DNA from: Nevskia sp.
GTDB taxonomy: Bacteria; Pseudomonadota; Gammaproteobacteria; Nevskiales; Nevskiaceae
Reading direction: 5' to 3'
Length of the DNA stretch: 64,000 nucleotides
Assembly: GCF_021732705.1 (NCBI RefSeq)
Contig: NZ_JAKFUM010000017.1
Location: forward strand, 1-64,000
Shown: piece by piece, positions 1-64,000 of the stretch
Position numbering within the stretch: the stretch's first letter is position 1
How the letters are laid out: every line of letters begins with the position of its first letter
The notes under the pieces: generated by a model
The model's input: only the letters and a program-made list of their open reading frames with translations
Databases searched by the model: none
What the model was told of the DNA's origin: nothing
Position numbers and translations under genes: made by a program

Positions 1-482
1 TCGAAACGCGCCCGGGCCGCCCGCAGCAGCGGAATCTCGGCCTGCGGCGCGTTCGGCTTGGTGTTCGACGCGAAGAAGCGACCGAACGCGACATAGCTGG
101 CGCCGGCGGCGAGCACCTCGTCCGCCCGTTCGAGGCGATTGGCGCAGCTGGCGCCGACCAGCGCGTCCGGTCCGAGCCGCGCGCGCGCGTCGGTCAGCGA
201 GCCGTCGCTGGCGCCGAGATGGACCCCGTCGGCGCCGATGTCGGCGGCAAGCCGCGCATCGTCGTTGACGATGAACGCAGCGCCATGCGCCCGGCACAGC
301 GCCAGCAGCGCTTCGGCGTTGCGGCGGCGGACATCGGGGCTGCCGTGCTTGTCGCGGTACTGCAGCAGCACCGCACCGCCACGCACGGCGGCCGCGCAGG
401 CGGCGAGCAGGCGCGCCGGATCATCGGCCAGACCATCCGGCGTCACGGCGTACAGCCCGCGGCGAATCGGCAGGCGGCTCAT
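1..482 (-). CDS. thiE: Thiamine-phosphate synthase ThiE (partial, C-terminus off the left edge)
   Basis: ThiE joins hydroxymethylpyrimidine diphosphate to thiazole phosphate to make thiamine phosphate in the cytoplasm. About 160 residues are visible. The N-terminus reads MSRLPIRRGLYAVTPDG, followed by the LLQYRDK phosphate/pyrimidine region, the VNDD...ADGVHLG signature and a GASC turn, then FASNTKP, which corresponds to the thiazole-phosphate loop. The ATG at 482 overlaps the thiD stop in an ATGA arrangement, so the two genes are translationally coupled in one thiamine operon. The gene runs off position 1, so the last quarter of the protein is not seen. Identity is clear from the order of motifs and from the thiD neighbour. 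Confidence 0.93.
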   Translation of the reverse strand, partial: MSRLPIRRGLYAVTPDGLADDPARLLAACAAAVRGGAVLLQYRDKHGSPDVRRRNAEALLALCRAHGAAFIVNDDARLAADIGADGVHLGASDGSLTDARARLGPDALVGASCANRLERADEVLAAGASYVAFGRFFASNTKPNAPQAEIPLLRAARARF

Positions 483-1324
483 GACGCGATGCGCGCGGAA
501 GGGGGCGGGATGCGCCCCGGGATGCGCCGCCCGCGGCCGATCGCGACGGCGCGCGCGAGTGCGGCCTGGGTCCAGCGCTGGCCGGTGGCAACGGCGTCGA
601 CCGGCGCATCCGCCAGCGCCAGCCGTGCGGCGATCGCGCTGGCCAAGGTGCAGCCGGCGCCGTGGAAGGTTTCCGGCAGCCGGGGCCATTCGTGGCGGAT
701 CGGCCCGGATGTCGACGCGTTGCCAGCGGAATACAGGCGGTTGACGACCGTTTCGCCCGGCTCGTCGCCGCCGGTGATCAGCACGTGGCGGGCGCCGTCG
801 GCCAGCAGCGCGGCGGCGCAGGCATCGAGATCGGCGGCGTCCGGCACCAGCCGGCGGGCTTCGGCCGCGTTCGGCGTCAGCACCGTCACCTGCGGCAGCA
901 GCGCGCGGCGCAGCGCGGCCGGGAACGCGGCGGCGACCAGATCGGTGCCGCCGCCGGCGCGCAGCACCGGATCGCAGACCACCGGCAGGCCGAGCCGGGC
1001 CAGCACGGCGGCGATCACCGGGAGCTGCGCGGCGTCGCCGATCAGGCCGATCTTGACCGCCTGCGGCTGCACGTCGGCCAGCAGCACGTTCAGCTGCTCG
1101 GCCAGCAGCGCGGCGTCGGTCGGGATGACGCGGCGGACGTTGCGGCTGTCCTGCACGGTCAGTGCGGTGATCACGCCGACACCATGGACGCCGTGCGCCG
1201 CCAGCGTTTCAAGATCGGCCTGCAGCCCGGCACCGCCGCCCGGGTCGTGGCCGGACAGGCACAGCACGATGGGAGGCTTGGAGGAGGACTTCAATGGCGG
1301 CTTCAGCGGGCGCGGCGCAGGCAT
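479..1324 (-). CDS. thiD: Hydroxymethylpyrimidine/phosphomethylpyrimidine kinase ThiD
   Basis: ThiD phosphorylates HMP and then HMP-P, giving the pyrimidine donor used by ThiE. The 281-residue protein has the ribokinase-fold signatures SGHDPGGGAGLQAD near the N-terminus, a LTPN segment, and the anion-hole motif HGAGCTLASAIAARLA near residue 235. The frame is open back to a GTG at 1330, but the ATG at 1324 is the more natural start; neither has a strong ribosome-binding site. The C-terminal tail after the anion hole is Arg/Ala/Pro rich and slightly longer than usual. The stop overlaps the thiE start. No TPP-riboswitch core was found upstream. Its 5' side is the AT-rich gap with DnaA-box-like sites. 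Confidence 0.93.
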   Translation of the reverse strand: MPAPRPLKPPLKSSSKPPIVLCLSGHDPGGGAGLQADLETLAAHGVHGVGVITALTVQDSRNVRRVIPTDAALLAEQLNVLLADVQPQAVKIGLIGDAAQLPVIAAVLARLGLPVVCDPVLRAGGGTDLVAAAFPAALRRALLPQVTVLTPNAAEARRLVPDAADLDACAAALLADGARHVLITGGDEPGETVVNRLYSAGNASTSGPIRHEWPRLPETFHGAGCTLASAIAARLALADAPVDAVATGQRWTQAALARAVAIGRGRRIPGRIPPPSARIAS

Positions 1325-1758
1325 GGTCACAGGATAGCGGCTGGGCCTCCGGCGGGCCGTGCGGCGGCGCGGCGGCCATCATTGACATTCATCAACGCCC
1401 GTGTGTTCGGCGAGCTCGCGGGGGCCGACATCGAGGGCTTGACAGATGGAATCCGACAAGAAATCGGCCAATGACTTATGCACACGAAAATCTTGACATC
1501 CGCGGCAGGCCACGTCGCACCGACACAAAACTGCAAAAATCCTTGAAAAACAGCGTAAATCATTGATTGAAAACAAGTAAAGCAGGTGGTCACATTTTGC
1601 GCGCAGGGCTAAAAATCCATGTGAGGACGATCACTTAGCCCACCTCCACAAAGCTTGTGCACACGGTTATCCACAGATTCTGTGTGCAGACCGAGCTTTC
1701 CCATTGTTTTCAGCAATTAACGTCGGTTTCTTCATGTGACGACGAGTTTTGCCCCGTC
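1325..1758. other. AT-rich intergenic region with DnaA-box-like sites
   Basis: This 434-bp gap between thiD and mtgA holds no convincing gene. From about 1440 to 1740 it is far richer in A and T than its surroundings, with a soft stretch at 1527-1583. It contains TTATGCACA at 1476-1484 and TTATCCACA at 1667-1675, both perfect matches to the DnaA box TTATNCACA, and TTGTGCACA (8/9) at 1655-1663, all in the same orientation. The thiD promoter must also lie here. Whether it is a replication origin, a DnaA-titrating site or a DnaA-controlled promoter cannot be decided from the window. Confidence 0.5.
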
Positions 1759-2424
1759 TTAGTGCAGGTCGGCCAGATAGCCGCTGCCGAGCTGCTGCAT
1801 CTGCTGTTCGATGCGGCTCGCGCGGCTCAGCACATAGCTTGAAGGACGGTCCACTTTCAGCCGCATCGGGTTCGGCAGCACCGCCGCCAGCAGCGCGGCT
1901 TCGCGCCGGGTCAGCCGCGACGCCGGCTTGCGGAAATACGCCTGCGCGGCCGCTTCCACGCCGTAGATGCCGGGGCCGAACTGGGCGATGTTGAGATAGA
2001 CCTCCAGCACCCGCCGCTTCGGCCACAGCGCTTCGATCAGCAGGGTGTAGCCGACTTCGAGCCCCTTGCGGATGTAGCTGCGACCGGACCACAGGAACAG
2101 GTTCTTGGCGGTCTGCTGGCTGATCGTCGATGCGCCGCGGACCCGGCGCGAGCGCTGGTTGTGGTCGATGGCCTTGTCGATCGCCTCGAAATCGAACCCC
2201 CAATGCTCGGGGAATTTCTGGTCCTCGGCGGCGACGGCGGCCAGTGCCGCGGCCGGCGCGATCCGGTCCCACGGCACCCAGGCGTAGCGGACCTCCGGGG
2301 CGTCCGACGCCAGCATGAAGGCGCTGGTCAGCGGCGGCACCACGCGCAGCAGCAGCACCTGCAGCACCGCGAACGCCGCGAACAGCAGCGGCGCGATCAG
2401 CAGCCAGCGCAGGGCACGCGTCAT
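1759..2424 (-). CDS. mtgA: Monofunctional peptidoglycan glycosyltransferase MtgA
   Basis: MtgA polymerises lipid II into glycan strands at the outer face of the inner membrane. The 221-residue protein starts with one membrane anchor (residues 6-28) and carries the GT51 motifs in order: [14 protein letters not shown] with catalytic Glu67, [17 protein letters not shown], and the [20 protein letters not shown] segment followed by [10 protein letters not shown]. There is no transpeptidase domain, and the length fits the monofunctional family. The ATG at 2424 overlaps the stop of the upstream TRIC-type gene (ATGA), indicating a two-gene operon with coupled translation. A longer open frame runs upstream of this ATG, but it is antisense to nothing useful and lacks homology. 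Confidence 0.95.
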
Positions 2425-3119
2425 CGGCGATCCGGACCGGCGTCGGGCCCGGCATCGGTCGGGCGGTCGTCGGCGCGGCGGTCGCGCGGGGCCGGGCCAT
2501 CGACCAGGCTTTCCGGCAGGCTGTAGACCGGCAGGCTCCAGTTCCAGACGATGGCACCGAGGCGGAACGCCGCGATCGTCACCATGCCGAGCACGGTCGC
2601 CGGCAGCCGCGGCATGCCGAAGCGCAGCGCCACGACATAGGCGGTGGCGCCGACGATCACCGCCACCGCATAGAGCTGGCCCTTCTTCAGGATCATCGGG
2701 ATGTCGTTGCACAGCACGTCGCGCAGCAGGCCGCCGAAGCTGCCGGTGATGGTCGCCATGATCACCACGATCAGCCCGGAAAACCCCGCCTTTTCAGCGA
2801 CCTGCGCGCCGGCGATGGAAAAGAACGCGAGCCCGATGGCATCGGCGAGCTGCAGGGTCTGCAGCGGCGGCCGGGCCCAGCGGGTGTACGGGATGGTGGC
2901 GAGGGCTGCGCCGATGATCACGACGACATACAGCGGATCGGCGATCCAGAACACCGGATGGCGGTCGAGCAGCAGATCGCGGATGGTGCCGCCGCCGGTC
3001 GCGGTAACCAGCGCGATGACCACCACGCCGAGCATGTCGAGCGACTTGCGGCCAGCCGCGAGCGCGCCGCTGATCGCGAACACGGCCGCGCCGATGTAGT
3101 CGAGGAGGTGCAGGATCAT
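2421..3119 (-). CDS. TRIC-type (YadS/UPF0126) cation channel family membrane protein
   Basis: The 232-residue protein has two tandem halves of the UPF0126/YadS fold, now classed with trimeric intracellular cation channels. The first half begins [18 protein letters not shown] and contains the [20 protein letters not shown] signature. The second repeats it as [16 protein letters not shown] and [17 protein letters not shown]. About seven membrane helices are evident, so it sits in the inner membrane, with monovalent cation conduction expected from the family. The C-terminal 30 residues are a charged, Asp/Arg/Pro-rich tail, probably disordered. It is followed without a gap by mtgA; the functional link between the two is unknown. 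Confidence 0.88.
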
Positions 3120-3230
3120 GCTGGCGCGAAGCTTACCGTGCGCGCCGCCGACCGCGCGCCGTCGCGCGTCTCGTTCGGCAAGTCGCAGCCACCCGGCCGA
3201 CCGTTCAGCCGGGCAATTGCGGTGACGAGC

Positions 3231-4556
3231 CTACGGCGCGATCGCCACCGGCTTGCCGTCCTGCTTGTAGACGACGCCGCCCTTCATCACGAACGCCGGC
3301 GCTTCGAGGATCGCGATGTTGGCCAGCGGGTTGCCGCTGACGGCGACGAGGTCGGCGTAGTGGCCGGCGCTGACGCTGCCGACATCCTTGCTGCGGCCGA
3401 GCAGGTCAGCCGCGCTCGAGGTCGCGGCCTTGATCGCCTGCATCGGCGTCTGGCCCCATTCGACGTGCTTCGCGAACTGCTTGCCGTTGTCGCCATGCGG
3501 GTAGACGCCGGCATCGGTGCCGTACGCGATCTTGACGCCGGCCTGCACCGCCTTCCGGAAGTTCTCGCGCTGCACGCGGCCGACGATGCGTTCCTTGTCG
3601 AGAATCTTCTGCGGGTAGTTCAGCCGCGCGTACTCGGCGAGGATGTAGTCGTCGTCATAGATGTCGCTGACCAGATAGGTGCCGCGCGCCTTCATCAGCC
3701 TGATGCCTTCGTCGTCGAGCAGGCTGCCGTGCTCGATCGAGTCGACGCCCGCGCGCACCGCCATCTTGATGCCCTCCGCGCCGTGGGCATGGGCGGCGAC
3801 CTTGCGGTCCCAGCGATGCGCCTCGTCGACCAGCGCGTTCATCTCCTCCTGCGTGTACTGCGGCGCGCCGACCGAATCCTCCTCGCTGAGCACGCCGGCG
3901 GTGGCGACCATCTTGATCACCTCCGCGCCGTACTTGACCTGCTCGCGCACCTTCAGGCGCACCGCTTCGACGCCATCGGCCACGCCGCTGAAGCCGTCGA
4001 TGCGCAGATACGGCGAGCCGCCGGTGAAATCGCCATGGCCACCGGTGGCGCCGATGGCATGCGCCGCCGGCACGATGCGCGGCCCGCGCGCCATGCCGTC
4101 GTCGATCGCCCGCTTGAGTGCCACGTCGACGAAATCGCCGGCGCCGAGGTTGCGGATGGTGGTGAAGCCGGCCAGCAGCGTGCGTTCGGCGTAGACATGG
4201 GTGCGCACGGCGTCGTCGATCGCGCTGTTGCGCACCAGCGACTGGTAATAGTCGCCCGGGTTGCCGGTGATGTGCGTGTGGCAGTCGATGAAGCCGGGCA
4301 GCAGCGTGGCATTGCCGAGATCGATCACCTCGGCACCGGCCGGAATCGCCAGCCCGCTGCCGGCGGCGACGATGCGGTCACCCTCGATCAGCACCACGGC
4401 ATTGGCGATCGGCTTGTCGGCAAGACCATCGATCAGGAACGCGGCCTTGACCGCGCGCAGCTTCGGCGCCGCGGCGCTCGGCTCGGCGGCGACGGCAGGA
4501 AAGATGGCAGCGGCCAGCAGCACGGCGGCGCACAGCCGCGTGGAAAACGGATTCAC
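3231..4556 (-). CDS. Secreted metal-dependent amidohydrolase (Xaa-Pro dipeptidase-like)
   Basis: This 441-residue protein has a cleaved-type signal peptide (residues 1-24, ending AVAA) and an amidohydrolase TIM barrel. Metal ligands are all visible: HTH at 93-95, a probable carboxylated Lys in EVIKM (215), AHAHG (His258), IEHGS (His276) and GTDAG (Asp348). The sequence resembles the imidazolonepropionase/prolidase-like group that hydrolyses short peptides ending in proline or basic residues, so a periplasmic peptidase role is likely; the exact substrate is inference. The start is GTG at 4556 with a GGAG about ten bases upstream. It stands alone, with a 104-bp gap to the BLUF gene. Confidence 0.88.
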   Translation of the reverse strand: MNPFSTRLCAAVLLAAAIFPAVAAEPSAAAPKLRAVKAAFLIDGLADKPIANAVVLIEGDRIVAAGSGLAIPAGAEVIDLGNATLLPGFIDCHTHITGNPGDYYQSLVRNSAIDDAVRTHVYAERTLLAGFTTIRNLGAGDFVDVALKRAIDDGMARGPRIVPAAHAIGATGGHGDFTGGSPYLRIDGFSGVADGVEAVRLKVREQVKYGAEVIKMVATAGVLSEEDSVGAPQYTQEEMNALVDEAHRWDRKVAAHAHGAEGIKMAVRAGVDSIEHGSLLDDEGIRLMKARGTYLVSDIYDDDYILAEYARLNYPQKILDKERIVGRVQRENFRKAVQAGVKIAYGTDAGVYPHGDNGKQFAKHVEWGQTPMQAIKAATSSAADLLGRSKDVGSVSAGHYADLVAVSGNPLANIAILEAPAFVMKGGVVYKQDGKPVAIAP

Positions 4557-4660
4557 GAGGGGAAACTCCGAAAGAGGGGATACCGCCGCCGATATGACAG
4601 GACCGGCATGCGGATGCGCAAGGGCCGTGCCGCAGCGATCCGCGTGGCGGCGGTCGGCCG

Positions 4661-5077
4661 TCAGCCGCGCGCGATCTCGCGGAACGCCGACAGCAGCTTC
4701 AGCGCCTTGCCGCCGCCGAAGGTATGGTCATCGACCGGCGCGTCGAGATACGGGCTCCAGGCCGCGAAATCGGCCGGCGACAGGTCGCGCGTGTCCCGGA
4801 AACCCATCGCCCACTGGTCGAAGCTGCGCGCCGCGATTGGCGCCTGCGCCAGCTTGATGAGGTTGCGATGCCGCCGGTCGTGCAGGATCGTCTCGTACAG
4901 CGCCAGCACCGCCGTCTCGGGGCCTTCCATCACCTGGATGAAGCTGCCTTCGCGGTACAGCAGCATGCCGGTGATTCCGGCGCGCTCGTTGTTGACGCGG
5001 CTGGTCTTCAGCAGGCCCGCGAGATCGGCGCTGCTCATCAGCTCCGTGGCGGCGCTGCAATACGCGATGTAGATCAT
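4661..5077 (-). CDS. BLUF-domain blue-light sensor protein
   Basis: A stand-alone BLUF photoreceptor of about 138 residues. Numbering from the internal Met at 5077, the flavin-site residues are present: Tyr6 in YIAYCS, Asn30 in NNERAG, Gln48 in GSFIQVMEG, and the Trp89/Met91 pair in QWAMGF. These form the light-triggered hydrogen-bond switch around FAD. No output domain is attached; a short C-terminal helix follows, as in small BLUF proteins that signal by protein contact. The frame is open to an ATG at 5107, but that codon lies inside a perfect 20-bp palindrome and gives a non-conserved ten-residue extension, so the start at 5077 is preferred. Its partner is not obvious from neighbours. Confidence 0.9.
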   Translation of the reverse strand: MIYIAYCSAATELMSSADLAGLLKTSRVNNERAGITGMLLYREGSFIQVMEGPETAVLALYETILHDRRHRNLIKLAQAPIAARSFDQWAMGFRDTRDLSPADFAAWSPYLDAPVDDHTFGGGKALKLLSAFREIARG

Positions 5078-5101
5078 CCCCGACACGGCATCCTGCCTCG
5101 C

Positions 5102-5121
5102 TTTCATGAACGTTCATGAAA
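5102..5121. promoter_or_regulatory. Perfect 20-bp palindrome at the BLUF gene 5' end
   Basis: TTTCATGAACGTTCATGAAA is a perfect inverted repeat with no spacer, 25 bp upstream of the preferred BLUF start. Its symmetry and position suggest an operator for a dimeric repressor controlling the BLUF gene. No regulator gene is adjacent. Confidence 0.5.
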
Positions 5122-5190
5122 TGCTAGCGAAGCGGCGGATGGTTATGCAGATTTCCGACGCCGTGATGCCGTCGTCGGCACGCGAGCCCT

Positions 5191-5228
5191 GCGGCGAGGG
5201 ACCCGCAGGCTTCTTGCGGGATCGCCGC
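5191..5228 (-). terminator. Two-tier hairpin downstream of metF
   Basis: Outer arms GCGGCGA (5191-5197) and TCGCCGC (5222-5228) enclose inner arms CCCGCA (5202-5207) and TGCGGG (5215-5220). It lies 37 bp past the metF stop. There is no T tract, so this may be a Rho-assisted 3' end or an RNA-stabilising hairpin and not a true intrinsic terminator. Confidence 0.35.
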
Positions 5229-5264
5229 CAAGGCGAGCGGGGCGGATTCACTTCGGCGTTGGGA

Positions 5265-6140
5265 TCAGACCGGCAGCCCGAGGTTCTTCCACAGCCGCAT
5301 CGTCGGCTCGACCTGATTGAGCGTGTAGAAGTGAATCCCCGACGCGCCGCCCTTGAGCACGGTCTCGCTCAGGCGGGTGACGACGTCGAGGCCGAAGTCC
5401 TGCAGCGCGGCCTTGTCGTCCTGCAGCTGTTCGAGGCGCAGTCGCACGTAGCGCGGGATGTCGGCGCCGCAGGCGGCGGAGAAGCGCGTCAGCTGCGCGT
5501 AGTTGGTGATCGGCATGATGCCGGCGATCACCGGAATGGTGATGTTGGCTTTTGCACACCGTTCGAGGAAATCGAAGTAGGCGTCGGCAACGTAGAAATA
5601 CTGCGTGATCGCGGCGTGAGCGCCGGCGTCGACCTTGCGCCGGAAGGCATCGAAGTCGGCTTCCGGGTTCTTCGCCTGCGGGTGCATCTCGGGGTAGGCG
5701 GCGACTTCGAGTTCGAAGGCGTCGCCATGGGTTTCGCGAATGAACGACACCAGTTCGCTGGCGTAGTGGAAATCGCCGGGTGCGCCGGTGCCCATCGCGG
5801 TCGCCGGCAGATCGCCTCGCAGTGCCACGATGCGCTTGACGCCCGCCGCCTTGTAGCGATCGAGCAGGGCCGCGATCTTGGCGCGCGACGAACCGACGCA
5901 GGTCAGATGCGGCGCCGCTTCGATGCCGGTGTTCTCGACGACCTTGACCACGGTGTCGTAGGTGCCGTCCTGATCGGAGCCGCCGGCGCCGTAGGTCACC
6001 GAGAAATACTTCGGATGCACCGCGGCGAGGGCGGACGCGATGCCGGGCAGCTTGGCGATGCCTTCCGGCGTGCGCGGCGGGAACAGTTCGAATGAAAACT
6101 GCGTTTCGTGAGGGGTGAGGGGTGAGGCGTGAGGCGTCAT
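5265..6140 (-). CDS. metF: 5,10-methylenetetrahydrofolate reductase MetF
   Basis: MetF reduces methylene-THF to methyl-THF, the methyl donor for methionine synthesis. The 291-residue protein is a flavin TIM barrel of normal length with the SFELFPPRTPEG N-terminal strand, VTYGAGGS, CVGSS, ALRGD, FYVADAYFDF and GIHFYTLNQ landmarks. It is the last gene of the ahcY operon; its ATG at 6140 overlaps the stop of the four-helix-bundle gene (ATGA). The first eleven residues, MTPHASPLTPH, are encoded by the heptamer repeat array at 6107-6134 and are not part of the MetF family; the conserved protein begins only around residue 14. The array therefore appears to have replaced the original start. Expression should follow the upstream SAH riboswitch. 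Confidence 0.95.
   Translation of the reverse strand: MTPHASPLTPHETQFSFELFPPRTPEGIAKLPGIASALAAVHPKYFSVTYGAGGSDQDGTYDTVVKVVENTGIEAAPHLTCVGSSRAKIAALLDRYKAAGVKRIVALRGDLPATAMGTGAPGDFHYASELVSFIRETHGDAFELEVAAYPEMHPQAKNPEADFDAFRRKVDAGAHAAITQYFYVADAYFDFLERCAKANITIPVIAGIMPITNYAQLTRFSAACGADIPRYVRLRLEQLQDDKAALQDFGLDVVTRLSETVLKGGASGIHFYTLNQVEPTMRLWKNLGLPV
6107..6134 (+). repeat. GTGAGG-type heptamer array, left copy
   Basis: Four tandem 7-mers of the form (C/G)GTGAGG occupy 6107-6113, 6114-6120, 6121-6127 and 6128-6134, with a degenerate continuation to about 6147. It lies in the first codons of metF and runs into the four-helix-bundle stop codon. Its orientation is opposite to the array on the other side of that gene, so the two form inverted ends. 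Confidence 0.75.
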
Positions 6141-6511
6141 GAGGCGTCCTTCTTGACCTTGAGCGAGTTGATGAGGCCGCCGAGCTTGGCGAACACCTTG
6201 TCCAGCGCCTCATCGAGATCGTCGTCATCGCCGAGCATCAGCAGGCGTCGCGCGATCTGAACCTGCGTTTCCACTTCAGAGAGCGATCCGCGGGCGACAT
6301 ACAGGAAATGAAGCAATTCGGCCCGCGATCTGCGGGCCGAACCTTCTGCGATGTTGGATGGAACGCTGACGGCAGCGCGGCGAATCTGTGCCGTCAAGCC
6401 GAAGCGTTCGTCGGGAGGGAACGAGGCGCTTGCGCGGTAGACGACAGCAACCAGATCAATGGCATCACGCCAAACCTCGAGATCATGGTGCCGCCGCGTT
6501 TCCCGCCTCAC
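6137..6511 (-). CDS. Four-helix-bundle protein (bAvd/S23 intervening-sequence family)
   Basis: A 124-residue protein of the four-helix-bundle family found in 23S rRNA intervening sequences and, as Avd, in diversity-generating retroelements. Family hallmarks are the N-terminal HDLEVWRDAIDLV helix, FPPDERFGLTAQIRRAAVSVPSNIAEGSARRS, and a helix with LLHFLYVARGSLSEVETQVQIA. Such proteins form basic pentamers that may bind nucleic acid; their function outside retroelements is unknown. No reverse transcriptase or template repeat is nearby. The GTG start at 6511 is inside a heptamer repeat array, and the stop overlaps the metF ATG. It thus sits between ahcY and metF as if inserted in the operon, flanked by inverted arrays. 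Confidence 0.88.
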   Translation of the reverse strand: MRRETRRHHDLEVWRDAIDLVAVVYRASASFPPDERFGLTAQIRRAAVSVPSNIAEGSARRSRAELLHFLYVARGSLSEVETQVQIARRLLMLGDDDDLDEALDKVFAKLGGLINSLKVKKDAS

Positions 6512-6532
6512 GCCTCACCCCTCCCGCCTCAC
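6502..6532 (-). repeat. GTGAGG-type heptamer array, right copy
   Basis: On the minus strand GTG is followed by four 7-mers: AGGCGGG, AGGGGTG, AGGCGTG, AGGCGGG. The array starts four bases after the ahcY stop and supplies the GTG start of the four-helix-bundle gene. The 24 nt from 6532 down to 6509 are identical to 32941-32964 inside cusA. Confidence 0.75.
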
Positions 6533-6535
6533 TCA

Positions 6536-7999
6536 TCAATAGCGGTAGTGATCCGGCTTGTACGGACCTTCGACCGGCACGCCGAGGTAGTCGGCCTGCT
6601 CCTGCGTGAGCTTGGTCAGCTTCACGCCGATCTGCTCCAGATGCAGCGCCGCCACTTCTTCGTCGAGCTTCTTCGGCAGACGGTAGACCTTCTTCTCGTA
6701 GACGTCCTTGTTCTTCCAGAGGTCGATCGCGGCCAGCGTCTGGTTCGAGAACGAGTTCGACATCACGAACGCCGGGTGGCCATGGGCGCAGCCGAGGTTG
6801 ATCAGACGGCCTTCGGCCAGGATGTAGATGCTGCGGCCGGTGTCGCTGAACGAGTAACGGTCGACCTGCGGCTTGATCTGGTCGCGCGTGGCGGCCGGAT
6901 CCTGATTCAGGCGATCCATCTGGATCTCGTTGTCGAAGTGGCCGATGTTGCAGACCAGCGCGTTGTTCTTCATCGCCTTCATGTGCTCGAGGCTGATGAT
7001 GTCCTTGTTGCCGGTGGCCGAGACATAGATGTCGGCAAACGGCAGCACGTCTTCGATCGTCTTCACTTCGAAGCCTTCCATCGCCGCCTGCAGGGCATTG
7101 ATCGGGTCGACTTCCGAGACGATCACGCGGGCGCCGAGGCCACGCAGGCTGAACGCCGAGCCCTTGCCCACGTCGCCATAACCGGCGACGAAGGCGACCT
7201 TGCCGGCGATCATCAGATCGGTGGCGCGCTTGATGCCGTCGGCCAGCGATTCACGGCAGCCGTACAGGTTGTCGAACTTCGACTTGGTCACCGAGTCGTT
7301 GACGTTGATCGCCGGCACCAGCAGCTTGCCCGCTTCGAACATCTGGTACAGGCGGTGCACGCCGGTGGTGGTCTCTTCGGCGACACCGCGCCAGGCGGCG
7401 GCGACCTTGGTCCAGTAGCCCGGGCGCTCGGTCTTCGTGCGGCGCAGCAGGTCCTTGATCACCTGCTCTTCATGGTTGCCCGACAGCGTGTCGATCCAGT
7501 CCGAGCCGGCTTCCATCTCGACGCCCTTGTGGATCAGCAGCGTCACATCGCCGCCGTCGTCGATCACCAGTTCCGGGCCACCGAGCGAGCCGTCCGGCAG
7601 CACGTGGGTGACGCAGTCCAGCGTGCAGTCCCAGTACTCTTCGAGGCTTTCGCCCTTCCACGCGAACACCGGCGTGCCGGCGGCGGCCACGGCAGCCGCG
7701 GCGTCGTCCTGGGTCGAGAAGATGTTGCAGGAAGCCCAGCGCACATCACCGCCGATCGCCTTCAGCGTCTCGAGCAGCACGGCGGTTTCCTTGGTCATGT
7801 GCAGCGAGCCGGTGACGCGGACGCCCTTCAGCGGCTGCAGCGGCGCGTACTTCTTGCGGATCGCCATCAGGCCGGGCATTTCTTCCTCGGCCATGCGGAT
7901 GCGCTTGCGGCCGAATTCGGCCAGCGACATGTCGCGGACCTTGAAATCGGCGACGCCGTTCTTGTGGGGGGTGGTGACGGAATTCATTACAGCGCTCAT
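6536..7999 (-). CDS. ahcY: Adenosylhomocysteinase AhcY
   Basis: AhcY hydrolyses S-adenosylhomocysteine to adenosine and homocysteine, removing the product inhibitor of methyltransferases. The 487-residue protein has the substrate and cofactor landmarks [22 protein letters not shown], the NAD-binding [37 protein letters not shown] and the strictly conserved C-terminus PDHYRY. Several Met codons lie close together; ATG 7999 has GGAG eight bases upstream and is preferred over 8005 and 7987. A very long open frame extends further upstream but crosses the riboswitch and is not coding. Expression is expected to rise when SAH builds up, through the leader at 8054-8127. The four-helix-bundle gene and metF follow in the same direction. 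Confidence 0.97.
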
Positions 8000-8053
8000 G
8001 AGCATCGCTCCAGTAAATGATTCGAAGGAATATTCGATTGGCAATTCGTTCGG

Positions 8054-8127
8054 ACTGGGCGCCGTTGCTGAACATCCAACCGTGAGCCTGGCCGTTCTTC
8101 CGCGACGGTCGCAGCGCCCCTCACAGT
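8054..8127 (-). ncRNA. SAH riboswitch in the ahcY leader
   Basis: The leader matches the SAH riboswitch core. The minus strand reads GTGAGGGGCGCTGCGACC (8124 down to 8107), then CCAGGCTCACGG (8091 to 8080), then AACGGCGCCCA (8066 to 8056). GTGAG (8120-8124) pairs with CTCAC (8082-8086) as P1, and GGGCGC (8114-8119) pairs with GCGCCC (8057-8062). The conserved GCTGCGACC and AGGCTC ligand-site segments are intact. The element lies about 55 bp upstream of the ahcY start, where this class normally turns expression on when SAH is bound. Confidence 0.88.
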
Positions 8128-8137
8128 GCGTGGGGCG

Positions 8138-8143
8138 AGTATA
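8138..8143 (-). promoter_or_regulatory. ahcY promoter -10 element
   Basis: TATACT on the minus strand is a near-consensus sigma-70 -10 box, placing transcription start just upstream of the SAH riboswitch. No good -35 is visible 17 bp upstream. It overlaps the palindrome at 8142-8159. Confidence 0.5.
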
Positions 8144-8159
8144 TCCGCCTATGCGGATA
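8142..8159. promoter_or_regulatory. Palindromic operator candidate at the ahcY promoter
   Basis: TATCCGC-CTAT-GCGGATA is a perfect 7+7 inverted repeat overlapping the ahcY -10 box, a position suited to a repressor. The minus-strand 11-mer TTATCCGCATA recurs in the metK promoter. A SAM- or SAH-responsive regulator would fit; none is encoded here. Confidence 0.5.
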
Positions 8160-8270
8160 AAGGGATAGACCGCCAATCCGCCGTTCGCTGCCGGTCCCGC
8201 CCGGGTTGCAGAGCCGCCCGGAACGCCCGTGCGACGGCGAAATCGGCATCGCTCTTGCTGCACGCAAGCC

Positions 8271-10991
8271 ATGGACGACAAGCCCCCGATCCCCGCCGCC
8301 GACCCCCGTTCCGCCCGCAATGCCGCCGACGCGCCGCTGCGCGAGAACGTGCGGCGGCTCGGCATGACCATTGGCGATCTGCTGGCCGAGCAGCAGGGCT
8401 CGGCGTTCCTCGAAGGGGTGGAAACCGTCCGCACCACCGCGATCCGCCGTCGCGACGGCGCGGCCAGCGCCCATGAGCTGTCGACCCTGCTGTCCGGCCT
8501 GCCGGTGGCGCAGGCCGAAGCGCTGACCCGCGCGTTCTCCGCGTATTTCCAGGCCGTCAACATCGCCGAGCGCGTGCATCGCATCCGCCGTCGGCGCGAT
8601 TACGAGCGCGAAGGCACCGCGCCGCAGCCGGACGGCCTGAAGGACACGCTGGCCCGGCTGAAGGCGGCCGGTGTCAGCGCCCGCGAGCTGCTGCTGTGGC
8701 TCGGTCGGCTCGATGTCGAACCGGTGTTCACCGCCCATCCGACCGAAGCGGTGCGCGGCTCGATTCTGGAGAAGGAACAGGAAATCGTCCGGTGTCTGGT
8801 CAACGAATTCGACCCGAGCCTGACGCCGCCGGAACGCGCCGCCGACTGGGGCCGCCTGCGCATGGCGCTGACTGCGAGCTGGCAGACGCGCGAAACCGCC
8901 GCCGTCCGCCCGAGCGTGCAGGACGAGTGCGAGCACGTCGGCTTCTATCTCGGTGGCGCGGTCTACAACATCGTCCCGGCGTTCTACGAAGCGTTCGAGG
9001 ACGCGATCCGCAGCGTCTACGGCGCCGAGGTCGACATGCCGCGCGTGCTGCGCTTCGGCTCCTGGGTCGGCGGCGACATGGACGGCAACCCGAATGTCGG
9101 TGCCGCGACCATTGCCGCCACGCTGGCCAGCCAGCGCGAACGGATTCTCGATCGCTACGCGGCCGAAGTCGCGGAACTGGCCGGCACCTTGAGCCAGACC
9201 GCGGACCGGGTCGACATCGCCGGTGAACTGGGCCGGCGCACGGCCGCCTACCGCAGCCTGCTGCCGAACGCCGTCATCCGCCCGCGCCACGAGGACATGC
9301 CGTATCGCGTGTTCCTGACCCTGGTACGCGAGCGCCTGAAGGCGACCGCCCGCGATGGCGACGGCGCCTACGAATCCGCCGCGAGCTTTCAGGCCGACAT
9401 CGAACTGGTCGCCGAAAGCCTGCTCGCCGGCAAGGGCCTGCACGCCGGCTGGTACGCCGTGCGCCGCCTGCTGTGGCGGGTGCGGACCTTCGGCTTCCAT
9501 CTGGCGCGGCTCGATTGCCGGCAGGACTCGCGCATCCACGCCAAGGCAATCGCCGCGCTGCTCGACGACCCGGCCTGGCCGGATCTCGATGCCGACACGC
9601 AGGCCGAACGCATCCGGCCGTACGCCGGCCACAGCCTGGTGTTCCGCGGCACGGACGACGACACCGCCACGCGCTGCACCGCCGTGTTCGCGACACTCGC
9701 CGAATCGGTCGAGCGCTACGGCCGCGATGCCGTCGGCCTCTACATCATCAGCATGGCGCAGCGGGCCGCGGACGTGCTGAGCGTGCTGGCGCTGGCGCGC
9801 CACGGCGGCTTCGTCGACCGGCGCCGCGCCGTGCCGCTCGACATCGCGCCGCTGTTCGAAACGGTGGATGACCTCAAGCGCGGGCCGGACACCTTGCGCG
9901 CACTGTTCGGCGATCCGGTCTACCGCGCGCATCTCGTGGCCCGCGGCAACCAGCAGATGGTGATGCTCGGCTATTCGGACAGCGGCAAGGACGGCGGCAC
10001 GGTGGCATCCCGCTGGGGCCTGCAGCGGGCGCAGGTCGAACTGCTGGAAGTCGCACAGGCCGCCGGCATCCGCCTGGCGTTCTTCCATGGTCGCGGCGGC
10101 TCGGCCAGCCGCGGCGGCGGCAAGATCACCCCGGCCTTGATGTCGAGCCCGCGCGGCTCGGTGTCCGGCGCCTTGCGCGTGACCGAACAGGGCGAGGTGA
10201 TCCACCGCAAGTACGGCATCCGCGCACTGGCGCTGCGCAGCCTCGAACAGATCGTCGGCGCGACCTTGCGCGCATCGATGCGCCCGCGGCTGGCCGAACC
10301 GCGCGAAGCCGACTGGCGCGCGACCATGACATCCATCGCCAGTCACAGCCGCACGGCTTATCGCGGGTTCGTTGACGCGCCGAACTTCGTCGACTACTTC
10401 CGGCTGGCGACGCCCATCGACGTGATCGAGAAGATGACGCTCGGCAGCCGCCCGAGCCGCCGCGGCACCATGGTCGGCGTCGAGTCCTTGCGCGCCATTC
10501 CGTGGGTCTTCGCGTGGACCCAGTGCCGCGCCGTGCTGACCGCCTGGTACGGCCTCGGCAGCGGCCTGGAACGCGCCGCCGCCGAACTCGGCGAAGACCG
10601 CCTGTTCGAAATGGCGCGCGACTGGGCGTTCTTCCGCGTGCTGCTCGACGACACCGACATGGTGCTGGCCAAGTGCGACCTCGACATCGCCGAACGTTTC
10701 TCGCGGCTGTCCGGAGGCCTGCACGCCCGCTTCTTCCCGATGATCGCCGCCGAATTCGAACGCACCCGCCACTGGGTGCTGCGCCTGAGAGGCGAAGACA
10801 GCCTGCTGGCCAGCGAACCAAAGCTCGCCGAATCGATCCGCCTGCGCAACCCGTACGTCGACCCGATCAGCTTCCTGCAGGTCGACCTCCTCGCCCGCTG
10901 GCGCGACACCGGCAGCAGCGACGACGCCCTGCTGCGCGCGCTCGTCGCCACCGTCAACGGCGTCGCCCAGGGGTTACAGAACACGGGGTGA
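8271..10991 (+). CDS. ppc: Phosphoenolpyruvate carboxylase
   Basis: Ppc carboxylates PEP to oxaloacetate, replenishing the TCA cycle. The 906-residue protein has the usual length and motifs: FTAHPTEA with the catalytic His, [16 protein letters not shown], the YSDSGKDGG loop, [14 protein letters not shown], a TEQGEVI segment, and a C-terminus ending GLQNTG, the conserved regulatory/active-site tail. The ATG at 8271 gives [12 protein letters not shown], a normal variable N-terminus; the frame is open further upstream but without family similarity. It is divergent from ahcY, and the 110 bp between the palindrome and this start must contain its promoter. The stop is followed after one base by a large hairpin and then by tandem repeats. 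Confidence 0.96.
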
Positions 10992-11090
10992 GGCAGCGCG
11001 CTTGCGAGGCACTGCCTCGCGCGCTGCCGAACGCCATTTCTGCCGGGGGTGAGCTTCGGCACGCTTGCGGAGCACTGCTCCGCGCCGAAG
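10992..11090. repeat. Two related compound hairpins after ppc
   Basis: Hairpin 1 has outer arms GGCAGCGCGC (10992-11001) and GCGCGCTGCC (11019-11028) and an inner stem GAGGC-ACT-GCCTC. Hairpin 2 has outer arms CTTCGGC (11054-11060) and GCCGAAG (11084-11090) and an inner stem CGGAGC-ACT-GCTCCG. Both keep a CTTGC bulge and ACT loop while the stems differ but still pair, so the structure is conserved, not the sequence. They may mark the ppc 3' end. Confidence 0.6.
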
Positions 11091-11322
11091 CGAACGCCTG
11101 CTGAGCCGAAGGCGAAGCAGGCCGGGGCGCCATCTCCTTCCGGGAACTCTCGCGCCGAAGCGAACGCCTGCTGAGCCGAAGGCGAAGCAGGCCGGGGCGC
11201 CATCTGCTTCCGGGAACTCTCGCGCCGAAGCGAACGCCTGCTGAGCCGAAGGCGAAGCAGGCCGGGGTGCCATCTGCTTCCGGGAACGCTCGCGCCGAAG
11301 CGAACGCCTGCTGAGCCGAAGG
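11081..11322. repeat. 70-bp tandem repeat, three full copies plus a partial one
   Basis: Units begin at 11081, 11151, 11221 and 11291; the last is cut at 32 bp. Copies differ by one to three bases. Each unit starts CGCGCCGAAGCGAACGCCTG and contains a GCCTGCT...AGCAGGC stem. There are no unique spacers, so it is not CRISPR. No gene is supported in this interval. Confidence 0.85.
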
Positions 11323-11493
11323 ACCGCACCGTGCGCGCGCTCGCGGCGGGAGCATCGAGCCAAACGTCCCATCATCGGAACGCTAGTGACGCCCGCCGCC
11401 AACAGGTTCAATCTCTGCCTGCGGCCGTGCGCTGCTGCTCGCCACGGCTGACAAGACCAAAACGATAAGTCGTGTCCGAGAGAGGAGAGCGCC

Positions 11494-12771
11494 ATGAGTG
11501 CAGTAGCTGCCGCTGCCGTAGCCCCGGTCGTGTCCCGTGATTCCGTCGATGCCGTGCCGCTGGCCGACATCGATGTTTCCCATCCCGACCTCTGGGTCAA
11601 CGACAGCCATTGGCCGCTGTTCGCCCGGCTGCGCCGCGAAGACCCGGTGCATTACTGCGCGAACAGCCTGTTTGGGCCGTACTGGTCGGTCACCAAGTTC
11701 AAGGACATCATGAATGTCGAGACGCACCCGGAGATCTATTCCTCCGCGTTCAGTCACGGCGGCATCACGATCTTCGATACGAACAAGGTCGCGTCGCTGC
11801 CGATGTTCATCGCCATGGACCCGCCGATCCACGACGAGAAGCGCAAGGTCGTGCAGCCGATCGTCGCCCCCGACAACCTGGCGCGGATGGAAGCGCTGAT
11901 CCGCAGCCGCACGGCGGCCGCGCTCGATCAACTGCCGGTCGGTGAAACCTTCGACTGGGTCGAGCGGGTGTCGATCAACCTGACCACCCAGATGCTGACC
12001 ACGCTGTTCGACTTCCCGTTCGAGGATCGCGACAAGCTGCCGTTCTGGTCCGATCTGGCGACCACGATTCCCGGCCCGGGCGGCATCGTCGAAACCGAGG
12101 AGGAACGGATGCGGCTGCTCGGCGAGTGCGCCCAGTACTTCGCGCGGCTGTGGAACGAGCGCGTCAACGCCGCACCCGGCAACGATCTGCTGTCGATGAT
12201 GGCGCACGATCCACGCACCCGGTCGATGACGCCGGAAGAGTTCCTCGGCAACCTGATGCTGCTGATCGTCGGCGGCAACGACACCACCCGCAACTCGATG
12301 ACCGGCGGCGTTATTGCCCTGCACGAGCACCCGGCCGAGTACGCCAAGCTGTGCGCGGACCCGTCGATCATCGGCACATCGATGATTTCCGAGATCATCC
12401 GCTGGCAAACGCCGCTGGCGCACATGCGCCGCACGGCTGTGGCCGACACTGTGCTCGGCGGCAAGCAGATCAAGGCGGGCGACAAGGTGATCATGTGGTA
12501 CGTCTCCGGCAACCGCGATCCGGAGGCGATCGACCAGCCGGACCGCTTCCTCGCCGATCGTCCGCGCGCCCGCCAGCACCTGTCGTTCGGCTTCGGCGTG
12601 CACCGCTGCGTCGGCAACCGGCTGGCCGAACTGCAGTTGAAGATTCTCTGGGAGGAACTGCTGGCCCGCTGGCCGCGGCCGGGGCAGATCGAGGTGATGG
12701 GCGCACCGCGCCGGGTGCCGTCACCGTTCGTGAAGGGTTACGAATCGTTGCCGGTGCGGATCAATCGCTGA
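11494..12771 (+). CDS. CYP153-family cytochrome P450 (alkane/fatty acyl terminal hydroxylase)
   Basis: A soluble 425-residue P450 of the CYP153 family, which adds oxygen to the terminal carbon of medium-chain alkanes, alcohols or fatty acids using electrons from a ferredoxin. Visible features are the I-helix oxygen-activation motif GGNDTTRNS (260-268), the EIIR ExxR motif (300-303) followed by WQTPLAHMRRTA, and the heme loop FGFGVHRCVGNRLAE with axial Cys372. The segments MFIAMDPPIHDEKRK and IVAPDNLARME are characteristic of CYP153. The ATG at 11494 has a strong GAGAGGAGA site nine bases upstream. A matching 2Fe-2S ferredoxin follows by 58 bp; no ferredoxin reductase is present, so reduction must depend on a gene elsewhere. 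Confidence 0.92.
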   Translation: MSAVAAAAVAPVVSRDSVDAVPLADIDVSHPDLWVNDSHWPLFARLRREDPVHYCANSLFGPYWSVTKFKDIMNVETHPEIYSSAFSHGGITIFDTNKVASLPMFIAMDPPIHDEKRKVVQPIVAPDNLARMEALIRSRTAAALDQLPVGETFDWVERVSINLTTQMLTTLFDFPFEDRDKLPFWSDLATTIPGPGGIVETEEERMRLLGECAQYFARLWNERVNAAPGNDLLSMMAHDPRTRSMTPEEFLGNLMLLIVGGNDTTRNSMTGGVIALHEHPAEYAKLCADPSIIGTSMISEIIRWQTPLAHMRRTAVADTVLGGKQIKAGDKVIMWYVSGNRDPEAIDQPDRFLADRPRARQHLSFGFGVHRCVGNRLAELQLKILWEELLARWPRPGQIEVMGAPRRVPSPFVKGYESLPVRINR

Positions 12772-12829
12772 TCCGCGTCATCCGCCGCGCCCCGACCGTC
12801 CCGATCCCGCACCCGAACCCTTTCACGCC

Positions 12830-13150
12830 ATGTCCAAGATCATCTTCATCGCCCACGACGGCAGCCGCCGCGAAGTGCCCGGCACCGACGGCGAATCCCT
12901 GATGGAAGCCGCCATCGGCAACCGCGTGCCCGGCATCGACGCCGACTGCGGCGGCAGCTGCGCCTGCGCCACCTGCCACGTCACGATCCTCGAACCCTGG
13001 CAGTCGAAGCTGACGCCGATGGGCAAGGACGAGCGGGCGATGCTCGAAGCGGTATCCGACCCGGACCCGACGTCCCGGCTGGCCTGCCAGATCCGTTTCA
13101 GTGCGGCGCTCGACGGGATCGAGGTGCGAACGCCGGCCAGTCAGCACTAA
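12830..13150 (+). CDS. 2Fe-2S ferredoxin, CYP153 redox partner
   Basis: A 106-residue adrenodoxin/putidaredoxin-type ferredoxin. Cluster ligands are Cys40, Cys46, Cys49 and Cys86 in the order C-x5-C-x2-C...C, with the typical DADCGGSCACATCH loop and LACQIRF near the second segment. This class carries single electrons from an NAD(P)H reductase to a P450. Its position directly after the CYP153 gene, in the same direction, makes that P450 the obvious partner. A terminator hairpin follows 14 bp after the stop, so the operon has just these two genes. Confidence 0.94.
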   Translation: MSKIIFIAHDGSRREVPGTDGESLMEAAIGNRVPGIDADCGGSCACATCHVTILEPWQSKLTPMGKDERAMLEAVSDPDPTSRLACQIRFSAALDGIEVRTPASQH

Positions 13151-13163
13151 GCCGCCATCATGA

Positions 13164-13189
13164 CGAAAGCCGGCTCGCGCCGGCTTTCG
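13164..13189. terminator. Bidirectional terminator between ferredoxin gene and metK
   Basis: Perfect 10-bp stem CGAAAGCCGG/CCGGCTTTCG with a six-base loop, lying between two convergent genes. The T tract is short on both sides. Confidence 0.65.
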
Positions 13190-13217
13190 TTCACTGCAAC
13201 CGCGAGAGGCTTGCGGC

Positions 13218-14447
13218 TTACTTCAGCTTCTTCGCCGCATCCTTCAGCGCTTCGGCCTTGTCGGTCTTTTCCCACGAGAACGCGGTGAAGGTTTCGCCGT
13301 TGGCCAGCGTGACGTCGTACGGCTTGCGACCGAAGTGGCCGTAGGCGGCGGTCTGCTGGTACATCGGGTGGATCAGGTCGAGCATCTTGATGATGCCGCC
13401 CGGGCGCAGGTCGAAATGCGCGCGCACGAGCTTTTCCAGTGCCGCATCGCTGACCTTGCCGGTGCCGAACGAGGTGACGAAGATCGAGGTCGGCTCGGCC
13501 ACGCCGATCGCGTACGACACCTGCACTTCAACCTTCGACGCCAGACCGGCGGCGACCAGGTTCTTCGCGACATAGCGCGCGGCGTACGCGGCCGAGCGGT
13601 CGACCTTCGAAGGATCCTTGCCCGAGAACGCACCGCCGCCGTGACGAGCCCAGCCGCCGTAGCTGTCGACGATGATCTTGCGGCCAGTCAGGCCGCAGTC
13701 GCCGACCGGTCCGCCGATCACGAAGTTGCCGGTCGGGTTGATGTGGAACTTGGTCGCCTTGCTGATCCACTTGGCCGGAATCACCGGCTTGATGATCGAC
13801 TCCATGACCGCTTCGCGCAGGTCCTTGAGCTTGATGTCCGGGCTGTGCTGGGTCGACAGCACGACGGCATCGACACCGACCGCTTCACCGTTCTCGTAGC
13901 GCAGCGTGACCTGCGACTTGGCGTCCGGGCGCAGCCAGGCGAGACCGCCCTTCTTGGCCTTGCGGATCTTGGCCTGCTGCTCGACCAGTCGATGCGAGTA
14001 GTAGATCGGCGCCGGCATCAGTTCCTTGGTTTCGTCGCAGGCGTAGCCGAACATCAGGCCCTGGTCGCCAGCGCCGATCTCTTCCGGTGCCTTCTGCTTC
14101 TTTTCGGTGCCGTCGACACCCATCGCGATGTCCGGCGACTGCTTGCCGATGATGTTCAGCACGCCGCAGGTCGAGCCGTCGAAGCCGACGTCGGACGAGT
14201 TGTAGCCGACATCGTTGATGACCTTGCGCACCAGCGCTTCGAGATCGACCCAGGCCGACGTCGTGACTTCGCCGGCGACGATCGCGACACCGGTCTTGAC
14301 GAGGGTTTCGCAGGCGACGCGGGCGCGCTTGTCCTGCGTCAGGATGGCGTCGAGCACCGCATCAGAAATCTGGTCCGCCAGCTTGTCCGGGTGGCCTTCA
14401 GAGACGGATTCGGAGGTGAAGAGATAGCTGCTGGATGGGGTGCTCAA
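13218..14447 (-). CDS. metK: S-adenosylmethionine synthetase MetK
   Basis: MetK makes SAM from methionine and ATP. The 409-residue protein contains [19 protein letters not shown], the ATP-binding [15 protein letters not shown], the phosphate loop [19 protein letters not shown] and the C-terminal DLRPGGII region. The start is a TTG at 14447 ([13 protein letters not shown]), with GAGGA about eight bases upstream; no ATG gives a full N-terminus. It is monocistronic, ended by the shared terminator at 13164. The promoter region carries an 11-nt site in common with ahcY, suggesting coordinated control of SAM synthesis and SAH removal. Confidence 0.97.
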
Positions 14448-14464
14448 AGCGGTCTTCCTCGGGT

Positions 14465-14501
14465 GATCTGTTTATGCGGATAAGCCGATAGCTTAAGTCA
14501 A
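14465..14501 (-). promoter_or_regulatory. metK promoter region with the ahcY-type site
   Basis: On the minus strand TTGACT (14501 to 14496) is a plausible -35, and TTATCCGCATA (14484 to 14474) overlaps the expected -10. That 11-mer is identical to one arm and spacer of the ahcY palindrome; the second arm is degenerate here (CAGATC against GCGGATA, four of seven matched). Confidence 0.45.
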
Positions 14502-14659
14502 ACGTTTCGGGTATGCACCGACCGGCCGGCTTAGCGGCGGACGGGCGGGCCGGCGCGGATCGAGGGCTAGAATGCCCGGCGATTCAGGACTGTCGACCGA
14601 TTGTCGTCGACGGAACGGCCTTCGGGCCAATGCTTACCTCAGAATTTCCGGAGCTTGCG

Positions 14660-15220
14660 ATGGTTCAGACCCCCTCCAGCATGTTGCCGCTCGGCACGCC
14701 GGCCCCCCAGTTTGTCCTGCCCGATGTCGTCAGCGGGCTCGAGGTTTCGCTGGCCGACCTGAAATCCAGCCATGCGACGGTGGTGATGTTCATCTGCAAT
14801 CACTGTCCGTACGTCATTCATGTGCGCGACGGCCTGATCCAGCTGGCGCAGGACTACCGGACGCGCGGCGTGTCGTTCGTCGCGATCAGCAGCAACGATG
14901 TCGAGCATTACCCGGCCGATGCGCCGGACAAGATGCGCGAGCTGGCGCTTTCGCAGCAGTTTCCGTTTCCTTATCTGTATGACGAGACGCAGGCGGTGGC
15001 GAAGGCGTTCCTCGCAGCCTGCACGCCCGATTTCTTCGTGTTCGACAGCGAGCTGAAGCTCGCCTACCGCGGGCAGCTTGACGATTCGCGACCGGGCAAC
15101 GGCAAGCCGGTGACCGGGGCGGCCATGCGCAGCGCGATCGATGCCTTGCTGGCCGGCGCGCCCGTCGATGAACACCAGATTCCGAGCGTCGGCTGCAACA
15201 TCAAGTGGAAGCGCACGTGA
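14660..15220 (+). CDS. Thioredoxin-fold (AhpC/TSA-type) protein with CxxC
   Basis: A 186-residue cytoplasmic protein with a peroxiredoxin/thioredoxin-like fold: LGTPAPQFVLPDVVSG, then VVMFICNHCPYVIHV with a CNHC redox pair near residue 49, and FFVFDSELKLAYRGQLDDSRPG near the end. This family is usually annotated thioredoxin family protein; its substrate is not established. The ATG at 14660 has GGAG six bases upstream and is preferred over longer open starts. The stop overlaps the GTG of the downstream glutathione reductase-like gene, so the two may cooperate in thiol redox work. Confidence 0.85.
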   Translation: MVQTPSSMLPLGTPAPQFVLPDVVSGLEVSLADLKSSHATVVMFICNHCPYVIHVRDGLIQLAQDYRTRGVSFVAISSNDVEHYPADAPDKMRELALSQQFPFPYLYDETQAVAKAFLAACTPDFFVFDSELKLAYRGQLDDSRPGNGKPVTGAAMRSAIDALLAGAPVDEHQIPSVGCNIKWKRT

Positions 15221-16596
15221 ACGTCGATCCGGCATCGGCATCGGCACCGACGATGGATTTCGAGTTCGATCTGCTGGTGCTGGGCGGTGGCAGCGGCGGC
15301 ATCGCCACGGCGCGGCGCGCGGCACAGCATGGCGCGCGCGTGGCGCTGGTCGAATCCGGGCGCCTCGGCGGCACCTGCGTCAACGTCGGCTGCGTGCCGA
15401 AGAAGCTGATGTGGCACGCCGCGCAGATTGCCGAGATGGTGCACGACGCGAACGGCTACGGCTTCGACATCGGCTCGGTGGCGCATGACTGGGCGCGGCT
15501 CAAGCAGCGGCGCGATGCCTATGTGCAGCGCCTCAACGGCTTGTATGCCGAAGGCCTGGCGAAGGATCGCATCACCGTGGTCGCGGGGCGTGGCCGCGTG
15601 ATCGATGCCCACACGGTCGAGCACGAGAGCCGCCGGCTGCGCGCGCGACACCTGTTGATCGCCACTGGCGGCAAGCCGCGCTGGCCCGAGATCCCGGGGG
15701 CCGAACACGGCATCGACTCCGATGGCTTCTTCGCGCTCGAGCATTGCCCGAAGCGGGTGGTCATCGTCGGCTCCGGCTATATCGCCGTGGAGTTGAGCGG
15801 TGTGCTGCAGGCGCTGGGCGCCGAGGTCACGCTGATCGCGCGCGGGGAGCGTCTGCTGTCCCATTTCGATGCGATGCTGGGCGACGAGCTGCTGCAGCAG
15901 ATGCAGGATCACGGCGTGACCGTGCTGCGCGGTCGACAGCTCGCCAGCGTGGCGCTGCAGGGAACCGAGCGGCAGCTGACGCTGGCGGACGGCACCATCG
16001 TGCGCTGCGACTGCCTGCTGTGGGCCACTGGGCGCGTGCCGAACAGTCGCGACTGCGGCCTGGCAGAAGTCGGTGTCGCCATGGATGACGCCGGCCATGT
16101 GCAGGTCGATGCCTGGCAGACCACGAACATCGCCAGCATCCACGCGGTGGGCGATGTGGTCGGCCATGCCACGTTGACCCCGGTTGCCATTGCAGCCGGT
16201 CGGCGGCTCGCAGATCGCCTGTTTGGCGGCAAGGCGGGCCGCAAGCTCGATTACGACAACATTCCATCCGTGGTCTTCAGTCATCCGCCGATCGGTTCGG
16301 TAGGAATTTCTGAAGTCGAGGCCAGGGCTCGTCACGGCGATGCCGTCACCATCTACCAGACCCGCTTCAAGGGGCTTTACTACGGCGTGCTCGACCACAA
16401 GCGCGAGACCCGGATGAAGCTGGTCTGCGTGGGCGACGAGCAGCACATCGTTGGCTTGCACGTGATTGGAGCAGGTGCCGACGAGATGTTGCAGGGCTTC
16501 GCCGTGGCCGTGCGCATGGGCGCCACGAAACGTGACTTCGACGATACGCTGGCGATTCATCCGACGGCAGCGGAAGAGTTCGTCACCCTGCGTTGA
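15217..16596 (+). CDS. gor: Glutathione-disulfide reductase-like flavoprotein
   Basis: A pyridine-nucleotide disulfide oxidoreductase that should reduce glutathione disulfide with NADPH. It has the FAD site LLVLGGGSGGIATARRAA, the redox-active CVNVGCVPKK disulfide, an NAD(P)-binding VVIVGSGYIAVELSGVL fold, the second FAD motif NIASIHAVGDV and the C-terminal catalytic IHPTAAEEFVTLR with its His. The C-terminal dimer domain is complete. The start could be GTG 15217 (overlapping the upstream stop), GTG 15205 or ATG 15253; 15217 is chosen for the overlap and weak GGAAG site. The subfamily is nearest glutathione reductase, but trypanothione or other disulfide substrates cannot be excluded. Confidence 0.9.
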   Translation: MNVDPASASAPTMDFEFDLLVLGGGSGGIATARRAAQHGARVALVESGRLGGTCVNVGCVPKKLMWHAAQIAEMVHDANGYGFDIGSVAHDWARLKQRRDAYVQRLNGLYAEGLAKDRITVVAGRGRVIDAHTVEHESRRLRARHLLIATGGKPRWPEIPGAEHGIDSDGFFALEHCPKRVVIVGSGYIAVELSGVLQALGAEVTLIARGERLLSHFDAMLGDELLQQMQDHGVTVLRGRQLASVALQGTERQLTLADGTIVRCDCLLWATGRVPNSRDCGLAEVGVAMDDAGHVQVDAWQTTNIASIHAVGDVVGHATLTPVAIAAGRRLADRLFGGKAGRKLDYDNIPSVVFSHPPIGSVGISEVEARARHGDAVTIYQTRFKGLYYGVLDHKRETRMKLVCVGDEQHIVGLHVIGAGADEMLQGFAVAVRMGATKRDFDDTLAIHPTAAEEFVTLR

Positions 16597-16702
16597 TGAC
16601 AGATTTGTGAATCGGGGCCGTTATCGGGAAAGCGCGCGTCACGAGCCGTTTTTAGCTATGTAAATCACCGTAATGGCACGAAAAATATTGCCTTTTGCTT
16701 GC

Positions 16703-16732
16703 TTGCTTATTTCAAGGGTCCCTCGCTAGTAT
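16703..16732 (+). promoter_or_regulatory. Candidate promoter of the exbB-exbD-tonB operon
   Basis: TTGCTT at 16703-16708 and TAGTAT at 16727-16732 with 18 bp between them, in the AT-richer part of the 240-bp gap before exbB. A clear Fur box was not seen. Confidence 0.35.
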
Positions 16733-16836
16733 TCGCGCTTCCCCGGTCCGCCGGGATCGGTTGGTGCAACTCTTGCGAGCACTGACAGCGCGATCCAGCA
16801 GCGGCGCAACAGACACAACCTTACGGAGTACGACTC

Positions 16837-17565
16837 GTGGCAGTCAGCCTTATCAATTTCGCGGCCGAAGCCGCCGGTGGCATCAATCCGGCTGATCTTT
16901 CGATCGTCAGTCTGGTCTCGCATGCAGACCCGGTGGTCAAGGGCGTGCTGATTCTTCTGGTGTTCTTTTCGATCTGGTGCTGGACGGTGATGGTCGAGAA
17001 GTTCGTCGGCATGTCGAAGGCCAACGCTGCCATCGGTCGTCTCGAAGACAAGCTCGAGACCGGCACGCTCGAAGACATGATCAACTACACCGACGACAAG
17101 AAGCACCCGCTGGCGCTGGTCATCGATGCCGGCAACGCCGAATGGCGCGAAGGCTTGGGCGAGCACGCCCACGAAGCGCTGCACGAAGTGCGTGACCGCA
17201 TCGAGCACGCCATGCGTCTCGAACTGTCGAACGAGATCCGCCGCCTGAACAAGGGTCTGCCGTTCCTGGCAACCGTGGGTTCGGCCGCTCCGTTCATCGG
17301 TCTGTTCGGCACGGTGTGGGGCATCATGAACACCTTCACCAGCATCGGCGCGAATCGCGACACCTCGCTGGCGACGGTGGCCCCGGGTATCGCCGAAGCG
17401 CTCATCGCCACGGGTATCGGCCTTGCCGCCGCCATCCCGGCGATCATGGCCTACAACAAGCTGTCGACCGACATGGGCCGCTACTCGGGCCGTCTCGGCA
17501 CGGCGGTGGGCCTCTATTCGGGTCGCCTGGCCAAGCGTTTCGCGCCGGGCTCCAAGGCCGGTTGA
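16837..17565 (+). CDS. exbB: ExbB/TolQ-family proton channel subunit
   Basis: A 242-residue inner-membrane protein of the MotA/TolQ/ExbB family. It has a periplasmic N-terminus, a first membrane helix around residues 33-50 (VLILLVFFSIWCW), a long cytoplasmic loop, and two further helices with FLATVGSAAPFIGLFGTVWGIMNTF and ATGIGLAAAIPAIMAYN, the family signature. With ExbD it forms the proton-driven motor that energises TonB. The start is GTG 16837, with CGGAG about eight bases upstream. exbD follows after six bases and tonB after that. TolQ is the alternative name, but the tonB neighbour favours ExbB. Confidence 0.93.
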   Translation: MAVSLINFAAEAAGGINPADLSIVSLVSHADPVVKGVLILLVFFSIWCWTVMVEKFVGMSKANAAIGRLEDKLETGTLEDMINYTDDKKHPLALVIDAGNAEWREGLGEHAHEALHEVRDRIEHAMRLELSNEIRRLNKGLPFLATVGSAAPFIGLFGTVWGIMNTFTSIGANRDTSLATVAPGIAEALIATGIGLAAAIPAIMAYNKLSTDMGRYSGRLGTAVGLYSGRLAKRFAPGSKAG

Positions 17566-17571
17566 TCCGTC

Positions 17572-18015
<444 letters not shown>

Positions 18016-18037
18016 TGCGGGCTGGAGCTATACCTAC

Positions 18038-18724
18038 GTGAGCAATCCAAAGAAGAAAGGCAAGCGAACCTGGAGTACCGGGCTCGTTGTCTCGATCATC
18101 TTCCACGGCACGCTGATCCTGTTCCTGATCCAGCTGGTGCGGCCACAAGCCAACCTGGCACCGCAGCCCAAAAAGACTCCGGTCATCGTCGAACTGGCTC
18201 CGCCACCGCCGCCACCACCACCGCCACCACCGCCACCTCCGCCGCCGCCGACGCCGCCACCGAAGGATCCGCCGAAGATCGTCCCGACGCCGACTCCGTC
18301 GCCGCCGCCGATCGAGGCGCCGACGACCAACGCACCGGATGCCGTGGATGTGCCGACGGTGCCGCCGTCTCCGCCGCCCGCTCCGCCTGCGCCACCCGCG
18401 CCGCCGGCTCGCGTCGTCGGTACCGGCGTGCCGTCGTCGTACTACAACACGCTGCAGAACGTCATCCAGCAGACCGTTCAGTACCCCGCCAAGTCCTTGC
18501 GCAACGAGGAAGAGGGCGTGGCCAAGCTGCGCGTTCGCATCGCCCGCGATGGCGAGATTCTGGAAGTGACGATCATCCAGAAGTCGGGCTATGTCGATCT
18601 CGATCGCGAAGCCAAGGACGTGTTCCGTCGCATCGGCAAGTTCCCGCCGGTGCCGGCCTCCGTCGGTCCGGAGTTCACCGGGTTCCTCGTCGAACTGCCG
18701 ATCAACTTCTCGCTGGGTGGTTGA
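18038..18724 (+). CDS. tonB: TonB energy-transducing protein
   Basis: A 228-residue TonB. After a basic N-terminus there is one signal-anchor helix, residues 13-35, with the SIIFH Ser/His pair needed for contact with ExbB. Next comes a long periplasmic Pro-rich linker that includes an uninterrupted run of 17 prolines (about residues 55-71) and later Pro/Ala/Thr repeats. The C-terminal domain, about 140-228, has YNTLQNVIQQTVQYP, EEGVAKLRVRIARDGEI and FRRIGKFPPVPA. The start is GTG at 18038. It spans the periplasm to drive outer-membrane receptors, such as the one at 45882. A strong terminator follows. Confidence 0.95.
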   Translation: MSNPKKKGKRTWSTGLVVSIIFHGTLILFLIQLVRPQANLAPQPKKTPVIVELAPPPPPPPPPPPPPPPPPTPPPKDPPKIVPTPTPSPPPIEAPTTNAPDAVDVPTVPPSPPPAPPAPPAPPARVVGTGVPSSYYNTLQNVIQQTVQYPAKSLRNEEEGVAKLRVRIARDGEILEVTIIQKSGYVDLDREAKDVFRRIGKFPPVPASVGPEFTGFLVELPINFSLGG

Positions 18725-18790
18725 TGTGATTTGGCGACTTGCAGTCTCATCGGCTGCAGATCGCCGAAATTGACGGCTTTTGAAAGCAGA

Positions 18791-19933
<1,143 letters not shown>

Positions 19934-19964
19934 GCGCCGGCCTCACCCCCACGGGAACGCGACA

Positions 19965-20009
19965 GGGAATCGGGAATCGTCGACACGATTTCCGGTTCCC
20001 TTTTCTTTT
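19965..20009 (+). terminator. Terminator or attenuator between gap and pgk
   Basis: Imperfect long stem from GGGAATCGGGAATCGT (19965-19980) to ACGATTTCCGGTTCCC (19985-20000), loop CGAC, followed by TTTTCTTTT. It would reduce read-through from gap into pgk. Confidence 0.7.
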
Positions 20010-20049
20010 GGTGCGCTTCCTTTCCCTTTGCCGACTCAGGATGCCGATC

Positions 20050-21234
20050 ATGAAAATCAAGAAGCTCGCCGACCTCGATCTGAATCACCAGCGCGTGTTC
20101 ATCCGCGCCGACCTCAACGTGCCGCAGGATGAAGCCGGCAACATCACCGAGGACACGCGCATCCGTGCGTCGATTCCGGGCATCCGGCTGGCCCTGTCGA
20201 AAGGTGCGGCCGTGATGGTGACTTCGCATCTGGGCCGTCCGACCGAGGGCGAGTTCAAGCCGGCCGATTCGCTGGCGCCGATCGCGGCGCGCATGAGCGA
20301 ACTGCTGGGCCAGCCGGTCAAGCTGATCCAGAACTGGGTTGATGGCGGCTTCAGCGTCGCTCCGGGCGAGGTCGTGCTGCTCGAGAACTGCCGCTGCAAC
20401 AAGGGCGAGAAGAAGAACAGCGACGAACTCGCGGAGAAGATGGCGAAGCTCTGCGATGTCTATGTCAACGACGCATTCGGCACCGCTCACCGCGCCGAAG
20501 CGACGACCCATGCACTGGCCATGAAGGCGAAGATTGCCTGCGCCGGCCCGCTGGTCGCGGCGGAACTGGAAGCGCTCGGGGCTGCGCTCGGCAATCCGAA
20601 GCGGCCGCTGGTGGCGATCGTCGGCGGCTCGAAAGTGTCGACCAAGCTGACGATCCTCGACGCGCTGGCCGACAAGGTCGATCAGCTGGTGGTCGGCGGC
20701 GGCATCGCCAACACGTTCCTGCTCGCCGCGGGCCTGCCGATCGGCAAGTCGCTGGCCGAGCCGGATCTGGTGCCGGAAGCGAAGCGCATCATCGACAAGC
20801 TGAAGGCGCGCGGCGCGTCAGTGCCGATTCCGACCGATGTGGTCACCGCCAAGGCGTTTTCGCCGACCGCCGAAGCCACGGTTAAGCGAGCTGCGGATGT
20901 CGCCGCGGACGACATGATCCTCGACATCGGCCCCGACACCGCGGGTTTGCTGGCCGACATCATGGTCAGTGCCGGCACCATCGTCTGGAATGGCCCGCTC
21001 GGTGTGTTCGAGTTCGATCAGTTCGCCAACGGCACCCAGGTGCTGGCGGCGGCGATCGCGAAGTCGTCGGCGATGTCGATCGCCGGTGGCGGTGACACCG
21101 TGGCGGCCATTGCCAAGTTCGAGATCGGGGAGCAGGTCGGCTACATCTCGACGGCTGGTGGCGCCTTCCTGGAGTTCCTCGAAGGCAAGACCCTCCCGGC
21201 CGTCGCGGCGCTGGAAGCTCGCGCCAACGATTGA
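20050..21234 (+). CDS. pgk: Phosphoglycerate kinase
   Basis: Pgk transfers phosphate from 1,3-bisphosphoglycerate to ADP. The 394-residue protein has the conserved [10 protein letters not shown] start, [47 protein letters not shown], the ATP-site segment [15 protein letters not shown] and GGGDTVAA. The ATG at 20050 has AGGA nine bases upstream; an earlier ATG at 20041 would add only three residues. A perfect hairpin terminator follows the stop. Confidence 0.97.
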
Positions 21235-21258
21235 CTGCACGCGCACGGCCCTTGAAGC

Positions 21259-21286
21259 AAAGGCGGCGACCCGTGTCGCCGCCTTT
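21259..21286. terminator. Bidirectional terminator after pgk
   Basis: Perfect 12-bp stem AAAGGCGGCGAC/GTCGCCGCCTTT with loop CCGT, between the convergent pgk and the small secreted-protein gene. Its A and T ends serve both strands. Confidence 0.8.
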
Positions 21287-21306
21287 CATGCCGCACGCGC
21301 TGCGGA

Positions 21307-21744
21307 CTACTTCTTGTCCTTGTCCTGGTCCTTCGCGAGCCTCGAATTGAGCTCCGAGATGTAGGCATTCGCTTCGGCGACCGCCTTGTTGGCAACAGCG
21401 GCATGCGCATTGGCAGCCGCCGTGTGCACCGTCACGTAGTCCTTCATGCACGCCTGATAGTTGCTAAACGCGTCGTTGAACTGATCGGCTTGGATCTGCG
21501 AAGCGAAAGCCTTGATCACCGGGGGCGCTTCACAGGACGGGGCGGCGGGCTCGGCTTCGGGCGTCAGCGGCGTGAACGGCGTGTAGGTGACTTCCGGCAG
21601 CTGTTCCGGCGCTTCGACCGCCGGCTTTTCCTTCTTCTTGATCCGCGACGCATTCCCGCCCGGCGGGTTCTGCGCAAGGCTCAGGAACGGAACGAGCAGC
21701 GCCGCCAGGATCAGCGTTTTCATCGTGGACGTCATCTTCGGCAT
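21307..21744 (-). CDS. Small secreted protein of unknown function
   Basis: A 145-residue protein with an apparent signal peptide (LILAALLVPFLSLAQ). After it comes a low-complexity Lys/Pro/Glu stretch and a C-terminal helical region that starts at a conserved-looking APSCEAPPVIKAFASQIQADQFNDAFSNYQ...CM with two Cys residues, then an Ala-rich coiled helix ending in Lys/Asp repeats. The start at 21744 (MPKMTS) is chosen because AGGAAG lies eight bases upstream; 21723 is also possible. I do not recognise a family. The protein should be periplasmic, perhaps with a disulfide between its two Cys. Confidence 0.7.
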   Translation of the reverse strand: MPKMTSTMKTLILAALLVPFLSLAQNPPGGNASRIKKKEKPAVEAPEQLPEVTYTPFTPLTPEAEPAAPSCEAPPVIKAFASQIQADQFNDAFSNYQACMKDYVTVHTAAANAHAAVANKAVAEANAYISELNSRLAKDQDKDKK

Positions 21745-21881
21745 GTCAGGTCTTCCTGCCGCAACGCAGGGCGGCGTGGTTCGGGTTAGCGGCCATCGTA
21801 GCAAACCGCTGCTGGCAATCGGCGATGTCGCGAGGGCATCGGCTAAACTTGCCGGACCGCCTTTATCGACCGAGACCCCTC

Positions 21882-22724
21882 ATGCGTTTTGCCGGCACCC
21901 GCGACTATGTCGCAACCGATGACCTGACCCTTGCCGTCAACGCGGCGGTCACTCTGCAGCGGCCGCTGCTGGTCAAGGGCGAACCGGGCACCGGCAAGAC
22001 TCGGCTGGCGATGGAAGTGGCGCAGGCGCTCGGCATGCCGTACTTCGAGTGGCATGTGAAGTCGACGACCAAGGCCCAGCAGGGCCTGTACGAGTACGAC
22101 GCGGTGTCGCGCCTGCGCGATTCCCAGCTCGGCGACGGCAAGGTCAAGGACATCGGCAACTACATCGTCAAGGGCAAGCTCTGGGAGTGCTTCGACTCCG
22201 AGGTCCGCCCGCTGCTGCTGATCGACGAGATCGACAAGGCCGACATCGAATTCCCGAACGACCTGCTCAGGGAACTCGACCAGATGGAGTTCTATGTCTA
22301 CGAGACCAAGCAGCTGGTCAAGGCGAAGAACCGGCCCGTGATCATCATCACCTCGAACAACGAGAAGGAACTGCCGGACGCCTTCCTGCGCCGCTGCTTC
22401 TTCCACTACATCCGCTTCCCGGACAAGGAGACGATGCAGAAGATCGTCGACGTGCACCATCCGGACATCAAGAAGAACCTGCTGAAGGAAGCGATGGAAG
22501 TGTTCTTCGGCCTGCGCGAGCTGCCCGGCCTGAAGAAGAAGCCGAGCACCTCGGAACTGATCGACTGGCTGAAGCTGCTGATGGCCGAGGACATCGACCC
22601 GGCCACGCTGCGCGAAACCAGCGCCAAGAAGACGCTGCCGCCGCTGTACGGCGCGCTGCTGAAGAACGAGCAGGATGTGCACCTGTTCGAGCGTATCGCC
22701 TTCATGGCGAGACGCTCGAACTAG
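21882..22724 (+). CDS. MoxR-family AAA+ ATPase
   Basis: A 280-residue AAA+ ATPase of the MoxR group. It has the Walker A LLVKGEPGTGKTRLA (about residue 29), Walker B LLLIDEIDKADIEFPNDLL, the sensor-1 ITSNNEKELPDAFLRRCFFHYI region and a C-terminal helical lid with LPPLYGALLKNEQDVHLFE. MoxR proteins act as chaperones that help assemble metal- or envelope-linked complexes, often next to VWA proteins; none is seen here. The last eleven residues, ERIAFMARRSN, are encoded by a palindromic repeat that recurs after the stop, so the natural C-terminus may have been altered by that repeat. Confidence 0.9.
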   Translation: MRFAGTRDYVATDDLTLAVNAAVTLQRPLLVKGEPGTGKTRLAMEVAQALGMPYFEWHVKSTTKAQQGLYEYDAVSRLRDSQLGDGKVKDIGNYIVKGKLWECFDSEVRPLLLIDEIDKADIEFPNDLLRELDQMEFYVYETKQLVKAKNRPVIIITSNNEKELPDAFLRRCFFHYIRFPDKETMQKIVDVHHPDIKKNLLKEAMEVFFGLRELPGLKKKPSTSELIDWLKLLMAEDIDPATLRETSAKKTLPPLYGALLKNEQDVHLFERIAFMARRSN

Positions 22725-22823
22725 CCGTTCCAGACTGCCGCGAGCGTATCGCCTTCATGGCGAGACGCTCGAACTAGCCGTTCCGGACCGCCAGGAACGC
22801 ATCGCGTTCACGGCATGGCGTTC
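22688..22823. repeat. Palindromic repeats at the moxR 3' end
   Basis: A 44-bp unit at 22688-22731 is repeated exactly at 22741-22784 (period 53). Each contains the hairpin CGAGCGT...ACGCTCG with an inner TCGCC/GGCGA stem around TTCAT. A third, diverged hairpin GAACGC...GCGTTC lies at 22795-22823. The first copy includes the moxR stop codon. Confidence 0.75.
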
Positions 22824-22969
22824 GCCCTGGCTTTTCGCGCGCCGCGGACGTGCTGTTCGCTGCGTGCTGCATCTCCGGCAATCGGCCGGGTCTTGGAATC
22901 CCGCAGACTCGACCCCAGCCTTACTCAGGCGGAGCAACCGCGACCCTGCCCAGTGCCCGGAGATTGCCG

Positions 22970-23602
22970 ATGTCCCGAATTCTTGCTGCCCTGACCTTGT
23001 TTGCGACCCTGCTGCTGTCTGGCTGCGGCTACAACACGCTGCAGTCGCAGGACGAGGCGATCAAGTCGGCCTGGGCCGAGGTGCTGAACCAGTACCAGCG
23101 CCGTGCCGATCTGGTGCCGAATCTGGTGTCGACGGTCAAGGGTTTCGCCGAACAGGAAAAGGATGTGCTACTCGGTGTCACCGAAGCGCGCTCGAAGGTC
23201 GGCGGCATCAATGCCACGCCGGAACTGCTGAATGATCCCGCTGCGTTCAAGAAATTCACCGAAGCGCAGGGCGAGCTGAGCGGTGCGCTGTCGCGACTGC
23301 TGGTCGTCACCGAAAACTATCCGCAGCTCAAGTCCGACGGCCTGTTCCGCGACCTGCAGGCTCAGCTGGAAGGCACCGAAAACCGCATCACCGTCGCCCG
23401 CAAGCGCTATATCGATTCGGTGGCCGCGTACAACATCACCGTGCGCAGCTTCCCGTCGAACCTGACCGCGATGGTGACCGGCGCCAAGACCAAGCCGAGC
23501 TTCGAGGTCGAGAACGAAAAGGCGATCTCCAGCGCGCCGAAGGTCGACTTCAATGCGCCGGCCCCCGCTGCGCCCGCACCGGCCCCCGCTCCGGTTCCGT
23601 AA
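22970..23602 (+). CDS. lemA: LemA-family lipoprotein
   Basis: A 210-residue LemA protein with a lipoprotein signal ending LLLSGCGYN, so Cys19 is probably lipidated and the protein anchored to a membrane, facing the periplasm. The LemA body is typical: LQSQDEAIKSAWAEVLNQYQRRADLVPNL, TVKGFAEQEKDVLLGVTEARS, and GTENRITVARKRYIDSVAAYN. The last 20 residues are an Ala/Pro tail. A GGAG lies seven bases before the ATG at 22970. The next two genes encode TPM-domain proteins, a common arrangement; the joint role is unknown but often tied to envelope stress or redox processes. Confidence 0.93.
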   Translation: MSRILAALTLFATLLLSGCGYNTLQSQDEAIKSAWAEVLNQYQRRADLVPNLVSTVKGFAEQEKDVLLGVTEARSKVGGINATPELLNDPAAFKKFTEAQGELSGALSRLLVVTENYPQLKSDGLFRDLQAQLEGTENRITVARKRYIDSVAAYNITVRSFPSNLTAMVTGAKTKPSFEVENEKAISSAPKVDFNAPAPAAPAPAPAPVP

Positions 23603-23645
23603 CCGAATCTAACGGCCACCTCGGCCCCACACGCTTCGTCAAGCG

Positions 23646-24548
23646 ATGAACGCCAGGTTCCCGCGACTGCTGCGGACGGCTGCGCGAGACTGGCCGGCGC
23701 TGCTGATGACGCTGCTGCTGGCGATCGGCAGCGCGCAGGCCGAGGTACCCGTACCGCCGGTCGCGCGCGTCACCGACCTCACCGCCACGCTGTCGCCTGC
23801 CGATCAGTCGGCGCTCGAGGCGAAGCTTGCGGCGTTCGAAGCGCGCAAGGGCACGCAGATCGCGGTGCTGGTCGTGCCGACGACCGAGCCGGAAACCATC
23901 GAGCAATACGGCATCCGGGTGGCCGAAGCCTGGAAGCTCGGCCGCAAGGGCGTCGACGACGGCGCGGTCCTGATCGTGGCGAAGGACGACCGGAAGCTGC
24001 GCATCGAGGTCGGCTACGGGCTCGAAGGCGCGCTGCCGGATGCGATTGCCAAGCGCATCATTCGTGAAGACATCGCCCCGCGGTTCCGCAGCGGCGACTA
24101 TCCCGGCGGCATCGCGGCCGGGGTCGATCGCCTGATCGCCGTGGCCGATGGCGAGGCACTGCCGCCGCCGAAGCAGCGGCCCGGCGCCAGCGGCCATGCC
24201 AAGTCACCGCCGCTCGAACTGCTGTTCGTCGCGTTCTTCGCGGTCTGGGCGGTCATGGGCATCGTCAAGCGGATGCTCGGCACCGGCATCGCCGCCCTCG
24301 GCGTCGGCGGCATCATCGGCGTGATTGCTGCGATCCTGCTCGCGTCGCTGATCGCAGGACTGGTGATCGGCGTCATCGGCGCGATCTTCGCGGGCATCGC
24401 CTACAGCAGCAATGGCCGCGGCGGTGGCTTCGGCGGCGGCGGGTTCGGTGGTGGCAGCTTCGGCGGCGGCAGCTTCGGCGGCGGTGGCGGCGGCTTCAGC
24501 GGCGGCGGCGGCAGCTTTGGTGGCGGTGGCGCCTCGGGAGACTGGTGA
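23646..24548 (+). CDS. YgcG-like TPM-domain membrane protein with Gly/Ser/Phe-rich tail
   Basis: A 300-residue protein with a signal peptide (to about residue 32), a TPM domain (RVTDLTATLSPADQSALEAKLAAFEARKGTQIAVLVV ... IEVGYGLEGALPD), then two or three hydrophobic helices (residues 192-260) and a C-terminal low-complexity tail of FGGG/SFGGG repeats. This architecture matches the YgcG family. TPM domains are thought to act on the periplasmic side, linked in some cases to photosystem or respiratory complex repair; here the role is unknown. It is 43 bp from lemA and 4 bp from the next TPM gene, forming one operon. Confidence 0.9.
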   Translation: MNARFPRLLRTAARDWPALLMTLLLAIGSAQAEVPVPPVARVTDLTATLSPADQSALEAKLAAFEARKGTQIAVLVVPTTEPETIEQYGIRVAEAWKLGRKGVDDGAVLIVAKDDRKLRIEVGYGLEGALPDAIAKRIIREDIAPRFRSGDYPGGIAAGVDRLIAVADGEALPPPKQRPGASGHAKSPPLELLFVAFFAVWAVMGIVKRMLGTGIAALGVGGIIGVIAAILLASLIAGLVIGVIGAIFAGIAYSSNGRGGGFGGGGFGGGSFGGGSFGGGGGGFSGGGGSFGGGGASGDW

Positions 24549-24552
24549 CACG

Positions 24553-25071
24553 ATGAGCTTGTCGACCCATCCGATCGCGCGCGCGTTCCGGCACCTGTTC
24601 ACCGGCCCGCTGACCGTGCGTCGCGCGTTCCCGCTGGCGGTGGTCAACCAGATCACCGATGCCGTGCGCGCCTGCGAAACGCAGCACCCGGGCGAGATCC
24701 GCTTCGTCATCGAGGCCTCGCTGGAGCCGCGCGAACTACTGGCCGGGCTGACACCGCGCGAACGCGCGGTCGATCTGTTCTCGCGCCTCCGGGTCTGGGA
24801 TACCGAAAACAACAATGGCGTGCTGATCTACGTGCTGTTCGCCGATCATGCGGTCGAGATCGTGGCCGACCGCGCCGTCGGCGATCGACAGGTTTCGCCG
24901 GCGGAATGGCAGGTCGCTTGCGACCGCATGCGCGAGCAGTTCCGCCGCGGCAACTTCGCTGCCGGCGCGATCGCCGGCGTGCAGACCGTGGCCGAAATCC
25001 TCGCGCGACATCCGACGGAGCGGCCGGATGTCGGCAACGAGATGCCGGACGCGCCGCTGATCATCCGCTAA
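24553..25071 (+). CDS. Second TPM-domain protein
   Basis: A 172-residue protein without signal peptide or clear membrane segment. It carries a TPM-like domain: RRAFPLAVVNQITDAVRACETQHPGEIRFVIEA, RAVDLFSRLRVWDTENNNGVLIYVLFADHAVEIVADRAVGD, and a C-terminal helix with FRRGNFAAGAIAGVQTVAEILARH. The NNNGVLIYV and DHAVEIVADR segments mark the family. It starts four bases after the YgcG-like gene and probably works with it and LemA. Location is uncertain because no export signal is visible; it may associate with the inner membrane from the cytoplasm. Confidence 0.85.
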   Translation: MSLSTHPIARAFRHLFTGPLTVRRAFPLAVVNQITDAVRACETQHPGEIRFVIEASLEPRELLAGLTPRERAVDLFSRLRVWDTENNNGVLIYVLFADHAVEIVADRAVGDRQVSPAEWQVACDRMREQFRRGNFAAGAIAGVQTVAEILARHPTERPDVGNEMPDAPLIIR

Positions 25072-25207
25072 CGCCGCGCGCTCTGCGCGAAGGCCGCACC
25101 GGCGCGCCGCCGCGACTTGGGATCGTCGAGACCGCTCGCCGCCTCCGTCCGTCCGAAGGCGCCGGACACCGCGATGCGCCGCGATTCTTTGATGCGAGAA
25201 TCCGGCG

Positions 25208-25756
25208 ATGAAAGGGATGATGTTCACCGAGTTTCTCGACATGGTCGAAGCCCGTCACGGGCTGGCGATGAAGGACGCCCTGATCGAGCAAGCGGCACTG
25301 CCGAATGCCGGCGCCTACACCTCGGTGGGCAGCTACGATCACCGCGAACTGCTGCGGCTGGCGGCGGCACTGTCCGAGCGCACCGGCGTGCCGATGCCAG
25401 CCTTGATGGCCGAGTACGCCGACGCCGTGTTCGAACTGTTCCTGCGGCGCTATCGGCCGATGATCGAACGGGCGACGTCCTGCTTCGATTTTCTCGGCCG
25501 GATCGAAAGCTACATCCACGTCGAGGTCCGCAAGCTGTATCCGGATGCGGAATTCCCGAGCTTCAGCTATCCGCAGCACGACACGCAGGTCCTGGTGATG
25601 GACTACCGCTCGCCGCGGCCGATGTCGGTGTTCGCCGAAGGCCTGATCCGCGCCACGATCCGCCACTACGGCGAGCCGATCGATCTGGCGGTCGAGGATC
25701 AGTCCGACGGCCGCGGCACGGCGGCGCGCTTCACGATGACCCGTCGCCCGGCATGA
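25208..25756 (+). CDS. H-NOX heme nitric-oxide/oxygen-binding sensor
   Basis: A 182-residue stand-alone H-NOX protein. The N-terminus MKGMMFTEFLDMVE, the GAYTSVGSYDH segment, the probable heme-ligand His104 in YIHVEVRKLYPDA and the YxSxR porphyrin-propionate motif Tyr133-Ser135-Arg137 are all present. Such proteins bind NO tightly and change the activity of a partner kinase or cyclase. Here the partner is the histidine kinase that begins on the H-NOX stop codon (ATGA overlap), the classical H-NOX/HnoK pairing. There is no associated response regulator in the window. Role: sensing NO, perhaps for biofilm or dispersal control; that outcome is inference. Confidence 0.93.
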   Translation: MKGMMFTEFLDMVEARHGLAMKDALIEQAALPNAGAYTSVGSYDHRELLRLAAALSERTGVPMPALMAEYADAVFELFLRRYRPMIERATSCFDFLGRIESYIHVEVRKLYPDAEFPSFSYPQHDTQVLVMDYRSPRPMSVFAEGLIRATIRHYGEPIDLAVEDQSDGRGTAARFTMTRRPA

Positions 25757-26634
25757 GCGCGAGTCCGGAAGACCTGCTGCGCCGCGAGCTGGCGCGCGAG
25801 AAGGCGGCGCGCCGTGCGGCCGAGGAACTGCTGGAGCAGAAGAGCCTCGAGCTGTATCAGCGCAATGCCGAACTCGAGCGCGAGGTCGGCATGCGGCGCG
25901 AGATCGAGAACACGCTGCGCGAGCAGGCCGCGGCACTGGTCCGCTCCAACGGTGATCTCGAACAGTTCGCGTACGTGGCGTCGCACGATCTGCAAGCGCC
26001 GCTGCGGACTATTTCCGGCTTCTCGCAGCTGCTGGTCCGGCGCAATGCCGACACGCTGGATGCCGAAAGTCAGGAGTTCCTGCAGTTCATCGAGGACGGC
26101 ACCAAGCGCCTGCACGCGCTGATCCAGGATCTGCTGGCGTTCTCGCGCGTCAGCCGCAGCAACCTGCAGCCGACCGCGGTCAACCTGCAGGCGGTGGTCG
26201 AATCGGTCTGCGAGACGCTGAAGCTCGGGCCGGAAGCGGCCGGTGCCGAGGTCATCGCCGACGCGCTGCCGGACGTGCTGGCCGACCGCACGCAGATGAC
26301 CCTGCTGTTCCAGAACCTGATCGACAACGGCGTGAAGTTCCGGCGCAAGGACGTGCCGCCGGTCGTGCGCGTTCGCGCAGCGCGCCACGACAGCACGTGG
26401 CGGATCGTGGTCGAGGACAACGGCATCGGCATTCCGCCCGAACATGCCGAGCGCGTGTTCACGATCTTCCAGCGCCTGCATCACGCGACCGAGTACGCCG
26501 GCACCGGCATCGGGCTGCCGATCTGCAAGAAGATCGTCGAGCGTCGTGGCGGCCGGATCTGGGCGCAGGCGGCCGAGCCGGGGCCGGGGACCGCATTCCA
26601 CATCGAAATTCCGGTGCAGCCGCCGCTGGCCTGA
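25753..26634 (+). CDS. Histidine kinase coupled to H-NOX
   Basis: A 293-residue soluble kinase. It starts with a long coiled coil (residues 5-65), followed by a DHp domain with phospho-acceptor His78 in FAYVASHDLQAPLRTISGF and an HATPase domain with N box LFQNLIDNGVKF, G1 DNGIGIP and G2 GTGIGLPICKK. The DHp is of the phytochrome/hybrid-kinase subclass. There is no sensor domain, which fits regulation through the adjacent H-NOX. No receiver domain or cognate regulator follows. The ATG at 25753 overlaps the H-NOX stop, so the pair is co-translated. Confidence 0.93.
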   Translation: MSASPEDLLRRELAREKAARRAAEELLEQKSLELYQRNAELEREVGMRREIENTLREQAAALVRSNGDLEQFAYVASHDLQAPLRTISGFSQLLVRRNADTLDAESQEFLQFIEDGTKRLHALIQDLLAFSRVSRSNLQPTAVNLQAVVESVCETLKLGPEAAGAEVIADALPDVLADRTQMTLLFQNLIDNGVKFRRKDVPPVVRVRAARHDSTWRIVVEDNGIGIPPEHAERVFTIFQRLHHATEYAGTGIGLPICKKIVERRGGRIWAQAAEPGPGTAFHIEIPVQPPLA

Positions 26635-26636
26635 GC

Positions 26637-26662
26637 GATTTCGGCGGAATTCCGGCGAAATC
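26637..26662. terminator. Near-perfect palindrome after the histidine-kinase gene
   Basis: GATTTCG and CGAAATC flank a GGAATTCC centre, giving a 26-bp palindrome with one mismatched pair, two bases after the stop codon. There is no T tract, so termination would be weak or Rho-assisted. Confidence 0.35.
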
Positions 26663-26778
26663 CGCACGATTTCGGTCAAGGCTGGGCCATTCCGGTGCTG
26701 CCAGTGACGAAAACCGGCTGGCGCGTCATCCGGTTTTTACCTAAGCTCAAACACCCGTTCAATTAATGCAACGCCACT

Positions 26779-26810
26779 AAATCGTGCCGCAACCGAGTTG
26801 CGCACGATTT
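26779..26810. promoter_or_regulatory. Strong hairpin just upstream of the aldehyde dehydrogenase gene
   Basis: AAATCGTG-C-CGCAAC / GTTGCG-CACGATTT with loop CGA and one bulged base, followed by TTC. It could be an intrinsic terminator of the H-NOX operon or a regulatory hairpin in the leader; the ATG is 36 bp downstream. Confidence 0.45.
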
Positions 26811-26846
26811 TCAGCGGGTCGGCGTCGAGTTCTGGAGGTTGTCCCG

Positions 26847-28310
26847 ATGAGCACTGTCGTTTCCTATCTGCCGTCCGCCTATGCCGCCCAGAGCCAGGGC
26901 CAGAGCCTCGAAGCCGATATCCATCGCGTGTTCGACGGCCAGCGCGCGACGGCGCTGCGGCTGCGCACCTCGACGCTCCAAGAGCGCCTCGACAAGATCA
27001 AGAAGCTGAAGAACGCACTGCTCGCGCATCGCGAGGAACTGCTCGCCGCCGGCTACGCCGACTTCAAGAAGCCGCCGGCCGAAGTCGAACTGACCGAGCT
27101 GCTGCCGGTCATCGCCGAAGCGAACGACGCCATCCGCAAGCTCAAGAGCTGGATGAAGCCGACGCAGGTCTGGCCGTCGCGCGCGACGCTCGGCCTGAAG
27201 GCCTGGGTGCAGTACGAGCCGAAGGGCCGCACCCTGATCATCTCGCCGTGGAACTACCCGGTGAACCTGACGTTCTGCCCGCTGATCAGCGCCATCGCCG
27301 CCGGCAACACGGCGATCCTGAAGCCGTCGGAAATGACGCCGCACTGCGCGGCGCTGATGACCAAGATCATCGGCAAGACCTTCACGCCGGACGAGGTGGC
27401 GATCTTCGAAGGCGACGCCGCGGTGTCGACCACCCTGCTGTCGCTGCCGTTCGACCACATCTTCTTCACCGGCTCGGCGGCGATCGGCAAGGTGGTGATG
27501 GCCGCGGCCGCCAAGCACCTGACCAGCGTCACGCTCGAACTGGGCGGCAAGAGCCCGACGATCATCGACGCCACGGCCGATCTGAAGGTCGCCGCGCAGA
27601 ACATCCTGTGGGGCAAGTTCACCAACAACGGCCAGACCTGCATCGCGCCGGACCACGTGTTCGTGCACGCCTCGGTCAAGGACCAGTTCGTGCGCGAGTG
27701 CAAGACCGTGCTCGATGCCACCTACGGCGCCGATGCCGCCGCCCAGCAGAAGAGCCCGTTCCTGGCCCGCATCGTCAACCAGCGCCACACCGGCCGCATC
27801 AAGAGCCTGCTCGACGATGCCACCGCCAAGGGGGCCAAGGTGCTCACGGGCGGATCGGTCGACGAGTCCGACTGCTACATCGCCCCGACCCTGATCGAGA
27901 ACATCCCGGCCGATGCCAAGATCATGTCCGAGGAAATCTTCGGGCCGCTGCTCCCGATCATCGCGTTCAACAACGTCGACGACGTGATCGCCCGCATCAA
28001 CGCCGATCCGAAGCCGCTGGCGCTCTACATCTGGAGCAAGAACGAGGCGAACATCGACAAGCTGCTGAAGCAGACCTCGGCCGGTGGCACCTGCATCAAC
28101 CACACGGTCGTCCACTTCCTGCACGGCAACCTGCCGTTCGGCGGCGTCAACAATTCCGGCATCGGCCGCGCGCACGGTCACTACGGCTTCCAGGATTTCT
28201 CGCACGCCCGCTCGGTCGTCCGCACGCGCATCATGCTGGCGAAGATGTTCTTCCCGCCGTACACCGACAAGATGCGCAAGATCGTCAACCTGCTGATCAA
28301 GACGGTCTGA
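26847..28310 (+). CDS. Class 3 aldehyde dehydrogenase (fatty aldehyde type)
   Basis: A 487-residue NAD(P)-dependent aldehyde dehydrogenase of the ALDH3 group, which oxidises long-chain or aromatic aldehydes to acids. It shows the cofactor segment ISPWNYPVNLTF, FFTGSAAIGK, the general base in VTLELGGKSP, the catalytic Cys in NNGQTCIAPDHV, EEIFGPLLPI and the C-terminal NHTVVHFLHGNLPFGGVNNSG. The C-terminal tail MRKIVNLLIKTV is hydrophobic, as in membrane-associated fatty aldehyde dehydrogenases. TGGAGG precedes the ATG at 26847. It may finish the oxidation begun by CYP153, but it lies 14 kb away and coniferyl aldehyde type activity is also possible. Confidence 0.9.
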   Translation: MSTVVSYLPSAYAAQSQGQSLEADIHRVFDGQRATALRLRTSTLQERLDKIKKLKNALLAHREELLAAGYADFKKPPAEVELTELLPVIAEANDAIRKLKSWMKPTQVWPSRATLGLKAWVQYEPKGRTLIISPWNYPVNLTFCPLISAIAAGNTAILKPSEMTPHCAALMTKIIGKTFTPDEVAIFEGDAAVSTTLLSLPFDHIFFTGSAAIGKVVMAAAAKHLTSVTLELGGKSPTIIDATADLKVAAQNILWGKFTNNGQTCIAPDHVFVHASVKDQFVRECKTVLDATYGADAAAQQKSPFLARIVNQRHTGRIKSLLDDATAKGAKVLTGGSVDESDCYIAPTLIENIPADAKIMSEEIFGPLLPIIAFNNVDDVIARINADPKPLALYIWSKNEANIDKLLKQTSAGGTCINHTVVHFLHGNLPFGGVNNSGIGRAHGHYGFQDFSHARSVVRTRIMLAKMFFPPYTDKMRKIVNLLIKTV

Positions 28311-28384
28311 TCGGCGGCTCATCGCGACGCCGGCGGGACGCCTGCTGAACTTTCCGCCGCGCCGCCCGGTCTGTCCGACAGCCA

Positions 28385-28804
28385 ATGATCCGCCAACGCG
28401 CCCTTTCGCTGCTGACCGTGCTTGCCCTGCTGTGGCAGGGCGCGGTGTCGGCTGCGATGGCGCCGTCCATGGCACTGGCGATCAGTCCCCCGGCGGCGAT
28501 CGCAGCTCCATCGGAAGTCCCGGCAGCCATGGCGATGCCGTGCCATGACATGCCGGGCATGCGCCATCACGACGCAGCGCCGGACCCGCTTCCGGCGAAG
28601 GCTGCGACGTCGATGGCATGCTGTGACACGAGCGGCCACTGCCTGTGTGCGGCCGCCTGCGGTGCGGCGATGCTGCCGATGCCGCTGCTCGATCTGGCGC
28701 TGCTGCCGCAGGCCAGCCTGCATGCGTCGATGCCGGCTTCAGCCCCGGCCGCGGCGCCGCCGCCCCATCCGTTCCGACCTCCCATCGCGGCACCCGCCAT
28801 CTGA
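28385..28804 (+). CDS. CopL-like periplasmic His/Met/Cys-rich protein
   Basis: A 139-residue exported protein with a signal peptide (about residues 1-24), a metal-binding-looking cluster PCHDMPGMRHHDAAPD, then the motif MACCDTSGHCLCAAACG with five Cys, and a Pro/Ala-rich tail. It resembles the CopL family that precedes copper-resistance genes in Xanthomonas-like bacteria and is needed for copper-induced expression. It directly precedes the CusCBA-type efflux genes, which supports a copper/silver role. The family assignment rests on composition and context and is not strong alone. Confidence 0.65.
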   Translation: MIRQRALSLLTVLALLWQGAVSAAMAPSMALAISPPAAIAAPSEVPAAMAMPCHDMPGMRHHDAAPDPLPAKAATSMACCDTSGHCLCAAACGAAMLPMPLLDLALLPQASLHASMPASAPAAAPPPHPFRPPIAAPAI

Positions 28805-28864
28805 CGCTGATGCCGCGCCGGCCCTGATGCCGGTGCGCCGTGATGTCGTTGCGGAGCCGTTTCC

Positions 28865-30193
28865 ATGTCGATTTCCCCCGCGTTGCGCCGCGCGCGCGCC
28901 ATCGCTGCCCTGTGTGTCGGGCTGGCGTGGCGTGCGTCACCGGCGATGGCTGCACCCGATGCACCCGACGTTTCCGTTGCAGCGTCTGCTGCTGACGAAG
29001 CCGCCAGCGAGCCGTTGACGCTCGATGTCGCCCGCAGGCTGGCGGCACGTGCTCAGCCGGCGATCGAAGCGCAAGGCCATGCGGTCGACGCGCTTCGCGC
29101 GGCTGCGGTTGCCGCCCGGCAGTTGCCGGACCCGACGCTCAAGGGCGGCGTGACCGACCTGACCATCACCGGGCCGGATGTCGGCACCTTGCGCCGCCAG
29201 ACCGACACGCAATTCACCGTCGGCATCGCGCAGGCATTTCCGCGGGGCGACAAGCGCCGGCTGCGCGGCGAGCGCGCCGATGCCGAGGCGGCGCTGGCCG
29301 CGCGGCGGCTGCTGACTGACCGGCTCACGCTCGAGCGGGATGTCGGCCTCGCCTGGCTCGATGTCTGGAAAGCGGTGCAGGCGCAGTCGCTGGCACGTCA
29401 GGCCGAGCACGAGGCATCGCTGCAGCTCGATGCCGTGCGGATCGCGTACGCCAGCGGGCGCAGCGCGCAGGCCGATGTGCGCGCCGCGAGCGTGGCGCTG
29501 GAACTGCTGCGCGATGATCGCGCCAAGCTCGAACAGGACGAAGCGCATGCCCGCGCCGCCCTGTCGCGCTGGCTCGGCGATGTCGCGTATCGGCCGCTGG
29601 CGCCGGGTGCGCCGGACATCGCCGATCCACCACCGCTGCCCGAGTTGCTGACCGGGCTGCGCACGCATCCGCACGTCAACATCGCCGATGCCGAAGTCAC
29701 CGTCGCCGAAGCCGACGTGGCGCTGGCGAAGCAGGCCTATCGCCCGGATTTCAGTATCGAAATCGGCTACGGCCATCGACCGGCGTTCAGCGATTACGTG
29801 AACCTGCAGGTCGGCATCGATCTGCCGGTGTTCACCGCCAACCGGCAGGACCGCAGCCTGCTGGCGCGCCGCGCCGAACTGGAACGGGCCGAAGCGCTGC
29901 GCGAAGACAGCTTTCGCGAGCATGCCGCCGACGCCCGGCTGAACCATGGGGACTGGGTGCTGCTGGGCCGACGGCTGGCGAGCTTCGACTCGGTGATCCT
30001 GCCGGAAGCCGAGGCCCGCATCGGAGCCGCGCGCCTCGCCTGGGCTGGCGGGCAGGGCACGCTCGCCGCCGTCCTCGACGCCCGGCAATCCCTGCTGACG
30101 ACGCGCCTGCGCCGTCTCGATCTCGAAACCGACCGCAGCCGCCACGCGCTGGCGCTGCGTTACCTCGGCGTATCCGCCGATGGAGCGAAGTGA
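28865..30193 (+). CDS. TolC-family outer-membrane efflux protein (CusC/CzcC type)
   Basis: A 442-residue outer-membrane channel with an N-terminal export signal (about residues 10-29) and the two repeated helical halves of the TolC fold, each with long coiled coils (RGERADAEAALAARRLL..., LLARRAELERAEALRED...). Central segments PDPTLKGGVTDL and RPDFSIEIGYGHRPAF fit the metal-efflux branch. It would form the exit duct for the RND pump encoded next. No lipobox Cys is evident at the cleavage site, unlike E. coli CusC. Its stop overlaps the start of the adaptor gene (TGATG). Confidence 0.9.
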   Translation: MSISPALRRARAIAALCVGLAWRASPAMAAPDAPDVSVAASAADEAASEPLTLDVARRLAARAQPAIEAQGHAVDALRAAAVAARQLPDPTLKGGVTDLTITGPDVGTLRRQTDTQFTVGIAQAFPRGDKRRLRGERADAEAALAARRLLTDRLTLERDVGLAWLDVWKAVQAQSLARQAEHEASLQLDAVRIAYASGRSAQADVRAASVALELLRDDRAKLEQDEAHARAALSRWLGDVAYRPLAPGAPDIADPPPLPELLTGLRTHPHVNIADAEVTVAEADVALAKQAYRPDFSIEIGYGHRPAFSDYVNLQVGIDLPVFTANRQDRSLLARRAELERAEALREDSFREHAADARLNHGDWVLLGRRLASFDSVILPEAEARIGAARLAWAGGQGTLAAVLDARQSLLTTRLRRLDLETDRSRHALALRYLGVSADGAK

Positions 30194-31677
30194 TGAACCC
30201 ATCCCGAATCCTGACTGGCGTGGCCCTGCTCGCCATCGCGCTGTCCGCCGCCTGGTGGTTCACCCGCGGCCCATCGACGCCGCCCGTCGTTGCCGAGCGT
30301 CAGCCGCTGTACTGGTACGACCCGATGGTGCCGGACCAGAAGTTCGACAAGCCGGGCAAGTCGCCGTTCATGGACATGCAGCTGGTGCCGAAGTACGCCG
30401 ACGACGAGGCCGCACCGGCCGCGACGGCCGCGGAGGCTGCCGCGACGCCCGCCGAACGCGAGCCCTTGTACTGGTACGACCCGATGGTGCCGGACCAGAA
30501 GTTCGACAAGCCGGGCAAGTCGCCATTCATGGACATGCAGCTGGTGCCGAAGTACGCCGATGACGAGGCCGCCGCTGCATCGGTGGCGGTATCCGAAGCG
30601 GCGGCTGCCACGGGCGACAGCTTCCGGATCGATCCGCGCGTGGTGCAGAACCTCGGCGTTCGGCTGGCGACGGTCGAGCGGCGCGCGCTGTCGCAGCAGG
30701 TGCAGGCAGCGGGGGCAATCGCGGTGGACGAGCATGGCATCGAGGCGCAGCAGGTCCGCGTGGCCGGCTGGGTCGAAAAGCTCAACGTGCGCGCGGTCGG
30801 CGATCCGGTGACGCGCGGGCAGTTGCTGGCATCGATCAACACGCCGGAACTGTTCGCCGCGCAATCCGAATTCCTGCTGGCGCTGCGCTCGGGCGATGCG
30901 GCGCTGAAAGACGCGGCGCGCACGCGGCTGGCGCTGTTCGGCGTCGGCGAAGCCCAGATCGCGCGCATCGCGACAACCGGCGTGGCCGAGCGCCGCGTCG
31001 ACTACTTCGCCCCGCGCGATGGCTATGTGATGGAACTGGGCGTGCGGCAAGGCGCGATGGTGTCGCCGGGCATGACGCTGTTCCAGATCGCCGGGCTCGA
31101 CCGCGTCTGGCTCAACGCCGAGGTGCCGGAAGCGCAGGGCGCCTGGATCCAGCCCGGCGATGCCGCGCAGGCCAGCCTCTCGGCGCTGCCGGGCGAACGC
31201 TTCGACGGCACGGTCGAATACCTGTACCCCGAAGTCGGCGGCAGCACCCGCACCTTGCGCCTGCGCATCGCGCTGGACAACCGCAGCCGCCGCCTGCGGC
31301 CGGGCCTGTACGCCAGCGTGCAGCTGGCCGGTGCCGCGCGCGCGCCGGCGCTGACCGTGCCGACCGAGGCGGTGATCCGCACCGGCACGCGCAGTGTCGT
31401 GCTGATCGCCGACGAGTCGTCGCGCTTCACGCCGGTGCTGGTGCGGCTCGGGGCGGAAGTGGGGGATCGGATCGAAGTGCTCGACGGCCTGAGCGACGGC
31501 CAGCAGGTGGTCGCCAGCGGCCAGTTCCTGATCGATTCGGAAGCCAGTCTGCGCGGCGCGCTGGATCGGCTGTCGGCGGTGGCGCCGGAAGCGCCCGCAG
31601 CCGGTGCCACGACCGACGCCGATGATCCGCATGCCGGGCATGACGGCCACGCCGGGCATCAGGGCCACGCGCCATGA
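30193..31677 (+). CDS. cusB: CusB-type RND periplasmic adaptor with duplicated metal-binding domain
   Basis: A 494-residue membrane-fusion protein. After the membrane anchor (residues 7-24) come two almost identical heavy-metal-binding domains, residues 38-73 and 91-126; each carries [18 protein letters not shown] followed by a [11 protein letters not shown] segment. The two copies are identical in protein over about 36 residues. The hairpin/lipoyl and beta-barrel regions follow ([47 protein letters not shown]). The C-terminus is His-rich ([13 protein letters not shown]), another likely metal site. Homologous adaptors normally have one such domain, so the tandem copy is unusual. The gene overlaps its neighbours on both sides. 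Confidence 0.93.
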
Positions 31678-34600
31678 TCGCCGCGATCATCCGAGGATCG
31701 ATCGCGAACCGTGCGCTGGTGCTGATGGTCACCGCGCTGCTCGCGCTGTGGGGCGTGCATGCGGTGCGCGCGACGCCACTCGACGCGATCCCGGACCTTT
31801 CGGACACGCAGGTCATCATCCGCACCAGCTGGCCGGGGCAGGCGCCGCAGGTGGTCGAGGATCAGGTCACCTATCCGCTGACGACGACCATGCTGTCGGT
31901 GCCCGGCGCGCGCACCGTGCGCGGCTATTCGATGTTCGGCGATTCGTTCGTCTATGTGATCTTCGACGATCACACCGATCTCTACTGGGCGCGTTCGCGC
32001 GTGCTCGAGTATCTGAACCAGGTCAGCGGACGCCTGCCGCCGGCCGCGAAGCCGACGCTTGGCCCCGATGCCACCGGCGTGGGCTGGATCTACGAATACG
32101 CGCTGGTCGATCGCAGCCATCGTCTGGACATCTCGCAGCTGCGCGCGATCCAGGACTGGTTCCTGAAGTTCGAGCTGAAGAGCGTGCCGAACGTCGCCGA
32201 AGTCGCCAGCGTCGGCGGCCTGGTCAAGCAGTATCAGATCGTGCTCGATCCGGACCGGCTGCGGGCGCTGAACATCCCGATCGCCGCCGTGGTCGACGCC
32301 ATCAAGGCCAGCAACAACGAGGCGGGCGGCTCGGTGCTGGAGTTGGGCGAAGTCGAATACGCGGTGCGCGCCAGCGGCTATCTCCAGTCGCTCGACGACT
32401 TCCGCGCCGTGCCGATCAAGCTCGGGCCGAACGGCGTGCCGGTGCTGCTGGGCGATGTCGCCCGCGTGCAGATCGGGCCCGAACTGCGCCGCGGCGTTTC
32501 GGAACTCGACGGCAGCGGCGAAGCGGTCGGCGGCATCATCGTCATGCGGTCCGGCGAGAACGCACTGGCCACGATCCGCGCCGTGCGCGCGAAACTCGAC
32601 GCGCTGAAGCCGGGCCTGCCGGCCGGCGTCGAAGTGGTGCCGACCTACGATCGCTCGGAACTGATCCTGAACGCCGTCGGCACGCTGAAGGCACGGCTGA
32701 TCGAGGAAATGATCATCGTCGCCGTGGTCTGCGCGCTGTTCCTGTTCCATCTGCGCTCGGCGTTCGTCGCCATCGTCAGCCTGCCGCTCGGCATCGTCGC
32801 GGCGTTCGCGGTGATGAGGGCGCAGGGCGTCAATGCCAACATCATGTCGCTCGGCGGCATCGCGATCGCGATCGGCGCGATGGTCGACGCGGCCGTGGTG
32901 ATGATCGAGAACGCGCACAAGCATCTGGAAGCTGTGAGGCGTGAGGCGGGAGGGGTGAGGCGTGGCGAGCTGCCTTTTGCCGAGCGCTTGCGCGTCATCA
33001 CCGAATCGGCCGCGGAAGTCGGCCCGGCGCTGTTCTTCTGCCTGCTGATCATCACCCTGAGCTTCGTGCCGGTGTTCACGCTCGAAGCGCAGGAAGGCAA
33101 GCTGTTCGGACCGCTGGCGCTGACCAAGACCTATGCGATGGCCGCTGCAGCCGGCTTGTCGATCACGCTGATTCCGGTGCTGATGCTGTACTTCATCCGC
33201 GGCCACATTCCGGATGAGCAGCAGAACCCGCTGAGCCGTGCGCTGATTGCGCTGTACCGGCCGGCGCTGCGGGCAGTGCTGCGCTTTCCGAAAGTGACGC
33301 TGACGCTGTCGGCCCTGTTGCTGGCGTCGGCGATCATGCCATTGGCGAAGCTCGGCACCGAGTTCATGCCGCCGCTGGTCGAGGGCGATCTGCTGTACAT
33401 GCCGTCGGCCTTGCCCGGGCTCTCCGCCGACAAGGCCTCGCAGCTGATGCAGCAGACGGACCGGCTGATCATGCAGTTCCCGGAAGTCGAGCGCGTGTTC
33501 GGCAAGGCCGGCCGTGCCGAGTCCGCGACCGATCCCGCCGGGCTCGAAATGTTCGAGACCACGATCCGCTTCAAGCCGCGTTCGGCCTGGCCGGATCAGG
33601 GCAAGTCGCAGGATGCGCTGATCGACGAGCTGAACGCCGCGCTGAACATTCCGGGGCTCGCCAACCTCTGGGTGCAGCCGATCCGCAACCGCATCGACAT
33701 GCTGTCCACCGGCATCAAGAGCCCGGTCGGCGTGAAGATCGCCGGGGCCGATCTGAAGGTGATCGAGCAGATCGGCACCGAGATCGAGACCGTGCTGAAG
33801 GACGTGCCCGGCACGCGCTCGGCCTATGCCGAACGCGTGCGTGGCGGCCGTTATGTCGATGTGCGGCCGGACCGCGCGAAGGCGGCGCGCTACGGCCTGA
33901 GCATCGCCGACGTGCAGCAGGTGGTCAGCCTCGCGATCGGCGGCGAGAACATCGGCGAGACCATCGAAGGCCGGCAGCGCTTCCCGATCAACCTGCGCTA
34001 TCCGCGCGAACTGCGCGATTCCGTGGCCAGCCTCCGCGTGCTGCCGATCGTCACGGCCGGTGGCGCCACGATCACGCTCGGGGAGGTCGCCGAGATCGCG
34101 ATCAGCGATGGCCCGCCGCAGCTCAAAAGCGAGAACGCGCGTCTGAACGGCTGGGTCTATGTCGACATCGCCGGCGGCATCGGCGGCCGCGATCTGGGCG
34201 GCTACGTGCGCGAAGCGCAGGCGCAGGTCGCCGCCCGCGTGACGCTGCCGCCCGGCTATTCGGTGACCTGGAGCGGGCAGTTCGAGTATCTCGAACGCGC
34301 GTCGAAGCGCCTGCAGCTCGTCGTGCCGTTCACGCTGTTCATCATCCTGATCCTGCTGTACCTGACGTTCCGCGCGTTCACGCCGGCACTGCTGATCATG
34401 GCGACCTTGCCGTTCGCGCTGATCGGCGGGCTCTGGCTGCTGCTGGCGCTTGGCCACAACCTGTCGATCGCGTCCGCCGTCGGCTTCATCGCGCTGGCCG
34501 GCGTCGCGGCAGAGTTCGGCGTGATCATGCTGCTGTATCTCGATCAGGCGATCGCCAAGCGGGGCGCTGCGCTGACGCGCGCGAGCCTGATCGACGCGAT

Positions 34601-34835
34601 TGAAGAGGGTGCCGTGCTGCGAGTGCGGCCGAAGGCGATGACGGTGGCGGTGATCGTCGCCGGCCTGTTGCCGATCCTGTTCGGGGGCGGCACCGGCGCC
34701 GAAGTGATGCGCCGGATCGCAGCACCGATGGTCGGCGGCATGATCTCGGCACCGCTGCTGTCGCTGTTCGTGCTGCCGGCGGCGGTGCTGCTGCTGCGCG
34801 GGCGGCGGCTGCCGCGAACGTCGAGTGCAGCGTGA
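31674..34835 (+). CDS. cusA: CusA-type Cu(I)/Ag(I) RND efflux transporter
   Basis: A 1053-residue heavy-metal RND pump. It has the usual twelve-helix layout with two large periplasmic loops, and [39 protein letters not shown] and [12 protein letters not shown] signatures. The three Met residues that bind Cu(I)/Ag(I) in E. coli CusA are all kept, in [14 protein letters not shown] and IDMLSTG, so monovalent copper or silver is the likely cargo. Between the NAHK helix and the [16 protein letters not shown] helix, the cytosolic linker is partly encoded by a heptamer repeat array (32933-32960) yielding [12 protein letters not shown]. The ATG overlaps the cusB stop. Confidence 0.95.
32933..32960 (+). 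repeat. GTGAGG-type heptamer array inside cusA
   Basis: Four 7-mers (TGTGAGG, CGTGAGG, CGGGAGG, GGTGAGG) followed by a degenerate CGTGGCG. Positions 32941-32964 are identical over 24 nt to the array at 6532-6509. The array lies in the variable linker between two conserved CusA helices and keeps the frame open. Confidence 0.75.
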
Positions 34836-34865
34836 TCGCCGTTCGACTCGGGCTAGACTTCCGCC

Positions 34866-35360
34866 ATGAACCAGCCCCCTTCCAGCGATCAGCGATCCGC
34901 CACGCCGGCCACCAGCCGCTGGCCGTTCGTGCGCGATGTCCTCGTGTTCCAGCTGAAGCTGTTCCTCGGCAATCTCGTGAACTTCGTGCTGTCCCCGGTG
35001 ACGATCGTTGCCGCGCTCTACGATGTGCTGGCCAAGCCGGCGCACGAGAATTCCGCGTTCTACGAGGCGCTGAAGATCGGCCGCGAAGCCGAGGAGCGGA
35101 TCAACATCTACGGCGCCATCGGCGGCTATCACGCCACCGGTTCATCGAATCCGGACGACGGTGAAGCGGCTGCCGCGGGTTCTGCAGACAACGGCCCGAC
35201 CGTCGCCAACGGCTTCAAGGGCGCGACCGTCGATACCGTGCTGCGCAAGGTCGAGGACGTCATTGCCCGCGAAGCCGGCAAGGGCGGCACCGCCGCGAGC
35301 ATCAAGGCCGCAGTCGAGCGCGCGATCGACGAACTGCGCGGGTCGTCGAAGAAAAAGTGA
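34866..35360 (+). CDS. Hypothetical membrane-associated protein
   Basis: A 164-residue protein I do not recognise. Residues 22-55 (VRDVLVFQLKLFLGNLVNF and VLSPVTIVAALYDVL) form a hydrophobic/amphipathic hairpin likely to associate with the inner membrane. The rest is acidic with a helical ATVDTVLRKVEDVIAREAGKGG and a C-terminal SSKKK. A TAGACT at 34853-34858 just before the ATG may be its -10 element, implying a very short leader. It follows cusA by 30 bp but probably has its own promoter. Confidence 0.7.
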   Translation: MNQPPSSDQRSATPATSRWPFVRDVLVFQLKLFLGNLVNFVLSPVTIVAALYDVLAKPAHENSAFYEALKIGREAEERINIYGAIGGYHATGSSNPDDGEAAAAGSADNGPTVANGFKGATVDTVLRKVEDVIAREAGKGGTAASIKAAVERAIDELRGSSKKK

Positions 35361-35403
35361 TGCGCTCGGCGCGTCGTCACGCGTCGATGTCCCACCCCTG
35401 CGT

Positions 35404-36009
35404 TCAGCGCGCTTCGTACTTCCAGTGGCGCGCCTTGCCGTCGGCAATCCAGTCGATGGCCTGCGCAATGCGCTTGTCCCGCGTCGCGTCGGTCTTCGCC
35501 TCGATGATCCATTCGAGATACTCGCGCTGCTTGCCCGGCGTGAACGCCTGGAACTGCGCGGCGGCGGCCGCGTGGCCGGCAAGCGCGGCCGCGAACGTCG
35601 GTGGCATCGCCAGCGCCGGTTTGGCCACGCGCGGTACGGCCGCTTTCGGCTTGCCGCCGGCCTGATTCATCGCCGCGGCCTTCGCGATCAGCGCCTGCAG
35701 TTCGGCGTCTGACGGCAAGTCCGCCAACTGCGTGATCCGCCCGAATTCGCCCATCGCATCCCCGGTCGGTGGCGGGGCCTTGTCGGCTGTCAGCCGATGC
35801 TTCCAGAAGCCGAACCCGCAATGCGCCTTGAACGCCGCCATGTGGCACAGCACACCGTAATGCTCGAAGAACGGCATGCCCCACTTGATGGTCTCGACCA
35901 CGCCCGGACAGGCCGCATGCACCTGCGCGCGCAGGTGGTTCAGGATCGGCTGCGCGAACGGCGCGGCGGCGGCGATGTAGCGATCGATGCGTTCGTCATG
36001 CTGCGGCAT
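35404..36009 (-). CDS. YdeI-like (DUF1801/OmdA) protein
   Basis: A 201-residue cytoplasmic protein with an N-terminal DUF1801-like part (RIDRYIAAAAPFAQPILNHLRAQVHAACPGVVETIKWGMPFFEHYGVLCHMAAFKAHCGFGFWK) and a C-terminal bacteriocin-protection YdeI/OmpD-associated helix region (FQAFTPGKQREYLEWIIEAKTDATRDKRIAQAIDWIADGK). The two-part order and the TPGKQREYLEWIIEAK motif define the family. Its biochemical role is not known; relatives have been linked to antimicrobial peptide tolerance. It stands alone between an unknown gene and another unknown secreted protein. Confidence 0.88.
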   Translation of the reverse strand: MPQHDERIDRYIAAAAPFAQPILNHLRAQVHAACPGVVETIKWGMPFFEHYGVLCHMAAFKAHCGFGFWKHRLTADKAPPPTGDAMGEFGRITQLADLPSDAELQALIAKAAAMNQAGGKPKAAVPRVAKPALAMPPTFAAALAGHAAAAAQFQAFTPGKQREYLEWIIEAKTDATRDKRIAQAIDWIADGKARHWKYEAR

Positions 36010-36072
36010 GGGGCAGTCTCCGAAAAGCCAGCGATCCGTTGATCGGGATGGGCAGGGTCGATCGCCGCGGCG

Positions 36073-36822
36073 TCAACGCCCTGCCTGCTGGCACTGTCGT
36101 CGATTGAACCAGACCGCCTTGGCCGTTGGCAGGTAGCTGTCGAAATCGGTCGGCGGCAGGGCCTCTTCGAGTGCTGCGGCATCGGCAACGCTGCCGGCGC
36201 GGGTCGCGACGAGGGTCTTCAGGCAATCGGCCTTCCGTCCGAGGTGATACTGCGTGATCGCGAGGTCGTTGCGCACCCGATCGCGTTCCATCCAGAACAG
36301 CAGGTCGCCGCAGTCCTGATCGAAGCGCTGCAGCAGCACCAGCGCCTGCGCGTAGTCGCGGGCGCGGTAGCGCTTCGCAAAGGCTTCTCGTCGCGCCGTG
36401 CGCTGGCGCTCGGTGCACGCGGCTGATGGTCGGCGGTAGGTGTAGTCGAAGCCGGCGCGGGCGCCGCAATGGCTGCTGCAGGCATCGAGGGTCGGCGACG
36501 ACACGGCAATGTCCGCGCCGACGAGCTTGAAATCGATCACGCAGCGCGGTGCATCATCGGCCTCGTCAGCGTCACGGTCTTCGACCAGGATCGCCTGCCG
36601 ATCCACGATGCGGCCTTCGAGCGAACAGGTGTGGGCGTTGCTGCCGATCGTTTCAATCGTGAATGCCTGGCTGCCGACATCGGCGGTGACCGGCGCGAGG
36701 GTCAGCGCGCCCCAGCCGCCGCTCGCGGTGTACTCACCGGCGGGCAGGCTCGGAGCGGCGTGCGCCGAGCTTGCGCAGACACTGGCCGTCAGGATCGTCA
36801 GCATCGACCACGCACGAACCAT
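36073..36822 (-). CDS. Secreted protein of unknown function, Cys-rich
   Basis: A 249-residue protein with a signal peptide ending SSAHAAP. The mature part begins LPAGEYTASGGWGALTLAP, a small beta domain, and contains a CSSHCG pair and other Cys residues that could form disulfides. The second half is helical and TPR-like (FAKRYRARDYAQALVLLQRFDQDCGDLLFWMERDRVRNDLAITQYHLGRKADCLKTL). It resembles small periplasmic proteins in related genomes but I cannot name a family. The start at 36822 is preferred because GGAGG lies six bases upstream; ATG 36828 is also open. Confidence 0.7.
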   Translation of the reverse strand: MVRAWSMLTILTASVCASSAHAAPSLPAGEYTASGGWGALTLAPVTADVGSQAFTIETIGSNAHTCSLEGRIVDRQAILVEDRDADEADDAPRCVIDFKLVGADIAVSSPTLDACSSHCGARAGFDYTYRRPSAACTERQRTARREAFAKRYRARDYAQALVLLQRFDQDCGDLLFWMERDRVRNDLAITQYHLGRKADCLKTLVATRAGSVADAAALEEALPPTDFDSYLPTAKAVWFNRRQCQQAGR

Positions 36823-36845
36823 GACCATCCTCCGGCGATGCCGCG

Positions 36846-38339
36846 TCAGCTCGACTCGCGCATCCGCGTCTGGGCGTCGAGCTTCTTGACGAAGTATTCG
36901 ATGATGCGGCGGTAGATCGCATCCTTCAGCACGAGGTCTTCGACGCCGAAGTCGATGTTCGGGTTGTCGTTGACTTCGATGACCTTGACCACGTTGCCGA
37001 ACTGCTTGAGATCGACGCCGTAGAGGCCGTCGCCGACCGCGCGCGCGGCCTGCACGGCCACGCTGAGCACCTGCTTCGGAACATTGGCGACGTCGAGCGT
37101 CTCGTGGTCGCCTTCGCTCTTCGCACCCTTGGCGTCGCGCTTGACCACCTGCCAGTGCTGCTTGGCCATGAAGTAGCGGCAGGCGTACAGCGGCTGGCCG
37201 TCGAGCACGCCGACGCGCCAGTCGTATTCCGTGGGCTCGAAGGCCTGGGCCACGATCAGGTCCGAGCGTTCGAGGAAATCGCGCGTTTCGCGCTTGAACT
37301 CGATGGCGTTCTCGACCTTGATCACGCCCTTGCTGAACTGCGAATCCGGCTGTTTCAGCACCATCGGAAAGCCCAACTCGCGCACCACTTCATCGAGGTT
37401 CGCTCGGTGCAGCAGCACGGTTTTCGGTTGCGGAATGCGGTGCCGCTCCATCAGTTGCGCGAGGAACACCTTGTTGGCGGCGCGCAGGATCGATTCCGGC
37501 GCGTCGACCACGATCAGGCCTTCGCGCGCGGCGCGGCGGGCGAAGCGGTAGGTGTGGTGGTTGACCGCCGTGGTTTCGCGGATGAACAGCGCGTCGTACT
37601 CGGCGACGTGGCCGTAGTCGCCCTTGTCGAGGAAATCGACCGAGAAGCCGAGGTCTTCCGCCGCCTTCTCGAAAGCCTTCAGCGCCCGGGCGTTCGACGG
37701 CGGTTCCTTCTCGTCCTCGTTGATCAGGATCGCGAGGTCGTAGCGGGTGGAATCGCGCTTCTTGCGCGGGCTTCGGCGGCGCGTGAAGTAGTCGCGCGCG
37801 GTCTGGTACAGGAATTCGTGGTGGCTGGCCGGCACTTCGCCGAGGGCGATCGGGCCGAGCGTGTCGACGCGCCATTCGTCGCCGCGCCAGACGAACTTGG
37901 CCTGCAGCAGCGGCGCCGGGAACAGGTTGAACAGCGCCCGCGCCAGCTTCTCGTGGCGGATGTACGGCGAATCGCCGAAGTAGACGTTCAGCACGTATTC
38001 GCTGGAGCCGAGCCGGGCGAGGCTCTTCTGCATCAGCTCCTCGATCTCGTCGTTCAGCACGCTCGGCGATTCGGCGAGCTTCAGATCCTGGACGGTCGTG
38101 ATGTCCGGCAGGATGCGGTGACCGCGCGCGCCCGCCAGCAGCGACACGTAGTAGCCGGTGGTCTGATAGCTGAAGGTGCGGCACAGGTTGTAGACGCGGG
38201 CGCCGCGGATGCGGGTGAATTCGTCCTGCGTCAGGTACTTCCACGCGGTGACGACTTCGACGCCGGGGATTTCCACCGGCCAGTCGGACAGCTGATCGAC
38301 GACGACGAGGCCGCTCACGGCAGCATCGCCTTCCGGCAT
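36846..38339 (-). CDS. RimK-like ATP-grasp protein with RLAN domain
   Basis: A 497-residue protein with an N-terminal RLAN (RimK-like ATP-grasp N-terminal) domain, about residues 5-200, and a C-terminal ATP-grasp ligase domain. The ligase part has RETTAVNHHTYRFARRAAREGLIVVD, KVFLAQLMERHRIPQPKTVLL, FPMVLKQPDSQFSKGVIKV and the metal-binding VIEVNDNPNIDFGVED. ATP-grasp enzymes of this kind join an amino acid to a carboxylate; the substrate here is unknown. The ATG at 38339 gives MPEGDAAVSGLVVVDQLSDWP, the family N-terminus; the frame upstream is open but low in similarity. No operon partner is apparent. Confidence 0.9.
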   Translation of the reverse strand: MPEGDAAVSGLVVVDQLSDWPVEIPGVEVVTAWKYLTQDEFTRIRGARVYNLCRTFSYQTTGYYVSLLAGARGHRILPDITTVQDLKLAESPSVLNDEIEELMQKSLARLGSSEYVLNVYFGDSPYIRHEKLARALFNLFPAPLLQAKFVWRGDEWRVDTLGPIALGEVPASHHEFLYQTARDYFTRRRSPRKKRDSTRYDLAILINEDEKEPPSNARALKAFEKAAEDLGFSVDFLDKGDYGHVAEYDALFIRETTAVNHHTYRFARRAAREGLIVVDAPESILRAANKVFLAQLMERHRIPQPKTVLLHRANLDEVVRELGFPMVLKQPDSQFSKGVIKVENAIEFKRETRDFLERSDLIVAQAFEPTEYDWRVGVLDGQPLYACRYFMAKQHWQVVKRDAKGAKSEGDHETLDVANVPKQVLSVAVQAARAVGDGLYGVDLKQFGNVVKVIEVNDNPNIDFGVEDLVLKDAIYRRIIEYFVKKLDAQTRMRESS

Positions 38340-38644
38340 TGCGGAGGTTCGTCGGCGCTGTCGCCGGGATGTTCGCTGACCGGCGCGGCCAAGCTGCCGG
38401 CGGTTTCGAGTTGCGGGTCGGGCATGCCTGCGGACGGCTCGTGGCGGTGGGGGAAGGCGATGGCTGGAAATGCTAGCACGCGACGTTTGCGGCACCGGCG
38501 GCGCATCCGGCGGCGGAGGACCGGCGTAGGCTATGACGAAGCGAACGTCGGCTAGAGACTGCCTATGGCCGTCGGGCGTTCCATCGAAAAGCCACCCGGA
38601 CCACCGGGACCATTCAGGCAACCGCGTTCAGGGAGAGAGACACC
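38340..38644. other. Intergenic region between RimK-like and hydrolase genes
   Basis: About 305 bp between divergent genes, so both promoters should lie here. I see no convincing gene, repeat or RNA. TAGGCT at 38526-38531 is a possible -10-like element for the hydrolase gene, which has a GGGAGAGAGA ribosome site. Confidence 0.4.
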
Positions 38645-39805
38645 ATGTTTGGACGAGACCCGTTCCACCGTCGGCGGCAGACCACCTGGTTGACGGCGCT
38701 GCCCCGGTTGTCGGCCGCGCTCGGATTGCTGGCCACGGCGGTGATCGCGAACCCGGCGGCCGCGCAGACGACGGTGCCATCGCCGAACGCGGTGGAGTCG
38801 CTGCCGGTGTCGTTCCGGGTGGTCAATCGCAACGACTCCAACGTTCCGTGCCTCGCCGACGGCAAGACCTACACCGTTCGTGGTCATCTCGTCGGCCCTG
38901 CGGCGGATCTCCGCAACCCGTTTCCGCGCAGCGTCACGACCTACCTGCACGGCATCGGCTGGGGCGAGTTCTACTGGCATTTCCAGTCCCAGCCCGAGTA
39001 CGACTACGCCACGCTGATGGCGCAGCGCGGCCATACCTCGCTGGTCTATGACCAGCTCGGCTACGGTGCCAGCGACCGGACGCCGGGTCTGCTGAATTGC
39101 TACGGCTCGGAAGCCAGCGTGGCCAACCAGATCATCGGCGCGCTGAAGACCGGGCGCTACACGGTCGTCGGCCGGACGACGGTGCCGACCTTCGCGCAGG
39201 TCGCGCTGGCGTCGAATCAGGCCGCGGCCCTGGTCTCGCAGCCGACCGTCTACTCGTATTCCGCACCGCTGGCACCGAACGCCGACGCGCTAATCGTCAC
39301 CTCGTTCGCCGACTTCGCGGGCGCCTTCAAGCCGGCGTTCGCGCTGCAATCGGCGCCGTTCTTCAGCCGGTGCCTGCTCGGCGGCGAGCCCAGTGACGGC
39401 CCCGGCGGCAGCGGTCCGAGGTTCTACGTGAACTTCCCGCCGTCAGACGAGGCCTTCGCCAGCGTCAACTTCGCCAATGCCGATCCGGCGATCGTCGCCG
39501 CCGCCACTGCGGCCCGCGGCCGCTCGCCATGCGGCGAGGCCCTGTCCGCGTTCCAGACTATCGGCCTCGATTCACTGCAGATCCTGCTGCGTCAGGTCCG
39601 CGTGCCGGTGCTGATCGTCAACGGCCTCGACGATGCCTTCTTCATCCAGCCGCTCGGCGGCAATGCCCAGCGCCGCCTGTATCCGAACAGCCCGGACGTG
39701 ACGGTGGCGTTCATCGCCAACGCCGGACAGGCGCTGACCCTCGAACGCACCGCGCCGGACTTTCGCAATGTGATGGATGCCTGGCTCCGCGCCCGCCGGT
39801 TCTGA
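38645..39805 (+). CDS. Secreted alpha/beta-hydrolase-fold protein with altered catalytic residues
   Basis: A 386-residue exported protein; a signal-like segment (residues 22-40) ends AAAQTT. The fold is recognisable: oxyanion segment YLHGIGWGEFYW (100-111), YDQLGYGASD (135-144) and the C-terminal VPVLIVNGLDDAFF strand with the acid residue. However, the nucleophile elbow that should be GxSxG aligns with Ala189-Ser-Asn191-Gln-Ala193, and the catalytic His position near AGQALTLE is Gln362. Both changes argue for a non-classical or inactive enzyme. A decayed copy of its second half lies at 40518-40905. The ATG follows a purine-rich ribosome site. Confidence 0.8.
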   Translation: MFGRDPFHRRRQTTWLTALPRLSAALGLLATAVIANPAAAQTTVPSPNAVESLPVSFRVVNRNDSNVPCLADGKTYTVRGHLVGPAADLRNPFPRSVTTYLHGIGWGEFYWHFQSQPEYDYATLMAQRGHTSLVYDQLGYGASDRTPGLLNCYGSEASVANQIIGALKTGRYTVVGRTTVPTFAQVALASNQAAALVSQPTVYSYSAPLAPNADALIVTSFADFAGAFKPAFALQSAPFFSRCLLGGEPSDGPGGSGPRFYVNFPPSDEAFASVNFANADPAIVAAATAARGRSPCGEALSAFQTIGLDSLQILLRQVRVPVLIVNGLDDAFFIQPLGGNAQRRLYPNSPDVTVAFIANAGQALTLERTAPDFRNVMDAWLRARRF

Positions 39806-39819
39806 CGAGGCTGATCCCG

Positions 39820-40188
39820 ATGACGATTCTCGGACTGCGTACCGCGATCTATCCGGTTCCCGATCTGGCGGCCGGCAAGCTGTTCTACAGCGCCGTGCTC
39901 GGCACCGCGCCGTACTTCGACGAGCCGTACTACGTCGGCTTCCGCGTTGGCGGCTTCGAGCTCGGGCTGCTCCCGGACGAGAAGCCCGGCGTTGACGGCA
40001 CGCAGGCGATCTGGGGCACGGCGGATATCGATGCCGAATACGCCCGCCTGCTGTCGATCGGTGCGACCCCGCTGGTGCCGGTCAACGACGTCGGCGGCGG
40101 CATCCGCGTGGCCGACGTGCTGGACCCGTTCGGCAACCGGTTCTCGATCATCGAGAACCCGCATTTCGATCCGGCGGCGGTGCGCTGA
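39820..40188 (+). CDS. VOC (glyoxalase/dioxygenase-fold) family protein
   Basis: A 122-residue protein with the two beta-alpha-beta-beta-beta modules of the vicinal oxygen chelate fold: TAIYPVPDLAAGKLFYSAVLGTAP, FRVGGFELGLLPDE, and IRVADVLDPFGNRFSIIENPHFD. Small VOC proteins bind metals or hydrophobic drugs, or act as lyases and dioxygenases; the metal ligands are not obvious here and function is unknown. It is 14 bp after the hydrolase gene and forms an operon with it. The first codons are also found, mutated, in the pseudogene segment at 40912. Confidence 0.88.
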   Translation: MTILGLRTAIYPVPDLAAGKLFYSAVLGTAPYFDEPYYVGFRVGGFELGLLPDEKPGVDGTQAIWGTADIDAEYARLLSIGATPLVPVNDVGGGIRVADVLDPFGNRFSIIENPHFDPAAVR

Positions 40189-40210
40189 ACGCGCTATCAG
40201 CCGTGACGAC

Positions 40211-40230
40211 GGGGATTCAGCTGAATCCCC
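40211..40230. terminator. Perfect 20-bp palindrome after the VOC gene
   Basis: GGGGATTCAGCTGAATCCCC, 22 bp past the stop codon. No T tract follows, so it is a possible Rho-assisted terminator or RNA-end hairpin for the hydrolase-VOC operon. Confidence 0.4.
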
Positions 40231-40239
40231 GCCACGGTT

Positions 40240-40517
40240 TCAAGGGTTCTCGCTGGGCGCGATGAAGCGCCCGAAACCGCGCGGCCCGTCGGCAGTCTCG
40301 ACCGAGCGGGTGACCCGCAGCGCCGCCGCGTCAATCTGCTGCACCGTGTTGCTCTCCCAGTTCACGACGTACATGGAGCGGCCATCGCCGCTGGTGTCGA
40401 TGCCTTCCGGGTAGTCGCCAACCCGGGATCGAGGCCACTACGGCAAGTGTGCATTAGTCGAACGCGTTGACGGTCCCGGTGTACTGGTTGCTGACGAAGC
40501 CGCGGACGTGGGCGACG
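40240..40517 (-). pseudogene. Fragment of a YncE/YVTN-propeller gene (decayed copy)
   Basis: The minus strand is clearly similar to the 3' third of the intact propeller gene at 42332-43312, including the GPRGFGRF ending, the VNWESNTVQQIDAA segment and the GYPE..IDTSGDG part, but with small deletions and substitutions that break the frame near 40420-40460. The similarity stops near 40517, where similarity to the hydrolase gene begins. It is a remnant of a duplicated block. Confidence 0.8.
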
Positions 40518-40905
40518 TTCGTCACCCAGTGCCTGCTCGGCGGCTAGCGCAGTGACGGCCCGGCGGCAGCGGCCCGGAGTTCTAAGTAAAATTTCCGCCG
40601 TCCGACGACGCGTTAGCCCGCGTCGACTTCGCCAATGCCGATCCGGTCATCATCGCTGCCACCACGGTAGGCCGCAGCCGCTTGCCATGCGGCTGTCCGA
40701 GTTACAGACCATCGGCGCAAGTACGCTGCAGGTCCTACTGCATCAGGTTCGCGTGCCGATGCTGATCGTCAACGGTCTTGAGGATGCGTTCTTTGCCCGG
40801 CCGCTCGGCGGTAATTTTCTGCACAACCTGTACCCGAAGGGTCCGAGCGCACATCGCCGGACTTCCGCAAAATGATGGATGCCTGACTCCGCCAGTACCG
40901 GTTCT
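40518..40905 (+). pseudogene. Decayed copy of the alpha/beta-hydrolase 3' half
   Basis: Corresponds to about 39367-39805 of the intact gene (CLLGG...SDGPGG...NFPPSDEAFA...RVPVLIVNGLDDAFF). It contains in-frame stops (TAG near 40546, TAA near 40585) and a deletion removing the AGQALTLE region. No open frame of useful length remains. It lies in the same orientation and order relative to a VOC fragment as the intact genes. Confidence 0.8.
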
Positions 40906-40911
40906 GAAGCC

Positions 40912-40965
40912 ATGCCGATCCTCGGCCTGCCCGGTGATTTACCCGATCGCCGGCTTGGCCGAGGG
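40912..40965 (+). pseudogene. Fragment of the VOC gene 5' end
   Basis: Starts ATGCCGATCCTCGGCCTGC, matching the first codons of the VOC gene at 39820, then continues with frameshifts through a PDLA-like segment and is lost at the edge of the AT-rich island. It completes the hydrolase-VOC order of the duplicated block. Confidence 0.65.
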
Positions 40966-40969
40966 AGTC

Positions 40970-42199
40970 TTAGGATCGAAACTTAAGTGCCTGCCGCCTG
41001 AGGTGGATTTGGCGCTTCAGCTCAATTCGTTCAGTTGGGGATTCGAGGAAAAAATTACATTCTTCGAGTGAACGAAATTTCGAAGCGTTGTTGATGTGAA
41101 ACCAAGCAAGTCTCATGAAATAAAATTGCAGCTGATAGCAATAATTTCTCGCGCGGCTAGACTCCTCGCCGACATGGACTGTAGAGTTTCTGTAAAGACG
41201 CAAATGTTCGAGCATTTGCAAGTGATAGTCACGATCGCTAAACAAAAATGCGCACTGATTTACTAATCTCTCGTAGTCGGCATTTGCGGTTGATGAAAGC
41301 GATTCGAAGGCGCCCCAGAGCTTTAGGAACGCCGTATTTGGATCGCGTTCGTCTAGTGCGCGAGCAAATCTGATCAGCGCTGAGATTATCGCCTCGCGAT
41401 ATGCACATTTCGCAATCTGCCGCAGCGCTTTATTACAATTTGAATGCAGCTTTACTGGGTCAAGAAATTCAAATGGTCGGGCTTTCGTAAAAATTGGATC
41501 GAACCAAATACCGTCAACTGCCGAGCTTCCATCAGGCCGGTGAAGTGTATGAATGCTGCCCATGCGAATTACATTGATGGGCTCGTACGCTACGTGTCCA
41601 AAGCTAATCTTTAGTTGCGGATTGAGCTGTGAACACCATAAAGCTCTCAGCAAATCGATCGAGCGAAAAGATTTACTAAATGCTGCTTCTGGATTTTTCG
41701 CTCTGACTTGTATTGTCAGGTTTTGATAATTACTAGGCGTTTTTTCTGCGACGTCACCCCAGTCTTCAATTTGTAAATTTCGTGTTTTCAGGAAATTTTT
41801 AGGAAATATCTTCTTAGAAAAATATATTCTATTACCCAGGCACTCTATGCTTCTTAATGAATTTACATGCGACACCGAAACAGTAGATAAAAAATGGTAA
41901 ATCTCATCTTTTTTTGATAGCTTGTCGGAGAGAAGGCGATTTAAAATTTCAAGAAAGCCATCGGTCGTGAGGCTTTTTGATGTTGACTTGGCTAGACCTT
42001 CCCAGATCAAGCTATATGTATCGATTTCGGAGGATACAACAGGCAAATCGAGCATGGAGTGCAAGGCCGGAAGTATATTTTCAATCTCGAAGCCAGAATA
42101 AAAAATAGATTGGTCTTCAGATTTAACTCGCATGCTTTCAAGTTTGTTTAAAATAACTTGAGGTCTTAATCTTCGATTCTTCTTCCATTTTATAGGCAT
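40970..42199 (-). CDS. HEPN-like protein in an AT-rich island (possible RNase/defence gene)
   Basis: A 409-residue protein whose gene is far more AT-rich than every neighbour, with AAA, ATT and TTT codons, so it was probably acquired by transfer. The C-terminal part reads NTAFLKLWGAFESLSS, then LEHLRLYRNSTVHVGEES. The R337-x4-H342 pair in an all-helical context is the HEPN RNase motif, as in ApeA-like and other defence-associated proteins. The N-terminal 280 residues are unrelated to anything I recognise. No membrane segment or signal is visible. It is a single gene, so it would have to act alone or with distant partners. An RNA-cleaving antiphage or toxin role is inference. Confidence 0.7.
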   Translation of the reverse strand: MPIKWKKNRRLRPQVILNKLESMRVKSEDQSIFYSGFEIENILPALHSMLDLPVVSSEIDTYSLIWEGLAKSTSKSLTTDGFLEILNRLLSDKLSKKDEIYHFLSTVSVSHVNSLRSIECLGNRIYFSKKIFPKNFLKTRNLQIEDWGDVAEKTPSNYQNLTIQVRAKNPEAAFSKSFRSIDLLRALWCSQLNPQLKISFGHVAYEPINVIRMGSIHTLHRPDGSSAVDGIWFDPIFTKARPFEFLDPVKLHSNCNKALRQIAKCAYREAIISALIRFARALDERDPNTAFLKLWGAFESLSSTANADYERLVNQCAFLFSDRDYHLQMLEHLRLYRNSTVHVGEESSRARNYCYQLQFYFMRLAWFHINNASKFRSLEECNFFLESPTERIELKRQIHLRRQALKFRS

Positions 42200-42331
42200 A
42201 GCGAGTCTCGGTTAGGAGAGAAGTACATATCCTTTCAGGCTACGGGAGCTTTTTCTATGTTTTCGTCTCGATAATCGAAATATTGTTTTCTGTATATCGA
42301 GCCCAGAGGTATCTTGGTCAGTGGTTTGCTG

Positions 42332-43312
42332 CTACTTAACCGGTATTGAAGTGACAAAGCGCCCGAAGCCGCGTGGCCCGTCGGCGGTGTCGACCATGCG
42401 CGTGACGCGCAGCGTTGCCGCATCGATCTGCTGCACCGTGTTGCTTTCCCAGTTCACGACATAGACCGAGCGGCCGTCGCCGCTGGTGTCGATGCCTTCC
42501 GGGTAGTCGCCGACCGGGATCGTCGCCAGCACGGCGAGCGTCTGCTCGTCGAACGCGGTGACGGTGCCGGCGTACTGGTTGGTGACGAAACCGCGGCCAC
42601 TGGCGAAGGCCACGGCGTACGGGCGCTCGCCGACCGGCACGGTGCCGATGACGCGGGCGCTGGCCACGTCGATCACGCTGACATCGTGGCTGCCGACGTT
42701 CGCGGTGTAGGCGCGGCGGCCGTCGGCGGACAGCGTGACGCCGAACGGCCGCGTGCCGACCTTGACCACGGCGCGCACGGTCAGCGTGTCGGCATCGAGG
42801 ATCGAGACCTGATCGTCGTCGCGGTCCGCGCTCAGCAGCGTGTGGCCGTCATCGGTGATCGCGAGGCCGCTCGGCGACTGGCCGACCGCGACGAAGCCGG
42901 AGATGGCGCGGGTCACCGGATCGATCGCATAGACGCGATGCTCGTACCAGTCCGCAACGTAGACCGGGCTGCCCGAGGGCGGCACGGCGATGCCGAGCGG
43001 CCCGCCGCCGACGGGGACCTTGCCGACGACGCTGCGGCTGGCCGTATCGAGAATGCTGACGCAGCGGCCTTCCGGGCTGGTGACATAGGCCCGGCCGGCC
43101 TGGGTGGCGATGGCGATGCCGGCCGGCTTGCCGTCGACCGGGATATCCGAAACGCGGGTCATCGTCGCCAGATCGATGACGCTGACCCGGTTCGCGACCT
43201 GCGCCGGCACGAAGGCGAACTCGCGAGCCTCGGCGGCTGGGGCCGACGCGGGCAGCAGCGCCGCAGCCAGCGCGATCCCGCGCGCGACGCTGCTGCCGAT
43301 GCCGCGGCTCAC
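42332..43312 (-). CDS. YncE-like YVTN beta-propeller secreted protein
   Basis: A 326-residue exported protein with a signal peptide (SSVARGIALAAALLPASAPAAEA) and about seven blades of the YVTN/NHL-type propeller, each with a repeated pattern such as VSVIDLATMTRVSDIPVDGKPAGIAI, VSILDTASRSVVGKVPVGGGPLGIAV and VSVIDVASARVIGTVPVGERPYAVAF. Such proteins bind DNA, surface ligands or redox partners in the periplasm, and some accompany PQQ dehydrogenases. GTG 43312 overlaps the stop of the SRPBCC gene, so the two are in one operon. The upstream open frame does not add conserved residues. Confidence 0.88.
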   Translation of the reverse strand: MSRGIGSSVARGIALAAALLPASAPAAEAREFAFVPAQVANRVSVIDLATMTRVSDIPVDGKPAGIAIATQAGRAYVTSPEGRCVSILDTASRSVVGKVPVGGGPLGIAVPPSGSPVYVADWYEHRVYAIDPVTRAISGFVAVGQSPSGLAITDDGHTLLSADRDDDQVSILDADTLTVRAVVKVGTRPFGVTLSADGRRAYTANVGSHDVSVIDVASARVIGTVPVGERPYAVAFASGRGFVTNQYAGTVTAFDEQTLAVLATIPVGDYPEGIDTSGDGRSVYVVNWESNTVQQIDAATLRVTRMVDTADGPRGFGRFVTSIPVK

Positions 43313-43851
43313 TTGCCGCTTTCGAGCGCTTTCTTCAGTTCGGCGAGGCTGCTCTGGTACAGCTTGGTGACGGCGGCCTGCGAGGCGTCGTCGTTCAGTT
43401 CCGGCGGCGGGTCGTTGTTCGGATAGCCGCGGTAGAAGCCGGCGCGCCATTCGACCTTGCTGGTGGCGCCGTCACCGCTGACGGTGATCGTCGACGAGTA
43501 GTTGCTGACCGGCAGCACCTTCGGCTCGACCATCGTGATCTTGTAGGTATAGGTCCTGGCGGCCGCGTCGTACTTGGTCAGCTCTTCGGCAACCGTCGGC
43601 GCGCCTTCGGCCTTCAGCGTCAGCACGCGGGTGGCGCCGACCTCGCTGCCGCCCTTGGCGTCGGTCTTGGCAACCGCCGGAATCCACGCGGCATCGTCGA
43701 ACTTCCCGATCTTCGCCCAGACCTTGTCGGCGGGAGCGGCGATCTCGATCGACTCCGTCACCTTCAGCCGCGACGGGCCGTGCGCCTGCACCAGCGACGG
43801 CACCACGGCCAGCGCCATGGCGCCGGCCCACACAAACGAACGCTTCGACAC
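43309..43851 (-). CDS. Periplasmic SRPBCC-family protein (MxaD-like)
   Basis: A 180-residue protein with a signal peptide (FVWAGAMALAVVPSLVQAHG) and an SRPBCC/START-like domain: VTESIEIAAPADKVWAKIGKFDDAAWIPAV, TRVLTLKAEGAPTVAEELTKYDAAARTYTYKI, and STITVSGDGATSKVEWRAGFYRG. The domain forms a hydrophobic ligand pocket. Relatives sit in methanol-oxidation and similar clusters (MxaD), but no dehydrogenase is present here. The start is GTG 43851, with GGAGG eight bases upstream; a TTG at 43857 is less well placed. It is co-translated with the propeller gene. Confidence 0.85.
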   Translation of the reverse strand: MSKRSFVWAGAMALAVVPSLVQAHGPSRLKVTESIEIAAPADKVWAKIGKFDDAAWIPAVAKTDAKGGSEVGATRVLTLKAEGAPTVAEELTKYDAAARTYTYKITMVEPKVLPVSNYSSTITVSGDGATSKVEWRAGFYRGYPNNDPPPELNDDASQAAVTKLYQSSLAELKKALESGK

Positions 43852-43915
43852 GGGCAACTCCTCCAGTAGTTCTGACGATTGTTGTGACGCGCGTTTCTTG
43901 GAACGCGGGCGGAGT

Positions 43916-45613
43916 TTATCGTTCGACGCTGGTCGCGGTGGCGATCGTGTTCGAGGCCGGCAAGGTCGGCGGGCGGCGCAGTTTCGTCGCCTGTTCGTAG
44001 GCGTGGCCGTAGCGCAGCAGGCGCGCTTCGCTCCACGCCGGGCCGACGAACGACAGGCCCACGGGCAGGCCGTCGACGAAGCCCATCGGCACGGTCAGGT
44101 GTGGATAGCCCGACACCGCCGGAGCCGACGAGATGCCGCCGCCGATGACGTGATCGCCGAGCGTGTGGTCGGTCAGCCAGGCCGGGGCGCCGGTCGGGGC
44201 GATCAGGACATCGAGCTTGTGCTTCTTCAGCGCCGCATCGATGCCATCGCGGCCGGCCAGCTTCAGCGAGCGGGCGCGTGCCTTGCGGTACTTCGCGTCG
44301 GTCAGCGGGCCGACCGTGTCGGACATCGTGAACAGCTCCTGTCCGAAGTACGGCATTTCCTGCGCGGCTTCCCGGGCATTGAACGCGATCAGCGCCGACA
44401 GCGTCTTCGGCGCGTCGGCATCGAGCGCGGCCAGATACTTCGCGATGCCGTCCTTGAACTCGACCTGCAGCACGAGGAACTCGTCGTCGTCGTAGTCGCC
44501 CTGATTCGGCAGTTCGACGTCGTCGACGATCACGGCACCGGCCGCTTTCAGGGCCGTGATCGCCTCGTCGAAGCGCGATTCGACGCTCGGCAGGAAATCG
44601 GCCAGCTTGCGCAGCACGCCGATCCGCACACCCTGCAGCGACGCGGCTGCCAGCCCGCAGTGGAAGCACTCGCTGGCGCGCGCACCGGTCAGCGCCTTCG
44701 TCGCCGGATCGGCATCGTCGCGGCCGGCGAGGGCATCGAGCAGCAGCGCCGCATCGGCCACCGTGCGGGTCATCGGCCCGGCGGTGTCCTGGCTGGCGGC
44801 GATCGGGATGATGCCGCTGCGCGACACCCGGCCCAGGGTCGGCTTCAGGCCGACCAGCCCGTTGACCGTGCTCGGGCAGACGATCGAGCCGTCGGTCTCC
44901 GTGCCGACGGCGATCGCGGCGAGATTCGCGGCAATCGCCGCGCCGGACCCGGAACTGGAGCCGCAGGCGTTGCGATCCAGCGCATACGGATTGCGGGTCT
45001 GGCCGCCGCGGCCGCTCCAGCCGCTGGACGAATGGGTCGAACGCCAGTTGGCCCATTCGCTGAGATTGGTCTTGCCCAGCACGATGGCACCTGCGGCCCG
45101 CAGGCGTTCGACAAGGTGGGCATCGCGCGCCGGACGGTGACCGACCAGCGCCAGCGAGCCGGCCGTGGTTTCCATCACTTCGGGTCCGGTGCCGGCGGTC
45201 GCGATGTTGTCCTTCAGCAGCACCGGAATGCCGTGCAGCGGGCCATGAATCTTGCCGGTGCGGCGTTCGGCGTCGCGCAGGTCGGCCACGGCCAGCGCAC
45301 CGGGGTTCAGCTCGATCACCGATTTCAGACCGTTGTCGCCATGGTCGATCGCCGCGATCCGCGCCAGATAGAACGACACCAGCGCCCGCGATGTCAGCCG
45401 ACCTTCGGCCAGCCAGCCCTGCAGCTGCGCGACGGTCGCTTCCTCGATCGGCGGCAGCGCCGGCTGGCCATCGGCGGCGGGCGCCGTTTCGAACGCACCC
45501 GACCGCGCTTGCGGCGCGGGGCTGGAGCAGGCGGTGACGGCGGCGACCAACGCGGCGGCAAGGCCTGTGACACACGCGGCGGGCAGGCGATTCAGGGTCG
45601 GGCGAAAGGTCAT
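43916..45613 (-). CDS. Lipoprotein amidase (amidase signature family)
   Basis: A 565-residue amidase with a lipoprotein signal (LVAAVTACSS, lipidation Cys near residue 29), so it is probably tethered in the envelope. The Ser-cisSer-Lys triad is visible: Lys in IPVLLKDNIATAG, and the glycine/serine-rich ACGSSSGSGAAIAANLAAIAVGTETDGSIVCP holding both serines. The C-terminal part has DVLIAPTGAPAW and GYPHLTVPMGFVDGLPVGLSFVG. Members of this branch cleave amides or transfer acyl groups; the natural substrate is unknown. The ATG at 45613 gives the best signal peptide; the frame extends upstream without similarity. Confidence 0.93.
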   Translation of the reverse strand: MTFRPTLNRLPAACVTGLAAALVAAVTACSSPAPQARSGAFETAPAADGQPALPPIEEATVAQLQGWLAEGRLTSRALVSFYLARIAAIDHGDNGLKSVIELNPGALAVADLRDAERRTGKIHGPLHGIPVLLKDNIATAGTGPEVMETTAGSLALVGHRPARDAHLVERLRAAGAIVLGKTNLSEWANWRSTHSSSGWSGRGGQTRNPYALDRNACGSSSGSGAAIAANLAAIAVGTETDGSIVCPSTVNGLVGLKPTLGRVSRSGIIPIAASQDTAGPMTRTVADAALLLDALAGRDDADPATKALTGARASECFHCGLAAASLQGVRIGVLRKLADFLPSVESRFDEAITALKAAGAVIVDDVELPNQGDYDDDEFLVLQVEFKDGIAKYLAALDADAPKTLSALIAFNAREAAQEMPYFGQELFTMSDTVGPLTDAKYRKARARSLKLAGRDGIDAALKKHKLDVLIAPTGAPAWLTDHTLGDHVIGGGISSAPAVSGYPHLTVPMGFVDGLPVGLSFVGPAWSEARLLRYGHAYEQATKLRRPPTLPASNTIATATSVER

Positions 45614-45881
45614 GGCAGTCACGGCAGCGGGGCTTGGGTGGGCATCGCAAGAATGTAACCACTGCCGCGCGGCGACGGTCGTCCGATCTCGCAGCGCGCA
45701 GCGCCGGTTCGGCCCGAGCGCACGACTGATGGCGATCAACGCGGGATGCACGCGCCTTCGGCTAGCTTAGTAAGCAGTAAGCAAAAACATTCATAACAAT
45801 AATCCCAACCGCATGGCCGGCAGGAACTGCTGGCGGCGGTTGCAGGCATTCGAGTCGGAAACCGTTTTCAAGGGGATATCG

Positions 45882-48248
45882 ATGCACGCAGGTCAGCGGG
45901 GTCGGGTGTCGGCGGCGGTGTTCGGGTGGGCGTGCCTCGGTCTGGCGCACGGCGTGGCCGCGGCGGAGCCCGGCGAAAGCGGCGCGGCTGCGGAAGCCGT
46001 CGAGACGGCCGGTGCGGCGGTCCAGGTGGCGGCCGACGATACCGCCGTCAAGCTCAAGGACGTGCAGGTTCGCGGCCAGAAATCACCGGTCGACGCCAAC
46101 ACGCCGAGCACGGTCGAAAGCCTCAGCCGGGCCGATCTGGCGGTGCAGAACATCACCAGCTCCGAAGACAGCCTGAAGTACCTGCCGAACATCGCGACGC
46201 GCAAGCGCTACATCGGCGACCGGAATGGCGGTGTCGAGACGCGCGGCACCAACAATCGCCAGACGGCCCGCGCGCTGGTGCTGGTCGATGGCGTGCTGCT
46301 GTCGAACCTGCTCGGTTCGCAGGATCAGATCGCGCCGCGCTGGTCGCTGGTGCTGCCCGAGGAAATCGAGCGGGTCGACGTGATCTACGGTCCTTACTCG
46401 GCGCTGTATTCCGGCAATGCCATCGGCGCGGCGGTGCTGTTCACCACCAGCCTGCCGAAAACCCTGCAGGTCAGCGCCGGCTTCCAGGCCAACAGTCAGG
46501 ATTTCAACTACTTCGGCACCCGCGACACGTTCTCCGGCTACACCGCCAATGCCTTCATCGGCAATCGCGTCGGCAAGTGGAGCTTCCTGCTCGGCGTCAA
46601 CCGGCTCGATGCCACGAGCCAGCCGAACGGCTTCGTCGCGCTGCCGGTCTCGACCACACCGGCACAGCCGGCGGACACGGTCATCGTCAGCGGCGCGTTT
46701 CCGACGCAGAACCGCAGCGGCGCCGATGTCGTGCTGCTGGGTCCGGGCGGCGGCAACATCGAGAACACGCGGCAGAACGAGTTCAAGGCCAAGCTGGCGT
46801 ACGACTTTTCCTCGACCCTGCAGGCTCGGGTGACGGTCGCCGGCTGGACCAACGACCGCATCACCGGCGAGCCCGGCAACACCACGTATCTGCGCGATGC
46901 CGCCGGCAACCCGGTGTTCGCCGGCAACGTCAACATCGGCGGCATCCGCTACACGATTCCCGCCACCAGCTTCTCGCCGGCGCTGGGCAGCGAGGAGCAC
47001 CTCAATGTCGCGGCCACGCTCAAGTCCGACTACGCCAGCGGCTGGAACTTCACCGCCATCGCCTCGTACTACGAGATGCTCGAGAACCTCCAGCGCGCGG
47101 CCACCACGGCGCAGCCGGGCAGCCTCGTCGGCGGCGCCGGCACGCTGAACGATCAAGGCGGCAGCGGCTGGCAGACCTTCGACCTGAAGTTCGATCGCAA
47201 GCCGGTGGCGGGCGAGCGGCATTGGCTGACCTTCGGCTATCACGTCGACCAGTACGACTTCCGGCAGCTGCGCAACAACACCGCGAACTGGCGCTCCGGC
47301 GGCCGCGGCAGCGAGCTGAGCCGCGCCAAGGGCCGCACCCAGACCCACGCGCTGTACGCGCAGGACGCCTGGCGCTTTGCCGAGGACTGGAAGACCGTGC
47401 TCGGACTGCGCGCCGAGTACTGGCACACGTTCGACGCCGTCAGCGTCACGCCGACGGTGACCAACGACCTGCCGAATCGCAATGAACAGGCGGTGTCGCC
47501 GAAGGCCGCGATCGAGTACACGCCGACGCCGGACTGGCTGCTGCGCCTGAGCTATGCCCGCGCCACGCGCTTCCCGACCGTGATCGAGCTGTTCCAGGGC
47601 TCGATCTCGCCGCTGGTGATTGCCAACAGCGATCCGAACCTCAGGCCGGAGCGCGGCAACTGGGCCGAATTCGGCGCCGAGCGCACCTGGCACAAGGCCC
47701 GCGTGCGCGGCTCGCTGTATCTGGAAGACACGCGCGACACGCTGTTCAACCAGACCAACAGCGGCAACGTGCCGAGTGTCAGCGATGCCCAGAACATCGA
47801 TCACGTCAGGATCTTCGGCGCGGAGCTGTCGGCCGAGGCGCGCGATGTCGTGATCCCGCGCCTGAGCCTGATCGGTACCGCCGCGGTCAACCACTCGGAA
47901 GTGCTGGCGAACCGCAACCAGCCGGCCACCGTCGGCAAGGAATTTCCGCAGCTGCCGCGCGTCCGTGCCAGCTTTCTCGCGAACTACGGCATCACGTCCG
48001 ATATCGGCATCACCTTTTCCGGTCGCTACTCGGGCAAGCAGTTCGCCACCGTCGACAACAGCGACATCAATCCGCGCGCGTACAACGGCATCAGCAGCTA
48101 TGTCGTGTTCGACTCGAAGCTGACCTGGCAGATCACCCGGAACGCCGGCATCGGTTTCGGCATCGACAACCTCGCCGACGAACGCTACTTCATCAACCAT
48201 CCGTTCCCCGGCCGCACCTTCTTCGGCGAGGCCCGCGTCAGCTTCTGA
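45882..48248 (+). CDS. TonB-dependent outer-membrane receptor
   Basis: A 788-residue receptor. A signal peptide (to about residue 30) is followed by a plug domain (LKDVQVRGQKSPVDANTPSTVESLSRADLAVQN ... TRGTNNRQTARALVLVDGVLLSNLL ... VDVIYGPYSALYSGNAIGAAVLFTT) and a 22-strand barrel ending in GRTFFGEARVSF with the terminal Phe. It would import a chelated metal, vitamin or other ligand, energised by the TonB system at 16837-18724. Substrate is not clear; the plug style is like siderophore or metal receptors. The upstream region (45765-45815) is AT-rich with a direct AGTAAGC repeat and may be a metal-regulated promoter, but no defined Fur or Zur box was recognised. Confidence 0.92.
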   Translation: MHAGQRGRVSAAVFGWACLGLAHGVAAAEPGESGAAAEAVETAGAAVQVAADDTAVKLKDVQVRGQKSPVDANTPSTVESLSRADLAVQNITSSEDSLKYLPNIATRKRYIGDRNGGVETRGTNNRQTARALVLVDGVLLSNLLGSQDQIAPRWSLVLPEEIERVDVIYGPYSALYSGNAIGAAVLFTTSLPKTLQVSAGFQANSQDFNYFGTRDTFSGYTANAFIGNRVGKWSFLLGVNRLDATSQPNGFVALPVSTTPAQPADTVIVSGAFPTQNRSGADVVLLGPGGGNIENTRQNEFKAKLAYDFSSTLQARVTVAGWTNDRITGEPGNTTYLRDAAGNPVFAGNVNIGGIRYTIPATSFSPALGSEEHLNVAATLKSDYASGWNFTAIASYYEMLENLQRAATTAQPGSLVGGAGTLNDQGGSGWQTFDLKFDRKPVAGERHWLTFGYHVDQYDFRQLRNNTANWRSGGRGSELSRAKGRTQTHALYAQDAWRFAEDWKTVLGLRAEYWHTFDAVSVTPTVTNDLPNRNEQAVSPKAAIEYTPTPDWLLRLSYARATRFPTVIELFQGSISPLVIANSDPNLRPERGNWAEFGAERTWHKARVRGSLYLEDTRDTLFNQTNSGNVPSVSDAQNIDHVRIFGAELSAEARDVVIPRLSLIGTAAVNHSEVLANRNQPATVGKEFPQLPRVRASFLANYGITSDIGITFSGRYSGKQFATVDNSDINPRAYNGISSYVVFDSKLTWQITRNAGIGFGIDNLADERYFINHPFPGRTFFGEARVSF

Positions 48249-48346
48249 CCCGGTCCGCGCGATCGACCGGCCGGCTGCACGCGGGCTTGCCGAATGCACC
48301 TGTGCACGCGAGGATTTTGCGGTCACCACCGCTGAGTCCCCGCTAT

Positions 48347-48814
48347 ATGACGAGCCCCCGAACGCCGCTGGTTGCCTCGCTGGTGCTGTCCCTGCTGGTG
48401 GCGGTGGCCAGCGCTGCCGCTGCACCCCCGAGCCCCGAGTCGCCGGCGACACCGGCCGCGATCGAAGTGACGCCACGTCTGAAGGCGAGCACCAGCTGGA
48501 ACGGCGCGCTGCTGCACTATCCGGACGGTCAGGCCGAGATCACCGGTCTGGAAATCGCGCTGGCGCCGAGTGCGGAAACCGGCTGGCACACGCATCCGGC
48601 GCCGTCGTTCGGCGTGGTGCTCGAAGGCGAATGGACCGTGATGCTGGCCGATGGTCGCAGCCGCACGTTCCAGAAGGGCGAGACCGTGGTCGAGGTCGTC
48701 GACACGCCGCACAACGGCCGCAACACCGGCAGCACGACCGCGCGGGTGCTGGTGTTCTATTCCGGCGCCGCTGGTCAGACCCTGACCCAGAAGCAGGCCG
48801 CGCCGCCGCCGTGA
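48347..48814 (+). CDS. Periplasmic cupin-domain protein
   Basis: A 155-residue exported small cupin. The signal peptide ends near SAAAAPPSP. The cupin barrel shows ITGLEIALAPSAETGWHTHPAPSFGVVLEGEW with two His residues as metal ligands, then MLADGRSRTFQKGETVVEVVDTPHNGRNTGS with a third His. It probably binds a divalent metal; catalytic role unknown. It follows the TonB-dependent receptor gene by about 100 bp, so a link to ligand uptake is possible. Its stop codon directly abuts the stop of the convergent ArgO-like gene. Confidence 0.87.
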   Translation: MTSPRTPLVASLVLSLLVAVASAAAAPPSPESPATPAAIEVTPRLKASTSWNGALLHYPDGQAEITGLEIALAPSAETGWHTHPAPSFGVVLEGEWTVMLADGRSRTFQKGETVVEVVDTPHNGRNTGSTTARVLVFYSGAAGQTLTQKQAAPPP

Positions 48815-49471
48815 TCAGCCGATCGCCGTCGGCAGACCGGAGATTTCCGGTGCGAGCAGGGTGACGGCGATCGCTGCCATCACAACGGCAATCAGCGCAT
48901 CGAGCACGCGCCAGGTGATCGGCCGGCGGAACATCGGGGCAAGGGCCGCCGCGCCGTAACCGAGGCCGTAGAACCACAGGCACGATGCCGCCATCGCACC
49001 GAGCGCGAACGCCAGCCGCGCGCTGCCGCCGTACTGGCCGCCGATGCTGCCGACCAGCAGCACCGTATCGAGATAGACGTGCGGATTCAGCCAGGTCACG
49101 GCAAGGCAGGTCAGCACCGCCGCGCGCAGCGCGACGGGTGCGTTCGACGCGCTGTCGACCTCCAGCGTGCCCGGATCACGCAGCGCCGCCCGCAGGCTGC
49201 GGGCGGCATACGCCAGCAGGAACAGGCCGCCGATCCAGCCGGCCGCGTGCAGCAGCAGCGGACTCTGCTGCACCAGCGTGCCGAAGCCGCCGCAGCCGAC
49301 CGCGATCAGCGTGGCGTCGGACACGAAGCACAGGGAAGCCAGCACGAAGACATGTTCGCGCTTCAGTCCCTGCTTCAGCAGATAGGCGTTCTGCGCACCG
49401 ATCGCGACGATCAGCGAGCCGCCCAGGCCGATGCCGCGGGCAAACGCGGTCCAGATCGTTGCATCCACCAT
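48815..49471 (-). CDS. LysE/ArgO-family amino-acid exporter
   Basis: A 218-residue inner-membrane protein with about six helices. The N-terminus FARGIGLGGSLIVAIGAQNAYLLKQGLKREHVF and the later AVLTCLAVTWLNPHVYLDTVLLVG segment are the LysE/ArgO signatures. It should export basic amino acids such as arginine or lysine. No LysG/ArgP regulator lies next to it. It converges on the cupin gene with no intervening base: the two stop codons touch. Confidence 0.92.
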   Translation of the reverse strand: MVDATIWTAFARGIGLGGSLIVAIGAQNAYLLKQGLKREHVFVLASLCFVSDATLIAVGCGGFGTLVQQSPLLLHAAGWIGGLFLLAYAARSLRAALRDPGTLEVDSASNAPVALRAAVLTCLAVTWLNPHVYLDTVLLVGSIGGQYGGSARLAFALGAMAASCLWFYGLGYGAAALAPMFRRPITWRVLDALIAVVMAAIAVTLLAPEISGLPTAIG

Positions 49472-49569
49472 CGTGGACTCCGAATTTACGGTGACACCTT
49501 ACAAATTCCCCGAGTGCGCAGCGAGATAGCCCAAATGCAATCCGGTACTTTTCCTTGACCGTAGGGCGA

Positions 49570-50316
49570 TTGGACCGGCCAGCCTTTTGTAGACACCTTA
49601 GTCGCCATAATCGAAGGCAATGACCGAGGTGTTTATGAGTAGCAATCGGCAGTACACGGACGAGCTCAAGAGCGAGGTGGTGAAACAGGTGGTCGAGCGC
49701 GGCTTCACGGTGGTGGACGTGGCAACGCGGATCGGGATTCCCAGGCACACGCTGTATGGCTGGGTGCAAAGCGCGAGCAAGGCTTCGGGCCCGACTGCTG
49801 GGACAGTCGCGCCGACGAGCGATTCTGCCGAAGTGCGTCGGCTCAAGGCTGAGCTCAAGCGGGTCACCGAAGAGCGCGACATCCTCAAAAAGCCGCCGCG
49901 TACTTTGCCAGGGGGTGAAGGCGAAGTGCGCGTTCATGCGCGTGCATGCTGGGGAGTTTCGCCTGTGCACTATGTGCCGGGTGCTGGTTCATTCCGATCA
50001 GGGCTGCCAATTCACGAGCAGCGATTGGTAGTCGTTCCTGAAGGCGCACCGGATGTTGCCGAGCATGAGTCGTCGCGGAAACTGTCACGACAACGCAGTC
50101 GCGGAAAGCTTTTTCAGCGCCTTAAAGAAGGAACGCATCAAACGCCGGATCTACCCCACGCGAGCTGCCGCAGTTTCCGACGTCTTCGACTACATCGAGA
50201 TGTTCTACAACCCAATCCGTCGGCATGGTTCCGCCGGCGGCGTGTCACCGTTAGCGTTTGCAAGGCGCTTCGCGCTAAGCGGCAACTGACTGTCTACGGA
50301 AGGCTGGCCGGTCCAA
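49570..50316 (+). mobile_element. IS3-family insertion sequence remnant
   Basis: Bounded by 24-bp imperfect terminal inverted repeats: 49572-49595 (beginning GGACCGGCCAGCCTTTTGTA) and the complement of 50291-50314, which differs at two positions. Two more bases may belong to each end. At about 747 bp it is much shorter than a complete IS3 element, due to an internal deletion in orfB. No convincing target duplication is seen. It inserted between the ArgO gene and the typA terminator. Confidence 0.85.
49635..50289 (+). pseudogene. IS3-family transposase OrfA plus truncated, frameshifted OrfB
   Basis: OrfA begins at 49635 (MSSNRQYTDELKSEVVKQVV), with a helix-turn-helix (VVDVATRIGIPRHTLYGWVQ) and a leucine-zipper helix ending RDILKK near 49893. 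An A5G slip site (CTCAAAAAG) at that point fits programmed frameshifting into OrfB. OrfB retains only a short N-terminal piece and, after a large deletion, the HSDQGCQFTS segment with the second Asp of DDE, then a stop at 50029. A last piece from 50053 carries NCHDNAVAESFFSALKKE with the Glu. The first Asp and much of the core are missing, so the transposase is inactive. Confidence 0.85.
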
Positions 50317-50345
50317 AAGCAGAACGCCGACTTTCGTCGGCGTTC
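50315..50345 (-). terminator. Intrinsic terminator of typA
   Basis: On the minus strand GAACGCCGAC-GAAA-GTCGGCGTTC, a perfect 10-bp stem, followed by TGCTTTT. It ends typA; the IS3 remnant lies immediately beyond. Confidence 0.8.
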
Positions 50346-50369
50346 GGGCTGCAGAGTCAGTACTTGGAC

Positions 50370-52211
50370 TCAGGCTGCTTCGCTGCGGCCGCGCTTGCGC
50401 TCGTGTTCCTTCAGGAACTTCTTGCGGATGCGGATCGAGGTCGGCGTCAGTTCGACCAGTTCGTCTTCGTTGATGAACTCCAGCGCCTGCTCCAGCGAAT
50501 GCTTGACCGGCGGGGTCAGCAGCACATTCTCGTCCGAGCCGGAGGCGCGCATGTTCGTGAGCTTCTTGCCCTTCAGCACGTTGACGACGAGATCGTTGTC
50601 GCGCGAGTGGATGCCGACGATCTGGCCTTCGTACACGTCGACGGCGGCGTCCACCATCATGCGGCCGCGCTCCTGCAGGTTGAACAGCGCGTACGGCGCG
50701 GTCTTGCCCTGCTCGTTCGAGATCAGCACGCCGTTGTGGCGATTGCCGATGGCGGCGTTCTCGGCCTTCGGGCCGAAGTGGTCGAAGTTGTGGAACAGCA
50801 GGCCGGTGCCCGAGGTCATCGACATGAACTCGGTCTGGAAGCCGATCAGGCCGCGCGACGGAATCGTGTATTCCAGACGCACGCGCCCCTTGCCGTCCGG
50901 AACCATGTTGGTCATCTTGCCGCCGCGTTCGGCGAGGCCCTGGATGGTGCCGCCCTGATGGGTTTCCTCGACATCGGCAACCAGCGTTTCGTACGGTTCG
51001 CACATCACGCCGTCGATTTCCTTCTCGATCACTTCCGGACGCGCCACGGCGATCTCGTAGCCTTCGCGGCGCATGTTTTCCAGCAGAATGCCGAGGTGCA
51101 GCAGGCCGCGGCCCGAGACCTTGAACTGGTCACCGGCGTTGCCCTGTTCGACGCGCAGCGCGACGTTGGTCTTCAGCTCGCGCTGCAGGCGGTCGCCGAT
51201 CTGGCGGCTGGTGACGAACTTGCCTTCCTTGCCCGCGAACGGCGACTTGTTGACCTCGAACATCATGCTCATCGTCGGCTCGTCGACCTGCAGGGTCGCG
51301 AGCTGTTCCGGGTTCTTCAGGTCGCAGATCGTTTCGGAGATGCCGAGGTCGGCGATGCCGGTGATGGCGACGATGTCGCCGGCTTCCGCTTCCGGCACTT
51401 CGATCTTGTCCAGACCCATGAAGCCGAGCACCTGCAGCACCTTGCCGGTGCGCACGGCGCCGTCACGGCCGACGACCGAGACCTGCTGGTTCGGCTTGAC
51501 CTTGCCGCGGGTGATGCGGCCGGTGCCGATGACACCGACGTACGACGAGTACGCGAGCGAGGTCACCTGCATCTGGAACGGGCCATCGCTGTTGACCTTC
51601 GGCGGCGCAACCTGATCGACGATGGTCTGGAACAGCGGGTCCATGTTGCCTTCGCGGATGTCCGGGTTGTCGCCGGCATAGCCGTTCAGCGCGGAAGCGT
51701 AGACGATCGGGAAGTCGAGCTGCTTGTCGGTGGCGCCGAGCTTGTCGAACAGGTCGAACACCTGATCGATCACCCAGTGGGCGCGGGCGCCCGGACGGTC
51801 GATCTTGTTGACCACGACGATCGGGTTCAGGCCCATGCCGAACGCCTTCTGGGTCACGAAACGGGTCTGCGGCATCGGGCCGTCGGCGGCGTCGACCAGC
51901 AGACAGACGCAGTCGACCATCGACAGCACGCGTTCCACTTCGCCGCCGAAGTCGGCGTGCCCCGGGGTGTCGACGATGTTGATGCGGTATTCGATGTCGG
52001 TGCGCGCGTCGCGCCAGCGGATCGCCGTGTTCTTCGACAGGATGGTGATGCCGCGCTCGCGTTCGAGATCGTTCGAGTCCATCACGCGTTCGCCGAGGTT
52101 TTCGCGCGCGTCGAGGGTCTGCGACTGACGCAGGAGCTTGTCGACGAGCGTAGTCTTGCCGTGGTCGACGTGGGCAATGATGGCGATGTTGCGAAGGTTC
52201 TGAAGGCTCAC
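50370..52211 (-). CDS. typA: Translational GTPase TypA/BipA
   Basis: A 613-residue ribosome-binding GTPase needed for ribosome assembly and stress or low-temperature growth. The GTPase domain has the P-loop [11 protein letters not shown], the switch region RERGITI, the [13 protein letters not shown]3 motif and [11 protein letters not shown]4; EF-Tu domain 2, two EF-G-like domains ([15 protein letters not shown]...) and the BipA-specific C-terminal domain follow, ending [13 protein letters not shown]. The start is taken as GTG 52211 ([16 protein letters not shown]), the conserved N-terminus; the open frame upstream does not match the family. No neighbour belongs to the operon. Confidence 0.95.
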
Positions 52212-52438
52212 GGATGCGTCTCGGTCGTGCGTGCTTGCTGCGGCGCAGCAAGAAAAAGATCGCAGATTGTACGCAGGTCGAGGTGAAAACGCATGCTTTT
52301 TGCTTGTGGCGGGCGGCTTCGTTTGTCGGTCGCCGGTGCGAAACGACGGACTTTCCGCCGTCATCGCGACCGACGATCATCCGCAGGCGAGGCTGTCTGC
52401 CCACAGTGCCCCGAGTGGATTCCGAACCGAGCCGATCG

Positions 52439-53191
52439 ATGACCCCGCCCCGCCGCCCCCTGCTGTTGCCCGTTTTCGCCGCTGCCGCGTCGATGATCCT
52501 GCTGGCCTCGGCGCTACCGCAGCCCGTGCGGGCCGACAAGTTCAGCGACTTCGCGAAGAAGGCGCTGTCCCAGCCCGGCGCGGCGAGCGCGCTGTCGGAT
52601 TCCGACATCGGCGCCGGCCTCAAGGAGGCGCTGGCCAAGGGCACGAAGTCGGCGGTCAGCCAGCTTGGCAGCACCGATGGCTACTGGAAGAACGCGCGCT
52701 TCCAGATACCGCTGCCGAAGCCGCTGAAGAAGGCCGATGCCGTGCTGCGCGGCTTCGGAGCCGGACCGAAGCTCGACGAGCTGCACCTGTCGATCAATCG
52801 CGCGGCCGAATCGGCGGTGCCGGTCGCGGCCGATGTCTTTTCCGAAGCGGTGAAGAAGCTGACCGTCGACGACGTGCGCGGCATTCTCGGCGGGGCACCG
52901 GATGCCGCGACGCAGTATTTCAAGCGAACGACCGGCGACACGCTGCTGGCGAAGTTCCGGCCGATCGTCGCCGGCATCACGGCCAAGGCGGGCCTTGCAC
53001 AGCAGTACAAGGGCATTGTCGCCAGCGCCGGCCCGCTGGCCGCCACGCTCGGCGCGCCGGATCTCGATACCTATGTCACCCAGAAGGCGCTCGACAGCCT
53101 GTTCCTGCGCGTGGCCGACGAGGAAAGGTCGATCCGCGAGAACCCGGCCGCGCGGACCAGCGAACTGCTGAAGAAGGTGTTCGCGAAGTAG
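52439..53191 (+). CDS. DUF4197 exported protein
   Basis: A 250-residue protein with a signal peptide (LLLPVFAAAASMILLASALPQPVRADK). The mature part is entirely helical and matches DUF4197: SDSDIGAGLKEALAKGTKSAVSQLGSTDGYWKNARFQIPLPKPLKK, FSEAVKKLTVDDVRGILGGAPDAATQYFKRTTGDTLLAKFRPIV and the C-terminal TQKALDSLFLRVADEE. The function of this periplasmic family is unknown. The ATG at 52439 is the first giving the signal peptide. It is divergent from typA and convergent with the SUMF1-like gene. Confidence 0.9.
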   Translation: MTPPRRPLLLPVFAAAASMILLASALPQPVRADKFSDFAKKALSQPGAASALSDSDIGAGLKEALAKGTKSAVSQLGSTDGYWKNARFQIPLPKPLKKADAVLRGFGAGPKLDELHLSINRAAESAVPVAADVFSEAVKKLTVDDVRGILGGAPDAATQYFKRTTGDTLLAKFRPIVAGITAKAGLAQQYKGIVASAGPLAATLGAPDLDTYVTQKALDSLFLRVADEERSIRENPAARTSELLKKVFAK

Positions 53192-53210
53192 CGCGCCGTC
53201 CGGCGCCTCG

Positions 53211-54212
53211 TCAGCGCGGGGTTGCCGTCGGCGCCGGCGTCCGCTTGACGGCAGTTGCCGGCAGGGTCAGTGCCACGCGGAAGCCGAGGGCGTCGCTGAC
53301 GTTGTTCGCGGCATCGGCGTCGCGGTTCGAGGGCCGCATCGCGCCGGCGCCATTGCCCCAGCCGCCGCCGCGGTTGACCCGCTTGCGGCAGCCGCCGTCA
53401 TCGATCCAGGCGCGGCCATCGGTCGGCGCGCCTTCGTAGGTCGGATGCCAGCAGTCCTCGACCCACTCCCAGACGTTGCCCTGCAGGTCGGACACGCCGA
53501 ACGCGTTCGGCGGAAAGCTGCCGACCGGTGCGGTGTCCGGGAACGTGTCGTTGCAGCCGGCGCTCCAGGTCAGTTCCGGGTGACGCAGAGTGGCCGACTG
53601 ATCGAGCGCGTTGGCGTAGCTGCAGGTGTACTGGCTCGGCTGGCTGAAGGTCTGCGCGCCATCGGCGGCCACGCCGGCGCGCATCACGTATTCCCATTCC
53701 GCTTCCGACGGCAGGCGATACGGCTGGCCGCTGCGCGCGGCGAGCCACTCGACGTACTGCCGCGCCTGGTTCCAGTTGATGCCGGTGACCGGGTGGCGCG
53801 GCCCGGCCTCGGCGCCGTTCGGCACCGAACTCGGCGACAGGCAAGCCCCGGCGGCGACGCAGGCCGCCCATTCGCCGCGGGTGACCTCGTAACGACCGAT
53901 CGCGAACGGCGCGACGGTGACCGCATGCGCCGGCCGCTCGAACTCGCGGCCGTTGCCGATGGCATCGCCCATCATGAAGCGGCCGCCGCTGAAGCGGACC
54001 ATCTCCGGCGTGTCGGCACAGTGCCGGAAATAGGCGGTGCGGCTGCCGGCGGGGTGATTGACCGTCAGCTTGCAGCCGCTGGCGGCCACCGCTGCTGCAG
54101 CGACCGGCGCGTTCGCCGTGGCGGCGCGAACCGGTGCCGCGGCTGGCGCGAGCATCGGAAGCGCACCGAGGGCGCCCAGCAGACAGCGACGGAACAGGAC
54201 AGCAGACGTCAT
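53211..54212 (-). CDS. SUMF1/formylglycine-generating-fold secreted protein
   Basis: A 333-residue exported protein with an FGE-sulfatase fold: FSGGRFMMGDAIGNGREFERPAHAVTVAPFAIGRYEVTRGEWAACV, PVTGINWNQARQYVEWLAARSGQPYRLPSEAEWEYVMRAG, FGVSDLQGNVWEWVEDCW and the end RGGGWGNGAGAMRPSNRDADAANNVSDALGFRVA. The two active-site Cys residues that copper-dependent formylglycine enzymes carry near this end are absent, so it is more likely a binding or regulatory SUMF1-fold protein. Its ATG overlaps the stop of the TonB-like gene (ATGA), linking the two in one operon. Confidence 0.88.
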   Translation of the reverse strand: MTSAVLFRRCLLGALGALPMLAPAAAPVRAATANAPVAAAAVAASGCKLTVNHPAGSRTAYFRHCADTPEMVRFSGGRFMMGDAIGNGREFERPAHAVTVAPFAIGRYEVTRGEWAACVAAGACLSPSSVPNGAEAGPRHPVTGINWNQARQYVEWLAARSGQPYRLPSEAEWEYVMRAGVAADGAQTFSQPSQYTCSYANALDQSATLRHPELTWSAGCNDTFPDTAPVGSFPPNAFGVSDLQGNVWEWVEDCWHPTYEGAPTDGRAWIDDGGCRKRVNRGGGWGNGAGAMRPSNRDADAANNVSDALGFRVALTLPATAVKRTPAPTATPR

Positions 54213-54880
54213 GGCGTGAACTCGATGTCGATGGTGCCGGCGGCGGTGCGGGCTTCGATCAGCGGAATCGGCTGGCTTTTCCAGACCGCCCGGCGGACCG
54301 ATTCCTCCAGCTCGTAACTGCCGCAGGGCTTGACGAAATGCACGGCGGCAATCCGGCCGCCGGCAAGATAATCGATCCGGATCAGGCATTTGAACTGGCT
54401 TGGCGCAGATGCCGGTTCCAGCCAGTTGTCGTGGATGCGGCCGATCAGCGATTCCTGCGGCGTTTCTTCCGGCGGCGGCGGGGCCGGCTTCGGCGCCTGC
54501 GTGGCCGCACCCGGCGGCTTCGGCGTGGCGCTGGCCGCGGCTGCGGGCGGTGGCGGTTTCGGCGGCGACGGCTGTGGCTTCGGTGGCGTTGCCGGAATCG
54601 GCGTCGGGGTTGGCGCGCGTTCCGGTGGCGGCTCGATCACCTTCGGCGGCGGTGGTGGAACGGGTGCCGGCGGCACCGGCTTCGGGCGGCTGACGGCGAC
54701 GGTCGGCGACGGCGGCGCCATCGTGATCTGGATCAGCTTCGGTGCCTGCGGTGCCGGGCTGCCGCGGCCGGCAATCTTCAGCTGGTTGACCAGCAGCACG
54801 AACAGCAGGCCATGCAGCAGCAACGAAAACGCCGCGCCGATCCGGCGCGGCGTCAAGGTCGGGGACAACCCCTCAGTCAA
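54209..54880 (-). CDS. TonB/TolA-like envelope protein
   Basis: A 223-residue protein with a short cytoplasmic N-terminus, one signal-anchor (AAFSLLLHGLLFVLLVNQLK), a Pro/Ala/Lys-rich periplasmic linker (residues 50-145), and a small C-terminal domain (IGRIHDNWLEPASAPSQFKCLIRIDYLAGGRIAAVHFVKPCGSYELEESVRRAVWKSQPIPL) of TolA/TonB-C type with two Cys likely forming a disulfide. It could span the periplasm and contact an outer-membrane partner, perhaps the barrel protein encoded just upstream. The start is TTG at 54880, which is uncertain. Confidence 0.8.
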   Translation of the reverse strand: MTEGLSPTLTPRRIGAAFSLLLHGLLFVLLVNQLKIAGRGSPAPQAPKLIQITMAPPSPTVAVSRPKPVPPAPVPPPPPKVIEPPPERAPTPTPIPATPPKPQPSPPKPPPPAAAASATPKPPGAATQAPKPAPPPPEETPQESLIGRIHDNWLEPASAPSQFKCLIRIDYLAGGRIAAVHFVKPCGSYELEESVRRAVWKSQPIPLIEARTAAGTIDIEFTP

Positions 54881-54928
54881 GCGGAGACGGCTCGTTCAGC
54901 GTGACCGAAGCACGACGCTGCCGGGCGA

Positions 54929-55486
54929 TCAGGGCTTGAACGTGAAGCTCACGCCGCCGAGCACGATCGCGCCTTCGCCCACTTCCGGACCGGACGTCGC
55001 GACGTTGATCTCGGCGCCGGCGCTGACGGCAAGCTGCACGCCGTACTGGCCGCTGTTGCCGAAGCGCCACGCGTAGCCGCCGCGCACGGTCGGCTGGAAC
55101 ACGGTGATGTCGCTCGTGCCGGAGCCGGGGCCGCGGTAGTCGATCTCGAGGAAGAACAGTTCGAGGCGGCCGCCGGCGAACCAGCCGGTCTGGTTCGGGC
55201 CGAAGTAGCGGTCGACCGTGCCGCCGAAGCCGAAGCCGCCGCCGCTTTCGTCATCGAACTCGCCGTTGTTGCCGCGCTCGGCCACGTTATAGCCGGCATG
55301 CAGCGAGCCGTAGTAGTTGTTCGACAGCGGCAGGCCGAGACCACCGGTGAAGATCACGCCGGACGGATAGCCGCGGATTTCGCCGAACGGCTCGAACTGC
55401 TCGGCCTGCGCCGGCACCGCAGCCAATGCCGCGATGGTTGGAACGGCCGCCAGCAGCCAGCGGGAAAGTGTCGAACGTGGGGTCAT
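54929..55486 (-). CDS. Outer-membrane beta-barrel protein
   Basis: A 185-residue exported protein with signal peptide (LAAVPTIAALAAVPAQAEQ) and alternating amphipathic strands rich in Gly and Tyr/Phe (GGLGLPLSNNYYGSLHAGYNV, GGRLELFFLEIDYRG, TVFQPTVRGGYAWRFG), ending GGVSFTFKP with aromatic terminus region. An eight-stranded outer-membrane barrel is likely. No specific family is recognised. It precedes the TonB-like and SUMF1-like genes by 48 bp in the same direction and may form an envelope module with them. Confidence 0.78.
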   Translation of the reverse strand: MTPRSTLSRWLLAAVPTIAALAAVPAQAEQFEPFGEIRGYPSGVIFTGGLGLPLSNNYYGSLHAGYNVAERGNNGEFDDESGGGFGFGGTVDRYFGPNQTGWFAGGRLELFFLEIDYRGPGSGTSDITVFQPTVRGGYAWRFGNSGQYGVQLAVSAGAEINVATSGPEVGEGAIVLGGVSFTFKP

Positions 55487-55708
55487 GGTCGGTCAGCCTC
55501 GAACAGCGGTTTGGGGGCGAAAACAGAGCCTACAACAGAAGGTCGCGTCAACGGTTTGTCGAAAGCCAAGGTCCGCACCGGCCCCGCGCCAGCATAGATA
55601 ACGGCGGTGCCGCGGCCAGCGGCCCGTACGAAAGGCGGGATCGATGCATCCGCGGAAACGCGGACTGCCAAGGACCGTTGGCGCAGCCGCGCCGCGCGAC
55701 CGTGCCGC

Positions 55709-56431
55709 TCAGTAGCGCGTGGTCAGTTCCAGCAGCCAGGCCGGCGCGTGGTCGAGCAGCCAGATTTCGACGTCATGGTCGTAGCCGCTGACGATGCCGA
55801 GGCCGATCAGCAGGAAGGCCAGCCCGAGCACGAGCTTGCCGCCGCGCGCGGCGCCGATCATCCGCCCGCGCACGCGCACCAGCGCCTGTCGCGACAGGCT
55901 GCCGACGATGACCAGCGGCAGTGCCGCACCGAGACCGAAGACCAGCATCACCAGCGCGGCCTGACCGAGATTCTGACCGGCGCTGGCCAGCGTTGCCGCG
56001 GCACCGAGCGTCGGCCCGACGCACGGCGTCCAGACCATGCCGAGAATCAGGCCGACCAGCAGCTGCCCGTGCCAGCCGGCGCCATCGACCCGCGCCGACC
56101 ACTGGCCGCCGCGGTTCGCCAGCGCGCTGCCGAGCCGCGTGAACGCAGCCTGCAGCGGCGGGATCAGCAGCACCGCCGCGAAGCCGATCAGCAGCACGCC
56201 GGCCACTTGCCGGAACACGTCCTCGGTCAGCCCCAGCGACACGCCGACGGTGGCGATGAACAGGCCGAGGGTGGTGAACGACACGGTGAGCCCGACGCCG
56301 AGCGCCAGCGCGCCGTGGCGATGCGCCGATGCCGCCGTCGAGATCACGATCGGCAGCAGCGGCAGCACGCACGGCGACAGGGTCGACAGCACGCCGGACA
56401 GCGCCGCCAGCGGCAGCGTCGCCAGATTCAT
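55709..56431 (-). CDS. CcdA/DsbD-beta-type thiol-disulfide transporter
   Basis: A 240-residue inner-membrane protein with six helices. The hallmark Cys residues occur in LSTLSPCVLPLLPIV (helix 1) and MVWTPCVGPTLGAA (helix 4). Such proteins pass electrons from cytoplasmic thioredoxin to a periplasmic acceptor for cytochrome c maturation or disulfide repair. The adjacent upstream gene encodes an exported thioredoxin-like protein, the expected partner. The C-terminal part (GYDHDVEIWLLDHAPAWLLELTTRY) is typical of the short CcdA group. Confidence 0.93.
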   Translation of the reverse strand: MNLATLPLAALSGVLSTLSPCVLPLLPIVISTAASAHRHGALALGVGLTVSFTTLGLFIATVGVSLGLTEDVFRQVAGVLLIGFAAVLLIPPLQAAFTRLGSALANRGGQWSARVDGAGWHGQLLVGLILGMVWTPCVGPTLGAAATLASAGQNLGQAALVMLVFGLGAALPLVIVGSLSRQALVRVRGRMIGAARGGKLVLGLAFLLIGLGIVSGYDHDVEIWLLDHAPAWLLELTTRY

Positions 56432-56458
56432 CGGCAGACCTCGGCCCGGCGCCTGCGA

Positions 56459-56866
56459 TCAGAGCGCCTTGTCGAGCAGCGCGCCGATGTCGCCTTTCGA
56501 GGTGATGCCAGTCGCGCGGGCCACTTCCTGACCGCCGGCGAACAGCACCAGCGTGCTCTGGCGCGACACGTTGAACTGCTTGCGCACGTCCTTCTGGCGG
56601 TCGAAATCGACGACCAGCACGGTGACGTTCGCGTACTTCGGATCATTCACCAGCGACTTCACGACCGGCGCCTGCGCGCGGCAGGTCGGGCACCACTCGG
56701 CGTGAACCTGCAGCAGCACCGGCGCACCGGATTGCAGGGCCTGACCGTAGGCTTCGGCGGTATACGGCGCGATGCCGCCGGCGTGGGCGACGCTGCCGAG
56801 CAGGCTGGCGGCGACCAGCGCGACAACGGCGAGCAGACGGCGGAGGGTCGATTGGATCGAGGACAT
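56459..56866 (-). CDS. Periplasmic thioredoxin-like protein with CPTC site
   Basis: A 135-residue exported protein: signal peptide (LLAVVALVAASLLGSVAHAG), then a thioredoxin fold with LLQVHAEWCPTCRAQAPVV, VTVLVVDFDRQKD and RQSTLVLFAGGQEVAR. The WCPTC site should be kept reduced by the CcdA-type partner 27 bp downstream. ATG 56866 has GGAG six bases upstream and is preferred to the TTG at 56875. Possible tasks are cytochrome c heme attachment or reduction of other periplasmic disulfides. Confidence 0.93.
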   Translation of the reverse strand: MSSIQSTLRRLLAVVALVAASLLGSVAHAGGIAPYTAEAYGQALQSGAPVLLQVHAEWCPTCRAQAPVVKSLVNDPKYANVTVLVVDFDRQKDVRKQFNVSRQSTLVLFAGGQEVARATGITSKGDIGALLDKAL

Positions 56867-57006
56867 GGCGGGCAAGCTCCGGGAGCGGGAAAGTCGGCAG
56901 CGTGCGTGCGCCGTGCGGCAGCGGCTATGCCCGATGCGACCGCTTTCATGCCGTCCTGTTCCAACCGCCGCGCGCCCGGGCGGACGCGCAGCACTGGAAC
57001 GGACGA

Positions 57007-58890
57007 TCAGCGCAGCGCTTCGAGCTGCTCCCAGCGGGCATAGGCGCGGGTCAGTTCGCTGTCGATGATCGCGAGCCGCGCCTGCGTCGCCAGCGCCTGC
57101 TCGCGCTGCGTGGCGAAGAACTTCGGATCGCTGAGCTTCAGGCCCAGCTCGCGCTGCTCGTTTTCGAGCTTCTCGATCTGCTTCGGCAGATTGTCCAGCT
57201 CGCGCTTTTCCTTGGAGTTCAGGCCCGGGGCCGCCGTCACCACCGGCTTCGGCGCTTCGGCCTTCACCGTCTCGACCTTCTTCGGCTCCGGCCGCACCGC
57301 GGTGAACGACACATCCTTGCGCTGGCGCAGCCAGTCCTCGTAGCCGCCGACATACTCGCCGATGCGGCCGCCGCCTTCGTAGACGAAGGTGCGGGTGACG
57401 ACGTTGTTCAGGAATGCACGGTCATGGCTGACCATCAGCACGGTGCCCTGATAGTCGATCAGCAGCTCTTCGAGCAGATCGAGCGTCTCGACATCGAGAT
57501 CGTTGGTCGGCTCGTCGAGGATCAGCAGGTTCGACGGTTCGGCGAACAGGCGCGCCAGCAGCAGACGCGCGCGCTCTCCGCCGCTCAGTGCCTTGACCGG
57601 CGAGCGGGCACGATCCGGCGTGAACAGGAACTGCTGCAGGTAGCTCATGACGTGCAGCTGCTTGCCGTCGATGGTGACGAAGTCCTTGCCGCCGCCGATG
57701 TTCTCGAACACCGGCTTGGCATCGTCGAGCTGCGCGCGCAGCTGGTCGAAATACGCCACTTCGAGCTTCGAGCCGTTGCGCACGGTGCCGCTGTCCGGTT
57801 CCAGCTTGGCCAGCAGCAGGTTCAGCAAGGTGGTCTTGCCGGCGCCGTTCGGGCCGATGATGCCGATCTTGTCGCCGCGCAGGATCGTGGTCGAGAAGTT
57901 CTTGACGATCAGCTTGTCGCCACGCGAGAAGCTGATGTTCTTCGCTTCCGCGACCAGCTTTCCGGACTTCTCCGCTTCCTGCAGCACCAGCTTCGCTTCG
58001 CCGGACAGTTCGCGCCGCGCCGCATATTCGCTGCGCAGCTTCTTGAGGCGCTCGACGCGGCCCTGATCGCGCACGCGCCGCGCCTTGATGCCCTTGCGGA
58101 TCCAGACCTCTTCCTGCGCCAGCTTCTTGTCGAACAGCGCGTTGGCCTGTTCCTCGATCCGCAGCGCCTCTTCCTTGCGCACCAGATATTCGTCATAGGT
58201 GCCGGGCCAACTGCGCAGGATGCCGCGATCCAGCTCGATGATCCGGGTCGCCAGGCGGCGCAGGAAGGCGCGGTCATGGGTGATGAACAGCAGGGTGCCG
58301 GGCCAGGTGGCGAGGAAATCCTCGAGCCAAGTGATCGAGTCGATGTCGAGATGGTTGGTCGGCTCGTCCAGCAGCAGCACGTCCGGCTCGGCGACCAGCG
58401 CCCGGGCCAGCAGCGCGCGGCGCTTCAGACCGCCGGACAGCTCGGCGAAATCGAGGTCCGGCGGCAGCTGCAGGCGCTCGACCATCGCATGCACCTTGCT
58501 GTCGATGGTCCAGCCATCGAGCGCCTCGAGCGCGGTCTGCACGCGGCCGAGCTTGTCCATGTTGTCCGGCTCGTGCAGCAGCAGATGGTGGTACTCCGCG
58601 ACCAGCCGACCGGCCTTGCCGAGCCCGTCGGCCACCACCTCGAACACCGAGCCTTCGATGCCGGTCGGCACGTCCTGCGGCAGTTCGGTGATGCGCAGGC
58701 CCTGGCTGCGCACCAGTTCGCCGGAATCGATCGCGACTTCGCCGGTCAGCACCTTCATCAGGGTCGACTTGCCGGTCCCGTTGCGGCCGACCAGACACAG
58801 GCGCTCGCCGGCATCGAGCGTGAAGTTGACCTGATCGAGCAACACCGTGTTGCCGAGGTTGAGATTCACGTTCTTGAAGCTGATCAGCAT
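57007..58890 (-). CDS. uup: ABC-F ATPase Uup
   Basis: A 627-residue ABC-F protein with two ATPase domains and no membrane segments. Walker A sites are LVGRNGTGKSTL (about 35-46) and IGPNGAGKTTL (about 345); the signatures LSGGLKRRA and LSGGERARL, and Walker B LLLDEPTNHLD and LILDEPTNDLD, are complete. The C-terminal 90 residues form the coiled-coil DNA/RNA-binding tail of Uup (SKEKRELDNLPKQIEKLENEQRELGLKL). Uup acts on ribosomes and prevents precise excision of transposons. It is single-gene, with divergent deaD 262 bp away. Confidence 0.95.
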   Translation of the reverse strand: MLISFKNVNLNLGNTVLLDQVNFTLDAGERLCLVGRNGTGKSTLMKVLTGEVAIDSGELVRSQGLRITELPQDVPTGIEGSVFEVVADGLGKAGRLVAEYHHLLLHEPDNMDKLGRVQTALEALDGWTIDSKVHAMVERLQLPPDLDFAELSGGLKRRALLARALVAEPDVLLLDEPTNHLDIDSITWLEDFLATWPGTLLFITHDRAFLRRLATRIIELDRGILRSWPGTYDEYLVRKEEALRIEEQANALFDKKLAQEEVWIRKGIKARRVRDQGRVERLKKLRSEYAARRELSGEAKLVLQEAEKSGKLVAEAKNISFSRGDKLIVKNFSTTILRGDKIGIIGPNGAGKTTLLNLLLAKLEPDSGTVRNGSKLEVAYFDQLRAQLDDAKPVFENIGGGKDFVTIDGKQLHVMSYLQQFLFTPDRARSPVKALSGGERARLLLARLFAEPSNLLILDEPTNDLDVETLDLLEELLIDYQGTVLMVSHDRAFLNNVVTRTFVYEGGGRIGEYVGGYEDWLRQRKDVSFTAVRPEPKKVETVKAEAPKPVVTAAPGLNSKEKRELDNLPKQIEKLENEQRELGLKLSDPKFFATQREQALATQARLAIIDSELTRAYARWEQLEALR

Positions 58891-59152
58891 GGACGGCTCT
58901 GGCGACGCGCGGGGGAGGGTCGCGATTGTACGGACTTCCCGATGACGGCTTTGCCGGCGGGCCTGCCATCGGACCGGTGGGCGGTGCCATCCGGGCGCGC
59001 AACGTGCCGAAAAAGCCGGCTAGCCGAAATGGTCCGGGCCACAAGCGAGTAAAATCGCGCGGCCATTCGAGTGCCGCAGTTTTTGTGGGCGTTCGTATCC
59101 CCATGAAAACCCCCTGGACGCTCGTGCCCGAGCGTTCCTATCAGGTCCCGAC

Positions 59153-61102
59153 ATGTCCGATTCCGCTGCAGAAACCTCCGTCACCTTCCGCGATCTGGCG
59201 TTGTCCGAGCACGTGCTCGAAGCGCTCGATGCCGTGGGCTACGAATCCCCGTCGCCGATCCAGGGCGCGACCATTCCGCATCTGCTGTCGGGCCGCGATG
59301 TCCTCGGCCAGGCCCAGACCGGCACCGGCAAGACCGCTGCGTTCGCGCTGCCGATCCTGTCGAAGCTCGATGCCGAGCAGCGCCTGCCGCAGGCGCTGGT
59401 GCTGGCGCCGACGCGCGAGCTGGCGATCCAGGTGGCCGAGGCGTTCCAGAAGTACGCCGCCAAGATTCCGGGCTTCCACGTGCTACCGATCTACGGCGGC
59501 CAGAGTTACGGCCCGCAGCTGTCGGCCTTGAAGCGCGGCGTTCATGTCGTCGTCGGCACGCCGGGCCGCGTGCTCGATCACATGAAGCGCGGCACGCTGG
59601 ATCTGTCGCAGATCAAGTGTCTGGTGCTCGACGAAGCCGACGAGATGCTGCGCATGGGCTTCATCGAGGACGTCGAGTACGTGCTCAAGGAAACCCCGCC
59701 GCAGCGGCAGGTCGCGCTGTTCTCGGCAACCATGCCGGCGGTGATCCGCCGCATCGCCCAGACCTACCTGAAGGACCCGGCCGAAGTCACGATCAAGTCG
59801 AAGACGTCCACCGCGACCAACATCCGCCAGCGCTACTGGCTGGTGTCGGGCTACAACAAGCTCGACGCGCTGACCCGCATTCTCGAAGCCGAAAGCTTCG
59901 ACGGCATGATCATCTTCGCCCGCACCAAGGCGGCGACCCAGGAACTGGCGGACAAGCTCGAAGCGCGCGGCTACAACGTCGCCGCGCTCAACGGCGACAT
60001 GGAACAGCGCGCGCGCGAACTGACCGTGAACCGGCTCAAGGACGGCCGCCTCGACATCGTCGTCGCCACCGATGTCGCCGCCCGCGGTCTGGACGTCGAG
60101 CGCATCAGCCACGTCTTCAACTACGACATTCCGACCGACACCGAAAGCTACGTCCACCGCATCGGCCGCACCGGCCGCGCCGGGCGCTCGGGCGAAGCGA
60201 TCCTGTTCGTGTCGCCGCGCGAGCGGCACATGCTGAAGCTGATCGAGCGCGCCACGCGCCAGCCGATCACGCCGATGGAACTGCCGTCGATCGAGGCGGT
60301 GAACACGCAGCGCATCGCGCGCTTCACGCAGAAGATCGCCGACGCGCTCGAAAGCGGCGGCCTCGATCCGTTCCGCCAGATCCTGACCGAGTTCGAGCGC
60401 GAGCGGAACGTCACCGCGCTCGACATCGCCGCAGCACTCGCCAAGCTGGTGCAGGGCGACGCCGACCTTCTGCTCGACGATGTGCCGGAGCCGCCGAAGG
60501 CGCGCGGCTACACGGTCGAATCCAGTGCCTCGGCGCCGCCGCGTCGCGAGTACGAGCGCCGCGAGCGCCCGGAACGCGGTGATCGACCGGAACGCACCGA
60601 GCAGAGCGGTTCATCGCTGCGCCCGCGGCCGGCCCGTCCGGATGCCCCGCCGCGCGCCGAGCGCCCGGAACGCATCGAACGGCCCGAACGCGCCAGCCGA
60701 CCGGAGGCCGCCTCGTTCGAACGGCGTCCGCCGGCGACGGCCGATCGTGGCGACGACGCGCCGCGCCCGAAGCGCACGCCGCGCGAGGAAGCGGTGCCGA
60801 TGGAAACCTTCCGCGTCGAGGTCGGCCACGCCCATGGCGTGAAGCCGGGCAACATCGTCGGTGCGATCGCCAACGAAGCCGGTGTCGAATCGAGCTTCAT
60901 CGGCCGCATCGAGATCGAGAACGAGTACAGCCTCGTCGACCTGCCGGCCGGCATGCCGAAGGAAATCTTCCGCGACCTGCAGAAGGTCTGGGTCGTCGGC
61001 CGTCAGCTCAAGCTCAGCCGCCTGAACGCGCCGCCGGCGAAGACGCCGTACGAGGCTTCCGCCGGGCCGCGGCCGAAGCCGAAGAAGCCGCGTCCGGCCT
61101 GA
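59153..61102 (+). CDS. deaD: DEAD-box RNA helicase DeaD/CsdA
   Basis: A 649-residue cold-shock-type RNA helicase. Core motifs are Q (SPSPIQGATIP), I (AQTGTGKT), Ia/Ib, II (DEAD), III (SAT), V and VI (HRIGRTGRAGR). Next comes the DeaD dimerisation region, then a low-complexity Arg/Glu/Pro linker (about 455-560, ERRERPERGDRPERTE-type repeats) and the C-terminal DbpA/CsdA RNA-binding domain (FRVEVGHAHGVKPGNIVGAIANEAGVESSFIGRIEIENEYSLVDLPAGM). It remodels ribosomal and messenger RNA. The leader is 262 bp from uup, with TAAAAT at 59050-59055 as a possible -10 box; long leaders are common in cold-shock genes. Confidence 0.96.
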   Translation: MSDSAAETSVTFRDLALSEHVLEALDAVGYESPSPIQGATIPHLLSGRDVLGQAQTGTGKTAAFALPILSKLDAEQRLPQALVLAPTRELAIQVAEAFQKYAAKIPGFHVLPIYGGQSYGPQLSALKRGVHVVVGTPGRVLDHMKRGTLDLSQIKCLVLDEADEMLRMGFIEDVEYVLKETPPQRQVALFSATMPAVIRRIAQTYLKDPAEVTIKSKTSTATNIRQRYWLVSGYNKLDALTRILEAESFDGMIIFARTKAATQELADKLEARGYNVAALNGDMEQRARELTVNRLKDGRLDIVVATDVAARGLDVERISHVFNYDIPTDTESYVHRIGRTGRAGRSGEAILFVSPRERHMLKLIERATRQPITPMELPSIEAVNTQRIARFTQKIADALESGGLDPFRQILTEFERERNVTALDIAAALAKLVQGDADLLLDDVPEPPKARGYTVESSASAPPRREYERRERPERGDRPERTEQSGSSLRPRPARPDAPPRAERPERIERPERASRPEAASFERRPPATADRGDDAPRPKRTPREEAVPMETFRVEVGHAHGVKPGNIVGAIANEAGVESSFIGRIEIENEYSLVDLPAGMPKEIFRDLQKVWVVGRQLKLSRLNAPPAKTPYEASAGPRPKPKKPRPA

Positions 61103-61122
61103 TCGAGCCGGCGCGTCGCGCC

Positions 61123-61157
61123 AAGCCCGGCCTGCCCCTGCGGCAGGCCGGGCTTTC
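61123..61157 (+). terminator. Intrinsic terminator after deaD
   Basis: Stem AAGCCCGGCCTGCC/GGCAGGCCGGGCTT (14 bp) with a CCTGC loop and a short T tract, about 20 bp after the deaD stop. Confidence 0.8.
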
Positions 61158-61329
61158 TGCGTTCTGGGGCCGGTCAGCCGCAGGCCCGGTCAATGGCGAA
61201 TCGACCGTTCGGCGGGATTTTCGCGAGCCGCGCGCAGTTCAGGATCGGTTCAGGGCCTCGCTCGCAATCTGTGCTCGCACGGTGCCAATCCGGCATCGCA
61301 ACCGGTCCGAACGGACCCCGGAGTTCGAC

Positions 61330-61767
61330 ATGCTCAAGACCATGATTTCTGCCACGGTGCTGATGGCCAGCGCCATCGCCCTGCCAGCCATGGCGGGCAG
61401 CCGCGGTGACACGATCCTCGGCGCCGCCATTGGTGCCGCAGCCGGTGCCGCGGTCGGCGATTCGATTGGCGGCCGCGATGCCGCGGTGTTCGGTGGCGCC
61501 ATCGGCGGCCTGGTTGGCGCCCAGATCGGCAGCAACAGCGGCAACCGCCGCGACTATCGCTACGACACGCGTCATGACGATCGCTACGACGGCCGTTACG
61601 GCGGCGGCTACGACCGTCGCGACAGCCGCTACGACGGCTACGGCCGCGGCTACACGACGCGCGAAGTCGAGTATCGCCGCGTCGAGTACCGTCGCCCGGC
61701 GCCGGGCTATGGCTACGATCGCCGTCATGACGATCGTCACCAGCACAACCGCTACTGCAACGACTGA
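61330..61767 (+). CDS. Glycine-zipper outer-membrane protein
   Basis: A 145-residue exported protein with signal peptide (MISATVLMASAIALPAMAGS) and a Gly-zipper 2TM-type core (TILGAAIGAAAGAAVGDSIGG and GGAIGGLVGAQIGSNSG). The C-terminal half is a charged, repetitive Arg/Asp/Tyr/Gly tail with repeated DRYDGRYGG and YRRVEYRR patterns and a closing HQHNRYCND. Such proteins are small structural components of the outer membrane. Function of the Tyr/Arg tail is unknown. No operon partner. Confidence 0.82.
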   Translation: MLKTMISATVLMASAIALPAMAGSRGDTILGAAIGAAAGAAVGDSIGGRDAAVFGGAIGGLVGAQIGSNSGNRRDYRYDTRHDDRYDGRYGGGYDRRDSRYDGYGRGYTTREVEYRRVEYRRPAPGYGYDRRHDDRHQHNRYCND

Positions 61768-61826
61768 TCGTCGATGCCGCGGTGCGGCGCCGAGTCGCTG
61801 GCGATCGCTCGCGGCGACTGGAAACG

Positions 61827-61855
61827 AAAAAGCCCGGCCAGGTGCCGGGCTTTTT
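61827..61855. terminator. Bidirectional terminator
   Basis: AAAAAGCCCGGC-CAGGT-GCCGGGCTTTTT, a perfect 12-bp stem with A and T tracts, between the convergent glycine-zipper and choice-of-anchor-I genes. Confidence 0.9.
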
Positions 61856-61887
61856 CTTGGGCCGCGCGGCCCTGATCCGTCAGGACC

Positions 61888-63585
61888 TCACTGGACGCTG
61901 ATCTGGAAGATCGCCGTCGTGCCGCTGACTTCGTTGCCGATCACCAGCAGCGGCTGACGGGTCGGGCTGTCCTTGGCGCTGATGAAGGCGAGGCCTTCCG
62001 GGCCGCTGTCGGTCGGCGCGGTGCCGGTCGGGCTCAGCGTGAAGTCTCGGCTGTTGACGTAGTCGACGAAGCGGGCGTTGGCCGGTTGGGTCACGTCGTA
62101 GACCATCACGCCGCCGATGCGCTCGAGGCCGATGAACGCGAACGTGCGGCCCTCGATCGTGCCGACGACCACGCCTTCCGGTTCCGGACCCTTGTTGTCG
62201 CTGCGGTCGTCCCGGGTGTTGTTGTCATTGCTGGCGTTGAACACGTTCGGCAGGCGTTCGGCGGTGATCGTTTCGAAGTCCGAGCCGGAATCGAACACGC
62301 GGGTGCCGTCGGACGAGTAGATCGAGAACGAGCGGCTGCCGAGCACCTCGATCGCCGTCAGCTGGCCGGCGGCATTGCGCGCGGTGGTCGCCGCGGTGGC
62401 GGTCAGGCGGCCGAGGGCGGCGTTGGCGCGCAGCGTGGTGATGCCGGTGGTGCCGCCGAACACGGCCGGATCGAGGCCCGGCGACGTCGCCAGCGCCGAC
62501 ACGCGGCGCGTTTCCTCGCCCGGGATGAAGTCGTTGCGATCGTCGCCTTCGTTTGCGGCGATGTAGTAGGTCTGACGACCGACGCGGTAGCTGGCGATGC
62601 CGTCCGGCTGGAACAGGCCCTTGACCGGCCAGTTGCGGATGCTGATCGCGTTGTCGCGGTCGCTGGCGTCCAGCTCGTTGCCGGGCAGCGAGTGGTCGAG
62701 GCTGCCGAGCGGGATGATCCGGGTCAGCGCTGGCGCGTTCAGATTGCTCAGGTCGATCACGCCGATGGCGTTGTTCTCCTGCAGCGTGACCCACGCGGTC
62801 TTGCTGTCGGCATCCACCGCGATGTATTCCGGCTCCAGATCCTGCGCGACGGTCGCGCCCGGGCCGTAGATGCGCACGCCGCTGGCGCGCAGCGTGTCGA
62901 TCTGGCTGTTCAGCGCACGGAAGTCGACGGTGCGGACCAGCGCATCCATGCTGACATTGCCGCCGAACAGGCAGCGCAGGATCGTCGCGACCGGGCGCTG
63001 GCCGGGCAGGCTGCGCAGGCAGTTGCTGGCGAAGCGCAGGTCGACGACGCTGACCGAGCCTTCCGGGTCGACCGAATCGGCGCGGCCGTAGCCATTCGAT
63101 TCGCCCTCGTTCGCCACCAGCAGCGCCTTGCCATCCGGCGTGAACACGACGTTGTCCGGCAGTGCGCCGACCTGCACTTCGGCGAGGCGGGTCAGGGTGC
63201 GGGCATCGAAGAACACGACCTTGCCCGGATCGGTCTTGACCGCCGCGGCAAACGCGACCGCGACCAGACCGTCATGCACGGCGACCGAGTTGGCATCGCC
63301 GCCGGTTTCGACCAGCGTGCGGATCAGCGTGGGCTGCGCCGGATTGGCGAAGTCGAGCACGTCGACGCTCGACGCGGCGGCGTTGATCACGAACAGACGC
63401 TGGCTGCGGGCATCGTGCGCGACGATTTCGGCGGCGCTGGCGTTGCGCAGGGTCGAGTCGTAGCGGCCGAGCAGCGACAGCGAGATCGATACCGGTTCGG
63501 CATTGCGCGGCGGCAGTGCGGCCGCCAGCATCGGAGCCGCGCAGAACAGCGCGGCAGCAGTCATCGTCACGAGCTTCTGGATCAT
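61888..63585 (-). CDS. Choice-of-anchor I family secreted protein
   Basis: A 565-residue exported protein. Signal peptide (MIQKLVTMTAAALFCAAPMLAAALP), then WD/YVTN-like propeller repeats (EIVAHDARSQRLFVINAAASSVDVLDFANPAQPTLIRTL, VVFTPDGKALLVANEGE, EYIAVDADSKTAWVTLQENNAIGVIDL) and a conserved ANEGDDRNDFIPGEE segment and GPEPEGVVVGTIEGRTFAFIGLERIGGVMVYDV. This is the choice-of-anchor-I family, often anchored or secreted and possibly metal-binding (NEGD, DRNDF). Its activity is uncertain; some relatives are grouped with phosphatase-like proteins. A Pho-box-like element lies upstream, which would tie it to phosphate shortage. Confidence 0.88.
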   Translation of the reverse strand: MIQKLVTMTAAALFCAAPMLAAALPPRNAEPVSISLSLLGRYDSTLRNASAAEIVAHDARSQRLFVINAAASSVDVLDFANPAQPTLIRTLVETGGDANSVAVHDGLVAVAFAAAVKTDPGKVVFFDARTLTRLAEVQVGALPDNVVFTPDGKALLVANEGESNGYGRADSVDPEGSVSVVDLRFASNCLRSLPGQRPVATILRCLFGGNVSMDALVRTVDFRALNSQIDTLRASGVRIYGPGATVAQDLEPEYIAVDADSKTAWVTLQENNAIGVIDLSNLNAPALTRIIPLGSLDHSLPGNELDASDRDNAISIRNWPVKGLFQPDGIASYRVGRQTYYIAANEGDDRNDFIPGEETRRVSALATSPGLDPAVFGGTTGITTLRANAALGRLTATAATTARNAAGQLTAIEVLGSRSFSIYSSDGTRVFDSGSDFETITAERLPNVFNASNDNNTRDDRSDNKGPEPEGVVVGTIEGRTFAFIGLERIGGVMVYDVTQPANARFVDYVNSRDFTLSPTGTAPTDSGPEGLAFISAKDSPTRQPLLVIGNEVSGTTAIFQISVQ

Positions 63586-63722
63586 CGTTCGGGTCTCTTT
63601 ACGTGGGGGCGGCAGCGGGCCAGCGTCGCGGACCGTATGACGGAAAGATGATCGGAAGATGACGAAACCATGCCGTTCGGCGCGCCGCCGGCGCTGCGCC
63701 GAAAACTTCATAGAACTGCCAT

Positions 63723-63746
63723 GAATGTCAGACAAATCATTGACAT
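63723..63746 (-). promoter_or_regulatory. Pho-box-like direct repeats
   Basis: On the minus strand TGTCA (63745-63741) and TGTCT (63734-63730) lie 11 bp apart, followed one period later by a weaker CATGG-type copy. An 11-bp period of TGTCA repeats is the layout of PhoB sites. The choice-of-anchor-I gene starts about 140 bp downstream. Confidence 0.35.
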
Positions 63747-63841
63747 GGCGCAGCCCGAACGCCGCGCTTGATGACGAATAACGAGCCCGGCCCGGCGTCG
63801 CGCGATGATGCTGCGCCCGCATTTGATCGACACTCCCGCGC

Positions 63842-64000
63842 ATGCCGCTGAAAGTCCCGAAGAACCTGTTCGAAGCCGCGATCGGCAACGGCACCGTGCG
63901 CCGCTTCCGCGACTTCGCGCTGGTGGTGCTCGATGGCGAAGGCGCGCTGTGCGTGCCGAACGATGTCTGGCTGCCGGCCGCCTCGTGGGCGCTGTCGCGG
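63842..64000 (+). CDS. Unidentified protein (N-terminal part only)
   Basis: Only the first 53 residues are visible before the right edge: MPLKVPKNLFEAAIGNGTVR, then RRFRDFALVVLDGEGALCVPNDVWLPAASWALSR (positions of the two parts overlap by one Arg). The frame is open to the end and GC-rich with normal codon use. I cannot assign a family. It is divergent from the choice-of-anchor-I gene, and TTGACA at 63740-63745 may be a -35 element serving it. Confidence 0.5.
   Translation, partial: MPLKVPKNLFEAAIGNGTVRRFRDFALVVLDGEGALCVPNDVWLPAASWALSR

Follow-up and report, generated by a model that had tools for sequence, protein, structure and literature searches.

REP/BIME elements and MITEs are small, dispersed inverted-repeat sequences found at the ends of genes, and they presumably depend on mobilisation in trans; Y1/HUH transposases (RAYT or IS200-like) move REP elements. 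Genes of the S23 family are widespread and are annotated as ribosome-related, or tied to CRISPR or immunity in two papers. The intervening sequence of 23S rRNA with an S23p open reading frame is termed a selfish element in the abstract of PMC4990558. Heptamers of the types GGGAATC and GGGGA(C/T)T form mostly intergenic arrays in Xanthomonas and Nostoc, often of four units, and 70 and 75 convergent inverted pairs were counted in two Xanthomonas genomes (main text of PMC4692102). There the heptamers are treated as G-quadruplex repeats, ‘generally’ apart from mobile elements, and this main text has no match to ‘S23’ or ‘four helix’. PMC3936711 counts 18 genes of the S23 family (23S_rRNA_IVP) in cas loci, where they often accompany cas4 or cas6. 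In the literature we found no paper linking S23 genes outside rRNA to such arrays.

The S23 gene studied here is on the minus strand at 6137–6511 of a 64,000-nt stretch of a Nevskia sp. contig (the window). It sits between the host genes ahcY (6536–7999, minus strand, start position set by eye; PF05221, E 4.5e-142) and metF (5265–6140, minus strand; PF02219, E 4.5e-85), not in an rRNA gene. The 124-aa product matches PF05635 (E 2.7e-32, 111.6 bits against a cut-off of 33.8) and TIGR02436 (E 4.5e-32, 110.5 bits against a cut-off of 24). Tandem GTGAGGC-type heptamers flank the gene. The 5′ arm (6504–6532, minus strand) reads inward and stands directly behind the ahcY stop; the 3′ arm (6107–6137, plus strand) carries the inverted heptamer, which on the minus strand is CCTCACG and is translated as the metF N-terminus. 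Tandem Repeats Finder gives them 4.1 and 4.4 copies of a period of 7, respectively, and the arms (29 nt, 93% complementary) are separated by 367 nt. On the minus strand ahcY ends with TAT TGA (stop at 6538–6536), followed by TGA GTGAGGCGGGAGGGGTGAGGCGTGAGGCGGGAAACG and then by the S23 ORF, with a predicted GTG start that falls within the final heptamer of the 5′ array. At the 3′ side of the ORF stands GCCTCATGACGCCTCACGCCTCACCCCTCACCCCTCACGAAACG. The predicted ATG of metF (6140) overlaps the S23 stop, and the first ~11 metF codons (MTPHASPLTPH) are encoded by the 3′ array, within the element. The original prediction had placed a bAvd/S23-type gene here, with its start in the right array and with its stop and the beginning of metF in the left one, and all of this can be read in the sequence. 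The opposite orientation of the two arrays was also confirmed, but the repeats are not exact: both arrays are partly degenerate (GTGAGG[CG], GGGAGGG).

We suggest that positions 6107–6532 probably represent a single copy of a mobile element that is compact, widespread and of homing-like character, with inverted arrays as termini and S23 as the sole gene. It is about 0.4 kb in size. Within it no transposase, recombinase or reverse transcriptase was found, as the ORF that occupies the interval between the two arms has PF05635 as its sole match. Terminal inverted repeats are a feature shared with DNA transposons and insertion sequences, but the transposase gene of the classical forms is absent.

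The AlphaFold2 model of the protein (pLDDT 94) has four helices and the bundle fold of its best PDB match 2gsc (TM 0.81), followed by 2rld and the phage Avd 4dwl. Entry 2gsc, a solved relative, contains five chains, and PMC4990558 describes it as a homopentamer. Foldseek aligns the model with Avd 4dwl_C (probability 1.00, TM 0.72, E 0.16), and chains of DGR ribonucleoproteins, e.g. 8ub7 and 8ub8, match the fold as well (E of at least 0.16, probability 0.99–1.00). No nuclease domain was matched in the gene by the profile searches that gave PF05635 and TIGR02436, and the protein has no match in 50,697 phage genome records. The window's genome has one S23 gene only.

Among 127 S23 loci, drawn from many phyla, 88 are bracketed by inverted arms; the controls have them at 1 of 254 positions within these loci and in 15 of 500 mixed pairs. 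The set leaves out L048 and L049, the two halves of one broken S23 gene. The fraction is 12/17 in the family sample, 57/80 in the genome_contigs sample and 19/30 in the phylum sample. On IMG/VR contigs, which may hold host DNA, 36 of 47 S23 loci have such arms, some of the loci being near-duplicates; on plasmids all eight loci read by eye have them, two of the eight being one homologous pair. Arrays with a lag of 7 occur upstream at 42/126 and downstream at 64/126 loci (control 9/508), arrays with a lag of 8 at 9/126 on each side (control 3/508), and each of the remaining lags from 4 to 12 at no more than 2/126. The arms are thus tandem 7-mers, less often 8-mers, whose unit varies between elements and usually matches within one. 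Same-period arrays stand on both sides at 69 loci, and in 50 of these one unit is present in inverted copies (0–1 mismatch), compared with 5% of 3422 cross-element pairs. The arm test is failed by 39 of the 127 loci, one of which, L038, has no array at all. A looser array cut gives 107/127, a figure without a control of its own, and 19 of the 20 loci array-free by this cut (L042 left out) have no rRNA match. The expectation that other S23 copies would be linked to heptamers is therefore borne out across phyla, but not that they would share the same heptamer, since many different units are found. Similar bracketing round most S23 relatives examined, usually by another repeat, points to a possible widespread and unrecognised kind of mobile DNA.

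The unit changes with the protein. For pairs of equal unit length, the same unit is found in 14/14 pairs with S23 identity of at least 80%, in 8/16 at 70–80%, in 34/227 at 60–70% and in about 4% below; common descent alone may account for this co-variation. Read inward, the 5′ arm is richer in G than in C in 98 of 103 elements, a count with homologous copies; this arm often closes every reading frame with a stop, and the 3′ arm often stays open. S23 is codirectional with both neighbours at 89 of the 97 loci for which a call was obtained on each side. Because the coding-strand caller was selected in the light of failures on 21 known loci, the unbiased figure is 68/76, from the loci outside this tuning set. 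The discarded callers were right on AT-rich plasmids (21/21, 19/19) and wrong in GC-rich genomes with known genes. Two copies on plasmids lie antisense to the genes on either side.

The ahcY–metF junction was compared with that of relatives. In the genus, 15 of 18 genomes have metF, and 16 metF loci were examined, a 17th match of 25 residues being left out. The ahcY–metF junction is present at 14 of them, in 13 genomes, and S23 is there in the window genome only. In G023 the junction has an inverted array pair without a gene, 11 junctions read fully by eye are array-free, and L058 is covered in part. Relatives therefore do not all keep the gene and its arrays. Their metF begins with unrelated codons, preceded by an ordinary intergenic region, which fits the proposed takeover of the metF start by the module. 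At the window site the intergenic region is replaced, not cleanly split, and among the relatives' junctions there is no clean empty site. The predicted interpretation as a mobile or domesticated module is thus supported in its mobile part, with insertion seen at other sites; nothing was found in favour of domestication.

Comparison of occupied and empty sites indicates insertion, cleanly at sites other than that of the window. At plasmid site A occupied and empty records are ~97–98% identical and GTAAT stands at both ends; a decayed copy was also found, and such comparisons were made at six further plasmid junctions. The target sites vary at the four plasmid sites measured: A has a 5 bp duplication, possibly microhomology, and sites B, F and G show loss or divergence of 11, 32 and 16 nt, respectively. 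At the cas6–cas4 junction the entire intergenic region differs between occupied and empty sites. Within one genus, S23 is present between nuoC and nuoD at 6 of 30 loci read, with three unit types, and 20 of the 30 are empty and array-free, a conserved NuoD codon following the nuoC stop at a distance of 23–33 nt. At the occupied loci NuoD is 93.5–97.4% identical, while S23 is 53–72% identical between unit types, which argues for at least three independent acquisitions of S23 at this junction. Repeated occupancy of one site, as in homing-type elements, is thus seen at nuoC–nuoD; recombination of flanking genes could look alike.

In G276 S23 lies within 23S rRNA twice, and inverted heptamer arms were measured on one of these copies. 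The 23S rRNA intervening sequences examined have the same anatomy as the operon elements. The S23p family and inverted terminal repeats are common to the window element and the intervening sequences covered by PMC4990558, and heptamers are found both in the rRNA copy measured here and, in the case published in PMC4990558, upstream of the ORF. As part of our best reading, which we hold to be probable as a whole, an intervening sequence of 23S rRNA that carries S23 would be the same element in an rRNA gene. The window copy differs in its place, a protein operon, in having the predicted S23 start in the array and the beginning of the downstream host gene within the element, and in the presence of dispersed gene-less copies.

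The rRNA copies, with their shared array anatomy, also bring in an RNA-based explanation. RNase III cuts a published intervening sequence that has a 28-bp stem and heptamers upstream (PMC4990558), and the inverted repeats round the window S23 ORF (29 nt, 93%) form a stem when folded, the arrays making up a single long stem of the module (z −4.9 relative to 100 shuffled versions). Inverted arrays might then be kept for pairing of the transcript and RNase III cutting, with the S23 message processed from the operon mRNA, as the intervening sequence is from 23S rRNA, and mobility incidental; the mostly sense orientation of S23 would agree with this. We consider it unlikely. A strong stem is expected from any inverted arrays, and the arm mismatches comprise 74 wobble-compatible against 114 incompatible transitions, so that G-U is not favoured, opposite to selection for RNA pairing, which this test leaves unsupported. 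Moreover, the antisense plasmid copies count against it, and independent insertions and dispersed gene-less pairs are left unexplained.

Such gene-less arrays are numerous. The window genome has 13 further places with the heptamer and no S23 gene, and GTGAGGNGTGAGG occurs in it 41 times against 0 for its backwards reading, i.e. above chance. Ten gene-less inverted array pairs, one with a degenerate left arm, are dispersed there, with fillers that by eye look unrelated. Counts of arrays across genomes rest on fixed patterns, by which degenerate arrays are missed. Some of the gene-less pairs are absent from relatives. The single GTGAGGC-type array at 32934–32964 (plus strand), in an RND-type transporter gene named by eye, is common to G016 and absent from G019, G013 and G022. 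G000 has 41 GTGAGG and 0 GGGAAT matches, G049 0 and 71. At least four GTGAGG matches are found in 10/15 S23-positive against 8/43 S23-negative genomes (Fisher p 0.001), with related genomes counted as independent and the S23 element itself adding matches (4 in G000). Arrays also occur where no S23 gene was found, in G016 (68 GTGAGG matches; 91% complete) and G014 (56 GGGAAT). In G006 the S23 unit is GGGAGAC, yet GTGAGG is matched 40 times, and G050 has another S23 unit beside 18 GTGAGG and 35 GGGAAT matches. Like the S23 arms, the Xanthomonas and Nostoc arrays (PMC4692102) are built of heptamers, often four, and lie mostly between genes, with inverted pairs in Xanthomonas.

The gene-less hairpins look like REP or MITE debris, and a host Y1/HUH transposase (RAYT or IS200-like) might move the array hairpins in trans, with S23 as passenger or regulator. 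Y1_Tnp matches are indeed found in 13/15 S23-positive genomes including that of the window, two of the 13 below the family cut-off. However, they are also found in 29/43 S23-negative genomes (Fisher p 0.19) and not in G006 and G010 (76% complete), both carriers of the element. The S23 elements also differ from REP/BIME and MITEs in their tandem 7/8-nt termini, lineage-varying unit and partner gene, which is S23 and not a Y1 transposase. A passenger role would not explain that the unit tends to track the S23 lineage, and we regard this explanation as quite improbable.

The fold shared with Avd 4dwl and 8ub7 suggests another helper, a reverse transcriptase acting in trans and moving the element via an RNA copy, with S23 as a free-living cousin of the DGR accessory protein; the sense orientation of S23 and the variable target-site changes would agree. 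We find this very doubtful. The window element has no reverse transcriptase; RVT_1 was not found in the window's draft genome, and thus not adjacent to S23 as in a DGR. In the family it is found in 5/15 S23-positive against 18/43 S23-negative genomes, although the movement may be old. Co-occurrence thus gave no support to either helper. That the arrays are slippage-made microsatellites gathering at gene ends, beside S23 genes as old vertically inherited operon members, is highly improbable: array length does differ between close copies (14 nt, L186 against L193) and some S23 clades follow the junction, but slippage yields neither inverted copies flanking one gene family nor periods of 7 and 8 only, and the occupied and empty pairs, with S23 far more diverged than the adjacent NuoD, largely contradict it.

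We return to the mobile element with S23 as its gene. It lies mostly between genes reading in its own direction, and S23 would be made from the message of the host operon; its start codon can come from the 5′ array, as predicted in the window copy. We suggest that the S23 ring, a pentamer in the relative 2gsc, binds its own array unit, as the two change together. It might then bring the arrays to a broken or single-stranded target, with host repair enzymes joining or extending the ends. Such repair would leave variable small duplications or losses and no fixed target duplication, a variability seen at the four plasmid sites. The same activity in trans may spread or keep the gene-less inverted pairs, which are dispersed and mostly unit-matched. 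Copies would survive mainly at gene junctions in sense, because the often closed 5′ arm and often open 3′ arm keep the neighbours translatable. More tentatively, these elements might be a separate kind of mobile DNA, in which a single small ring-forming protein without a catalytic domain acts with two arrays of G-rich heptamers or octamers; these would be added to broken 3′ ends or anneal with them, in a way slightly reminiscent of telomere repeats. The G excess of the 5′ arms, the variable target sites and the unrelated-looking fillers are the basis for taking the arrays themselves as the mobility module; rRNA intervening sequences with S23, Xanthomonas and Nostoc heptamer repeats and cas-operon S23 genes would then all stem from one process. 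If most S23 copies lie in array-bounded insertions, the rRNA intervening sequences, heptamer-rich genomes and cas-locus S23 genes become one question, namely how a protein without a known catalytic domain moves or maintains an array-bounded element. S23 insertions can replace the stop and start codons of host genes.

At several junctions S23 lineages persist at one site or come back to it, so the element appears closer in its behaviour to homing elements than to promiscuous transposons. In the S23 tree, where 9/35 inner branches are well supported, the copies at ahcY–metF, nuoI–nuoJ, dnaK–dnaJ and beside the acyl-CoA dehydrogenase gene form clades, those at nuoC–nuoD are mixed with others, two prk-side copies are unresolved and two cas6–cas4 copies stand apart. 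Pfam supports the junction genes ahcY, metF, nuoC–nuoD, dnaK–dnaJ, the prk gene and a 3-hydroxyisobutyrate dehydrogenase-type gene. Names given by eye from protein ends are nuoI–nuoJ (Pfam matches ferredoxin domains in the first gene only), carA–carB, rmlA, yebC–ruvC, pnt, ndk, rpe, argF, acetaldehyde dehydrogenase, acyl-CoA dehydrogenase and RND.

S23 genes in defence or metabolic operons may stem from insertion and alone are no evidence of a function in the pathway. PMC3936711 lists cas-locus S23 as an interesting cas-associated function, whereas here these genes look like insertions of the element: two cas6–cas4 copies and one cas10–cmr3 copy have flanking arrays, inverted in L184, less regularly so in L286 and partly direct in L200.

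On the minus strand, a GTGAGGC-type heptamer array (6504-6532) directly follows the end of ahcY, and the predicted GTG start of the 124-aa S23 gene (6137-6511) lies within its last heptamer. The S23 stop overlaps the predicted metF ATG, from which the inverted array (6107-6137) forms the first ~11 codons of metF. In profile searches the protein is a clear member of PF05635/TIGR02436, and its predicted structure is a four-helix bundle (pLDDT 94) with 2gsc as the first structural neighbour, followed by 2rld and phage Avd, an accessory protein of diversity-generating retroelements. It belongs to the S23 family, and no other protein of the 4.53-Mb draft genome matches PF05635. The original prediction of an S23 gene flanked by inverted heptamer arrays inside ahcY-metF is borne out by sequence, array and profile evidence, and the observation reaches far beyond this locus.

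We compared 127 S23 loci: 17 from the family (out of 19 matches, the two halves of a broken gene being omitted), the best 80 of at least 581 confirmed loci from species genomes, and 30 from a phylum sample of 299 genomes, 52 of which matched. This is a set of high-scoring members and not a random one. Period-7 arrays occur within 150 nt upstream at 42/126 and downstream at 64/126 loci, against 9/508 control stretches, and period-8 arrays at 9/126 on either side, against 3/508; the remaining periods between 4 and 12 reach at most 2/126. A looser cut without a matching control finds an array on some side at 107 of the 127 loci and on both sides with equal period at 69. At 50 of these 69 the arms are inverted copies of a single unit with 0-1 mismatch, compared with 5% of 3422 cross-element pairs. 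A period-free test detects inverted arms at 88/127 S23 loci versus 1/254 same-locus control positions and 15/500 mixed pairs. The association of S23 genes with inverted arrays is general; the proposed link between family and heptamer stands in this form, with units that vary rather than one same heptamer.

The loci cover, as named in the records, Proteobacteria, Bacteroidota, Acidobacteria, Planctomycetes, Firmicutes, CPR lineages and others. The unit is 7 nt long in 80 elements and 8 nt in 15, for example at loci of Cloacimonadota, Calditrichaceae and CPR. S23 is also found in 30 of 72,556 plasmid records, mostly of Nostocales, with inverted arrays seen by eye at 8/8 loci read first (two being a homologous pair), and inverted arrays accompany 36/47 S23 loci on IMG/VR contigs, some of them near-duplicates. 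One locus (L281, G181:C331) has two different S23 genes no more than ~1.6 kb apart with similar, GTGAGAT-type arrays. The S23 gene at carA-carB (named by eye; L038, genome G003) has no recognisable arrays and is a candidate old or domesticated copy.

Between elements of equal unit length, the unit is the same in 14/14 pairs with S23 identity of at least 80%, in 8/16 at 70-80%, in 34/227 at 60-70% and in ~4% below 60%. Genomes whose S23 gene has GTGAGG units contain dispersed GTGAGG and no GGGAAT matches: 41/0 in the window genome, 29/0 in G003, 130/0 in G023, 34/0 in G039 and, with weak counts, 4/0 in G034 and 1/0 in G033. The counts are 0/71 in G049 and 6/13 in G030. Exceptions are G006, with the S23 unit GGGAGAC yet 40 GTGAGG matches, and G050, with another S23 unit yet 18 GTGAGG and 35 GGGAAT matches; two array-rich genomes have no S23 match (G016, 68 GTGAGG; G014, 56 GGGAAT). 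In a set of 58 genomes, at least four GTGAGG matches occur in 10/15 with S23 versus 8/43 without (p 0.001), the genomes being related and the element itself adding a few matches.

By pattern search, GTGAGGNGTGAGG has 41 matches in the window genome and its reversed sequence has 0. Outside the S23 element the matches fall in 13 places. Ten are gene-less inverted pairs around fillers of ~12-90 nt (bounds set by the script), one of them, C16:12768, with a degenerate left arm; two are single arrays, one inside an RND-type gene (32934-32964) and the other at an argF-like gene end (names by eye), and one place is at a contig end. A gene-less pair at a pnt-like junction is shared with G016 and absent from G019 and G022; the adjacent G019 segment is 98% identical, and G013 reaches a contig edge here. 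The arrays at ndk and in the RND-type gene are likewise shared with G016 and missing from G019, G013 and G022. Two tandem units of GGGAATC, a heptamer scattered through other genomes in this family, lie at 19965-19979 of the window, and an exact three-unit match was not found in its genome by pattern search. The window also has longer repeats at 11081-11322 (70-nt unit, 3.5 copies, 98%) and 22688-22814 (53-nt unit, 2.4 copies, 89%).

Within the genus, metF was recovered from 15/18 genomes, and 16 examined loci gave 14 ahcY-metF junctions in 13 genomes. Only the window genome has S23 here, so that the gene is not kept by its relatives, as its suspected mobility had implied. G023 has an inverted pair without a gene, arrays are absent by eye from the full sequence of 11 junctions, and one further junction of 950 nt was seen in part only. 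The element stands in place of the intergenic region and metF start of relatives. The suggested takeover of the metF start fits this, and the insertion is not clean. Two of the 11 array-free junctions, in G011 and G017 (L060, L061), contain a gene that by eye resembles an acetyltransferase, so the junction accepts more than one kind of insert.

Other genera of the family have S23 at ahcY-metF with the units GGGAGAC (L036), GGGAATC (L041), GTGAGGC (L040) and GTGAGGT (L046). Between G000, the window genome, and G039, of a different genus, S23 is 79% and MetF 69.5% identical; in the remaining pairs S23 identity is similar to or below that of MetF. A survey of nuoC-nuoD in a genus from another class of the same phylum (61 genomes searched, 58 matched, best 30 loci read) gives S23 at 6/30 loci, array-free junctions with 23-33 nt from the nuoC stop to a conserved NuoD codon at 20/30, a different insert at 2/30 and no recognised nuoC end at 2/30. 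Among the six, NuoD is 93.5-97.4% identical, whereas S23 is 53-72% identical between three unit types (one S23 being a 75-residue stretch only), which implies at least three entries. A phylogeny of 38 S23 proteins, with 9/35 inner branches well supported, groups the ahcY-metF copies from five genera (support 88/81), those at nuoI-nuoJ (98/97), those at dnaK-dnaJ (97/84) and those beside an acyl-CoA dehydrogenase (100/99) into clades. The nuoC-nuoD copies intermingle with the last of these, the two cas6-cas4 copies are separate from each other and the prk pair is unresolved. This junction pattern reflects either homing-like behaviour or repeated transfer through recombination of flanking genes.

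Plasmids show occupied and empty states. Site A bears S23 in Trichormus (two records) and Scytonema and lacks it in six records of 97.5-97.9% identity, three of which were read: the empty sequence is AAAAAGTAATTAACAAATAA, the occupied one AAAAAGTAAT, then the element, then GTAATTAACAAATAA. At this site a decayed copy is present on a plasmid of Nostoc (92%). At three further measured sites 11, 32 and 16 nt of target are lost or diverged, and at Anabaena cas6-cas4 the entire intergenic region is unlike that of a 98.7% relative. The 5′ array tract of the cas6-cas4 locus on the Anabaena sp. 90 plasmid (L184) is longer than 250 nt and combines units of the GGTGACA and GGGAACA types. A TraM-type junction is occupied, empty or gene-less. 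On a plasmid of Nostoc sp. ATCC 53789 (L235), a junction that bears S23 in other plasmids has a gene-less inverted pair, which has a nearly identical left boundary and is perhaps a deletion derivative. The element moves or has moved in the past.

S23 is co-directional with both neighbours at 89 of the 97 loci whose two flanks could be called (68/76 outside tuning loci; coding-strand calling left 30 loci uncalled). The other arrangements are convergent (4), divergent (3) and antisense to both neighbours (1). Among the plasmid sites, the S23 gene of an nrdB-nrdA-type junction runs antisense to the genes on either side. G outnumbers C in the 5′ arms of 98/103 elements, 43/103 5′ arms carry stops in all three frames, and 62/103 3′ arms have no stop in any frame; hence a copy can terminate the preceding gene and be read into the following one. 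G-U pairs are not favoured among arm mismatches (74 vs 114), which gives no sign of selection on RNA pairing.

As to the mechanism, a need for reverse transcriptase or Y1 transposase is without support from co-occurrence: RVT_1 has no match in the window draft genome and is present in 5/15 genomes with S23 versus 18/43 without, and Y1_Tnp in 13/15 versus 29/43. Either may have had a past role. Our favoured guess is that broken ends are joined under the guidance of the arrays.

In G276, two S23 genes with identical printed flanks lie within 23S rRNA (RF02541, 1675 and 1665 bits), and one copy has measured inverted heptamer arms (TCAGGAATCAGA...). Passages of PMC4990558 describe an rRNA intervening sequence with 2-4 heptamers upstream of the S23 ORF and a 28-bp stem. 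Together these indicate that the S23-bearing intervening sequence is one home of the element. We class the element as a new, operon-dwelling variant of this kind. We found no link of flanking heptamer arrays to S23 genes outside rRNA in a library of open-licence full texts. PMC4692102 describes heptamer arrays in Xanthomonas and Nostoc, inverted pairs among them, and its main text does not name the S23 gene. In excerpts of other papers, 18 S23-family genes are listed at cas loci (PMC3936711), PF05635, related to Avd, is the commonest Pfam in aggregated immunity-linked data (PMC10053308), and the family is seen in rRNA insertions of CPR bacteria (PMC11270868).
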